Shown here: positions 1 to 42,384 of the stretch, in pieces
Layout: the number at the start of each line of letters is the position of its first letter
Numbering within the stretch: position 1 is the stretch's first letter
NCBI GenBank assembly: GCA_028280105.1
Contig: JANQML010000085.1
Span: 1 to 42,384, forward strand
Length of the DNA stretch: 42,384 nt
Direction of reading: 5' to 3'
DNA from: Desulfobacula sp.
GTDB taxonomy: Bacteria; Desulfobacterota; Desulfobacteria; Desulfobacterales; Desulfobacteraceae
Notes under the pieces: generated by a model
Seen by the model: only the letters and a program-made list of their open reading frames with translations
Told to the model about the DNA's origin: nothing
Database searches by the model: none
Translations under genes and position numbers: made by a program

Positions 1-224
1 ATCTATTTGAAATTGCATTTGACGCAAGTCCGGATGCCATCAATATCAACCGGTGGGACGGAACGTACATCTATGTGAATAAAGGGTTGATTTATTGCCG
101 ATCAGTTCGTCCTTTTCGTACCCGGACAATTCGACCATCCCTTTATTCACATAGATGTACGTTCCGTCCCACCGGTTGATATTGATGGCATCCGGACTTG
201 CGTCAAATGCAATTTCAAATAGAT
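1..224. repeat. 86-bp perfect inverted repeat at the window edge
   Basis: Bases 1-86 are the exact reverse complement of bases 139-224, with a 52-base spacer (87-138). Both arms encode the same stretch of a PAS domain, once on each strand. The spacer continues the minus-strand PAS reading frame until about base 87-90, where the sequence turns back on itself. A perfect duplication inside a coding domain at the very end of the sequence is best explained as a foldback chimera from amplification or assembly, not as a natural palindrome. Confidence 0.9.
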
Positions 225-978
225 TCCGCCCATGCTCCGGATTCGAAAGATCCGTTGGAACAACCGGGGCCGGAACCTGTTGATTATCCGTATCAGATCC
301 TAATTCTGCCCTTTGCCCTGCCCCCTTCGTGTTTCCATCCGTCACCCGGCAGGGGAGACGATCCATATCGCTGTCACGCGAATCCGGCACCGCCTGCCCA
401 TCGGTATTGATCCGGTTAAACCGGATTCTATCGTATCCCTGTTGTGAGACCATTTCTGCCAGTTTGGTGTAAACGCCCTTGACTGCCGCCACTTTTTTGC
501 GGCTCCAGCAGGGTACGTTGTCAAGGGCCTTGGAATAAGCGATGGCATCAAAACCGTATTGCTTTGCCTCTAATAGAATTTGGTTGCGGTCAACAGGATC
601 CTCTTTTAACAAAAAAGGGCCTAAAAAAAGGGCGCCAAGCTTCTGATCCTCTATATAAAGAGGCGTGGCCATACCGTACAGATTGTTTTTACACCGGTAC
701 TCTTTAAATGATCCGGGCTGAACGCCATGGGACAATACCCGGTCACTTTCCAGGCAATGTTCTGCACTTGGGGAGAAGTCACGATGAAACCGCTTACAAA
801 TTTCCTGATAACCGGTGGAGACGACCACCTCGCCCCTGTTGTCCCGGATGGTAGTTCCCACCCGGGTCAATACATAAAAATCATCCATCAGAGATTGCAG
901 GGATGTGACCTCAACAACCTCATCAAAGGAAAGAGCCGTTAAATCCAAATCCATCAAATTCTTGGAAGATTGATTCAT
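46..978 (-). pseudogene. PocR-domain/PAS sensor protein, 3' part lost at the foldback
   Basis: The minus-strand frame starts at 978. Residues about 18-190 resemble the PocR ligand-binding domain (a PAS-like sensory domain first described in the propanediol regulator PocR), with Cys residues near GYQEICKRFH, SAEHCLES and YRCKNN. After a low-complexity linker a PAS domain begins near residue 253 (FEIAFDASPDA, then YVNKGMVELSGYEKDELIG). The last dozen or so residues are read through the inverted repeat and are not genuine PAS sequence. The real protein probably continued with more PAS domains and a kinase or other output that is missing here, so the function can only be given as a sensory protein. 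No strong ribosome-binding site is visible before the start. Confidence 0.75.
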
Positions 979-1416
979 CTGATTTGACTGTTACATGATT
1001 TTTTATGGGGACACCAGGCTCTTTTATAAAACATCCATATACGTTTAACTGATGTCGGTTTAAATTACTGTGTAACACAGATTAAATATACCCGGCAAGT
1101 ATAGTTTTACGGTTATATTTCCTTGCCGTTGCCCGGCAGGAATCCGTCCCAAATCCACCATCAAATTTTGTTCAGCATATGGACCATGATTTGCACGCTC
1201 TCCCTGGCCTTCGGCAAGGTGCCGGATGCAAGGCGGCAAGGAATGACGACTGGGGGCGTATCAGCCAGACTCCGCAGGGAGGAACCACCGCAGGCAACGA
1301 AGCAGGCGGGACCGTATGGTGGATCAGGGCCGTTTTTAATCCGTTGCCAATCCACCTTAAGTATTGTACGATGCAGATCAGCCCGCAAACGATGATAAAT
1401 CATACCGAATTGAATT
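979..1416. other. Intergenic region with a GC-rich block
   Basis: This gap separates the divergent PocR-PAS gene and the hybrid kinase. The first 140 bases are AT-rich and likely hold promoters for both genes, though no clear -35/-10 pair stands out. From about 1130 to 1350 the composition becomes much more GC-rich, with purine-rich GGAGGAACC- and GCAGGC-type runs. Overlapping frames here show no recognisable protein. The block could be a dispersed intergenic repeat or a structured RNA leader of the kinase gene; neither can be shown from this window. Confidence 0.4.
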
Positions 1417-4356
1417 ATGAACAGGATCTTTGTCAGAACCGTCTCCAAATTGAATTTAATGTCATCCGCATTAATTATTCTGATACTGACGGTTTGTTTT
1501 TTATCCGTCTTCTCATATGCACATTTTAAAAACTATTCTTTGTACGAAGCCGGCATACGGAACCAATTTTACCTGTCAAAAAAATCGTTTTTAAAAAATG
1601 CCGTTCAAAGAACCCTGGCAGATATTGAACATGAACGACTGTCGTGGAGCGGGACAACGGCCGGATCTGATGTTCCGGGCGGACAGCCGCCGCAGATCAG
1701 GCTGTCACCGAAAGAATTAAAAGAACATATCAAAGATATGATACGGCGCACACAATTGATTGACGGCGGCTATATACGGGTCAACGGCATCATCGATTAC
1801 AGGGGCGGCAAAGACTACGCCGTTCGCCTTGTCCACCCCGAACGGGTCGATGCCGAAGGCATGAAATTATCAACCGATATGACGGATTTAAAAGGGAATA
1901 CCCCCTATCTGACCGAGCTTGAAGGAATCAAAAAAGACGGGGAAATCTTTTTTGAATACTGGTCTGAAAAGAAAGAGACCGATACCATCAGTCACAAACT
2001 TAAGTTTGCAAAGCTGTATAAGCCCTATGACTGGATTGTTTCCGCAGGTGCCTACATCGATGAGATTGAAGATGCGGCTGCCGTTCAGTTAAAAGAGATC
2101 CGTGCCGCGTTTATCCGCCGGATCGTAAAAATGGCGATAATCGGAATCTTTGCATCGGTTATGGCCTTTTTGATTGCCGGACGCTATCAAAAACGGATTT
2201 CCGGTTTGGCAAAAGCCTATGAACAACAGGTAAAAACAGACCGCCAAATCATACAGGAACAGAACATCACCCTGAGATCCAGGGTCAGGGAGCGAAACCG
2301 GCAGATAAATGAATCGGAACAACGGTATCAGCGGCTGTTTGATGAGGCACCGGTTCCGTTATGGGAAGAGGATTTCACTGCTGTTTTCGACTATTTTGAC
2401 AAACTGATACAAAAAGGAGTCCATGATTTTCGTACCTATTTTAACACCTACCCTTCAGAAGTTGAATTCTGTGCCAGGCTTGTTAATATCACGGATGTAA
2501 ACAAGGAGACCCTTGTATTGCACGGGGTCGAGAGCAAGGAGACCCTTTTGGGCAATTTGATAAAATTAATAACGCAGGATGCGGTGGAACTGTTTAAAGA
2601 GGAGTTGATCACACTGGCATCAGGCCAAAATCACTTTGAAGCAAAAGGAACCATACAGACCTTATCCGGTGAATCCAGGCATGTCTTTTTCAAATTGATC
2701 GTTGATAGTTCCCAGCTGCATTCCACAACCGCCCTGCTTGCCACAATCGATATCACAAAGATTAAACAGGCGGAAATTGCATTGAGAAACAGTGAAGAAA
2801 AATTTAAAACACTCTATGAAAAAGCACCGTTAAGTTACCAGTCACTGGATGAAAACGGTACGATCATCGAAGTCAACGATACCTGGCTGGCAGTTTTAGG
2901 GTATGACCGCCACCAGGTGATCGGCCAGCATTTCAGCCGGTTTCTCCACTCTGAATGGAAGGCTCATTTCAAGGAACAGTTTCCCCGGTTTAAAGCAATG
3001 GGAGAAGTCCTCGGAGCAGAATTTGAAATGGTTAAAAAAGACGGCAGCCGGATTCTTGTCTCATTCCATGGTAAAATCAGCAGAATAGAGGGAGGCAATT
3101 CAATAAAAACCCATTGCCTTTTCAGGGATATTACCACGGAAAAACAGCTCCTTCGGGAAAAACAGCAACTGGAAGCCCATTTAAGACAGGTTCAAAAGAT
3201 GGAAGCCATCGGTAACCTGGCCGGAGGAATTGCCCATGATTTTAATAATATACTCTTCCCGTTAATCGGATATACCGAAATGATCAGAGAGGATCTGGCC
3301 CCGGACAACCCGCTGCAGAAAAATGTGGATAAAGTTTTAACAGCCGCTTTTCGGGCCAAAGAGCTGGTCAGGCAAATACTGACCGTCAGCCGGCAAAATG
3401 AGCAGGAATTTAAAGTTGTCAGTCTCCAAACCATCATCAATGAGGCCCTTCATCTTCTTACCCCCTCTATTCCGAAAACCATTGAGATCAAAACAGAGAT
3501 TGACCCGGACTGCGGCCGGGTATTTGGCGACCCCACTCAGATTCATCAGGTCATAATGAACCTGTCCACAAATGCGTACCACGCCATGGAAGAGACCGGA
3601 GGCACCCTCACCATAGGGCTGGAACAGCAGACCATTGATTCTGACTCCACACCGGGCAGCCGACATCACCTGCCGCCGGGAACCTATGGAAAACTGACCG
3701 TATCCGATACAGGTGCAGGCATAAGCGCGGATGCCATGGAAAAGATATTCGATCCCTATTACACGACCAAGGGAATCGGCAAAGGAACAGGGCTCGGTCT
3801 CTCTGTTGTCCGGGGAATCATAAAAGGGATGCAGGGTGATATTCAGATGGAAAGCAGCCCCGGGAAAGGCACCCGCGTTCAGGTATATCTGCCGATTATT
3901 GATGCCTCTTCCGAAGAGCCCGCTATCAGCACGGTTGATACGCCCCAGAGCGGTTCCGAGCGGATTTTACTGGTGGATGACGAAAAAGCCGTTGTGGATA
4001 TGGTGGAGGTCATGCTCACCCGATCCGGATACCGGGTCATCTCTTTCACCAACAGCCCTGAAGCCCTGGAAGCCTTCCAGCAGAATCCGGATCAATTTGA
4101 CCTGGTCGTTTCCGATTTGACCATGCCCCGGATGACCGGCCTCCTTCTTTCAAGAAAAATCAAAGGGATTCGCCCGCATATACCGGTTATCCTCTGCACA
4201 GGATACAGTGACCCGGCCCAGGAGATCGAGTTAGACCACTCTGAATTTGCCGCCGTTATTGAAAAACCGGTGATCCGGGATGAATTCACCCAAACGATAA
4301 GAACCGTTCTGGATCGATTCTCTGCCCAATCATTTGACAAAGAGTCAGGCTCTTGA
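1417..4356 (+). CDS. Membrane-bound hybrid histidine kinase (Cache-PAS-PAS-HisKA-HATPase-REC)
   Basis: This is a 979-residue two-component sensor. A transmembrane helix at about residues 16-35 is followed by a periplasmic single-Cache domain (about 36-235, with the typical GGYIRVNGI and YDWIVSAGAYID stretches), then a second helix (about 238-256) and a coiled coil. Two PAS domains follow (about 305-455 and 460-580). The HisKA domain has its phospho-acceptor at His607 in GGIAHDFNN; the ATPase domain has the DTGAGI and GTGLGLSVV boxes. A C-terminal receiver carries Asp900 in VVSDLTMP. The protein should sense a small extracytoplasmic ligand and phosphorylate its own receiver. No separate output regulator is adjacent. 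The start is uncertain: Met15 is an alternative and neither has a strong ribosome-binding site. The 3' end overlaps the convergent EamA gene by 12 bases. Confidence 0.9.
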   Translation: MNRIFVRTVSKLNLMSSALIILILTVCFLSVFSYAHFKNYSLYEAGIRNQFYLSKKSFLKNAVQRTLADIEHERLSWSGTTAGSDVPGGQPPQIRLSPKELKEHIKDMIRRTQLIDGGYIRVNGIIDYRGGKDYAVRLVHPERVDAEGMKLSTDMTDLKGNTPYLTELEGIKKDGEIFFEYWSEKKETDTISHKLKFAKLYKPYDWIVSAGAYIDEIEDAAAVQLKEIRAAFIRRIVKMAIIGIFASVMAFLIAGRYQKRISGLAKAYEQQVKTDRQIIQEQNITLRSRVRERNRQINESEQRYQRLFDEAPVPLWEEDFTAVFDYFDKLIQKGVHDFRTYFNTYPSEVEFCARLVNITDVNKETLVLHGVESKETLLGNLIKLITQDAVELFKEELITLASGQNHFEAKGTIQTLSGESRHVFFKLIVDSSQLHSTTALLATIDITKIKQAEIALRNSEEKFKTLYEKAPLSYQSLDENGTIIEVNDTWLAVLGYDRHQVIGQHFSRFLHSEWKAHFKEQFPRFKAMGEVLGAEFEMVKKDGSRILVSFHGKISRIEGGNSIKTHCLFRDITTEKQLLREKQQLEAHLRQVQKMEAIGNLAGGIAHDFNNILFPLIGYTEMIREDLAPDNPLQKNVDKVLTAAFRAKELVRQILTVSRQNEQEFKVVSLQTIINEALHLLTPSIPKTIEIKTEIDPDCGRVFGDPTQIHQVIMNLSTNAYHAMEETGGTLTIGLEQQTIDSDSTPGSRHHLPPGTYGKLTVSDTGAGISADAMEKIFDPYYTTKGIGKGTGLGLSVVRGIIKGMQGDIQMESSPGKGTRVQVYLPIIDASSEEPAISTVDTPQSGSERILLVDDEKAVVDMVEVMLTRSGYRVISFTNSPEALEAFQQNPDQFDLVVSDLTMPRMTGLLLSRKIKGIRPHIPVILCTGYSDPAQEIELDHSEFAAVIEKPVIRDEFTQTIRTVLDRFSAQSFDKESGS

Positions 4357-5223
4357 CGGTATCGAATTGGTCAAAATAACACCTGTAACGACAAAAACGC
4401 CGCCCACCATCAATGCCGGCGTCAACGGTTCGTTCAGAATAAAAAAGGAAAGGATAATGGCACTGACCGGTACAAAGTTGATAAACATGCCGGCACGCAG
4501 CGGCCCAATGGCCCGGATCCCTTCATAATACCAGAAAAACCCGAGAACGGTGCCGAAAAAGCCCAGATAGAACAGATTGATCCATTCCAGTGACTGATAG
4601 GCCGGCACATATTCAAACATCCCGTTAAATACTGCCGGAAAAAATAGAAAAAAGGTGCCTGCAATGGATGAATAGCAAACAGAAGTGATGGGTGACAGAT
4701 CCTTCATGACTTTTTTGCCGACAATGGAATATGCAACCCAGCTCACTACGCATCCGAATATCAACACCTGTCCCCTGCCGGCTCCCAGCTTTAAAATATC
4801 TGAAAGATGACCGTTGGAGATGACGATCAATGCCCCGGTGACAGAGAGAAAAAGACCGGCTATTTTATGGAAATACAGTTTTTCCTTAAAAAAAAGAGCC
4901 GCAGCCAGGCTGATAAAAATCGGATTGGTGGCAATGATTAATGACGCCTGATTGGCCTGGATATAGTGAAGTCCGGAAAAGAAAAACAGGTTATAGGAAA
5001 AGATGCCTGTCACCCCTAAAAAACCGACGCCCCATATTTGCCTAACCGTCGGTTTGATCAGCTGGCCTTCGATTTTCAGGGTTAAACCGATCAGGAATAC
5101 CGAGGCAATCAGAAACCTGAGAAATGCGGCTGAATACGGGTCCATAACGGGAGCGATCAGTTTGCCGGCAACAAAGGTCCCTCCCCAGAAAAAGGCGGTT
5201 AAAAACAGTTTCAAATAGATCAA
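4345..5223 (-). CDS. EamA/DMT-superfamily transporter
   Basis: This is a 292-residue integral membrane protein with about ten hydrophobic helices arranged as two EamA repeats. The first begins at LKLFLTAFFWGGTFVAGKL and ends near ALIVISNGH; the second begins around VLIFGCVVSWVAYSIVGK and ends with LMVGGVFVVTGVILTN. The family exports or imports small metabolites such as amino acids; the substrate cannot be read from sequence. The start codon is TTG, chosen because there is no in-frame ATG and an AGGTGA ribosome-binding site lies just upstream. It stands alone, convergent with the hybrid kinase and divergent from the FadL-type gene. Confidence 0.85.
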   Translation of the reverse strand: MIYLKLFLTAFFWGGTFVAGKLIAPVMDPYSAAFLRFLIASVFLIGLTLKIEGQLIKPTVRQIWGVGFLGVTGIFSYNLFFFSGLHYIQANQASLIIATNPIFISLAAALFFKEKLYFHKIAGLFLSVTGALIVISNGHLSDILKLGAGRGQVLIFGCVVSWVAYSIVGKKVMKDLSPITSVCYSSIAGTFFLFFPAVFNGMFEYVPAYQSLEWINLFYLGFFGTVLGFFWYYEGIRAIGPLRAGMFINFVPVSAIILSFFILNEPLTPALMVGGVFVVTGVILTNSIPSRA

Positions 5224-5303
5224 GTCATCACCTGGCAGTTCTTTGTTAAAAAGACTACCATACGCCCTTTATTATCAAAAATCCATTTAATCATTTATAG
5301 TAG

Positions 5304-5333
5304 TTGACTTATCCACAGCCAAAAGCCTATTAA
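5304..5333 (+). promoter_or_regulatory. Candidate sigma-70 promoter of the FadL-type gene
   Basis: TTGACT (5304-5309) and TATTAA (5328-5333) are separated by 18 bases, about 70 bases upstream of the porin start. The fit to a housekeeping promoter is reasonable but untested. Confidence 0.4.
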
Positions 5334-5341
5334 TTAAAATC

Positions 5342-5392
5342 GTCAATTGTTGCATTTAGTCAATCGTTACATTCAGTCAACCGTTACATTTA
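5342..5392 (+). repeat. Three tandem 17-bp repeats upstream of the FadL-type gene
   Basis: The units GTCAATTGTTGCATTTA, GTCAATCGTTACATTCA and GTCAACCGTTACATTTA follow each other without gaps. The array lies between the candidate promoter and the start codon and ends against the GGAGG ribosome-binding site, so it would sit in the 5' untranslated leader. Regularly spaced GTCAA/TTACAT blocks could be regulator sites or simple slippage products. Confidence 0.85.
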
Positions 5393-5401
5393 GGAGGAAC
5401 A

Positions 5402-6718
5402 ATGAAGCAGATTAAGATTTTATTTTTTTCCTTGGTGTTATTGGTAACAGGATCATCACTGCTATGGGCCGGAGGTGCGGACAACAAGACCAACTGGAGT
5501 GCCGAGTACATCAGCATTCTGAATCGGAATGCGGCAACCGATGCCGCCGATATTGCCATGTACAATCCCGCCGGTGTGGTGAAGATGGAAAACGGATTAT
5601 ACGCAAACCTGTCCGGCCATTATTTTCCCAAAGACTACAACAACCGGATAAACGGACAAGACTTTGAGACGGATGAACCCTCTATTGTCCCGGGCTTTTT
5701 CGCCGTATACAAAAAAGACGACTGGGCCGGTTATTTTGCCGTCTCCAATGTGGTCGGCGGCGGAGAGGTTGACTTCTCAAACGGGAATGCAACCACTCAA
5801 TTTGCCGGTTTCGGCATTCTGACCGCGGCCAATGCCGGACTTGCCGGTGCCGGTGTATCTTCCCCGTTTTTTTATACCAAGATCTCCAATCAACGACTGG
5901 AAGCCGAGCAGATCGGTCTGGGATATACCCTGGGAGGGGCGTATAAGATTAATGAGATGTGGGCGGTTTCTTTAGGCGTCCGGTATGTCAGAAGCGACAG
6001 GGAGATGCAGGGAAATATCACGGTCAGCCCGGCCAACTCCCTTCCCGGCGGTATCAACGCCCCCTTGACGGCTGAGGTCGATTTTGAATCCGATGCAGAC
6101 GGTTTCGGCGGTATCATCGGGGTGAATTTTTCACCGTCAGCCGACTGGAACATCGGGCTGCACTATGATACCCGGGTCAGCCTTGATTATGAGCAGACCG
6201 TTCACAAAGACAACTTCGGTATCCTTCCCAACCTGGGTATTTCCAACGGCGGCGAGAGAATGAGGGATCTTCCCGCGATTCTGGCAGCCGGTGTTTCCTA
6301 TCAGGTAATCCCGGCACTCAGGGTGGAAGCCAACCTGACCTATTACTTTAATCAGGATGCCGGATTCAAGGATATTCCCGGCACACCAAGGGATGAGAGC
6401 GCCGTTGACAACGGATATGATCTGGGAATCGGATTTGAATATGCGGTAACGGATACGCTAAAGGCAACAGTGGGATATCTTTATACGGACACCGGGGTCG
6501 ATGCAAAAGATATGACTCCTGAACTGCCGGAGCTGGACGCCCACACCCTGGGAGTCGGATTAAGGTATCAGCTTAACCAGAAAACCAATCTAACCGCCAG
6601 CCTTGGCCATGTATTTTATCAGGATGCATCATATGTCAGCTCTGCCACCGGTGCCGCCATCACATATGAAAAAGAGATCACCTTTGTCGGATTAGGTATC
6701 CAATATAAGTTCTTTTGA
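5402..6718 (+). CDS. OmpP1/FadL-family outer-membrane porin
   Basis: This is a 438-residue outer-membrane beta-barrel protein. Residues 1-23 form a signal peptide cut after WA. The mature start (WSAEYISILNRNAATDAADIAMYNPAGV) is the N-terminal plug region of the FadL/TodX family, in which NPAG is characteristic. The rest alternates amphipathic strands and ends in the aromatic residue Phe expected for barrel insertion (YKFF). Members let hydrophobic substrates such as long-chain fatty acids or aromatic hydrocarbons cross the outer membrane. A strong AGGAGG site precedes the ATG. It is monocistronic, so the neighbours do not reveal the substrate. Confidence 0.88.
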   Translation: MKQIKILFFSLVLLVTGSSLLWAGGADNKTNWSAEYISILNRNAATDAADIAMYNPAGVVKMENGLYANLSGHYFPKDYNNRINGQDFETDEPSIVPGFFAVYKKDDWAGYFAVSNVVGGGEVDFSNGNATTQFAGFGILTAANAGLAGAGVSSPFFYTKISNQRLEAEQIGLGYTLGGAYKINEMWAVSLGVRYVRSDREMQGNITVSPANSLPGGINAPLTAEVDFESDADGFGGIIGVNFSPSADWNIGLHYDTRVSLDYEQTVHKDNFGILPNLGISNGGERMRDLPAILAAGVSYQVIPALRVEANLTYYFNQDAGFKDIPGTPRDESAVDNGYDLGIGFEYAVTDTLKATVGYLYTDTGVDAKDMTPELPELDAHTLGVGLRYQLNQKTNLTASLGHVFYQDASYVSSATGAAITYEKEITFVGLGIQYKFF

Positions 6719-6815
6719 AACGCCTTGAGCGGGTATGGCAATTCATTCCCGTTCAGAATAACACCCTGTTGCACCCTAACCAGGGTGAATCTGAAAATAG
6801 TCGTACCGGCCCGGC

Positions 6816-6841
6816 CATCCCCCCTGATGAGAGGGGGGATG
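6816..6841. other. Stem-loop after the FadL-type gene
   Basis: CATCCCCCC (6816-6824) pairs perfectly with GGGGGGATG (6833-6841) around an 8-base loop. It lies between two convergent genes and could limit read-through, but no T-tract follows on either strand, so it is not a classical terminator. Confidence 0.5.
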
Positions 6842-6873
6842 ATGGGTCTGACAGGGTTTCAATTCCTGGCCGG

Positions 6874-7401
6874 TTAAAAGAGATAGTGACCTGCAGCATC
6901 TTTTTTCGGTCCGATAATCCCCAGGTTGGGAAAGACCTTTCGGGCGATTAAAAACATGAGAACAACCGTTGCAAACAAGACCAGTAATTTTACCGCATCC
7001 AGAATTTCCGGCACACCGGTCAATAAAATGGTCTCCAAAAGATCGATGACAAACCAGATCCCTGCCACGCGGTAGACGCCGCCGTGGAAGTGAAAGACAA
7101 AGTAAGAAAAAATTAAAGGGATCACCGTGCGGATGGCCAGAAAGAGAGTGGGCGCTTCAGGGTCAATGGGCAGGCCGGTTACCAGGGTCAGGATCGAATA
7201 GGCGATCAGCAGCAGAACCAGGGCGGCATTATGCCTGATGTAGCCTTGTCTTAATTGTTCGTCCGGCACACTTGCGATACAATAGGCGATTTTTCCGGCA
7301 TCCTTTGGTGCCTGTCCGACCAACGCATTGTAAATCTTCGCCCGGGAGTCCCCCTGCTGGAGCCGGGCCACCACCTGGCCGCTGATCTCTTTCATGTTCA
7401 T
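6874..7401 (-). CDS. Hypothetical four-helix membrane protein
   Basis: A 175-residue protein. A soluble N-terminal segment of about 55 residues (EISGQVVARLQQGDSRAKIYNAL, then AYCIASVPDEQLRQGYIRHN) is followed by four hydrophobic segments at about 60-78, 86-106, 112-130 and 137-155, and a short polar tail. I do not recognise the family. The start is supported by GGAGAG six bases before the ATG. It is transcribed alone, convergent with the porin, and its upstream side borders the insertion-sequence remnant. Confidence 0.7.
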   Translation of the reverse strand: MNMKEISGQVVARLQQGDSRAKIYNALVGQAPKDAGKIAYCIASVPDEQLRQGYIRHNAALVLLLIAYSILTLVTGLPIDPEAPTLFLAIRTVIPLIFSYFVFHFHGGVYRVAGIWFVIDLLETILLTGVPEILDAVKLLVLFATVVLMFLIARKVFPNLGIIGPKKDAAGHYLF

Positions 7402-7454
7402 ATTCCACTCTCCTTTTTCCCAAAATCAGTGATTGAAAAATAAAAAGATAAGAA

Positions 7455-7517
7455 AACCTCTTAAGATATGAGATAATAAGGGTGTCCAAGACCAAAAAAC
7501 TCATAACCTAAGAGGTT
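7455..7517. repeat. Imperfect inverted repeat before the transposase remnant
   Basis: Bases 7455-7472 and 7500-7517 are inverted repeats of 18 bases with two mismatches around a 27-base loop. The right arm ends ten bases before the start of the decayed transposase frame, so this is probably part of the left end or leader of the insertion sequence. Confidence 0.55.
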
Positions 7518-7526
7518 AAAATTATT

Positions 7527-7933
7527 ATGGCACAAAGGCTACTTCCATTCAAGCTTGAAAGCACAAACGATACTATCACCGCTCATGCCGGACTTGGCAT
7601 GTTTGGCGAATTTATCAACGCTTGTGAGACTTGGCAGACGAATGAACAATGAACTGCCAGAGCCTGGAAGTCCTCGCGGGTATGAGCCGGCAAGATTTAT
7701 CGAACCTATTGTACTCACATTGCATGGTGGCGGACACAGCCTTGAGGATATCCGCCCAATAAGAAATGATAGCGGCCTTAAGGATTTGCCGGGCATTGAT
7801 GCTGTACCCTGTCCTGATGCCACCGGAGACTGGTTTTGACGAATGGGAGGAGGCCATGGCCTTGACAGGCTTGGAAAAGTGGACAAAAGCATATAAAATT
7901 TTCCATGAAAAGCTGGTCAAACCGTAGCATTAT
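7527..7933 (+). pseudogene. Decayed IS1380-like transposase (N-terminal part)
   Basis: The frame starts at 7527 (MAQRLLPFKLESTN, then TAHAGLGMFGEF), which matches the usual start of IS1380-family DDE transposases. After a frameshift near 7610 it continues with ELPEPGSPRGYEPARF and VLTLHGGGHSLEDIRPIR, then GDWF, a TGA codon, and RMGGGHGLDRLGKV. Several stops follow. The family is normally about 430-460 residues; only about 130 are represented, so most of the catalytic domain is deleted. It runs directly into the 32-bp repeat at 7938. Non-functional. Confidence 0.8.
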
Positions 7934-7937
7934 AAAT

Positions 7938-7969
7938 TTAATCGGAACGTTATTTTGACAACCACTATA
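7938..7969 (+). repeat. 32-bp direct repeat, copy 1
   Basis: This is identical over 32 bases to 41018-41049, on the same strand. Weaker similarity extends to the left (7925-7937 versus 41005-41017, three mismatches). It follows the transposase remnant, so it is most likely a terminal segment of the same insertion-sequence family. Confidence 0.85.
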
Positions 7970-8047
7970 ATTGCTGGGGACCATTTATTTCTAATCGCCG
8001 ATTCTGGTAAATTAACTTGACATTGATGGCGTGTTATCACATGTTGA

Positions 8048-8061
8048 TGCAAACGATTGCA
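8048..8061. promoter_or_regulatory. Putative LacI-family operator upstream of the regulator gene
   Basis: TGCAAACGATTGCA is a near-perfect palindrome centred on CG, the hallmark of LacI-family operators. It differs at one base per half-site pair from the perfect site at 9341-9356. It lies 36 bases before the lacI-family start codon, downstream of a TTGACA (8017-8022), suggesting autoregulation. Confidence 0.65.
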
Positions 8062-8096
8062 CCTGTTTTGACCGGTATTGTATTTGGGAATATGAC

Positions 8097-9113
8097 ATGA
8101 TGAAACGAATTACCTTAAAGGATCTGTCAGAAATGACGGGTTTTTCGATAGCCACTGTTTCAAGGGCGTTAAAGGATCACCCCAGAATTAGTCAAAAAGC
8201 CAAGAAGAAAATCTTTGAGACAGCCGAACAGGTCGGCTATCAACCAAGCATGATAGCCAGAGGTCTTAGAGAAAAAAAAAGCTATCTTATCGGTCTTATT
8301 ATATACGATCTTGATAATCATTTCCACGCTGCTGTGACGCGACGGATAATTGAGGATGCCCAGCTTGAAGGGTATCAGGTAATTATACGAAGCACATTGG
8401 ATCGCCCGGAAGGGGTGGCAGAAGCTATTGAAGACATGAAGAAGAGTGGCGTTGATGGAATAATCATTACTGCGACCAGACTTAAAGAGGAATCAGTAAA
8501 GAACTTAATTAAAGAAAAGTTCCCGGTTGTTCAGGTGATGCGCCGCTTGGAAGATGAAACTGGTGTTCAGATTGTTTCAGATGGCACTTATGGTACGCAT
8601 ATGCTGGTCAATCATCTCTTGCGGTCCGGACGCCGTAAAATTGCAATGATTGGCGGACCTGAAGGCCTATCAACGAGCAAGGGGCGGTATGACGGATACT
8701 TTCAGGCAATGAGAGAAAATGATATTGCTATCAATGAAAAGCTGGTCCTGAAAGGAACCGCTTTCAGCTATGATACGGGATACCGGCTCTGCAAAAAAAT
8801 GTTGCGCCAGGGGCTTAAACCGGATGCCATAGTCTGCGCAGATGACCAGATAGCTTTTGGCGTCATGCAGGCCTTAGATGAAGCCGGTATTTTTATTCCT
8901 GAAGGGATTGCCCTGGTCGGATTTGACGATTGTGAGATGTCGTCTCATCCAAGGATTCAGCTGACCTCGGTCAAATACGATATAAATCAGATGTCTCTTC
9001 TTGCCGTTAGAAGCATATTGAAGCAAATAGAAGGGTGCTGCATTGACTACAAATTAATTAAACTTGTCCCTCAACTGGTCGTGAGGAGGACTTGCGGTTA
9101 CCAGACGGTGTGA
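8097..9113 (+). CDS. LacI-family transcriptional regulator
   Basis: A 338-residue regulator. The N-terminal helix-turn-helix is typical (ITLKDLSEMTGFSIATVSRALKDHP), followed by the hinge (PSMIARGLREKKSYLIGLI) and a periplasmic-binding-protein-like effector domain (for example DGIIITATR, GRYDGYFQAM, PDAIVCADDQIAFGVMQAL and VGFDDCEMS). Members bind palindromic operators and release or bind DNA when a sugar or metabolite is present. The ATG ATG pair at 8097/8100 is chosen as the start because the HTH begins immediately after it; an upstream in-frame extension to 8031 would add 22 residues unlike the family and would cover the operator. Matching operators lie before this gene and before the downstream enzyme-transporter operon, which is its probable target. 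Confidence 0.9.
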   Translation: MMKRITLKDLSEMTGFSIATVSRALKDHPRISQKAKKKIFETAEQVGYQPSMIARGLREKKSYLIGLIIYDLDNHFHAAVTRRIIEDAQLEGYQVIIRSTLDRPEGVAEAIEDMKKSGVDGIIITATRLKEESVKNLIKEKFPVVQVMRRLEDETGVQIVSDGTYGTHMLVNHLLRSGRRKIAMIGGPEGLSTSKGRYDGYFQAMRENDIAINEKLVLKGTAFSYDTGYRLCKKMLRQGLKPDAIVCADDQIAFGVMQALDEAGIFIPEGIALVGFDDCEMSSHPRIQLTSVKYDINQMSLLAVRSILKQIEGCCIDYKLIKLVPQLVVRRTCGYQTV

Positions 9114-9151
9114 TGGAGTCGACCGATTTTTCCAATATATCGGCCTGATTT

Positions 9152-9166
9152 GTGCAATTTTTGCAC
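9152..9166. promoter_or_regulatory. Possible secondary operator half-site pair
   Basis: GTGCAATTTTTGCAC contains the same outer half-sites as the main operator (GTGCAA and TTGCAC), but the spacing is one base shorter and it lacks the central CG. It may be a weak auxiliary LacI-family site or a small hairpin after the regulator gene. Confidence 0.35.
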
Positions 9167-9309
9167 TAAAACCTTCAAAAAGATGATATATTTTCTTTTC
9201 ATAAGTTTGTTCTGCTTTTTTTCATTGCCGATCAACAACGTATGTTTATCAATATAATATCCCGATTTTAAATATTTATTTTAAACATATCCTGTGATTT
9301 AAAAATGGC

Positions 9310-9338
9310 TTGACATTTTTGTTTTTTGCAAATATAGT
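9310..9338 (+). promoter_or_regulatory. Strong sigma-70 promoter of the hisD-like/TRAP operon
   Basis: TTGACA (9310-9315) and TATAGT (9333-9338) have the ideal 17-base spacing. The -35 box is perfect and the -10 box has one mismatch to TATAAT. An operator begins two bases downstream, covering the expected transcription start, so this promoter should be shut off by bound repressor. Confidence 0.8.
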
Positions 9339-9340
9339 TT

Positions 9341-9356
9341 GTGCAAACGTTTGCAC
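9341..9356. promoter_or_regulatory. Perfect LacI-family operator
   Basis: GTGCAAACGTTTGCAC is a 16-bp perfect palindrome with the central CG and AAACGTTT core seen in LacI-family operators. Its position over the predicted transcription start of the strong promoter, and its near-copy upstream of the adjacent lacI-family gene, indicate that the local regulator represses the enzyme and TRAP transporter genes. Confidence 0.85.
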
Positions 9357-9526
9357 ATTTATAGGCAATTTAACAGAGGTTGCGGGGTGATGGGCCGGGA
9401 TAAAAATTAAGTTTATTTGTTAGAGTAAAAGACCGGCCAGAATGGGGGAGCCTCATTCAATTCAACTATCCCGCAGAAACAATCTCTTTCTGTGAACAGA
9501 AAATAAAAACCTAGGAGAATTGATTA

Positions 9527-10804
9527 ATGGCATTATCGTTTTTGAAGGCAGAAAAACAGAAAACCGCCGCTGATTTAGAGAATGTTCAAAAAGCTGTAAA
9601 AGAGATTATAAAAAAAGTAAAAGCAGAAGGGAACGCTGGATTAGCTTACTATCAAAAGAAATTCGACAGCCATACCCCGGGCAGTTTTCGCGTGACGCCG
9701 GAAGTGGCCGCAAAAGCGAAAGAATCTCTTCCCGGTGAGGTTGTGGAAGAACTCGATTTTGCTATCGAACAGGTAACGGCCTTTGCCCAGGCCCAAAAAG
9801 ATTGCTTCAGCTCACTGGAAACGGAGATTCAGCCGGGCATGAAGATGGGGCATCGTGTCATCCCTGTAGATGCCTGTGGGTGCTATATCCCGGCGGGGCG
9901 GTATCCTTGCCTGACCGCTGCTGTCATGTCCATTGCTCCGGCCAAGGTTGCGGGTGTCAAACGGATTGTTGCTGTAAGCCCTCCTGGAGCAATGGGAGAG
10001 ATTCATCCGGGGATTCTTTATACGATCCACGCACTTGGCTGTAATGAAATTTATTGTATGGGCGGTGCACAGGCAATCGCCGCCATGGCGTATGGGACAG
10101 AGACCATAAAACCCGTTGATCTGATTGTTGGGCCGGGGAATCAGTTTGTGGCAGAAGCGAAACGCCAGGTGTACGGAAGAGTTGGCATTGATTTTATTGC
10201 AGGGCCGAGCGAGGTGCTTGTCATTGCGGATGAGTCTGCGAAGGCCGACTGGGTTGCCGCCGACCTGCTGGCACAGGCTGAGCATGATCCAAATGCAAGA
10301 GCCTGCCTGGTTACAACTAGCAGGGCGCTTGCTGAAGAGGCGATGGGGCAAATTGAGCTTCAGCTTAAAGAAAGGTCCACAGAGGAGGTCGCCCGCGCCT
10401 CATGGGTTGACAATGGAATTGTTGCTTTAGTCGATACAATTGAAGAAGCCGTTGAATATACAAATAAATATGCTCCTGAACATTTGGAGATTCACACAGC
10501 AGCACCCCGCAAAGTCCTGAACGGATGCCGTCATTATGGTTCTGCCTTTTTAGGAGAAGATACAGCGGAAGTCTATGCGGATAAAATCGCCGGCCCCAAT
10601 CATACATTGCCCACATCAGGGGTGGCAAGGTACAGCGGCGGGCTCTGGGTCGGTATGTACATGAAGGTGCAGACCCATATGGAAACGGACCGAGAAGCCA
10701 GCATAAAACTTGCCCGATATTCAGAAATCCAGGGTAAATTCGAGGGAATGGATGCCCATCGTTACGCAGCAGCAATCCGGTTAAAAGACTATTTGAAAGA
10801 ATAG
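9527..10804 (+). CDS. Histidinol-dehydrogenase-family NAD-dependent alcohol dehydrogenase (HpsN-like)
   Basis: A 425-residue protein covering the whole HisD fold. Zn ligands expected from E. coli HisD (Gln259, His262, Asp360, His419) are present as Gln250, His253, Asp352 and His411, and the catalytic Glu-His pair as Glu318-His319 in APEHLE. VGPGNQFVAEAKR and AGPSEV are also conserved. The family oxidises a primary alcohol to a carboxylate in two NAD+ steps. The context (LacI operator, TRAP transporter, no his genes) argues for catabolism. The segment GPNHTLPTSGVARYSGGLWV is shared by HisD and by the sulfopropanediol dehydrogenase HpsN, which also occurs with TRAP transporters; dihydroxypropanesulfonate is therefore one candidate substrate, not proven. 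AGGAG lies eight bases before the ATG. Confidence 0.8.
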   Translation: MALSFLKAEKQKTAADLENVQKAVKEIIKKVKAEGNAGLAYYQKKFDSHTPGSFRVTPEVAAKAKESLPGEVVEELDFAIEQVTAFAQAQKDCFSSLETEIQPGMKMGHRVIPVDACGCYIPAGRYPCLTAAVMSIAPAKVAGVKRIVAVSPPGAMGEIHPGILYTIHALGCNEIYCMGGAQAIAAMAYGTETIKPVDLIVGPGNQFVAEAKRQVYGRVGIDFIAGPSEVLVIADESAKADWVAADLLAQAEHDPNARACLVTTSRALAEEAMGQIELQLKERSTEEVARASWVDNGIVALVDTIEEAVEYTNKYAPEHLEIHTAAPRKVLNGCRHYGSAFLGEDTAEVYADKIAGPNHTLPTSGVARYSGGLWVGMYMKVQTHMETDREASIKLARYSEIQGKFEGMDAHRYAAAIRLKDYLKE

Positions 10805-10879
10805 CGAGCCGGAGTCTGGACAGCAGGTCAACTGTATTAAAGGTCAACTGTATTAATTTTTAAGTTTTAGGAGGGAAAA

Positions 10880-11923
10880 ATGATTAAATCTTTCAAACTG
10901 CATCTTAGGAACGTTACAGGTTTCTCAATTCTGTTACTGCTGATTATCTTGATGCTGGTACCCGTATCTGTGGCAGCCAAAACGTATCACCTGAAGATCG
11001 GTTGTTTAGAATCGCCTGACGGCCCCAATACACTGGGTTGGAAGACCTTTGAACAATATGTTGAGTCTGCCAGTGGTGGCCGGATTAATGTGGATATCTA
11101 TCCCTCAAGCCAATTGGGGGATTCTGAAAAGTTGCTTGAAGGCCTTAAGTTAGGTATTCATAAAATGGCTCAAGGGGACGAATCAATCACTGGTGCATAC
11201 GATCCTATGATGATCTGGTTCACCCCGTATTTGTTTCAAGATGAGTTCGTAATGAAGAAGTTTTTCGAAAGCAGGACATTCGAAGAGCTGAGCAATATGA
11301 TGGCCAAAGATCTGGGCGTACGCCCCCTTGGTGTGGCCCCTTATGGATTTTATAATTTTATCAATAAAAAACGGGCTGTTCACCGCATTGAAGATCTTGA
11401 TGGATTGAAATTGAGAACACTTCCAAACAGTCAGCTGACTATCAAAACCTGGGAGGCTTTAGGTGCCGCGGCTACGCCGGTTTCCTGGGCAGAAATTTAT
11501 ACGGCAATTAAAACCGGAGTTATTGACGGATTAGGCCACACGCTGACGATTATGGTTGACCAGAGATATTATGAAGTGGCGAAGAATGTAACGCTCGACA
11601 TGAGTATGGGGTGCGCAAATCTTTACCTGATCAATGAAAAATTCTATCAATCATTGCCAAAGGATTTACAGATGGTTCTCAAAAAGGGTTCACAGATGGC
11701 CGCGGCTACGGAGTTTGGTATCGCAACCTACCGCAACCGTGTTGTTTCCATCGATACACTGAAAAATAATGGTGTTAAGGTCGTATCCTTAAGCGCGGCT
11801 GAAAAAGCACGATTGAAAAAAGCCGCTCATGATGCCGTAATGCCGTGGATAACGGAAAAAGTTGGAGAAAAAATGGCTGCCCAAGTCCTGGAAACCATCG
11901 CTGCCATTGAAGCCGGAATGTAG
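10880..11923 (+). CDS. TRAP transporter periplasmic substrate-binding protein (DctP family)
   Basis: A 347-residue protein with a signal peptide ending near VAA|KTYHLK at about residue 34. The mature part matches the DctP/TRAP binding-protein family: WKTFEQYVESASGGRINVDIYPSSQLG, then LDGLKLRTLPNSQLTIKTWEALGAAATPVSWAE. The usual carboxylate-binding Arg is expected in the LKLRTLPN motif (about Arg175), so the ligand is probably an organic acid or sulfonate. It is the second gene of the LacI-controlled operon, 75 bases after the hisD-like gene, with a strong AGGAGG site. A hairpin after the gene probably makes binding protein more abundant than the membrane subunits, as is common in TRAP operons. 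Confidence 0.9.
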   Translation: MIKSFKLHLRNVTGFSILLLLIILMLVPVSVAAKTYHLKIGCLESPDGPNTLGWKTFEQYVESASGGRINVDIYPSSQLGDSEKLLEGLKLGIHKMAQGDESITGAYDPMMIWFTPYLFQDEFVMKKFFESRTFEELSNMMAKDLGVRPLGVAPYGFYNFINKKRAVHRIEDLDGLKLRTLPNSQLTIKTWEALGAAATPVSWAEIYTAIKTGVIDGLGHTLTIMVDQRYYEVAKNVTLDMSMGCANLYLINEKFYQSLPKDLQMVLKKGSQMAAATEFGIATYRNRVVSIDTLKNNGVKVVSLSAAEKARLKKAAHDAVMPWITEKVGEKMAAQVLETIAAIEAGM

Positions 11924-11967
11924 TTAGTTGGCCAGGTCATCCAGATGGTGGATATGCCAGAAGAGAC

Positions 11968-12002
11968 CCCCCTGTCGGTGCCTTGCAGACACCGACAGGG
12001 GG
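11968..12002 (+). terminator. Hairpin between dctP and dctQ (attenuator or mRNA stabiliser)
   Basis: CCCCCTGTCGGTG (11968-11980) pairs perfectly with CACCGACAGGGGG (11990-12002), giving a 13-bp stem and 9-base loop followed by CTTTATT. The weak T-rich tail suggests partial termination or 3' protection of the dctP message, not a complete stop. Confidence 0.7.
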
Positions 12003-12067
12003 CTTTATTCCAAAATATGAGGCGGAACAACTGAAGTGTTTGCTTTGTCTCCAACAAAAAACATCTT

Positions 12068-12562
12068 ATGAAAAAAATAACAACCGTTCTGGATCATCTC
12101 ATCCGAGTCGTCATTATATTGGCAACCGCTGGAATGCTGGGCGTCATCTGTCTGCAGATCTTTTGTCGTTTTATATTGAACGATGCACTTTCATGGCCGG
12201 AAGAGGCTGCCCGGTTTCTAATGATATGGTCGCTGTTTTTGGCCGGCGGGTACGCTTTGAAAGATCGTGAACATATTGGACTCACTTTTTTCGCAAATCG
12301 CCTTCCAGAAAGGATAAGAGCCTTTATGACCGTTATCCTCCATCTTTTTATAATTGGATTTCTATGTGTTGTCGTCATTGGCGGATGTCAGGAAGTCATC
12401 AGCCTGATGCCGCTTAAAACAGGCGCTTTGCGGATATCTCGAGCAGTGCCTTATCTTATCATGCCTATCAGCGGCGTGTTTTATATCGCTGTATCGGCAC
12501 GGCTTTTAATCGAAGATTTGAGGCTTATCATCAAAGATAATCCTGGCGTGAGGTCCAAATGA
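12068..12562 (+). CDS. TRAP transporter small permease subunit (DctQ family)
   Basis: A 164-residue membrane protein with four predicted helices (about 11-30, 50-68, 88-110 and 128-148) and the DctQ-family signature FCRFILNDALSWPEEAARFLMIWS. It forms the small membrane partner of DctM in a sodium- or proton-driven TRAP transporter. No clear ribosome-binding site precedes the ATG, which may fit lower expression than DctP. Its last codon overlaps the dctM start (ATGA), indicating translational coupling. Confidence 0.88.
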   Translation: MKKITTVLDHLIRVVIILATAGMLGVICLQIFCRFILNDALSWPEEAARFLMIWSLFLAGGYALKDREHIGLTFFANRLPERIRAFMTVILHLFIIGFLCVVVIGGCQEVISLMPLKTGALRISRAVPYLIMPISGVFYIAVSARLLIEDLRLIIKDNPGVRSK

Positions 12563-13842
12563 CACTTGCAATTTTAATCATATCCTTTGTCCTGTTTATT
12601 CTCATGGGGATGCCCATAGCATTTGCAATAGGTATCTCCTCATTGTTTGCACTGATGACCCAGGATGTGCCGCTGATTCTTATATCCCATTATATGTTTT
12701 CGGGTGTTGATTCATTTATTCTCTGCGCTATTCCAATGTTTGTGCTGGCCGGAGAGATTATGCTTCATGGGGGCATGACAAAATCATTGACTGATTTTTC
12801 TGATGTGTTAGTCGGTAAAATCAGAGGGGGACTGGGTCATACGAACATTATGGCCAGTACTTTTTTCGCCGGTATCACCGGTTCGGCAACAGCTGATACG
12901 ACTGCCATTGGTTCCATTCTAATTCCTGCCATGTCCGGAAAAGGCTACAGCCGAGCATACAGCACGGCAATAACCATTGCATCATCGGTAATAGGACCGA
13001 TAATTCCCCCGAGTTTGACTTTTGTTATATATGCGCTTGCCGTGGGCAACGTATCTATCGGCGGGCTGTTTTTAGCCGGTATTATTCCCGGAATTCTCAC
13101 CGGTATTGGACTGATGACGATTAATTATGTCATAAGCCGGAAACGAAATTATGAAAAAAGAACCGAACCTTATGCTTGGAGTGATATTTTAAAAATTGTC
13201 AAACAAAGTGCTATCGTTCTGATTATGCCACTGCTAATCGTTGTCGGCGTGATCAGCGGTGCATATACTGCAACGGAATCGGCAGCGGCGGCGTCAGCTT
13301 ATGCCCTTATTGTATGCATGGTTCTTTTTCGCAGTTTAAAGCTCTCCGATCTAAAGAAAATTTTTTTTAACAGTGCCAAAGTAAGTTCTATCATGTTTTT
13401 GTTATTGGCAACCAGCAATCTGTTCAGCTATGTTTTGGCAACGGAAAACGTTCCTGCCTTTATGGCTGATCTATTGCACGGTGTGACGGAAAATCCGCTG
13501 ATATTTTTATTGTTTCTTAATGTAATGCTTTTGTTGATTGGCTGCGTTGTCGATCTCTTTCCGGCAATTTTCATTTTTGGACCTATTTTTGCGCCGGTGG
13601 CAGCTTCATATGGTATTTCACCACTTCACTTCGGGCTTATATTTTGTGTCAACCTTTTAGTCGGTTTGAATACCCCGCCGGTTGGATCCGGCCTTTTTAT
13701 CGGTGCTGCAATCGGTAATGTGAAATTGGAAGAACTGATCAAAGAAGTCACGCCGTTTATCATAATGGAGTTCGTCATCCTTTTACTCATTACCTATATT
13801 CCGTTTATAACAACATTTGTTCCATCATTAGCCGGTTTTTGA
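12559..13842 (+). CDS. TRAP transporter large permease subunit (DctM family)
   Basis: A 427-residue protein with about twelve hydrophobic helices. Family features are GITGSATADTTAIGSILIPAM in the first half, the IGPIIPPSLTFVIYA loop, and FCVNLLVGLNTPPVGSGLF near the C terminus. It is the transport channel of the TRAP system, working with the DctP and DctQ proteins encoded just upstream. Length and ends agree with the family. AGGT in the end of dctQ serves as ribosome-binding site. The gene ends within 35 bases of the ISAs1-type transposase remnant on the opposite strand. Confidence 0.9.
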   Translation: MTLAILIISFVLFILMGMPIAFAIGISSLFALMTQDVPLILISHYMFSGVDSFILCAIPMFVLAGEIMLHGGMTKSLTDFSDVLVGKIRGGLGHTNIMASTFFAGITGSATADTTAIGSILIPAMSGKGYSRAYSTAITIASSVIGPIIPPSLTFVIYALAVGNVSIGGLFLAGIIPGILTGIGLMTINYVISRKRNYEKRTEPYAWSDILKIVKQSAIVLIMPLLIVVGVISGAYTATESAAAASAYALIVCMVLFRSLKLSDLKKIFFNSAKVSSIMFLLLATSNLFSYVLATENVPAFMADLLHGVTENPLIFLLFLNVMLLLIGCVVDLFPAIFIFGPIFAPVAASYGISPLHFGLIFCVNLLVGLNTPPVGSGLFIGAAIGNVKLEELIKEVTPFIIMEFVILLLITYIPFITTFVPSLAGF

Positions 13843-13876
13843 TGACAGGGCCAGCGCGCATAATGGATCGGAATAG

Positions 13877-14077
13877 AGGCAATTGTAAAAACCGTTTAAA
13901 TCCGTCAGATTTGGCCCGGCCGAATTCAGTCACCTGGGTCCAGCAGTCCGCGCCGCAAATGATGGCGCAAAGAGAGATCAGGATCATGTCGTCAAGCAGG
14001 TGCCTCGTGTTGCGATCTCTTGGGTCCTAAATGCAGTCAAGGGGTTTTAGTAAAGGTGAACCGAGGAAATGTATCAT
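13877..14077 (-). pseudogene. Decayed ISAs1-family transposase (N-terminal fragment)
   Basis: The minus-strand frame starts with ATG at 14077 and reads MIHFLGSPLLKPLDCI, a TAG stop, then DPRDRNTRHLLDDMILISLC and AIICGADCWTQVTEFGRAKS, ending at FKRFLQLP. This closely resembles the N-terminal DPR...LCAVICGAD...FLxLP region of ISAs1 transposases. The family is normally about 370 residues; the similarity breaks at about 13877, so only some 65 residues remain. Together with the internal stop this is a dead fragment. It marks the right edge of the LacI-HisD-TRAP islet. Confidence 0.78.
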
Positions 14078-14118
14078 AGTGTAACCGCCTAAAACTTAAT
14101 GTTTTTAAGGAGATTACC

Positions 14119-14169
14119 ATGCAACCAAACAAAAGCCTATATTTTTCATATAATTTGAACCGGTTATGA
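14119..14169 (+). CDS. Very small ORF with a strong ribosome-binding site
   Basis: ATG at 14119 opens a 16-codon frame (MQPNKSLYFSYNLNRL) preceded by AAGGAG at a good distance. It may be the truncated start of a gene lost during the insertion-sequence rearrangement, or a genuine microprotein or leader peptide. Nothing about function can be said. Confidence 0.25.
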   Translation: MQPNKSLYFSYNLNRL

Positions 14170-14353
14170 TTTACAAGTAAATATTTCAATAAAATCAGAT
14201 TTTTATGTGCAAAAACAATCAAACTCAAAAGCAGTTTTTATGCCAAAAGTCACATGCGATTGCCCTGCCCTCCTTTTAAACCGGCTTGTATACCGCGTTA
14301 AAAAATGATAGTCTACCCATAATTCATTTTACATATAATTTTGGTCAGGTGTG

Positions 14354-14512
14354 ATGAATATATGGATTCCAACGTTCTTATATCACGCTTTCCCGCTTCT
14401 TAGTGTCGTAACAGGCTTTACACTGGCAGCCATTGTCTCTCACCCGTTGAGCATTCTCACTGCCACCGGCCTTTACATTTATGCGTTTCGCGTTTTGTGG
14501 TTAAGAGCATGA
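14354..14512 (+). CDS. Small two-helix membrane protein
   Basis: A 52-residue frame starting at ATG 14354 (MNIWIPTFLYHAFPLLSVV) with AGGTG five bases upstream. Two hydrophobic segments (about residues 8-27 and 31-48) are separated by a short SHP turn, and the C terminus is basic (VLWLRA). Its pattern (start MNIWIP, aromatic-Pro, two helices, terminal WLR) resembles a family of tiny hypothetical membrane proteins in Proteobacteria, recognised only in outline. It lies between the dead transposase and the convergent response-regulator gene; function unknown. Confidence 0.5.
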   Translation: MNIWIPTFLYHAFPLLSVVTGFTLAAIVSHPLSILTATGLYIYAFRVLWLRA

Positions 14513-14559
14513 AATTAGGAGACAGCCCCCCGGAAAATTCCGGTTCAGGTCAGGTGCCT

Positions 14560-15963
14560 TCATACCGGCTGCCTGTAGGCGGCCATGTCAATACCCAGGC
14601 GTTTGACGATCTTTTGAATGGATGCCCGCTCAAGACCGCTGATTCTGGACGCTTCGGAAATATTTCCCCCGGTGTCCGTAAACAGGGTATGCAGGTAGTT
14701 TTTTGAAAAAAAATCCAATGCCTCCTTTTTCGCCTCCTTGTAACTGACGCGGCCGTTCCGATCCGCACCGGAATCGGGTTCCAATTCACCTTCAACCCGG
14801 TTGATCAGACCCAAATCAATGGTTCTGCCGTTTGAAAACACGGCCATCCGTCTCATATAATTGAGCAGTTCGCGAACATTTCCCGGCCAGGGCTGGCTCG
14901 AAAAATATCCAAGGGCAGCCGGATCGATTTGCATGGGTTTCATCCCCAGTTCACGGCAGGTTTGATTGATAAATTCCCGGGCCAGTAAAGGGATGTCATC
15001 TTTTCGCCGGCGAAGCGGCGGCACTTTAATGGAGAGTACATTTAAGCGATAGTAAAGATCTTCCCGGAATGTTCCCTGGCGGATCTTTGACTCCAAATCC
15101 TGGTTGGTCAGGGCGATGATCCTGACATCGGCTGTTTTTGAGATACTGCTGCCCACGGGCTTAACTTCTTTGTCCTGCAGGAACTTGAGCAGCTTGGCCT
15201 GGATCACGGGGCTGATATCCCCGATTTCATCCAGGATAAGCGTCCCTTTATCCGCTGACATGAAAAAACCGTCACGGTTCCTGTCGGCACCGGTGAATGC
15301 CCCCTTCACATGACCGAACAACTCGCTTTCAAGCAGTTGCTCGGGAATAGCCGGGCAATGCAATGCATGGCAGACCGCATCCCTTCGTTTGGAAAGTTCG
15401 TGAATCCCCCTTGCGATATACTCTTTCCCGCTGCCTGACTCCCCGGTCACAAGAACGGTATAATCGGTAACGGAAATAGCGGATATCTTTTTTTGAAGCT
15501 GCTTCATCACCGCACTCTGCCACATAAACCGCCGCCCGGGTTTTAATTGGTCCACCAATGCCTGAAGCCGCTGATTCTCGATTGAGAGGCGATAATGTTC
15601 GACCGCTCTTTCAACGGTAATATAGAGGCTTTCCCGTGCCACCGGTTTGGTCAGAAAATCCCACGCACCCTTTTTCAATGCTTTGACTGCGGTTTCAACC
15701 GTACCGTGTCCGGTGATCATAATCACGCAGAGCAGGGGGTTCATCTCCAGGCCGATCTTAAGCAGTTCCTGGCCGGATATGCCCGGCATCCTCAAGTCGG
15801 ACAGCATGACGCCGATTGTCTCGGTCTTCAGCCGGTCAACAGCCGCCTCGCCGGAATCCGACCCGATAATATCCAGTGATGAAAACTTCTTTTTCAGGTT
15901 CCGGATAATCCCTTTTAAAAAATCTTTATTATCGTCAACAACAAGAATGGAGAACGAATCCAT
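14560..15963 (-). CDS. Sigma-54-dependent response regulator (NtrC family)
   Basis: A 467-residue regulator. The receiver domain (1-120) has the acidic pair Asp10-Asp11, phospho-acceptor Asp56 in MLSDLRMPG and Lys in LTKPV. The AAA+ domain (about 145-375) has Walker A GESGSGKE, the sigma-54 contact loop GAFTGA and Walker B GTLILDEIG. A C-terminal Fis-type helix-turn-helix (NISEASRISGLERASIQKIVKRLG) completes it. When phosphorylated it should form a ring that activates sigma-54 RNA polymerase. Its ATG directly follows the stop codon of the upstream kinase gene (TAAATG), so the two are co-translated partners. No sigma-54 promoter was recognised nearby, so its target genes are unknown. Confidence 0.93.
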   Translation of the reverse strand: MDSFSILVVDDNKDFLKGIIRNLKKKFSSLDIIGSDSGEAAVDRLKTETIGVMLSDLRMPGISGQELLKIGLEMNPLLCVIMITGHGTVETAVKALKKGAWDFLTKPVARESLYITVERAVEHYRLSIENQRLQALVDQLKPGRRFMWQSAVMKQLQKKISAISVTDYTVLVTGESGSGKEYIARGIHELSKRRDAVCHALHCPAIPEQLLESELFGHVKGAFTGADRNRDGFFMSADKGTLILDEIGDISPVIQAKLLKFLQDKEVKPVGSSISKTADVRIIALTNQDLESKIRQGTFREDLYYRLNVLSIKVPPLRRRKDDIPLLAREFINQTCRELGMKPMQIDPAALGYFSSQPWPGNVRELLNYMRRMAVFSNGRTIDLGLINRVEGELEPDSGADRNGRVSYKEAKKEALDFFSKNYLHTLFTDTGGNISEASRISGLERASIQKIVKRLGIDMAAYRQPV

Positions 15964-18387
15964 TTAATCGGCCTTTTTTTGTGCGGGAAAATAGATGTTA
16001 AAACAGGTGGTCTGATCGCTGGTTACCTCGATACGCCCGCCCAGGTCATTGATAAATCCGTATACAACCGCAAGTCCCAACCCGGTCCCCTTTCCCACCT
16101 CTTTTGTGGTAAAAAACGGGTCAAATATGGTGTTGAGTATCTTTTCGTCAATTCCGGGGCCGTCATCCTCAATGCTGAGAATGATTTCATCCCTGTCCGG
16201 ATCCCGGCGGGTTGAAATTTCCACGTTTCCGCCGCTTTCCTGAAGGGCGTCAAAGGCGTTGAGCCAGAGGTTGGTTAATATCTGCTCCAGTATGGCGGCA
16301 TCGCATTTGATATCCGGCAGATCCGGTGCCAGGTCCGATACCACCCGGATATTCCGTGAGGCGGCCTGGGCCTGGAAGACCTTAATGGCATCCGAAACCA
16401 CCCGGTTAATAACGCATACCCCTGAAATCACCTGCTTGGGCCGGGAGAGTTTGAGCAGTTCCTGGACGACTTTCTGGACACTTTGGGTATGTTTTTCAAT
16501 CACTTCGATGTCTTCAATGGTCTCCGGATCCGCCACCGCATCCTTCACCAGATCGGTATAGCAGCTGATAACCCCCAGGGGATTGTTTATTTCATGGGCC
16601 ACACCTGCCGCCATTTTACCCACGGCGCTCAACCGTTCCGCCTGCTGCATCCGGGACATCATCTGCTTTTCCAGGGTGATATCCCGGGCATAGAGAACGA
16701 TTCTTAAATCCACACCCTCCCGTTTGGGAAGCGGATAGAGATAGAGCTTGTAGGATTTGTTGTCAGGCGTCCGGATCTCCTGCCCCCCCGGACCGCCTTT
16801 CCGGATCATCTCCTTGAAAACGTCTGTATTCAACTCCCTTTTCCAACCGGTCTCAAGAAGAGCCGTTAATTCGTTTTCCCGGCCTTTTTTCCGTTTTTCA
16901 AACAGGATTTTATTACAACCGGTATTGGCCATGAGAATATGGCAGTTGGTGTCGATTAACAGGAGCGGATCGGAAATCCCCTCAAAAACCGATTGAAGCA
17001 TATCATTTTGAAACTTTACATTGGAAAAGGCCTGGATATTTTCAATTAATATGGCCAGCTGCCGTCCCAGTCCCAGGAGAATGGCCGGGCTTAACTCTTT
17101 CATCCGGGGCGTTTCCGGCCAAGAGATGCAGAGAATCCCCCAGTGGCTTCCTTTGGATTTGACGGGAACATAGAGGCTATCCTGCGAAAACCGCACCTCA
17201 TCCTTCCATAAGATCTCTTTCACCTCTTCATCCAGGGGATCATCAATACCCGTCTGTCTTTTCCAGGCATAGGAACGTTCGGTGGCCACGGTGCAGTGAT
17301 AAATCACCTGTTTGGCATTGAACCGCAACCCAATCCTTTCAAGCGCCCCGGATATCACCTGCTTTGAATTATCCGCACCGCCGAAACCGGCCAGAATATC
17401 AACAAAAAGCTGAACATCGGACCGGTGTCTCTGCGCCTTATCATTAATTTCACTGGTCCGTTTATCAACAATCTGTTCCAGATTCTGGGTATAATCGATG
17501 AGATCGTTTTTCGCATCTGACAGACAGATGGCCAGTTCATCCACCCCTTCTATCAGCCCTTCGATTTCATCTTTTTCCCGGAGCCGGTCAATAATTGTCT
17601 GCTCCCTGTCCCCTGAAAACCGCGTTTTAAAAATACTGGAAAGCGTATGAAGATTTCGGATGACCAGCCGGTCGAAAAAGAGACTGATCAATGAGGCAAA
17701 CCCGATGATCCCGATCAGATAGAAGGTCAGATACTGGGACGTCACCTCTTTTGCCGGGTTTTTAATCATGTCCACGGGAAATCCGGCCACCACGACCCCG
17801 CCGACTTCTCCCACCGAATAGTGAAATCCGTTTTTATCCCCGTAAATCCGAAGCAGTTCCACCGGGGCATCTGCCGGATCGCCGTGGCAACTCATGCACG
17901 ATTCGTAAAAGACAACCGGCCGGGCCACGAAGTGATATTCAATTTCGCCCAGCACGGCATCGTCCTCCCAGATGGTCAGGTTTCTGTCCCGGTCAAACAT
18001 CCGGATCAGATCGGATTCCAGATCATTGGGTGTAGAGTCGGGATTCCTGGGTTTTTTAGATACCCGGCTGTAATAATAGTCCAGATCATCCTCCATCTCC
18101 AGCCGTGTCATGACCTGCCTGGAAATATAGGACGACGACATGGCCTTGAGTACAAACCGGCCTTCGGGAAGGGTATCAAACATTTCCGGGCGCAACACGG
18201 TTTTCACATAATCCTGGACCGCCGTGGACTGGGCCAGCAGCATCCGCGACCGTTCGCTGATCTGGGCCGTCATGATCGAATTGAAATGAAAGTACAATAT
18301 CACGCTGATGCATATCCCCAGTGCCAGTGCAAAGAGAACCAACCCGGTAATGAACTTCATACGCAGGTTAAACCGGTTTAAAAACAT
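15964..18387 (-). CDS. Membrane sensor histidine kinase with periplasmic c-type haem domain
   Basis: An 807-residue kinase. A transmembrane helix at about 15-35 leads into a periplasmic Tll0287-like (DUF3365) domain with a CXXCH haem-attachment motif, Cys164-Met-Ser-Cys167-His168. A second helix (about 225-245) is followed by a HAMP-like linker, a GAF-like domain (about 330-460), a PAS domain (about 475-570), the H-box MAAGVAHEINNPLG, and an ATPase domain with DDGPGI and GTGLGLAVV. A covalently bound haem at the membrane surface suggests sensing of redox state or a gas ligand. It is the cognate kinase of the sigma-54 regulator directly downstream. Haem attachment is inferred from the motif. 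Confidence 0.92.
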   Translation of the reverse strand: MFLNRFNLRMKFITGLVLFALALGICISVILYFHFNSIMTAQISERSRMLLAQSTAVQDYVKTVLRPEMFDTLPEGRFVLKAMSSSYISRQVMTRLEMEDDLDYYYSRVSKKPRNPDSTPNDLESDLIRMFDRDRNLTIWEDDAVLGEIEYHFVARPVVFYESCMSCHGDPADAPVELLRIYGDKNGFHYSVGEVGGVVVAGFPVDMIKNPAKEVTSQYLTFYLIGIIGFASLISLFFDRLVIRNLHTLSSIFKTRFSGDREQTIIDRLREKDEIEGLIEGVDELAICLSDAKNDLIDYTQNLEQIVDKRTSEINDKAQRHRSDVQLFVDILAGFGGADNSKQVISGALERIGLRFNAKQVIYHCTVATERSYAWKRQTGIDDPLDEEVKEILWKDEVRFSQDSLYVPVKSKGSHWGILCISWPETPRMKELSPAILLGLGRQLAILIENIQAFSNVKFQNDMLQSVFEGISDPLLLIDTNCHILMANTGCNKILFEKRKKGRENELTALLETGWKRELNTDVFKEMIRKGGPGGQEIRTPDNKSYKLYLYPLPKREGVDLRIVLYARDITLEKQMMSRMQQAERLSAVGKMAAGVAHEINNPLGVISCYTDLVKDAVADPETIEDIEVIEKHTQSVQKVVQELLKLSRPKQVISGVCVINRVVSDAIKVFQAQAASRNIRVVSDLAPDLPDIKCDAAILEQILTNLWLNAFDALQESGGNVEISTRRDPDRDEIILSIEDDGPGIDEKILNTIFDPFFTTKEVGKGTGLGLAVVYGFINDLGGRIEVTSDQTTCFNIYFPAQKKAD

Positions 18388-18763
18388 GTCTTCCCTTCCA
18401 TTTGATTAAAAACAATACCAATTCATACCAGAGAAATTGCAAATAAAAAACCCAAATGATGAGATACGATACGCTTCCTTGGCCCACAGCATATACCATC
18501 GGTAACTTCTTCCAATATGACCGCGGCCGTATTCAAGTTAAGTTTTTTTTTGACGGACGAATCTTTTTTGTGTATCTTTAATCTAATTATTCTTCTCACA
18601 TAATAATTATTTTTTAACCCGTTACAATCAAATGGCAGAACAGACAAAAATCGTATTGTTTTAAACAGGTATTTGCTGTCGGACATCAGTGTTTATCCTG
18701 CCGTGTAAGAAAGAATATCAGAATATTACAATTGAATCAAAATCACTATGAGGAGATCCAGAC
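18388..18763. other. Intergenic region between divergent signalling operons
   Basis: AT-rich, no protein-coding signal that I trust on either strand. It must hold the promoters for the haem kinase operon (minus) and the PilJ-domain/chemoreceptor operon (plus), but no clear -35/-10 pair or -24/-12 sigma-54 motif was found. Confidence 0.5.
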
Positions 18764-19666
18764 ATGAATCCGTTTAAGTTGATCCGAACCGTTTTAATGG
18801 TCTACTGTTTCCTGTTTGCAACCGGCAATTACACGGCCATGGCCAATGAGCCGTCTGCTGCCGAATATGGTGTTGTTATAAATCTTTCCGGCAAACAGCG
18901 GATGCTGTCCCAGAAGATGAGCAAAGAGGTGCTTTTAATTCATCTCAACCATGAAAAACAGAGACAACTGACCAGTTTGAAAGCAACGGCAGCACTTTTC
19001 GATAAAACGCTGACCGGGTTGAGAGACGGGGATGAGAGCCTTGGGCTCCCTCCCACATCATCCCGTAGAATTCTCAGGCAGATCGACCAAAAAATCCACC
19101 CGGTGTGGAATCCGTTTTACAGTCATATAAAAGGGATACTGGATACAAAAAATGTAAGCCCGGATCAGCTGGAGGCGATTGTCCGGCTGAATCCCGTGCT
19201 GCTCTCGGAAATGAATAAATGCGTCAAGCTCTACGAAAAAGAAGCCGCAAAGACCGGACTGAAGTCCGATCCGGCCCTGGCCGTTACCATCAATCTTTCC
19301 GGTAAGCAGAGAATGCTCTCCCAGAAAATGAGCAAGGAATTTCTTTTGATTGCAAGCCGGTATCAGGTTGAAGAAAACCGGCTGAACCTCCAGGAAACAT
19401 ACGGGCTTTTCGAGAGAACCCTGAAAGGGCTGCTGGACGGAGACCCGACCCTTGATCTGACCGGGACGAAAGACCCGGCGATTCAAACCCAGCTAAAAAA
19501 AATCCAGACCCTGTGGGAGGCATTCAAACCCCTGGTTGAGCCTGCCGCCCAAACCAAACAGGATATTACGGCGGATCAAATCGCCCGGGTTGCCGAATTG
19601 AACCTGCCGTTACTCACAGAGATGAATACGGCCGTCAAAATGTATGAACGCCTGGCATCTAATTAA
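18764..19666 (+). CDS. Secreted protein with two PilJ/NarX-type N-terminal domains
   Basis: A 300-residue protein with a signal peptide (about residues 1-27, ending TAMA|NEPS). It contains the same unit twice, at about 34-155 and 172-295. Each opens with a near-identical P-box-like motif, NLSGKQRMLSQKMSKE, and includes LFxxTLxGLxDGD. This is the four-helix ligand domain of the nitrate/nitrite sensor NarX and the pilus chemoreceptor PilJ, here without membrane anchor or signalling part. A strong GAGGAG site precedes the ATG. The chemoreceptor gene follows after 22 bases, so a role as periplasmic ligand-binding partner of that receptor is a reasonable inference. Confidence 0.82.
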   Translation: MNPFKLIRTVLMVYCFLFATGNYTAMANEPSAAEYGVVINLSGKQRMLSQKMSKEVLLIHLNHEKQRQLTSLKATAALFDKTLTGLRDGDESLGLPPTSSRRILRQIDQKIHPVWNPFYSHIKGILDTKNVSPDQLEAIVRLNPVLLSEMNKCVKLYEKEAAKTGLKSDPALAVTINLSGKQRMLSQKMSKEFLLIASRYQVEENRLNLQETYGLFERTLKGLLDGDPTLDLTGTKDPAIQTQLKKIQTLWEAFKPLVEPAAQTKQDITADQIARVAELNLPLLTEMNTAVKMYERLASN

Positions 19667-19688
19667 CTGAAATTCCGCGGGTAAGATC

Positions 19689-21443
19689 ATGATAAAATTA
19701 AGAACCAAAGTATTATCGATGGGGGGAATGACCATTGCCATTCAAATCATCATCTTTTTGGCGATTTCAATCACCTTTTCCTCTTTTTTAACCGGATTTG
19801 ATGAGATCATAAAAAAAACGGATCAAAACCAGTTGATGGTCAATGACTTTCAGGAGGATATAAAATCCACCGGGTGGCAGGTGAATCAAATGGTGTATCA
19901 GATGGGAGAACTGAACAATCTGATCGACCGGACGAATAATAGCGTAAAAATACTTGAAAGAAAAATCATCACCAGCTCAAAAGACCTGACGGATATTTCC
20001 CAAAGCATAGAGGAACTGCTGGATTCCATTGAAGACGAGACGGTCCAGGATCTTCTCTTCGATATGGCGGACGGTGTAGGCAATCTCCAGGAGATTATGA
20101 AACGCGAAGCCCTGGTCAGTCTGCGGTATTCCGTTGAAAGCATGGATGTATCCACACAAAAAGTTGCCGACCAGCTTGAGAGCATCAATATTATATCGAG
20201 CCACCTGGAACATCTTAAAAAAATCGGAATTGAAATTACCAAGACAAGCAGTGAAATCCATCGTATTTCAGTTCTGTTTGCCGATTCCATTAAAAAGAAC
20301 AAGTTCTTTTTATCCTTGCTGATACTGGGTTCAGGCATCATTGCCGTTTTTGTCAGCTTCTTTGTTCTACGGTCCATCACCGCCCCTTTGATGAGGGTTG
20401 TGAGCATGGTTAAACACATTGCCCAGGGAGAAGGCGATTTAACCCAGCGGCTGGATGTAAAATCAAAAGATGAACTGGGAGAACTTTCCACATGGTTTAA
20501 TGCATTTATAGAGCGGTTGAACGATATGATCGTTGGTATCCGGTCCAACGCAGAGACAGTTACAGTGGCATCCGGCGATCTGCTTACGATTTCCGGGGAG
20601 ATGTCCGAAGGGGCGCAGGAGTTGTCCGGCAAATCAAACACTGTGGCTGCCGCATCGGAACAAATGAGTTCAACCATGAATTCTGTTGCTGCGACAAGTG
20701 ACCAGGCCGCCGCCAACATCGGCATGATTTCGGATTCGGCATCTCAAATGCAGAGCCAGTTGGGGGAGGTTGCCCAGAGCTGTAAACAGGCCAGGCAGAT
20801 ATCCAAAGATGCGGCAACAACGGCGGATAAAACAGCGGAATGTGTCGGCATTTTAGGGGATGCCGCCGGTCAGATCTCCAAGGTCACCGAAGCCATCACT
20901 GAAATTGCGGAGCAGACCAATCTCTTATCACTCAATGCAACTATTGAGGCGGCCAGGGCCGGAGAGGCAGGTAAGGGATTTGCCGTTGTGGCAAGTGAAA
21001 TTAAAAGTCTTGCCACCCAGACCACCCGTGCGACAGAGGATGTAAAAGAGAAAATATCAAAAATACAGAACTCCACCGATGATGCCATCCGTGACTTCAA
21101 AGAGATTTCAACGGTTATCTCGGATGTCAACCGGATCGTTTCAGATATTGCCGAAACCGTAGAGGCGCAGTCCGGGACCGCCACGGACGTTGCGGAAAAC
21201 ATCCAACAGGCATCAACAGGTTTGACCGGGGTGAATGAAAATATCAATCAAAGTTCCCAAGTATCTTTGGAAATAAGTCGTGACATTTCCAAAGTCAAAT
21301 CCGTCTCAGCAGCCATGTCACAAAAAAATGAACTGCTGAATAAAAGCGCCGTGGATTTATCCGACCTATCTTCCGCCCAGATGGATATGATCCGTGCCTT
21401 TAAAGTTTCGGAGAAAGGCACTGCCGGATCTGAAACAGATTAA
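19689..21443 (+). CDS. Methyl-accepting chemotaxis protein
   Basis: A 584-residue chemoreceptor. TM1 lies at about 8-36, then a helical periplasmic domain of about 165 residues rich in Ser, Glu and Ile with no Cache or PilJ signature, TM2 at about 205-228, and a HAMP domain ([26 protein letters not shown]). The cytoplasmic signalling tip is conserved: [20 protein letters not shown] and [20 protein letters not shown]. There is no C-terminal CheR-docking pentapeptide. It should feed a CheA/CheW system encoded elsewhere. It forms an operon with the upstream double PilJ-domain protein, which may supply the sensed ligand. Confidence 0.92.
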
Positions 21444-21457
21444 ATGCGCGGTGCCTG

Positions 21458-22534
21458 TCAGGAATGAATGACTGCCGGATAGGTTTTGATGATATTCTGC
21501 CAGGCATACCGTTCCATATGGCCGGATAAAAAGGGACGTAACGGTTCGTATTCGCAATAATTATCCACCATCTCCTCCAGCCTCTCCTCCAAATCTTCAT
21601 CTGTTTGATACAACAATTTGTCATGGACGTTTTCAGGAATGATTTCAGGGTAGGATAAACGTCGGGGCAGGAGCGGGATACACCCATGCCGGACCGCCTC
21701 CACAATTGAAATCCCAAAATTTTCCTGGATGGCACTGGATACGACAATGGCCCCTTTTCTTAAACAGGCCAGGTAATCGTCTCTGGCAGCCAGGTATCCG
21801 TATTGAATCAACTCCTCTTTGAATTGTTTCCCGGCCCGGTCAAACGCACCGGGTGCCTGGGTAAAATCTTCACCCAGCAGGGCCAGTGAAAAACAGATCT
21901 TTTTCTTTTTAAGCCGGGCAAGGGCCCGGAAAAAGGGATCCGGATTCTTATCATACTCCCACCTGTGGTTCCAGATGATCAAGGGTGCTTCGGTATTTGG
22001 GGGTGCCAATTCGATCTTTCCGGGCTCAAACCGGCAGCCGGGGTAGATTACTTGCGTCTTTTTTTCAATCCGTTCGATCATCCCGGCGGGTATCGCGTCG
22101 GGCATCCGGCGGATCAGTTTCCGGGCATGGTATAAAAACGTGTTTAAATGATGGTGTGAATTAAAGAAAACCCGGTCTGCTGCCAGTGCGGAAATGATAT
22201 TGGTAAACCCCAGATGAAAATCACGTTTCTGCCGCTTTGCCAGGGGATAATCCAGCTGGTTCTCATGAAAATAGAGCCAGACCGGCGGCAGATCCGGACC
22301 GGCCAGGGCTTTCAAATCCGTTAAATCCATCATATCCGTCGCCAGGATCAGGTCATAGGACGCCATATCGGAAACCGTCCGGGCAAAATAAAGCGCCGCC
22401 CCCCGCATCCGCCATTTCCAGAATCGGTCCGGCAGGGTAACAAGGGTGACCTCATGGGGACACACAGACTGAAACCCCAGGGCAAAATCTTTATGGGAAC
22501 CGCCGTAAAATGGTTCAAGAAAGAGAATTTTCAT
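21458..22534 (-). CDS. tRNA-queuosine alpha-mannosyltransferase-like glycosyltransferase (DUF3524/GT-B)
   Basis: A 358-residue protein starting at MKILFLEPFYGGSHKDFALG, the typical opening of the DUF3524/GTDC1 family; an upstream in-frame Met at 22552 would add six residues. The N-terminal half carries the DUF3524 domain (LATDMMDLTDLKAL, WLYFHENQLDYPL, FNSHHHLNTFLYHA) and the C-terminal half a GT-B glycosyltransferase domain with NHRWEYDKNPDPFFRAL and the nucleotide-sugar motif SSAIQENFGISIVEAVRHG. Vertebrate GTDC1 (QTMAN) transfers mannose to queuosine in tRNA-Asp; the bacterial homologue is expected to make the same kind of modification. No queuosine biosynthesis genes lie in this window. 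Confidence 0.8.
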   Translation of the reverse strand: MKILFLEPFYGGSHKDFALGFQSVCPHEVTLVTLPDRFWKWRMRGAALYFARTVSDMASYDLILATDMMDLTDLKALAGPDLPPVWLYFHENQLDYPLAKRQKRDFHLGFTNIISALAADRVFFNSHHHLNTFLYHARKLIRRMPDAIPAGMIERIEKKTQVIYPGCRFEPGKIELAPPNTEAPLIIWNHRWEYDKNPDPFFRALARLKKKKICFSLALLGEDFTQAPGAFDRAGKQFKEELIQYGYLAARDDYLACLRKGAIVVSSAIQENFGISIVEAVRHGCIPLLPRRLSYPEIIPENVHDKLLYQTDEDLEERLEEMVDNYCEYEPLRPFLSGHMERYAWQNIIKTYPAVIHS

Positions 22535-22666
22535 ACCATTATTTTCCAGCATTCAAGCATGATAAAAACAGTGGTAATGAATGCCGGTGGGTAAGTCAAG
22601 CCGCCGGCATTATTTTTTATAAAACCGATTGCCATCCGCTCGATTCGATTATAAGACAATGCTGTC

Positions 22667-23965
22667 ATGGAAAAAACGGTTTCACATACGGTGCGCAATA
22701 ATTCGGGACAGACCTTTAAAACCGATCAATTGAGCATTGCGCTTGACTGCCGGGGCGACAATGCATACACCAAGCTCAGCTACCCGGTTAAATACGGCAT
22801 CTTTTCACGGCTTGAGACCCGGGACCATCTATTTGAGTTCAACCTCAATCATGAAATCCGTCATGCCAAGGCCAAAACCCGTGACTGGCCGCACCCGTCC
22901 GAATGGCTGAAACGAACATTGGGAAACGACTGGGTCTATTATTCTTCCGGAGGATATGCCGGTGTATACGAAGCCATCGGTGAATATTACCTGCCCAATT
23001 TTACCTACCCCACCAATGCCGTTATAGGGGGGAAGCCGTTTAATGAACCGCCCGTTGAAACCATTGTCAATCATTGGCCGGATCTGCTGGCCAAAATCCC
23101 TTCCACCGGACTGCCGGACCGATTTACAAAGTGGTTAAACCGGGTCAAACAAATCGATGCCGGCACCCTCAAAAAAAAGGCCGACCGGTTATTTGGTATT
23201 AACGGCACCCGTGTGACGGTTCTGCCGCCGGATGCCAGGCATGTGGACTATAACGTCATCCCGCTGACCATCAGTGACGGGTGCCTCTATAAATGCCGGT
23301 TCTGCAGGATTAAGAATCAAAAGCCGTTCTCAGCCCGCTCACACGCAGATATTTCAGGGCAGATCAGGGAGTTAAAAGATCTTTTAGGAGATGATCTGAT
23401 CAATTACAACGCGCTTTTCCTGGGAGAACATGATGCGCTGAATTCCCCTGAGAATCTTATTTTGGATACGATTCAAGAGGCTGTCAGGGAATTTAATTTT
23501 AAAGGCAGTTATATGAAGGATAGATATCTGTTTATGTTTGCCAGTGCCGACGCGTTGATAGACAAAAAGACGGCCTTTTTTGACCGTCTCAACCGTCTGG
23601 ATATGACCCTTTTTATCAATGTCGGACTTGAATCCTCTGATCCTGAAACCCTTGACCGGATAGGCAAACCAACACCCCCTGAAAAGATCAGGGCCGCCTT
23701 TGAGAGAGGCAAGGCCGTAAACGCCGGGTTTTCAAACATTGAGGTCTCTTTCAATTTTATCATGGATGACACCCTTGCTTCAGGCCATCATGATTCAATG
23801 CTTCGCCTGATTCGCGGCAGCGTTTCACGGCCTGTATCCAAGGGAACCATCTACCTTTCTCCCTTGCGGTTTGACCGCCCGTCCCGTCAGGTGCTTTACG
23901 ATTTTTACAAAATCAAATCCCTGAGCCGTTTTCCGGCCTTTTTATATATCATACAGCGATTGTAG
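22667..23965 (+). CDS. Uncharacterised radical SAM protein with large N-terminal domain
   Basis: A 432-residue protein. A CX3CX2C cluster motif (Cys206, Cys210, Cys213 in SDGCLYKCRFCRIKN) starts a radical SAM domain of about 200 residues, with LFLGEHDALN and FINVGLESSDPETLDRIGKP as later family-like strands. The first 195 residues form a separate conserved-looking region (YSSGGYAGVYEAIGEYYLPN, then AVIGGKPFNEPPVETIVNHWP) that I do not recognise. There is no extra Cys-rich auxiliary cluster at the C terminus. The reaction is unknown. It is divergent from the mannosyltransferase gene. The start has no strong ribosome-binding site, so the first residues are uncertain. Confidence 0.78.
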   Translation: MEKTVSHTVRNNSGQTFKTDQLSIALDCRGDNAYTKLSYPVKYGIFSRLETRDHLFEFNLNHEIRHAKAKTRDWPHPSEWLKRTLGNDWVYYSSGGYAGVYEAIGEYYLPNFTYPTNAVIGGKPFNEPPVETIVNHWPDLLAKIPSTGLPDRFTKWLNRVKQIDAGTLKKKADRLFGINGTRVTVLPPDARHVDYNVIPLTISDGCLYKCRFCRIKNQKPFSARSHADISGQIRELKDLLGDDLINYNALFLGEHDALNSPENLILDTIQEAVREFNFKGSYMKDRYLFMFASADALIDKKTAFFDRLNRLDMTLFINVGLESSDPETLDRIGKPTPPEKIRAAFERGKAVNAGFSNIEVSFNFIMDDTLASGHHDSMLRLIRGSVSRPVSKGTIYLSPLRFDRPSRQVLYDFYKIKSLSRFPAFLYIIQRL

Positions 23966-24057
23966 TCTCTTTGCCCGACCACAAGATATGGACCCGGTTT
24001 CCATGTTCTGAAAAGCCGTATCTTTTTCTCAACAACGACGAGGTTTTCTTTACGGTA

Positions 24058-25632
24058 TCATTTTCCAATCTTGTGATACCAGGTTTCATTCCCATAATAA
24101 TTCTTGGTACATTTCGGACAGAGGCTGTGGCTGAAGGAGGCCTGTGAATGTTCTTCAATATATGCTTCCAGTCGTTTCCAATATCCGTCGTCATCACGGA
24201 TTTTTTTGCATTCAGAGCAAATGGGTAAAATACCTTTTAATGTTTGAATCTCTTCCAGAGCGGATTGCAGTTTTTGAATCAGTTTCTCCCGCTCCGTTTC
24301 CTTGAGTATACGGTCTGAAATATCATGGGCAATACACCTGGCACCGACCAGCATCGGCCCGTTCCATATATAATCCATATTAAAAAGGGTATGAATAATA
24401 CCACCGTCCTTTTTAACGATATCATATTCCACACTAGGTTGAATATCCCGTCCCTTTGAAAGCGCGCTAAACCGCTCGATAAAAAGCGCTCTGCTGTCCA
24501 GAGTTAACAACTCCAACGGATTCATTGTCAAAAATTCCTGCTGTGTATATCCGCAATATTCACAGAGGGTCTCATTCACACTAATCAATCGGTTTTTCAC
24601 CAGATCGATTTCAAATATCCCCACTGGCACATTTTCAAAAATAAGCCGGTATTTTTTTTCACTTTCCCTGAGTTTGCTTTCAATCAGATGCCGCTCTACG
24701 ATCTCCTTGTTTAATTTTCGATTGGAAAATAAAACCATTGAAATGACAAAAAGTAAAACACCGGATACCCCTGCCACCCATTTCATGACATCCCTTTTAT
24801 GAATACCGTGTTCATACCGGACTGAAAGCCATTTGTTGATAATTTGATTTTGTTCTTCCGAACTGAAACTTGCCAATGTTTTATTGATAATCGAAGCCAG
24901 CTCCGGCCAGTCATTACGAACGGCCATGGCCAGTTTGTGATTTCCGAACGAGGTGGGAGCCGCCACTTTTATATTGGTATATCCCCGGCTCTGAATCGTA
25001 TAACTTCCCACCATCAAGTTGCCGATAAAGGCTTCCGCTCTCCCATGGGCCAGGGCCTCCAGAGACCGGGCGATGAGATCGTCACCCGAGATGACGTTTA
25101 AGCCGATCCCCGGGTATTTTTGCATTAACGTCTCATGGATGTAATATCCGTCGGGCACGGCCACGGTCCTTCCATCCAGATCTTTCATTCCGCCGATAAA
25201 AGGAGAGTCTGTACGCGAAAAAATCACCCAGGGAAAAGAGAGATATTCATCCGTGAATACCATATACTTTTTCCGGTCTTCCTTAATTTTGACTATGGGT
25301 ATCAAATCGATCTCCTGATGATTCCGAATCAGGGACAACGCCTTTCTAAAGGGAACACCTTTTGCGGAAACAAACCGGTACGTTATATGATGATAATCCA
25401 GGACGGTTTTAATATAGTCTATGGAAATCCCTCGAAGCGGCCCATCCGTAAAGATAAGCGGGGGGGAGTTCACGGCACGAATCCGTACGGTATAATTTTT
25501 ATCAAGCCAGTTCCGCTCATCCTGGGTCAAAACGATTCGTGTCCGGCTGTCCAGTGGAGAACTGTTTGCCGGCATAAAAAGAGCTGCCACAAAACAGACA
25601 GCACAGGTCAAAATTTTTATATTTGGTTTCAT
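24058..25632 (-). CDS. Periplasmic-binding-domain/PAS sensor with C-terminal Cys4 motif, no kinase
   Basis: A 524-residue protein. A signal sequence (about 1-25) precedes a family-3 solute-binding domain (about 30-275; LTQDERNWLDKNYTVRIRAV is its usual start in sensor proteins). A transmembrane helix (about 282-300), a PAS domain (about 320-450) and a short coiled coil follow. The last 57 residues hold four cysteines in two CXXC pairs: Cys472/Cys475 in ICSECKKIRDDDGYW and Cys505/Cys508 in HSLCPKCTKN. This tail resembles a motif that ends many PAS proteins of sulfate reducers and looks like a zinc ribbon or other metal site. No kinase, cyclase or receiver is present. Output is unknown. Confidence 0.82.
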   Translation of the reverse strand: MKPNIKILTCAVCFVAALFMPANSSPLDSRTRIVLTQDERNWLDKNYTVRIRAVNSPPLIFTDGPLRGISIDYIKTVLDYHHITYRFVSAKGVPFRKALSLIRNHQEIDLIPIVKIKEDRKKYMVFTDEYLSFPWVIFSRTDSPFIGGMKDLDGRTVAVPDGYYIHETLMQKYPGIGLNVISGDDLIARSLEALAHGRAEAFIGNLMVGSYTIQSRGYTNIKVAAPTSFGNHKLAMAVRNDWPELASIINKTLASFSSEEQNQIINKWLSVRYEHGIHKRDVMKWVAGVSGVLLFVISMVLFSNRKLNKEIVERHLIESKLRESEKKYRLIFENVPVGIFEIDLVKNRLISVNETLCEYCGYTQQEFLTMNPLELLTLDSRALFIERFSALSKGRDIQPSVEYDIVKKDGGIIHTLFNMDYIWNGPMLVGARCIAHDISDRILKETEREKLIQKLQSALEEIQTLKGILPICSECKKIRDDDGYWKRLEAYIEEHSQASFSHSLCPKCTKNYYGNETWYHKIGK

Positions 25633-25966
25633 AAAAAAAATAATGTACCTCTCTTTTCTAAACGTTAATATTTAACAGATCTCTTCTTTAATAGGGCCGG
25701 GTTAAAACAGATCCGCTTTTAATCAATGTTAAAAGATTGCAGAAAGAGAAATTGCAGAATCAAGCGTATCCATTTTATTAAGATGTCCGGTTTATTAAGA
25801 TGTCTGGGTCAAAGAATCCGGTGACGTTGGGAACCCGTCTTTTTACGACCTTAATAAACGGTTATAACACAAGAATTTGATTGTCAATAAAAAAATGGCC
25901 GACCCTGGCCACCATATAAAAAATAACAACACCTTGATTGAAGGCGGTGGTCATTAAATGGGATAT
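25633..25966. other. Intergenic region with a 17-bp tandem duplication
   Basis: The gap lies upstream of the SBP3/PAS sensor and downstream of the rhodanese gene, both on the minus strand. Apart from the tandem repeat at 25774-25807 it is AT-rich sequence in which I see no gene, terminator hairpin or convincing promoter. Confidence 0.5.
25774..25807. repeat. Tandem 17-bp repeat
   Basis: TTTATTAAGATGTCCGG is followed immediately by TTTATTAAGATGTCTGG, one mismatch. The unit length is the same as that of the array before the FadL-type gene, but the sequence is unrelated. Confidence 0.85.
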
Positions 25967-27202
25967 TCAGTGTGTCAGGCTGCTCTGCCCCCCCTCAAGG
26001 ATCAAAAGCCTTGACGGGGAGATACCGGCTTTTTTGTAATAATCAACGGTTCGCCTGGCACTGATGTCGCCCCGGGAAGAGACAACAACGATTTTTGGAT
26101 CTGAGGACTCAAGCCTTGGCAGGTATCTGCCCATCCGAGCCTTTTGAAAATCCGTCTGCACCGGATATGCACCTGTTGATATGGCGCCCTTGATCGGAAG
26201 AGCCTTAGATTCCGTCTCCGGCCGGATATCAAGGATAATAACCGATTCACTGTTTTTAATTTTACGATGCAACCCTGCCGCAGATATAAACAGGTAAGTG
26301 GTCCGGTCGATCACCCTTCCCACGGTTGTATCCGGATCACTGGCCCATATGTAAAACGATTCATCATAATTTTTTACCCGGTCATACCCCAGCATTTCCA
26401 TGATGACCTGAACATAGGCGGACCGGATACCGGCCGTGCAATAGAGGGCAATCCGGTCCTCCCGCCCTAAACCGGTTTGTGTAAGCATCTGGTTCAGCTC
26501 ATCCACTGGTTTTAACAAGCCGTCAACTAAAAAATTCGTATAGGGTAATAAAACAGCACCGGGAAGATGACCCCCTCTTTTCTCACCAAATTTCACCGCC
26601 CCGTTGTATTCGTCTTCCGCCCGCGTATCAACCAGGGTATAGGCGGCATAATCCGATTTCAGCTGACGGGTATCTATGAATCTTCGGAAATCCGGAAGGG
26701 ATACCCGGAAATCACTTTTCACGGGGGTGGTCCGCTTCAGGGAAATCGGACCGTTCTGTTTTTTCCACTCCCGGATCCCCCCGTCCAGCATTTTCAATTT
26801 TGACAGGCCTGCAATCCTGAGTGTCCAGAAAATCCTGCCGTCTTCCCCCCATCCTTTATGGGTATCCGCATAGATCACAATCTCGGACGCTTTTGTTATC
26901 CCCAGATCTGATATCACGTTTGAAAGAATTTCCATATCCGTTGCCGTCCCCCACCCCGGGGTGCCAAACTCAGGGGACAGATCGGATAATTGTTTCCAGG
27001 TCACCGGCAGCGCTCCCGGGATATGGCCGAATCTGTATCCCAGCCCCTCCCGGGCATCGAGAATAACCAGACCGGTTCCCAGGTGTTTCTTCAGCCAGTC
27101 CACGGATACAAAATAGCGATCATATCCGCTTCCCCATACCGACCCGACCGAAACAATCATCAAAAAGACCGGGATTAGAATTCGTTTTACTGCAGCCCCC
27201 AT
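25967..27202 (-). CDS. Exported triple-rhodanese sulfurtransferase
   Basis: A 411-residue protein with a signal peptide (about 1-24, SVGSVWG|SG), so it should act in the periplasm. It has three rhodanese domains: about 30-150, 165-285 and 305-408. Only the middle one has the catalytic Cys, Cys255 in ALYCTAGIRSA. The first has YADTHKGWG and the third SSRGDIS at the equivalent loop, so both should be inactive and structural or ligand-binding. Two-domain rhodaneses with one dead domain are common; three are less so. The role is transfer or binding of sulfane sulfur such as thiosulfate, fitting sulfur metabolism. GGGGG lies five bases before the ATG. Confidence 0.85.
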   Translation of the reverse strand: MGAAVKRILIPVFLMIVSVGSVWGSGYDRYFVSVDWLKKHLGTGLVILDAREGLGYRFGHIPGALPVTWKQLSDLSPEFGTPGWGTATDMEILSNVISDLGITKASEIVIYADTHKGWGEDGRIFWTLRIAGLSKLKMLDGGIREWKKQNGPISLKRTTPVKSDFRVSLPDFRRFIDTRQLKSDYAAYTLVDTRAEDEYNGAVKFGEKRGGHLPGAVLLPYTNFLVDGLLKPVDELNQMLTQTGLGREDRIALYCTAGIRSAYVQVIMEMLGYDRVKNYDESFYIWASDPDTTVGRVIDRTTYLFISAAGLHRKIKNSESVIILDIRPETESKALPIKGAISTGAYPVQTDFQKARMGRYLPRLESSDPKIVVVSSRGDISARRTVDYYKKAGISPSRLLILEGGQSSLTH

Positions 27203-27392
27203 CTTTGCCCCCTATTTTTCTGATAATGTCTATTCCCGTTACCATTTGAATATTGTCTAAAAAAAGGGATGAAGTCAATTCGTTATTATGGATGCAGATG
27301 AGCGCTGCAATTGAGATATTCAATCCGGGGCCTCCACTATCTTGTGTCTGCCCACTTGATTTTACGCCGCTTTTAATGGTATTTTTCCGGTG

Positions 27393-28253
27393 ATGAGCCA
27401 GGAACTTATTTCATATCACGGGGGTCACAGTGGCCAATACTGCAACCATGCCGAAGACCTGCTGGAAGAGATTATCTTAAAGTATATTGAACAAGGATTT
27501 AAAGCGGTTGGAATCACCGAACATATCCCGCCTGTAAATGATCAATTTCTTTATCCGGATGAAAGAGCACTTGGCCTTTCGGCCACGGATCTGGCAAAAC
27601 GGTTTGAATCCTATTTTTCAGAGGTCTTTTCCCTTAAAAAAAAATATGCCGGTCAGATCACGATTTATGCGGGTATGGAAACGGAAACCGTCACCGGGTA
27701 TGTGAACCATGTCAAACAATTGATTGAAACATTCCGGCTGGATTATATTGTCGGCTCCGTCCACCACATTGATGACCGCTGTTTCGATTACAGCCGGTCC
27801 GAATATGACGGGATCGCGGAATCCTTTGGCGGCTATGATCTCATGTACCAGAGATATTTTGATCTGCAGTATGAGATGATACAGGAATTGACCCCCTTTG
27901 TTGTGGGGCATTTTGACCTGATTCGAATCTATGATGATGCATATGAAGAGAGATTGACCCGACCGGCCATTGCAGAGAAGATCGACCGCAACCTGGCATT
28001 AATCAAATCCCTGGACCTGGTGATGGATTTTAACCTGCGACCGCTGACCAGGGGCGAAAAAGAGCCCTACATTACCGGATCCATCCTGAAAAAGGCAAAA
28101 CGCCTGGGCATCTGCCTGGTACCCGGAGATGACTCCCACGGGGTGGCTGAGGCCGGCAATCACGTGAGTACGGCAACGCAGATGTTGATCCGGAACGGAT
28201 TCAGTACGCAATGGCCTGTTCCCAAAATCTTGACAAAAGGACTGAAAAGATAA
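27393..28253 (+). CDS. PHP-domain histidinol-phosphatase-like phosphoesterase
   Basis: A protein of 286 residues (287 if the GTG at 27390 is used). The PHP metal-site motifs are visible: [10 protein letters not shown] near the N terminus, GITEHIP, an AGMETE strand, [16 protein letters not shown], and the C-terminal GDDSHG. The HisJ branch hydrolyses L-histidinol phosphate, and GSVHH-type motifs fit it, but PHP specificity is hard to predict. It opens an operon with dtd, trmJ and a ferritin-like gene; its stop codon lies one base before the dtd start. No other his genes are nearby, so the histidine assignment is moderate. Confidence 0.75.
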
Positions 28254-28254
28254 A

Positions 28255-28734
28255 ATGAAAGCCGTGGTGCAGCGTGTCAGTGAAGCTGAAGTCGGCGTGG
28301 ACGGTAAACCGGTTTCACGGATCGGCCAGGGCCTGGTTGTTCTTCTGGGGATCGGCCATGAAGACACAGAGGCAGATGCCGATTTTCTGGTGGATAAAAT
28401 CGTACACCTTCGCATCTTTGAAGATGAAAACAGGAAGATGAATCTCTCTTTAAAAGATGCGGGCGGGCAACTGCTGATCGTCTCCCAGTTCACCCTCATG
28501 GCCGATTGCAGAAAAGGCCGGCGTCCCTCGTTTGTAAACGCGGCCAGACCGGGCCCTGCCAACAAACTCTATGAATACGTGATCGAACGGGCCAAAACCC
28601 ACGGGGTCGATGTCAAATCCGGTGTTTTTCAGGCCATGATGGATGTCAGCCTGATCAACCAGGGACCGGTTACCCTGATCTTTGACACGAAAATTGATAC
28701 GAAAATTGATACAAAAACAGGAACACAGACATGA
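28255..28734 (+). CDS. dtd: D-aminoacyl-tRNA deacylase
   Basis: A 159-residue enzyme that hydrolyses D-amino acids (and glycine on tRNA-Ala) from mischarged tRNA. It opens with [17 protein letters not shown] and has both active-site motifs, SQFTLMAD and NQGPVT, the latter giving the Gly-cisPro mirror-image filter. The usual length is about 145-150 residues; the extra tail [16 protein letters not shown] comes from tandem 12-base repeats. Start and end are tightly packed in the operon: one base after the phosphatase stop, and overlapping the trmJ start by four bases (ATGA). Confidence 0.95.
28683..28720 (+). repeat. 12-bp tandem repeats in the dtd 3' end
   Basis: GACACGAAAATT, GATACGAAAATT and GATACAAAAACA are in-frame tandem units encoding [12 protein letters not shown] at the C terminus of the deacylase. 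They probably arose by slippage and extend the protein beyond the family's normal end. Confidence 0.85.
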
Positions 28735-29486
28735 CGCCTGAGAACTTAACGATTATTCTTGTACGACCCCAGGGGCCCATTAACATCGGCTCCATCTGCC
28801 GGGTCATGATGAATTTCGGATTCAACCGTCTGCGACTGGTGGCTCCGACAAAAGAGTACAAAGCCCTTGATGCAAAAAAGATGGCATTATCGGCATTTCC
28901 GGTTTTGGAAAACGCCGGGGTTTATGATGATCTGCCCGCCGCCCTGGCAGATATCCAGGTGGCATTCGGCACCACCAGGCGATTCGGGAAATACAGAAAA
29001 GATTTCTATACACCGGCCGGAGCTGCTGAAAAATTAGATGCGGTTTATCATGAAAACCGATGCGCCCTGGTATTGGGACCTGAAGATACCGGTCTTGAAA
29101 CCGCGGATCTTGAACTCTGCCAGCATTTTATAACCATTCCCACTCATGAGGATTATCCTTCCATGAACCTGAGCCATTCTTTATCCGTGCTCCTGTATGA
29201 GATCGCAATAAAATCCAACATTGTTAAAAGATTGCATGATCCCTCTGCCAAAAACCTGGCACCGGGAAATGAACTCGAAGCCATGTTCGGCCACATGAGG
29301 GAGACGCTGCTGCGCATCGACTATCTCGATCCCCAGAATCCGGACCACCTTTTGCGGACATTCAGGAAGATCTTCGGAAATGCCGGGTTGAGTTCCCGGG
29401 ATGTCAGGATCATACGGGGTCTTATGAGCCGGATCGACTGGACTGAAAATCAAAGGAGAAAACATACCCATGTTTACAATGGATGA
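28731..29486 (+). CDS. trmJ: tRNA (cytidine/uridine-2'-O)-methyltransferase TrmJ-like (SpoU family)
   Basis: A 251-residue SPOUT methyltransferase. Family features are [20 protein letters not shown] at the N terminus, [16 protein letters not shown] and the knot motif [22 protein letters not shown]. TrmJ methylates the 2'-OH of position 32 in the tRNA anticodon loop using S-adenosylmethionine. The C-terminal extension (about 170-250) matches the helical tail of TrmJ and not shorter SpoU relatives such as TrmL. It overlaps dtd by four bases and the next gene by 17 bases. Confidence 0.88.
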
Positions 29487-29952
29487 TTTATTGGAAATCG
29501 CCATAAAAATGGAAAAAAACGGGGAATCGATCTATGCCGATTCTGTTGGGAAAATTGATTCCCGGCAATTGAAGGAGACCCTTGAGTGGATGGCTGCCGA
29601 AGAGGCCGGCCATGCCAAATGGTTCTCGCACCTGAGAAACGATCTGAAGTTAAAGGTGGATGAATCCAATTTAAAGCAGATGGTTCCAAAAGTGCTCCAG
29701 GATATGATGGGTGAAAAAACGCTCTCTCTGGAGGAGGTCGATTTTAGCACCATTAACACGGTTGATGACCTGTTTAAGACCTTTATCGGATTTGAGAAAG
29801 ATACGATTATCTTTTACGAACTGCTTGAGATGTTCATTGAGGACCCGGCCGTACTGGACGGACTCAAGACGATCATCCGTGAGGAGAAAAAACATATTCA
29901 GGCCCTGGAAGATCGGATGAAAACCTTTTCAGGAGAACTGATCCTTCCTTGA
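29470..29952 (+). CDS. Ferritin-like/rubrerythrin-type diiron protein
   Basis: A 160-residue all-helical protein with two repeats of the diiron-ligand pattern: MEKNGESIYAD with AAEEAGHAKWF in the first half, and FEKDTIIFYELL with IREEKKHIQAL in the second. These supply the Glu and ExxH ligands of the ferritin-like superfamily. There is no rubredoxin domain. Likely roles are peroxide or oxygen scavenging in an anaerobe, or iron handling. AAGGAG lies inside the trmJ end, 15 bases before the ATG. It is the last gene of the four-gene operon and is convergent with the Ni-SOD gene. Confidence 0.85.
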   Translation: MFTMDDLLEIAIKMEKNGESIYADSVGKIDSRQLKETLEWMAAEEAGHAKWFSHLRNDLKLKVDESNLKQMVPKVLQDMMGEKTLSLEEVDFSTINTVDDLFKTFIGFEKDTIIFYELLEMFIEDPAVLDGLKTIIREEKKHIQALEDRMKTFSGELILP

Positions 29953-30001
29953 CAGAGTGAGTGGTTCACTTAAGGCAACGGGCGAATCACCGATACAGGA
30001 T

Positions 30002-30042
30002 ACCGGTCTTACGGGGCGGCTCAGCCGCCCCGTAAGACCGGT
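30002..30042. terminator. Perfect 19-bp hairpin between convergent genes
   Basis: ACCGGTCTTACGGGGCGGC (30002-30020) pairs exactly with GCCGCCCCGTAAGACCGGT (30024-30042) around a TCA loop. It lies between the ends of the ferritin-like gene (plus) and the Ni-SOD gene (minus), where a bidirectional terminator is expected. No long T-tract follows on either strand. Confidence 0.7.
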
Positions 30043-30059
30043 GTAAAAACCAATCCGTA

Positions 30060-30509
30060 TTAGGGATAATATTTTTCAAGGGCCTGGATTGCTTTCTGCA
30101 GCGCCAATCCATAGGATTTATCCGCACTCTGTTTGGCCTTCATGGCCGCCAGCATGACGGCATGGTGGGTTTTGAGCCGCTCGATATAATCGGCCTGATC
30201 TGTTTTCACCCGCTGGGTTAAATAATAATCGCTGATGGTTTCGATAATCTTCTGGGCATGTGATTCCTTGTTCATGACCCAGCGTGTCATCTGGTTCACG
30301 GACTGGGCATCGGTTTTCCCTGCCAGTTCGGCCATCATGCTCGCCGCCTTGATAACCGTGACACTGTCTTCAAGCATCTGGTGGACCCTGGCATGATCAT
30401 CAAAAATCCCGCAGGGCACCTGGCAATGGGAAAAAGCAGGTGAAGAAAACCCAATGATCATACCCAGACCGATCATGGCCCCCATCAATTGTTTTGCAAA
30501 CGACTTCAT
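30060..30509 (-). CDS. sodN: Nickel superoxide dismutase with N-terminal signal peptide
   Basis: A 149-residue protein. Residues 1-27 form a signal peptide (KQLMGAMIGLGMIIGFSSPAFS), directly followed by the nickel hook His28-Cys29-Gln-Val-Pro-Cys33-Gly-Ile-Phe36. In Ni-SOD the new N-terminal amine, His1, Cys2 and Cys6 bind nickel, so signal-peptide cleavage after Ser27 would itself create the metal site. Streptomyces SodN instead needs a propeptide cut by SodX; no sodX-like gene is adjacent. The remaining four-helix bundle matches the family. Phe replaces the usual Tyr9 and Gln replaces Asp3 of the Streptomyces enzyme. The mature enzyme probably acts in the periplasm, converting superoxide to peroxide and oxygen. 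AAGGAGG precedes the ATG. Confidence 0.9.
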   Translation of the reverse strand: MKSFAKQLMGAMIGLGMIIGFSSPAFSHCQVPCGIFDDHARVHQMLEDSVTVIKAASMMAELAGKTDAQSVNQMTRWVMNKESHAQKIIETISDYYLTQRVKTDQADYIERLKTHHAVMLAAMKAKQSADKSYGLALQKAIQALEKYYP

Positions 30510-30641
30510 ATTGTCCTCCTTACTATTAGTGTCGATACAACGAAAAAATGGTTAATCTAAAATAGGCACGATACCGGGTTTCGTAAAGGTTGAAAAGTCT
30601 CTTTAACCCGACATTTCATGACAATTTGAGTAACGGATTCA

Positions 30642-30671
30642 TGCCTGTTTTTAAAAACAAAAAAACAGGCA
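30642..30671. other. Stem-loop downstream of the LysE gene
   Basis: TGCCTGTTTTT (30642-30652) pairs with AAAAACAGGCA (30661-30671) around an 8-base loop. It follows the 3' end of the minus-strand exporter gene by 11 bases and may terminate it. A T-run four bases after the right arm points the other way, so direction is uncertain. Confidence 0.45.
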
Positions 30672-30682
30672 CTGTTTTTTTC

Positions 30683-31297
30683 CTATCGCTCAGTAAAGGC
30701 CAGTCTGGTGGCAAGGGCGGCAAAAACAAGGGCAAAACTTTGCTGAATCCGCTTCATTATTTTGGGTGAATGCAGGATATACCGGCTGACCATGCCGGAC
30801 AGCAGGCCGTAACAGACAAAAACGACAAAGGTCATGAGCATGAATACCGCGCTCAACATAACCATCTGCCGAATCGGGGCACCGGCATCCGGGGAGACAA
30901 ACAACGGAATAAAGGCCAGAAAAAAAACAGATAGCTTCGGGTTTAAAATATTGATCAAAAAGCCTCTTACACCGATCTTCAGAAATCCGTTTTTATTTGT
31001 TGATCTGTCCGCTTGAAGCAATCCCGTGCTCTGCCACATGGACCAGGCAAGATACAGCAGATAGGCGGCACCGGCAAATTTGAGCAGAGAAAAGAGCACC
31101 GCGCTCATATGCAAAATAGCGGATAACCCCAGCACACAGGCCAGAAGATGGGGAAGAATCCCTGCCGTGCACCCGACGGCGGCGGCAACGGCGTTTTTCC
31201 AACCGGAAAAGAGCCCGGTTGAAACCGTGTATATAACACCGGTGCCGGGGACAAGCACGACAACTAAAGAGGTGAGTAAAAACTCCGTACTGAGCAT
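30683..31297 (-). CDS. LysE/RhtB-family amino-acid exporter
   Basis: A 204-residue protein with six predicted helices. The N-terminal family signature is clear: VVVLVPGTGVIYTVSTGLFSG, followed by AAVGCTAGILPHL and AAYLLYLAWSMWQ. After a cytoplasmic loop, GVRGFLINILNPKLSVFFLAFIPLF is the second conserved block (NPK motif). Members export amino acids such as homoserine, threonine or lysine; the substrate here is unknown. It is co-directional with ftcD upstream, with a 54-base gap. Confidence 0.9.
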   Translation of the reverse strand: MLSTEFLLTSLVVVLVPGTGVIYTVSTGLFSGWKNAVAAAVGCTAGILPHLLACVLGLSAILHMSAVLFSLLKFAGAAYLLYLAWSMWQSTGLLQADRSTNKNGFLKIGVRGFLINILNPKLSVFFLAFIPLFVSPDAGAPIRQMVMLSAVFMLMTFVVFVCYGLLSGMVSRYILHSPKIMKRIQQSFALVFAALATRLAFTER

Positions 31298-31351
31298 ATG
31301 AATCTCCTTTGGTATGTATAGATCCTTGCGTTGCTATGGGGTATTGCCCCG

Positions 31352-32971
31352 TTAATCCCTGTTATCAAGGATATCCAGAATGATTCTGCACTGGTTTTCA
31401 GCCCGTTCCACCAAAGCGCGGGCCTTTGCCATGGTCGTTTCTTTATACGCCTGATCCGTGATATCCGCCATGTTGATACAGACGTTTTTATAGGCGCCCC
31501 AGATTCCGGTTTCAAGCGCTTTTACCCCCACTTCAACATCAGACTTTGATGCCATATTGCCGTATTGTGCCACCCCTTTGAAGGCCTCCCAGGCAGAATC
31601 GGCCCGGGTCATGACAGAGAGGGGAATATCAATGGCTGTTTTTAATCCGTCCTCCATTTTTTCGGCCCGGAACCGTTTTTCTCCCTCTGTTGTCCGGGGA
31701 AGTCCCAATGCCTTGACATAGTCTTTAAAGGCATCGGTGTCAGCATCAATCATACTGATAAGCTCGTGGGCGGTGTGGTGGAGCGGCGGCACCAGCTGCC
31801 GCATCTTTTCATCCACGGCCTCAAACTTGCGAACCCCCAGGGTCAGTTTGGCCACCATGGCGCCCAACCCTGCCCCCATGGCCGCAATGGCCGCCGATGT
31901 GGCCCCCCCGCCGGGGGCGGAACTCCGGGCGGCAACTTCCTCAATAAAGTTTCTGACGCTCATTGAGGCAAGGGGCTCATCCTTTGGCTTTGCCACAATA
32001 TACTCGATAATCTTCTGGTCCGGATCAAACCGTGAGATCGAGTTCAATCCCAGCCGCTCAACCGCAAGCCGGATCTTCTGGTCCTCTTCCAGGACAAAGA
32101 GTGATTCTTTTTCAATATAGTATTCCGCGGCCATGAGCATGGATTCAAGCGGCACAAGACCGACGATTTCCGAACCGATCACCGCCACCTTCAGTTTTTT
32201 TGCCTCCTCTTTGACGGATTCAAAAAGCAGGTGAATCGGTGTGGTCTTGAAATCGGTGAGATTCACCGTAACCTGGGCCAGGTTATGTTCGTCCACGTAC
32301 CAGCCCATGCCTTTGACCTCCGGGTGTTTTCCGGGATCTTCCGGACCTCTTCCCGCCTCTCTTAAATTCAGGGCGATCCGGTGGGCCTGATTGGGTGTGG
32401 AAAGCAGATTCACGTTATAGGCGATCAAAAAAGACCGGGCACCGGTGACCGTGGCTCCCCAGGCGGCAATAAATTCTGCCGGTCCAAAGTCGGGTTTCCA
32501 TTCCGGGGTGATGATTCGTTCGCCCAATCCTTCGTACTCACCGTCACGGATCTGCGGCAGGGTTTTCCGGTATTCACGGTCCTGGGAATTTTCGTAGAGA
32601 TAGACAGGCACGCCCAGTTCCCTGCCCGCCCGTTCGCCGAATCTCTTTGAAACAGCCACACACTCATCCATGGTCACGTTGGCCACCGGGATAAAGGGGC
32701 AGACATCCATGGCACCCATCCGGTGGTGCTCTCCCTTATGCTCGGCCATATTGATCTTTTCTTTTGCCACCCGGGCCGCATTGACCGCGCCGTCTACAAC
32801 CGCATCCGGTGATCCCACAAACGTGTAAACCGTCCGGTTTGTGGATTCACCCGGATCCACGTCCAGCAGATCACACCCGGGTGTCTGCCGGATGGCTTCT
32901 GCTATGGCTTCTATGGTCTCTTTGTTTCTGCCTTCACTGAAATTGGGTACACACTCGACTATCTTTTCCAT
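31352..32971 (-). CDS. ftcD: Bifunctional glutamate formimidoyltransferase/formimidoyl-THF cyclodeaminase
   Basis: A 539-residue fusion. The N-terminal formimidoyltransferase domain (1-about 325) starts MEKIVECVPNFSEGRNKETI and carries the His-rich region AEHKGEHHRMGAMDVCPF, which contains the catalytic His of the family. The cyclodeaminase domain (about 340-539) contains RSSAPGGGATSAAIAAMGAGL. The enzyme moves the formimino group of N-formimidoylglutamate (a histidine breakdown product) to tetrahydrofolate and then releases ammonia, giving 5,10-methenyl-THF. Length matches the fused animal-type enzyme (about 541); many bacteria use separate proteins. No hut genes are nearby, so it may mainly feed one-carbon units to folate. 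Confidence 0.95.
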   Translation of the reverse strand: MEKIVECVPNFSEGRNKETIEAIAEAIRQTPGCDLLDVDPGESTNRTVYTFVGSPDAVVDGAVNAARVAKEKINMAEHKGEHHRMGAMDVCPFIPVANVTMDECVAVSKRFGERAGRELGVPVYLYENSQDREYRKTLPQIRDGEYEGLGERIITPEWKPDFGPAEFIAAWGATVTGARSFLIAYNVNLLSTPNQAHRIALNLREAGRGPEDPGKHPEVKGMGWYVDEHNLAQVTVNLTDFKTTPIHLLFESVKEEAKKLKVAVIGSEIVGLVPLESMLMAAEYYIEKESLFVLEEDQKIRLAVERLGLNSISRFDPDQKIIEYIVAKPKDEPLASMSVRNFIEEVAARSSAPGGGATSAAIAAMGAGLGAMVAKLTLGVRKFEAVDEKMRQLVPPLHHTAHELISMIDADTDAFKDYVKALGLPRTTEGEKRFRAEKMEDGLKTAIDIPLSVMTRADSAWEAFKGVAQYGNMASKSDVEVGVKALETGIWGAYKNVCINMADITDQAYKETTMAKARALVERAENQCRIILDILDNRD

Positions 32972-33170
32972 CTGATCTGTCCTTTGTTTTGATCCTCTGT
33001 TTTAAATTCAGACAACCATACTAGCTTTAGCCTGTATATACAACATCCGGATAAGAATTATTTAATTTTAAAAAATCACCTTTTTTGGAAATGATTTCCG
33101 GTAAATAAGGCGAACGGTCCGACCGTTTATCAGCAAAACCGAAAAAAAAAGTCCATTGAGCTGCTCAATA

Positions 33171-34718
33171 TCAGGTGGTTTTCAACAGACTGGGAAACCG
33201 GGACCGGTCCGTGTGAGGATAAAATTTGGCACCTGAAAACATGTTCATAAAGTCCTGGTTGACATTTAACTCCATATAGGTAATCGACCTTCTGATATTT
33301 AAAATCCGGTCAAATACCTGCGGGTCACTGAGAAACAGGATGGCGCCGCCCAGGGATGAATTGCCAAGCACCCTAAAGGTGTCAACCGGAATATCCGGCA
33401 GCATGCCGATGGATATGGCGGATACGGGATCAATGAACGACCCGAACGTTCCTGCCACGTAAAACCGGTCCAGATCTCCAAACGCCAATCCTGCCGTCTG
33501 GGTTACGATCACTTCCAGAATCGTGTACATGGCCGCTTTCGAACTGGTCAGGGAGTTTAAATCCACCTGGCTCAAACAGATCGGTTCCCCGGTGCCGGAC
33601 TGCTCTGCATCCACCAGCCTGAACAGCATATCTCCATTCTCTTCATACAATTGACTGCCGCAGCCTTCTGTTGAAAATTTTCCCCGGATATCCATACGGC
33701 CGGAGAGAAAAAGGGCGGCTGCCAGGTCAATCATTCCGGATCCGCAGATACCGATGGGCGGTTTTTCGCCAATGGTGTGAACGGCAAGGCGGTTTGAGAC
33801 AGGATCGACCGTCACCCGGTCAATGACACCGGGTCGGGCCGTCATTCCCATCTTGCTCATCCCGCCTTCAAGGGCCGGTCCGGCCGCCCCGGCACAGGCA
33901 ATGAGCCACTCCCGGCTGCCCACCACAATTTCCGCATTGGTCCCCACATCCACCATGACGGCGGGCCGTTCCCGCTGATCCAGGTCAGAATAGAGGATTC
34001 CGGAAATCAGATCCCCGCCAAAGTAGGCCCCGATATTGGGAAATAGAAAGACCTGTCCGCGGACGTTGATGTTCAGTCCCAGTTCAACCGCAGCAACCGT
34101 ATCCAGAATATTCATGCACGGGATATAGGGTTCTTTTATCATCTGGAACGCCTCTATTCCCGCAAACAGGTGGGTCATGGCGGTATTTCCCGCCCCGCTG
34201 ACCGCATAGACATCCCCGGTGGACCGGCCATGGTTCCGGCACAACCGGCCGATCTCCCTGTTCACCCCTTGAATGACAAGATCCTGAAGTTGCTTGAGTC
34301 CACCGGGCTGATTGGAATGGTGGATTCTGGCCAGCACATCCGGGCCAATGGCGGCCTGGGGATTGTCAAACCCGGTTTCACCCAGCACCTGGCCGGTTTC
34401 AAGATCCACCAGGGCCATGGCAATCCGTGTGGTGCCGATATCAATGGCGATGCCGAGAACGGAAGACGGCGTGTCAGGGTCCAGTAAATCCAGCAAAAAC
34501 CAGGAATGGCAGTCTTTGAACAGAACGGCTTTTGCCTTAAAGTTCCAATTGCGCAGATCAGACGGCAACCGCTTCATCACGGTCAAGGGAATTCGGACCC
34601 GCCCGGTGTCCAGTTCAACTTTTAAACATGCTTCCAGCCGCTGAACATCTGCCGTGTTATTATTCAAATCCGGCCGATCCACCCGGATGGACCGGACAAA
34701 GCCGTTTTTCAACATCAC
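33171..34718 (-). CDS. ASKHA-type ATPase lacking a ferredoxin domain (RACE paralogue, DUF4445)
   Basis: A 515-residue protein with the same ATPase core as its neighbour. Phosphate-loop motifs are IAIDIGTTRIAMALVDL, SGAGNTAMTHLFAGI and VMVDVGTNAEIVVGS; the C-terminal RACE (DUF4445) region includes GICGSGMIDLAAALF and FYVAGTFGSFIDP. Unlike typical activators of corrinoid enzymes it has no N-terminal 2Fe-2S domain: the first 95 residues are a short linker-like domain without a Cys cluster. Its start overlaps the end of the 645-residue paralogue by four bases, so the two are made together and may form a heteromer with one electron-carrying and one regulatory ATPase subunit. Function is inferred. 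Confidence 0.85.
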   Translation of the reverse strand: MMLKNGFVRSIRVDRPDLNNNTADVQRLEACLKVELDTGRVRIPLTVMKRLPSDLRNWNFKAKAVLFKDCHSWFLLDLLDPDTPSSVLGIAIDIGTTRIAMALVDLETGQVLGETGFDNPQAAIGPDVLARIHHSNQPGGLKQLQDLVIQGVNREIGRLCRNHGRSTGDVYAVSGAGNTAMTHLFAGIEAFQMIKEPYIPCMNILDTVAAVELGLNINVRGQVFLFPNIGAYFGGDLISGILYSDLDQRERPAVMVDVGTNAEIVVGSREWLIACAGAAGPALEGGMSKMGMTARPGVIDRVTVDPVSNRLAVHTIGEKPPIGICGSGMIDLAAALFLSGRMDIRGKFSTEGCGSQLYEENGDMLFRLVDAEQSGTGEPICLSQVDLNSLTSSKAAMYTILEVIVTQTAGLAFGDLDRFYVAGTFGSFIDPVSAISIGMLPDIPVDTFRVLGNSSLGGAILFLSDPQVFDRILNIRRSITYMELNVNQDFMNMFSGAKFYPHTDRSRFPSLLKTT

Positions 34719-36652
34719 CTGTGCAGCAGCTCCAATCGTTTTTTTACCTTTGGAAAATAATTAAGCTCGGTATGGGGTAAAAACAGGGCACTCATATAAT
34801 GATCCATATAGGACGGGGTGGAGGCCAGCTCAAAGTTGGTCATCATATTCACCACATTTGCCACGTCCCTGCGAAATGCATTGGTCAGGGTATTGATTTT
34901 ACATCCGAGCAACGACCCGTTCCCCAGGTAGATCACCCGTCCCGGGTCAATCTCGGGCAAAAGTCCGATGGTAATGGCGCTTTCCAGATCGACATAACTG
35001 CCGAACCCGCCGGCCAGAATAATCTTTTCAATATCCTGAACCCCCAGGCCGATCTCATCCAGAAGCGTCAGGGCCGCACTGTACATGGCCCCCTTTGCCC
35101 GGATCAGGTTATCCAGATCCGGCTCGGTAATGGTGATGTCCCGGTCAATTCCGGCCTCTTTCTCATAGACCAGGACATATTCCCAGATATCTTCGGTTTG
35201 ACGAATCCTCTGGGTCTCAAGGGACCGGTTGAATTTTCCCCGGGAATCGATAATACCGGTGTCCAGCAACCGGGCCGCCAGGGTAATCAATCCGGACCCG
35301 CAGATTCCCTTGGCCTTTTCATCGTCAACCGTCACAATCATGGGTTCAAAGGTCTCCGGGTTGATGGAGACATCCTCAATGGCACCTTTGATCGCCCGCA
35401 TGCCGAATTTGACCCCCCCGCCTTCAAAGGCCGGTCCTGCCGAAGCAGCGGTGCAGACCATCCAGTCTTTATGGCCGATGACAATCTCCGCATTGGTACC
35501 GATATCCATATAGAGTGTCAGCTCTTCAGACCGGTACATGCCGGCAGCCATGATACCGGCAATGATATCCCCGCCCACATAGCTTGATACACCGGGATAG
35601 ATCAGCGCAATGGAATGTTCCGCAAGCTCGATACCGATCTCTTTTGCATGGAACGGCGGGTAGAGGATGGAGGCCGGTACATAGGGATCTTTTCTGATAT
35701 AGGTCGGGTTGATATTCAAAAGAAGCTGGGTCATGGTGGAATTTCCCGCCAGCGTGATCGTGGTCACCTCTTTCTTACTCACACCCGCTTTTTTTAATAT
35801 CTTTTTAATAATGGTGTTAATGGTCCCCACCACTTTGGATTGAAGGGTGGCAAGCCCCTCGCCTTTTTCGGCAAAAATAATCCGGGAGATCACGTCTTCG
35901 CCGTAGCTGATCTGGCTGTTAAAATCACCCTGCTGGGCCGGTACCGCACCGGTATGAAGATCGATGACCATGCCGTAAACGGTTGTCGTACCGACATCCA
36001 CTGCAATCCCGAAATTTCTTTCCGAAGTGTTATTGGGCTCAATATTGACAATCTCATTTTTTCCGTCTTTTCTCACCGGCCGGACAATGGTTGCCGTGAC
36101 CTTGAAATCGCCCTCCCGGATCAGATTCGGAATTTTCCGGATCAAATCCAGGTTCATGGTCAACCGGTGCTCGTCATGTTTCAGGCGCAGATAGTTGATG
36201 ATCCGCGTCACATCTGCCTGATTATCTCCCTCCACTGCCGGATCCAGTTCAAGATATATCTTTTCCACGGGCGGAATAAAGAGGCCGTCCTCGCGCAGTT
36301 CATCCACGTTTGAATAAACGGCCTTGGCCATATGGCGGCCCGTGACCCGGGCATTGAGCCGGCCGGCATCCATCTGGGATTCCATCGGGACCCGTATCAC
36401 ACAATCCGATGCAATCCGGGCCACACAGGCCAGCCGGTACCCTTTTTCCCTGTCCGCTTCAGACAAATGCTCGGAAATACCGCCTTCAACCTGTCCGGTT
36501 TCCACAAGGATCCGGCACTTCCCGCAGACACCGGTCCCGCCGCAGGAGGCATTAATATGGACGCCGGCTTCCATGGCCGTGCGAATCAGACTCTGGTTGG
36601 GTTCAGCATCTACAGTTCTGTTATGAGGGAGAAATGTTATTGAATGTGTCAT
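34715..36652 (-). CDS. RACE-type reductive activator of corrinoid enzymes (2Fe-2S/ASKHA ATPase)
   Basis: A 645-residue protein. An N-terminal plant-type 2Fe-2S ferredoxin domain has Cys37, Cys43, Cys46 and Cys76 (INASCGGTGVCGKCRI). A linker region (about 90-210) leads to the ASKHA ATPase with VDVGTTTVYGMVIDL, ITLAGNSTMTQLL, YMDIGTNAEIVIGHKD and the C-terminal DUF4445 block with IILAGGFGSYVDLESAI. The family uses ATP to drive single-electron reduction of Co(II) corrinoid proteins back to Co(I) in methyl-transfer systems. No corrinoid protein or methyltransferase is in this window, so the partner is unknown. It is the first gene of a two-gene operon divergent from glcD. Confidence 0.88.
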   Translation of the reverse strand: MTHSITFLPHNRTVDAEPNQSLIRTAMEAGVHINASCGGTGVCGKCRILVETGQVEGGISEHLSEADREKGYRLACVARIASDCVIRVPMESQMDAGRLNARVTGRHMAKAVYSNVDELREDGLFIPPVEKIYLELDPAVEGDNQADVTRIINYLRLKHDEHRLTMNLDLIRKIPNLIREGDFKVTATIVRPVRKDGKNEIVNIEPNNTSERNFGIAVDVGTTTVYGMVIDLHTGAVPAQQGDFNSQISYGEDVISRIIFAEKGEGLATLQSKVVGTINTIIKKILKKAGVSKKEVTTITLAGNSTMTQLLLNINPTYIRKDPYVPASILYPPFHAKEIGIELAEHSIALIYPGVSSYVGGDIIAGIMAAGMYRSEELTLYMDIGTNAEIVIGHKDWMVCTAASAGPAFEGGGVKFGMRAIKGAIEDVSINPETFEPMIVTVDDEKAKGICGSGLITLAARLLDTGIIDSRGKFNRSLETQRIRQTEDIWEYVLVYEKEAGIDRDITITEPDLDNLIRAKGAMYSAALTLLDEIGLGVQDIEKIILAGGFGSYVDLESAITIGLLPEIDPGRVIYLGNGSLLGCKINTLTNAFRRDVANVVNMMTNFELASTPSYMDHYMSALFLPHTELNYFPKVKKRLELLHR

Positions 36653-36896
36653 AAAAATACCTTAATTTTTGGATGAATAATTGGTCCTGAATTTGAAAAT
36701 AGACTATACGCTTTTAGCGACAATTTTTGCAAGTCGATTCCCCTGTTCGCCGAAGAATATTTCATCCGGTTTATCTAAATAGCATTGAAATTTTGTCATG
36801 ATTGTGAAACTATGAAACGCTTGGATTAAATCAATAAAATAAGATCATAAATAGTATTAATCGATTCATCCGAATTCATTCAAAGGGGGGGCCTTA
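36653..36896. promoter_or_regulatory. Divergent promoter region of the RACE pair and glcD operon
   Basis: A 244-base AT-rich gap between start codons of two divergent operons must carry both promoters and is a likely site of shared control. I could not identify a convincing -35/-10 pair, sigma-54 motif or palindrome in it. Confidence 0.4.
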
Positions 36897-38330
36897 ATGA
36901 AAAAAATTGATGAAAAAGCACTGATTGATATTGTAGGCGAACGCAATATCAAAACCGATCCGTCCGATCTCTACGTTTATGGCTCGGATTCCTCTGTTCA
37001 CCATGCCATGCCTTGGGCAATCGTGAGACCGGAGAACACGGAACAGGTTCAGAAGATCATGACATACGCCAATGAGAATCTTATCCCGGTTATTACCCGG
37101 GGTGGCGGATCGGGAATGTGCGGCCAGACCGTCCCCATTCAGGGCGGGATTATTCTGGATATGAAGGGAATGAATAAAATACTGGAGATCAATCTTGAAG
37201 ATGTCTACTGCCGGGTTCAGCCCGGTGTTGTGGATGACGATCTCAATCTGGCGCTCAAACCGTACGGTGTCTTTTATCCGCCCACACCGGCCTCCAGCCG
37301 GATTGCCACCATCGGCGGTGAAATCGGCAACAATGCCAGCGGGGTGCGGTCGGTGAAATACGGTGCCACACGGGATGCGGTTTTAGGGATGAAAGTCGTT
37401 CTTCCCAACGGAGACCTGGCCTCTCTGGGTGCCCATACCCGGGTTGAAGCCTCGGGATACCAACTGCACAAACTCATGGTCGGCTCCGAAGGCACCCTGG
37501 GGGTTGTGGTTGAAGCCACCCTGAGTTTTGTTCCCATTCCGGAGTTCAGATGTATGGGGGTGTCCAATTTCAATTCCCTGAAAGATGCGGGCGAAGCCAT
37601 CGGAGCGATTATGGCATCGGGTGCCACCCCGTCCATGCTGGAACTTGTGGACTCCGTGGCCATCAAAGCCGTAAATAAAACCATGGACCTGGGTCTCAAA
37701 GAGGTTGCCGCGGCCTTGATATTTGAAGCCGACGGCATGGTCAAGGAGGCGGTTGACTATGAAATCGAAAAAATGAAAAAAGTCTGCCTGCAGCATCGTG
37801 GAGAAGATATTTATTCAAGCTATGATCCCAAAGAGCGGGCCAAAATATTTTTGGGCCGCAAAAAACTCTTCCCTGCCCTGTCAAAATATGATGATAACCT
37901 TGCCAGTACGTCTCTTGCCGATGACATGGCTGTCCCGTATTCAAAAATGGCGGAAATGGCAGGCAAAATCCATGAAATCGCCAAAGCCAATGATATTGTC
38001 ATGACCGCTTACGGCCATTGCGGGTCCGGCTGCATGCACACGAAAATATTAATGGATACCAAACGCAAAGACCAGTGGGCGTCTGCCAAAAAGGCGATCA
38101 CCCAGGTCTATGACTATGTCCGGTCGGTTAACGGTACCACCAGCGCAGAGCACGGAATCGGGCTGTCCAAAGCCGAATCCTTTAAAGAAGAAAAATCAGA
38201 TTCCCTGGTGGTGCTTTCGGCGATCAAAAAGGCACTGGATCCCAACAATATCCTCAATCCGGGAAAGCTGATGCAGGCACCGGAAGACTGGGTAACCGCT
38301 ACCAATCTGAGATATTCCGTGAACAGTTAG
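36897..38330 (+). CDS. FAD-linked 2-hydroxyacid dehydrogenase (GlcD/D-lactate dehydrogenase family)
   Basis: A 477-residue flavoprotein of the GlcD/DLD family. The PP-loop ITRGGGSGMCGQTVP and the IGGEIGNNASGVRSVKYG block form the FAD-binding domain (about 35-215); the C-terminal substrate domain has AYGHCGSGCMHTKIL and TTSAEHGIGLSKAE, with the His residues of the family active site. It should oxidise D-lactate, glycolate or a related 2-hydroxyacid to the oxoacid. The electron acceptor is probably the FeS/MvhD protein encoded next. LarA two genes down points to lactate or a lactate-like acid. A run of seven G provides the ribosome-binding site. Confidence 0.9.
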   Translation: MKKIDEKALIDIVGERNIKTDPSDLYVYGSDSSVHHAMPWAIVRPENTEQVQKIMTYANENLIPVITRGGGSGMCGQTVPIQGGIILDMKGMNKILEINLEDVYCRVQPGVVDDDLNLALKPYGVFYPPTPASSRIATIGGEIGNNASGVRSVKYGATRDAVLGMKVVLPNGDLASLGAHTRVEASGYQLHKLMVGSEGTLGVVVEATLSFVPIPEFRCMGVSNFNSLKDAGEAIGAIMASGATPSMLELVDSVAIKAVNKTMDLGLKEVAAALIFEADGMVKEAVDYEIEKMKKVCLQHRGEDIYSSYDPKERAKIFLGRKKLFPALSKYDDNLASTSLADDMAVPYSKMAEMAGKIHEIAKANDIVMTAYGHCGSGCMHTKILMDTKRKDQWASAKKAITQVYDYVRSVNGTTSAEHGIGLSKAESFKEEKSDSLVVLSAIKKALDPNNILNPGKLMQAPEDWVTATNLRYSVNS

Positions 38331-38444
38331 GAAGCCCAGGCTATGGCCCGGTCGTGTCTGCCGTTTCACCACCACCCGGCATGGCAGACCGGTTCGAAAA
38401 ATCTTTGGATTTTTTCATTTACAAAATTTAGAAGGATGAATCCT

Positions 38445-39392
38445 ATGGAAAATAAAACAAAAGAATTCAAACATCTTGAAAAATGGCACGGAACACTGGC
38501 AAGCTGTATTCGTTGCGGATACTGTTTCGAACACTGCGCGCTGTTCAAACATTCCGGATGGGAATCAGATACCCCGCGGGCCAAAATAATCACGGCATTC
38601 GGCCTCTTATCCGGGGAGATCGAACCCACGGAAGCGGCGGCTGACAAGCTCTACTCCTGTTTTTATTGTAAACGGTGTGAAGCGGCCTGCTCATCGGGTG
38701 TGAATTTAACCGAAATCTTTACGGACGCAAAGAAAGACCTCATGAAAATAGGGCTGAAAGGTCCGGGAACCACATCCCTTACCAAGCTCAGTTGCGCCCG
38801 GTGTCTCATCTGTACCGGTGCCTGCCCCCATGAGGCGCGCTCCCATGACGGAAAGAACATCGTCACAGATCCCACCAAATGCCAGGCCTGCGGGATCTGC
38901 CTTGAGGTCTGCCCGGCAGGGGCTGCGACCATTGAAAAGACGTTCGGTACCGGCAGAGACGAACTGGTTGCCAAAGCCACTGATTTTTTGAACTCCCACA
39001 AAGCCGCCAATGCCATTGTGTTTGCCTGTAACTGGTCCTATTTCCCGGAACTCCAGGCCTCTGAACTGCCGGATTCGGAGATCGAAGACAAGAGCTATGA
39101 AATTCTCGTTAACATGTGCGGCGGCCGTCTCGAAGCACAGACCTTGATGGCACCGTTTCTTCACAAGGCCTGGGGAGTGATGACAGCGGTCTGCCCGGAT
39201 GATGAATGCCAGCACAACGGTAACTTAAAGGCAAAAAAGATCATTCAAACCCTGAAACAAACCTTTGAAAAAATCGATATTGATCCGGAAAGAATCCGGA
39301 TGGTTCAGATTCCGGCCGGTGACAAGGATCTTTTTCAGGCAGAGATCGACACTTTTGTTGATGATCTCAACAAGATGGGTCCCATTCGCTAA
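38445..39392 (+). CDS. Four-cluster ferredoxin fused to an MvhD domain
   Basis: A 315-residue protein. Four Cys quartets are visible: SCIRCGYCFEHC, SCFYCKRCEAAC, SCARCLICTGAC and KCQACGICLEVC, each able to hold a 4Fe-4S cluster; the first two follow the HdrC/GlcF-like pattern. The C-terminal 135 residues resemble MvhD, the subunit linking hydrogenase to heterodisulfide reductase HdrA (FACNWSY, NMCGGRLE, CPDDECQHNGN), although the second Cys of the usual CNWC is Ser. It should take electrons from the flavoprotein and may hand them to an HdrA-type complex. ATG 38445 is chosen because AAGG lies nine bases upstream; the longer frame to 38343 is unlike the family. Confidence 0.85.
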   Translation: MENKTKEFKHLEKWHGTLASCIRCGYCFEHCALFKHSGWESDTPRAKIITAFGLLSGEIEPTEAAADKLYSCFYCKRCEAACSSGVNLTEIFTDAKKDLMKIGLKGPGTTSLTKLSCARCLICTGACPHEARSHDGKNIVTDPTKCQACGICLEVCPAGAATIEKTFGTGRDELVAKATDFLNSHKAANAIVFACNWSYFPELQASELPDSEIEDKSYEILVNMCGGRLEAQTLMAPFLHKAWGVMTAVCPDDECQHNGNLKAKKIIQTLKQTFEKIDIDPERIRMVQIPAGDKDLFQAEIDTFVDDLNKMGPIR

Positions 39393-39403
39393 AGGAGACG
39401 GAT

Positions 39404-40648
39404 ATGAAGATTGATCTACCCTATGGAAAAGAGGACCGGATATCGGTTACAATGGACGAGGACGTATCTGTTTCCTTTCTTGAAGCCAATGATGTTGAAA
39501 TCGGTGACGAGGATGCAAATATAAAGGCGGCCATCGAATCCCCGATTAACAGCAAAAGTTTTAAGGCGTTTCTAAGTGATGCCGGAAAAGTACTGGTCAT
39601 CGTCAATGACGCCACGCGGCCCACACCGACCCAAAAGATCCTTGGGTTTATCTTTGATGATCTCAAAGAGACCGATTATAATTTCATCATTGCCACAGGC
39701 GCCCACAGAGGCCCGTCCGAGGAAGAGTATGCTCAAATATTCGGCTCCTTTTACGACCAGGTTAAAGAGAGGATTATTGTCCATGACGCCAGGAAATCCG
39801 AGGACATGGTCTTTCTGGGCAACTCCTCAAACGGGACACCCATGCACGTAAACAAAGCCGGGGTTGAAGCCGATAAAATCATTATTATCTCCTCGGTGGA
39901 GCCCCATTATTTCGCCGGCTATACCGGCGGCAGAAAATCCTTCCTGCCCGGAATCGCCGGCTATGAAACCATTGAGGCCAACCACAAGCTGGCACTTGCC
40001 CCGGAAGCCCGTGCACTGGCACTGGACGGCAACCCGGTCCATGAGGACATGGTCGATGCCATCAAAACCGTTAAACAGGAGATCTTCTCCATCATGACGG
40101 TTTTAGACAAACATCACAGGGTGTATGCCACCTGCTGCGGCCACATCAATGACTCGTTTCATGCCGCCATCGATCAGGCCAACGAAGTATTTGCCGCCCC
40201 TCTGGATAAAAAGGCGGATATCGTGGTTTCCGTTGTTAAATTTCCCCAGGATATTGACCTGTACCAGGCTCAGAAAGGAATCGACAATGCCAAACTGGCA
40301 CTGAAAGAAGACGGGATCATGATCCTTGTGGCCAAGTGCCGGTGCGGTATCGGCGGTAAAGCCTTTGCCGATCTGCTGGGCGCCAGCAATACCCCCCAGG
40401 GTGCCCTGGACACCATTGAGAAAGGCTATGTCCTGGGATATCACAAGGCGGCAAAAATGGCGGAAATTGGCCTGTGGGCCCAAATGTGGGCGGTAACCGA
40501 CGTGGAACCGGATGTGATATCCAGACTGTTCATTACCCCATATGGCGATCTGCAAACGGCCCTGGATGCCGCATTAAAAGAAAAAGGAAAAGATGCAGAT
40601 CTCCTTTTCCTCATGGACGGCGGCCTGACGGTTCCCATGGTCGATTAA
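39404..40648 (+). CDS. larA: LarA-family nickel-pincer-dependent 2-hydroxyacid racemase
   Basis: A 414-residue protein. Catalytic and cofactor residues of Lactobacillus plantarum LarA align with constant spacing: His101 (His108, in ATGAHRGPSEEE), His168 (His174, in SSVEPHYFAGYTGG), Lys178 (Lys184, covalent cofactor link) and His194 (His200, nickel ligand). NDATRPTP is the other family signature. LarA racemises lactate or epimerises related 2-hydroxyacids with a covalently bound nickel-pincer nucleotide made by LarB, LarC and LarE, none of which is in this window. Third gene of the operon, 11 bases after the FeS/MvhD gene, with AAGGAG. It would supply the isomer used by the flavoprotein. Confidence 0.9.
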   Translation: MKIDLPYGKEDRISVTMDEDVSVSFLEANDVEIGDEDANIKAAIESPINSKSFKAFLSDAGKVLVIVNDATRPTPTQKILGFIFDDLKETDYNFIIATGAHRGPSEEEYAQIFGSFYDQVKERIIVHDARKSEDMVFLGNSSNGTPMHVNKAGVEADKIIIISSVEPHYFAGYTGGRKSFLPGIAGYETIEANHKLALAPEARALALDGNPVHEDMVDAIKTVKQEIFSIMTVLDKHHRVYATCCGHINDSFHAAIDQANEVFAAPLDKKADIVVSVVKFPQDIDLYQAQKGIDNAKLALKEDGIMILVAKCRCGIGGKAFADLLGASNTPQGALDTIEKGYVLGYHKAAKMAEIGLWAQMWAVTDVEPDVISRLFITPYGDLQTALDAALKEKGKDADLLFLMDGGLTVPMVD

Positions 40649-40671
40649 TCCGGTTCTCTTAATTCTTTTAA

Positions 40672-40714
40672 AAAAAGGCACCTGATCCATCTGTGTCGGA
40701 TCAGGTGCCTTTTT
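40672..40714 (+). terminator. Rho-independent terminator after larA
   Basis: AAAAAGGCACCTGATCC (40672-40688) pairs perfectly with GGATCAGGTGCCTTTTT (40698-40714), a 17-bp stem around a 9-base loop whose right arm ends in a T-run. It closes the glcD-FeS/MvhD-larA operon. Confidence 0.92.
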
Positions 40715-41017
40715 GCCTGTTCCGGGTATTTCACTCCTTACCGTTGTTTTTTTATGGAGAACCTTTGTATTCTTTTGTTTTCATACCCATTCATGTGTAT
40801 ATCCTCAATCGCCGCCGACCATTTGGCTTGCCTTCCGGGTGATACGCATTAAATGACTTGCTTTTTCAGTGAAGATACGATAATCGCTTCTTTTGCCCGT
40901 TTAAGTATAGCAAATGACAAAAATATGTTCCGAAAAAAAGGCCTTGATAATGTCAAGCGCTCTTAAAGGGCCGACAGTCCTGGTGTCATTTGCTGTTCAA
41001 CCATTAGCATTGGAAAC

Positions 41018-41049
41018 TTAATCGGAACGTTATTTTGACAACCACTATA
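41018..41049 (+). repeat. 32-bp direct repeat, copy 2
   Basis: Exact copy of 7938-7969, about 33 kb away on the same strand. It lies 60 bases upstream of the MATE start and contains a TTGACA that could act as a -35 box. No transposase sequence is recognisable next to this copy. Confidence 0.85.
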
Positions 41050-41109
41050 GCCACTTTTTGAATAAACTCAGCCCTAGCAGCACCTGCAAAGGCAAATGAA
41101 AAACCGATC

Positions 41110-42384
41110 ATGGACCTGACTGTAAATGAAATAAAAAAAACGATGAAATTGTCTTTACCGATTGTCGTGGGTCAGATCGGGCACCTCATGATGGGTGTGG
41201 TGGACAATATCATGGTGGGCCGGGTCGGTACAGAGGCGCTTGCCGCCGCATCCATTGCCAATGCCTTATTCACCCTTATCATGGTTGTCGGATTCGGTAT
41301 CAGCATGGCGATCACGCCTTTAACCGCCATTGCCTACGGTCGGGGGCAGGACAGGGAGTGCGGTGTGATTTTGCGGCAGGGACTGATCCTGAATCTTTTT
41401 TTCGGGGTGGTTCTATGCGGCATATCCATGCTTTTATCCGAAAGCATCCGGTTCCTGAACCAGCCTGCAGAGATTATCGCACCGGCATCCGTATACATGA
41501 AGGTGCTGGGCCTATCCATCATTCCGATGATGATCTTTCAAAGTTACAAACAATTTGCCGAAGGGGTCAGTTTTTTAAAACCGGCCATGATGATCACCCT
41601 TCTGGCCAACCTGGTCAATGCATTCGTGAACTGGGTTTTCATATACGGGAACCTGGGCGCACCGGAAATGGGCCTGACCGGTGCCGGTTTGGCAACCATT
41701 TGCTCGCGGATGTTTATGGCGGTGTGCATGATATATGTCATTATGCAGGTACCGTCCCTTAAACGGTTCGATCCCACCCTGAACTATCGGAAAATCGATT
41801 TTGGCATCATGAAAAAACTGCTGAAAATCGGAATTCCGGGCGGATTCCAGTATTTTTTTGAAGTCAGCGCCTTTGCCGCATCTTCAATAATGATCGGATG
41901 GATCGGCGCCACCGAGCTTGCCGCCCACCAGATTGCCCTGAGTCTTGCGTCCATGACATTTATGGTTGCCATGGGTATTTCAGCCGCAGCCACCATACGG
42001 GTGAGTAATGCCGTGGGGAAAAAAGATATTCCCGCAACCCGGATGGCCGGATTTTCCGCCGCTTTTTTATGTGCGGCGTTCATGGCATCGGCAGGCCTTG
42101 TTTTCATTATATTCCGGAAACAACTGCCCGGGTTCTATATTTTAGAGCCAGCGGTCATTGAAATTGCCTCTTCGCTGTTGATGATTGTTGCCGTTTTCCA
42201 GGTATCGGACGGCACCCAGGCTGTGGGTCTCGGCATTTTAAGGGGAATCACGGATATGAAGATCCCCACTTTTTTTACCCTGGCGGCCTATTGGCTGGCC
42301 GGCCTGCCCGCCGGATATCTGCTGGCATTCAAATTCGGCATGGGCGTCATGGGCGTATGGGTGGGATTGCTGATCAGCCTGACA
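41110..42384 (+). CDS. MATE-family multidrug/metabolite exporter (3' end beyond window)
   Basis: An open frame of 425 codons running off the window end. It begins MDLTVNEIKKTMKLSLPIVV and shows the MATE features GQIGHLMMGVVDNIMVGRVG (helix 1), the second-half repeat LKIGIPGGFQYFFEVSAFAA, and VSDGTQAVGLGILRGITDMK. About eleven helices are present of the usual twelve, and the family length is about 450, so only the last few dozen residues are missing. NorM-type members export cationic drugs or metabolites using a sodium or proton gradient. An in-frame TGA upstream limits the start; the ribosome-binding site is weak. The upstream 32-bp repeat may have altered its promoter. Confidence 0.9.
   Translation, partial: MDLTVNEIKKTMKLSLPIVVGQIGHLMMGVVDNIMVGRVGTEALAAASIANALFTLIMVVGFGISMAITPLTAIAYGRGQDRECGVILRQGLILNLFFGVVLCGISMLLSESIRFLNQPAEIIAPASVYMKVLGLSIIPMMIFQSYKQFAEGVSFLKPAMMITLLANLVNAFVNWVFIYGNLGAPEMGLTGAGLATICSRMFMAVCMIYVIMQVPSLKRFDPTLNYRKIDFGIMKKLLKIGIPGGFQYFFEVSAFAASSIMIGWIGATELAAHQIALSLASMTFMVAMGISAAATIRVSNAVGKKDIPATRMAGFSAAFLCAAFMASAGLVFIIFRKQLPGFYILEPAVIEIASSLLMIVAVFQVSDGTQAVGLGILRGITDMKIPTFFTLAAYWLAGLPAGYLLAFKFGMGVMGVWVGLLISLT

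Follow-up and report, generated by a model that had tools for sequence, protein, structure and literature searches.

A GlcD–FeS/MvhD–LarA operon of Desulfobacteraceae proposed to act as a two-step, NAD-independent malate dehydrogenase

The window (the whole 42,384-nucleotide stretch of Desulfobacula sp. DNA analysed here) carries a three-gene operon whose products, on balance, we favour as oxidising malate in place of malate dehydrogenase, and which may replace the ordinary enzyme in many Desulfobacteraceae. Acting as a two-step, NAD-independent malate dehydrogenase, the operon would use a LarA protein with nickel-pincer cofactor to convert L-malate, the product of fumarase, to D-malate, which the flavoprotein GlcD would oxidise to oxaloacetate on its FAD. 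With this predicted stereochemistry and direction of reaction, electrons would travel from GlcD through the GlcF-like diclusters of an iron–sulfur protein, FeS/MvhD, to its ferredoxin domain and then its [2Fe-2S] MvhD domain, and from there to an HdrA-type complex (either HdrA or an HdrA pair of the Qmo type), which may be shared with the methylene-THF reductase MetVF. The operon and its neighbours are laid out as follows:

36897..38330, + strand: GlcD gene, 477 aa, first in the operon
38445..39392, + strand: FeS/MvhD gene, 315 aa, second in the operon
39404..40648, + strand: LarA gene, 414 aa, third in the operon
40677..40714, + strand: terminator with a perfect 12-bp stem, 9-base loop and five T
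34715..36652, − strand: RACE1, an AcsV/RACo-like corrinoid activation protein, divergent neighbour
33171..34718, − strand: RACE2, a second RACo-like protein with no [2Fe-2S] domain match, neighbour
31352..32971, − strand: fusion of FtcD and cyclodeaminase, a tetrahydrofolate C1 enzyme, neighbour

Judged by its layout, the trio forms a genuine operon closed by a terminator. Gaps of 114 and 11 bases precede FeS/MvhD and LarA, respectively; the FeS/MvhD reading frame is open from 38343, and a ribosome-site-like AGAAGG, identified by eye, lies ahead of the start chosen for it (ATG, 38445). Downstream of LarA, a perfect 12-bp inverted repeat (40677-40688/40698-40709) is followed by TTTTT running to 40714; a consensus terminator scan with loops of up to 8 bases reported just a 6-pair version of this stem, and its five terminator-like sites were no excess over the shuffle mean of 6.1. 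Of the 60 named loci, 52 keep the order GlcD-FeS/MvhD-LarA, far beyond chance; seven of the others are cut by contig ends and one is rearranged. The original prediction of three parts sharing one operon with its own terminator thus agrees with the domains, the plus-strand order and the 12-bp stem, and conservation among relatives extends to the order of the module.

LarA matches both Lar_N (186 bits) and LarA_C (60 bits) above the Pfam cut-offs, and the prediction of a nickel-pincer racemase with all key residues is borne out by its seven cofactor and catalytic residues, D69, R72, H101, H168, K178, H194 and K291 (equivalent to D72, R75, H108, H174, K184, H200 and K298), which are invariant in 54 orthologues; the motifs SVEPHYF, YQ[AS]QK and G[YF]HKA likewise occur in 54/54 full-length orthologues. 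A gene for LarC, which belongs to nickel-pincer cofactor synthesis, is present in 75 of 86 family genomes and, in the window's genome, on contig C367. By these features LarA is placed in the LarA superfamily of nickel-pincer proteins, and we propose it to be a malate racemase. Although it scores under every curated cut-off, its top NCBIfam model is the LarAH6 malate racemase (370 bits, cut-off 500), which also gives 370 and 381 bits for the LarA proteins of two relatives (Desulfobacter and locus L122). Three of the four specificity residues of the malate racemase Mar2 (Tyr172, Lys173, Gln293, Lys351) are matched, Lys173 being replaced by Phe; in 54/54 orthologues Gln290 and Lys348 agree with Mar2 and stand where lactate racemase has Val and Trp. 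The substrate is probably malate or a near dicarboxylate.

GlcD, with its FAD_binding_4 and FAD-oxidase_C domains (Pfam) and a GHCG[SA]G[CV][MI]HTKI motif present in 56/56 full-length orthologues, is a GlcD-type FAD 2-hydroxyacid dehydrogenase, for which we propose activity on D-malate; that its Lys383 helps to bind a second carboxylate is a guess. It scores 386 bits against the glycolate oxidase equivalog TIGR00387, under the curated cut-off of 568, and its closest PDB entries are glycolate oxidase 9qgz and LctD 7qh2. This kinship with glycolate and lactate enzymes would suit a module that uses LarA and GlcD to oxidise D-/L-lactate, or monocarboxylic hydroxyacids like it, and FeS/MvhD to supply an HdrA complex, as would the 283 bits that LarA scores against the lactate racemase model (cut-off 460), the slightly higher pairwise score of the lactate racemase structure (199 bits against 196 for Mar2) and the lactate-racemase-like Phe170, one of the four specificity residues. 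Such a role is unlikely, however, given the higher score of the malate racemase model and the Lys348/Gln290 pair. Desulfobacter, known chiefly for using acetate, also carries the operon.

A replacement seen in one relative speaks more directly to malate. In the draft assembly G049 (about 170 contigs), RACE1 and a 4HBT thioesterase gene enclose a malate dehydrogenase gene whose product has RKPGM and GGHGD motifs and matches TIGR01763 at 480 bits (cut-off 352). In locus L093 the GlcD-FeS/MvhD-LarA module is flanked by RACE1 on one side and, on the other, by a thioesterase sharing 78% identity with that of G049; compared with L093, a true malate dehydrogenase therefore occupies the genomic slot of the module in this one genome. 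No FeS/MvhD match was found in G049 at E <= 1e-30 (the genome is 97% complete), which makes it one of just two among 42 good genomes without this protein, and its three LarA paralogues score 157, 152 and 137 bits, against 184-198 for full-length module copies of the genus. The swap rests on a single draft genome and could in principle be an insertion coincidence, uninformative about the module, but the matching flanks on both sides, the presence of the gene exactly in the slot of a genome without FeS/MvhD and the low-scoring paralogues make coincidence very improbable. In a quick midpoint-rooted tree the G049 enzyme nests among those of other families and so looks acquired; an ancestral adjacency of malate dehydrogenase and RACE was rejected, as RACE lies within about 6 kb of malate dehydrogenase in 0/20 loci from other families. 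The slot holds an NAD-malate dehydrogenase and no lactate enzyme, and on this swap, together with the LarA specificity residues and the Desulfobacter operon, lactate, the substrate originally envisaged, was set aside.

The distribution of the module fits a replacement of malate dehydrogenase across much of the family. It is present in 69/86 family genomes and in 0/232 sampled genomes of the order's other families, and TIGR01763 matches occur in 33/86 (21 above cut-off) and 209/232 (181 above cut-off), respectively; within the family, Ldh_2 was found in 14/86 genomes and Mqo in 0/86. Within the order sample, module and TIGR01763 give p = 0.0013 in a Fisher test, but this is not independent evidence, because all nine module genomes belong to one family. 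FeS/MvhD modules are present in 40 of the 42 good family genomes, in 27 of which the module is accompanied neither by Mqo nor by a strong match to Ldh_1/Ldh_2, and 24 of these 27 have no TIGR01763 or Ldh_2 match whatsoever at E <= 0.001. The genome that we take to be Desulfobacter postgatei (G014) has no Ldh_1, Ldh_2 or Mqo match. Against the core model, PMC12137691 cites a 1983 study of this species for an NAD-linked malate assay.

Further observations also count against it: module and malate dehydrogenase coexist in 13 of the 42 good genomes, and G043 shows neither. The window's genome itself encodes an NAD-malate dehydrogenase with proper motifs (contig C338, 430 bits), so that the module has a competitor for the role there, although this contig could be foreign, since the assembly is estimated to be 6.5% contaminated. 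Together with malate-dehydrogenase-type genes in 13/13 genomes of a genus taken as Desulfotignum, this gene would suit a scavenging or repair role in which the module clears D-malate, tartrate or another stray hydroxydicarboxylate outside the main carbon flux. So would the multiple LarA paralogues of many genomes and the state of G040 and G054, where GlcD and nearly all of FeS/MvhD have been lost, LarA is still in place and no Ldh_1-type enzyme was found; loss is therefore tolerated, and LarA is able to serve apart, which tells against the core model as well. We nevertheless regard scavenging as improbable, because near-universal presence in the good genomes and a strongly conserved GlcD suit a central role, the in-place replacement is by an L-malate enzyme, and the module-only genomes have no other strong candidate in the three families searched.

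Under the favoured malate reading, FeS/MvhD is proposed to be the electron outlet of GlcD. It consists of a GlcF-like dicluster and a ferredoxin-like dicluster (Fer4, residues 18-86 and 116-160) followed by an FlpD/MvhD domain (191-312; 91 bits, Pfam cut-off 22.3); 16 + 4 cysteines are invariant across 26 aligned sequences, the four (C195, C225, C250 and C255) aligning with those of MvhD. The above-cut-off match and these four residues place it in the MvhD (FlpD) family. Over residues 109-314 it can be aligned with the last part of HdrA2 (571-774), and in the AlphaFold model, weak over the cluster domains (mean pLDDT 70.5) and used for the MvhD part alone, this domain resembles solved MvhD subunits of Hdr complexes.

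Given the rest of the model, an HdrA-type acceptor is reasonably likely. The link to Hdr-type electron transfer put forward originally remains plausible on the HdrA2 alignment, the MvhD fold and the HdrA-type genes near 5/63 loci, and it gains some support from methylene-THF reductase genes near 10/63; the window's genome holds several HdrA loci, but an orphan HdrA, the expected sign of the link, did not appear. Among the readable loci on eight contigs of this genome, none has an HdrA without MvhD partner (an MvhD gene lies on each of HdrA contigs C294, C94, C117, C82 and C234, and a fused MvhD on C325 and C276). An orphan may yet lie among two truncated HdrA-like genes, one running off the end of C67 and the other, the second on its contig, interrupted by the start of C294. 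According to the HRM2 genome paper (PMC2702500), HdrA4 has no mvhD, a lead for the species of HRM2 only.

It is somewhat unlikely that the same substrate is served by another outlet, with MetVF, a quinone reductase or a soluble carrier as electron acceptor and no docking of the MvhD domain on HdrA. Besides the missing orphan HdrA, this would accord with MetV-MetF genes that immediately precede GlcD in the same orientation (L110, L112, L113) or after LarA (L118, L122), among the 10/63 loci with methylene-THF reductase genes nearby, with EtfA and EtfB genes downstream of LarA in L180, and with the second cysteine of the MvhD CNWC motif, which is Ser in all 26 sequences. Against it stand the four invariant cysteines, the modelled fold and the HdrA-type genes near the operon in two lineages (L108, L109, L111, L155 and L123), the L123 cluster also holding MvhD, HdrD-like and VhuG/VhuA-like hydrogenase genes.

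Other neighbours favour malate: in L117 the operon adjoins genes for malic enzyme, an oxaloacetate-decarboxylase-type protein and a dicarboxylate transporter, while malic enzyme is near it in L110, L112 and L113, and OadA in L112 and L113. The context loci cannot all be counted separately, since three genomes of one group contribute two each (L108/L110, L109/L113 and L111/L112), and the context counts leave out weak malic-enzyme-like matches (24-26%) in L070, L072, L073 and L084, a partial OadA match in L076 and many weak HdrD-like matches. Genes around L125 (molybdopterin oxidoreductase, sulfur transport, rhodanese) and around L099 (aminotransferase, aldehyde dehydrogenase, regulators) did not point to a substrate, and 13 pattern matches examined for viral copies of the module yielded no relatives. 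RACE1 lies upstream of the operon in 31/60 named loci, at a distance of no more than 700 bases in 26; the RACE pair, from which a larger shared system had been suggested, is a frequent neighbour, and it was rejected as an essential partner on Desulfobacter loci L099 and L102, which have no RACE in the stretch read.

If the malate model is true, a central metabolic step of acetate-oxidising sulfate reducers depends on a nickel cofactor and passes via D-malate. This would account for the many Desulfobacteraceae genomes without a recognised malate dehydrogenase, give a nickel-pincer racemase a physiological role and wire a hydroxyacid dehydrogenase to Hdr-type electron transfer. NAD-dependent malate oxidation is described as unfavourable and the quinone-dependent reaction not (PMC9768450), and citrate in Desulfobacter postgatei as made by ATP-citrate lyase (PMC7699770); an acceptor better than NAD would presumably help. 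More tentatively, the module may represent a malate dehydrogenase of a third kind, unrelated to the others, working via D-malate with an MvhD chimera that feeds HdrA/Qmo-type bifurcating complexes, avoiding NAD, coupled to sulfate respiration and methyl-THF oxidation and, in Desulfobacter, part of the citric acid cycle itself.

Compared with known systems, the proposed net reaction, malate to oxaloacetate, is that of NAD-malate dehydrogenase and malate:quinone oxidoreductase, but the protein families differ, D-malate is the proposed intermediate and no NAD- or Mqo-type domain was matched in the module. LarA shares family, cofactor and catalytic residues and the substrate-site Tyr/Gln/Lys with LarAH6/Mar2 malate racemase (PMC7583248), yet falls short of the model cut-off (370 against 500 bits), has a loop Phe for Lys173 and sits in a dehydrogenase operon. 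Like GlcDEF glycolate oxidase, the module pairs a GlcD flavoprotein with a partner bearing a GlcF-like N-terminal dicluster; unlike it, there is no GlcE, a ferredoxin-MvhD unit replaces the remainder of GlcF, and GlcD is under the equivalog cut-off. The electron-confurcating lactate dehydrogenase LctBCD (PMC5861303) has a homologous flavoprotein and a similar energetic problem, whereas the operon has FeS/MvhD in place of EtfAB and includes a racemase. As in the MetFV-HdrABC-MvhD and MvhADG-HdrABC complexes outlined in the same source, the MvhD domain would be the entry to HdrA, and MetVF and HdrA genes adjoin the module in some relatives; here, by contrast, MvhD forms a fusion with four [4Fe-4S] cluster motifs, and its gene accompanies that of a hydroxyacid dehydrogenase.

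The module lies on contig 115 of a 5.9 Mb genome assembled in 413 contigs (98% complete, 6.5% contamination), and the window is placed in the Desulfobacula group, with Desulfobacula MAGs, at 77-80% identity, being the closest named relatives in FeS/MvhD apart from one further MAG at 81%. Its features are:

36897-38330, + strand: GlcD
38445-39392, + strand: FeS/MvhD (reading frame open from 38343, with 38445 as the good start)
39404-40648, + strand: LarA
ending at 40714: terminator with a perfect 12-bp stem

Gaps of 114 bases (GlcD-FeS/MvhD) and 11 bases (FeS/MvhD-LarA) separate the genes. Both the three-gene operon with its own terminator and its position divergent from the RACE pair, as set out in the original prediction, are confirmed: divergently upstream lie genes for two RACo-like proteins and an FtcD/cyclodeaminase fusion. 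The nearest model to the first RACo-like protein (RACE1) is AcsV, at 657 bits against a cut-off of 800; the two RACo-like genes adjoin each other (33171-36652), the second is without a [2Fe-2S] domain match, and the pair is kept in many relatives. Elsewhere in the window (9527-13842), a histidinol-dehydrogenase family gene adjoins DctP and DctM TRAP transporter genes, and this set could comprise a dehydrogenase for a sulfonate or polyol together with the transporter that imports it.

FeS/MvhD opens with a GlcF-like dicluster (E 1.7e-12), followed by a second dicluster and the MvhD domain, and the stretch from residue 109 to 314 is alignable with the C-terminal 200 residues of HdrA2. Sixteen cysteines (four [4Fe-4S] clusters) and four more in the MvhD domain are invariant among 26 aligned sequences. 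The best structural matches of its AlphaFold model (mean pLDDT 70.5) are the MvhD chains of solved Hdr complexes (5odc_D, TMt 0.75; 8rvu_F, 0.80; 7bkb_F, 0.76). Judged from sequence and model, the protein looks like a putative adapter linking a GlcD-type dehydrogenase to HdrA.

Orthologues of FeS/MvhD (E <= 1e-30) occur in 69 of the 86 Desulfobacteraceae genomes and in 40 of the 42 good ones (>=90% complete, <=5% contaminated). Across a 242-genome sample of the order (E <= 1e-50), the module turns up in 9 of the 10 genomes that belong to the family and in none of the 232 that do not; distant copies reside in Syntrophorhabdaceae, Myxococcota, Desulfarculaceae and unclassified Deltaproteobacteria. 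After five weak matches without an operon (L129-L133) were set aside from 65 named loci, the order GlcD-FeS/MvhD-LarA holds in 52 of 60, including L087, L094, L116 and L121, where a gene is split into two or more pieces; seven loci are truncated at a contig end, and L123 alone has a different arrangement. Of the RACE pair, suggested as part of a larger shared system, RACE1 is a frequent but not obligatory neighbour, lying upstream of the module in 31 of the 60 loci (<=700 bases in 26, 0.9-5.4 kb in 5). Among 45 loci with three full-length proteins, pairwise identities correlate at 0.95 for GlcD-FeS/MvhD, 0.84 for GlcD-LarA and 0.79 for FeS/MvhD-LarA. LarA of the Desulfobacter-type loci (L099, L102, L104, L154) is 49-58% identical to the other loci shown and GlcD of the same loci 66-79%, as if the old LarA had been replaced by another.

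According to the proposed scheme, LarA would racemise L-malate to D-malate, GlcD would oxidise the latter and FeS/MvhD would pass the electrons to an HdrA-type acceptor. All cofactor and catalytic residues of LarA are present. Specificity sites described in part of PMC7583248 comprise two residues after the catalytic His, one before the catalytic Lys and one in helix 14. At these sites lactate racemase has Phe, Phe, Val and Trp, and malate racemase Mar2 has Tyr, Lys, Gln and Lys, the last of which, according to that paper, probably binds the second carboxylate. The module enzyme carries Tyr169, Phe170, Gln290 and Lys348, identical in 54/54 full-length orthologues, so that three of the four, Lys348 included, are Mar2-like; the Desulfobacter-type LarA retains this signature despite its divergence. 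By NCBIfam, the LarAH6 malate racemase model scores 370 bits versus 283 for lactate racemase, all below curated cut-offs, and pairwise searches are level (lactate racemase structure, 199 bits; Mar2, 196). The GlcD motif GHCG[SA]G[CV][MI]HTKI is kept in 56/56 orthologues. Divergent from the operon of a Syntrophorhabdaceae locus (L117) are an oxaloacetate-decarboxylase-type gene, a malic enzyme and TRAP transport genes; genes similar to these recur beside the module elsewhere, with malic enzyme upstream in three loci (L110, L112, L113) and, in two of the three (L112, L113), OadA-like genes on the downstream side.

Searches of the 86 family genomes, in each of which the named control genomes were matched, found no Mqo; Ldh_2-type enzymes occur in 14 of these genomes, and 33 encode a malate dehydrogenase of the Ldh_1 type (21 above cut-off); outside the family, 209 of 232 order-sample genomes match TIGR01763, 181 of them above cut-off. 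Counting strong matches alone (E < 1e-20), the good genomes divide into 27 with the module alone, 13 with both, one with malate dehydrogenase alone (G049) and one with neither (G043), and all 86 into 38, 31, 6 and 11, respectively; in three of the 27 (G009, G023, G024), TIGR01763 gives a match that is weak or partial. Module-only genomes include Desulfobacter latus (G013), G014 and G057, the last two of which we take to be D. postgatei and D. autotrophicum. Desulfobacterium autotrophicum is independently listed as without mdh in an excerpt of PMC4969296, and Desulfobacter is described as a citric acid cycle user in portions of PMC9768450 and PMC2702500; malate must therefore be oxidised in Desulfobacter.

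G049, of the same genus and 97% complete, has no FeS/MvhD match, and its three LarA paralogues (157, 152 and 137 bits) fall short of the 184-198 bits reached by full-length LarA copies from modules in its genus. The gene for its malate dehydrogenase (480 bits; RKPGM and GGHGD motifs) has RACE1 on one side and a 4HBT thioesterase gene on the other; in the relative's locus L093, the three-gene operon is bordered by RACE1 and by a thioesterase gene whose product shares 78% identity with that of G049. One NAD-malate dehydrogenase gene therefore occupies the exact place of the three module genes. RACE is found within ~6 kb of 0/20 malate dehydrogenase loci of other families, among whose enzymes that of G049 nests in a quick tree (no printed support values). 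We take this exchange, seen in one genome, as the best single clue to what the module may do. In module-less G016 (90% complete, 7% contamination), a single-copy malate dehydrogenase is located elsewhere (L153).

Other results weigh against a malate role. The window's genome has its own malate-dehydrogenase genes, in tandem at contig C338. Such tandem malate-dehydrogenase-like pairs (L150:121-1967, from C338; L151:5462-7329), with a well-diverged second copy, occur in several family genomes. In G040 (L178:9480-9808) and G054 (L179:6273-6600), RACE1 is followed by ~330 bases with a FeS/MvhD C-terminal remnant, after which comes a LarA gene that is intact; deletion there has therefore taken GlcD and the greater part of FeS/MvhD and left LarA in place. 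Among the three dehydrogenase families searched, G054 has no match and G040 Ldh_2 fragments alone. Malic enzyme and a carboxylase could bypass the malate dehydrogenase step, and a 1983 D. postgatei enzyme study is cited for an NAD-linked malate assay in a passage of PMC12137691.

For the electron outlet, a convergent HdrA(MvhD)-HdrA-MetF-MetV set lies downstream of the module in L155, L108, L109 and L111 (4.5 kb away). MetV-MetF precedes GlcD on the same strand in L110, L112 and L113 and follows LarA in L118 and L122, as does MetV in L117; the seven Desulfobacterium/Desulfocicer context loci, including three pairs from single genomes, count as one group. L123 (3399-12378) holds a compact HdrA-MvhD-GlcD-ArsR-like-HdrD-like-FeS/MvhD-VhuG-VhuA-like cluster, possibly a hydrogen- and hydroxyacid-linked Hdr complex, with no LarA found within its 13.6-kb stretch. 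These neighbourhoods speak for a putative Hdr-type outlet and for a link in function between the module and methylene-THF reductase. The malate/oxaloacetate couple lies at about -170 mV. The methylene-THF reductase couple, given as -200 mV in PMC5861303, is close to that value. The predicted Hdr link gains some support from those relatives in which HdrA-type or MetV/MetF genes adjoin the module. In the window's own genome, an HdrA without MvhD was expected, and every readable HdrA locus has MvhD nearby or fused. Among these loci, C294 has an FlxA-like gene for an NAD-binding protein, C82 and C234 carry MetV/MetF, and C325 holds a set labelled Qmo-like by eye. Three of the genome's five stand-alone MvhD genes (C94, C82, C234; L002, L004, L005) contain an in-frame TGA, resembling the selenocysteine MvhD genes reported for D. 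autotrophicum in part of PMC2702500. In G034 (L180:2980-4736), two genes that Pfam assigns to EtfA and EtfB are situated on the downstream side of the module's LarA, where the contig ends.

Searches of an open-access library, outside of which most subscription journals fall, yielded no account of this operon or of a racemase-plus-flavoprotein malate dehydrogenase. Association of LarA with such oxidoreductases is partly known, because a portion of PMC7583248 notes COG0247 and COG0277 oxidoreductases as neighbours of LarA homologues in 4/25 and 5/25 groups, respectively. As far as we have seen, the parts of the module are of known kinds, and their combination and proposed role are new.
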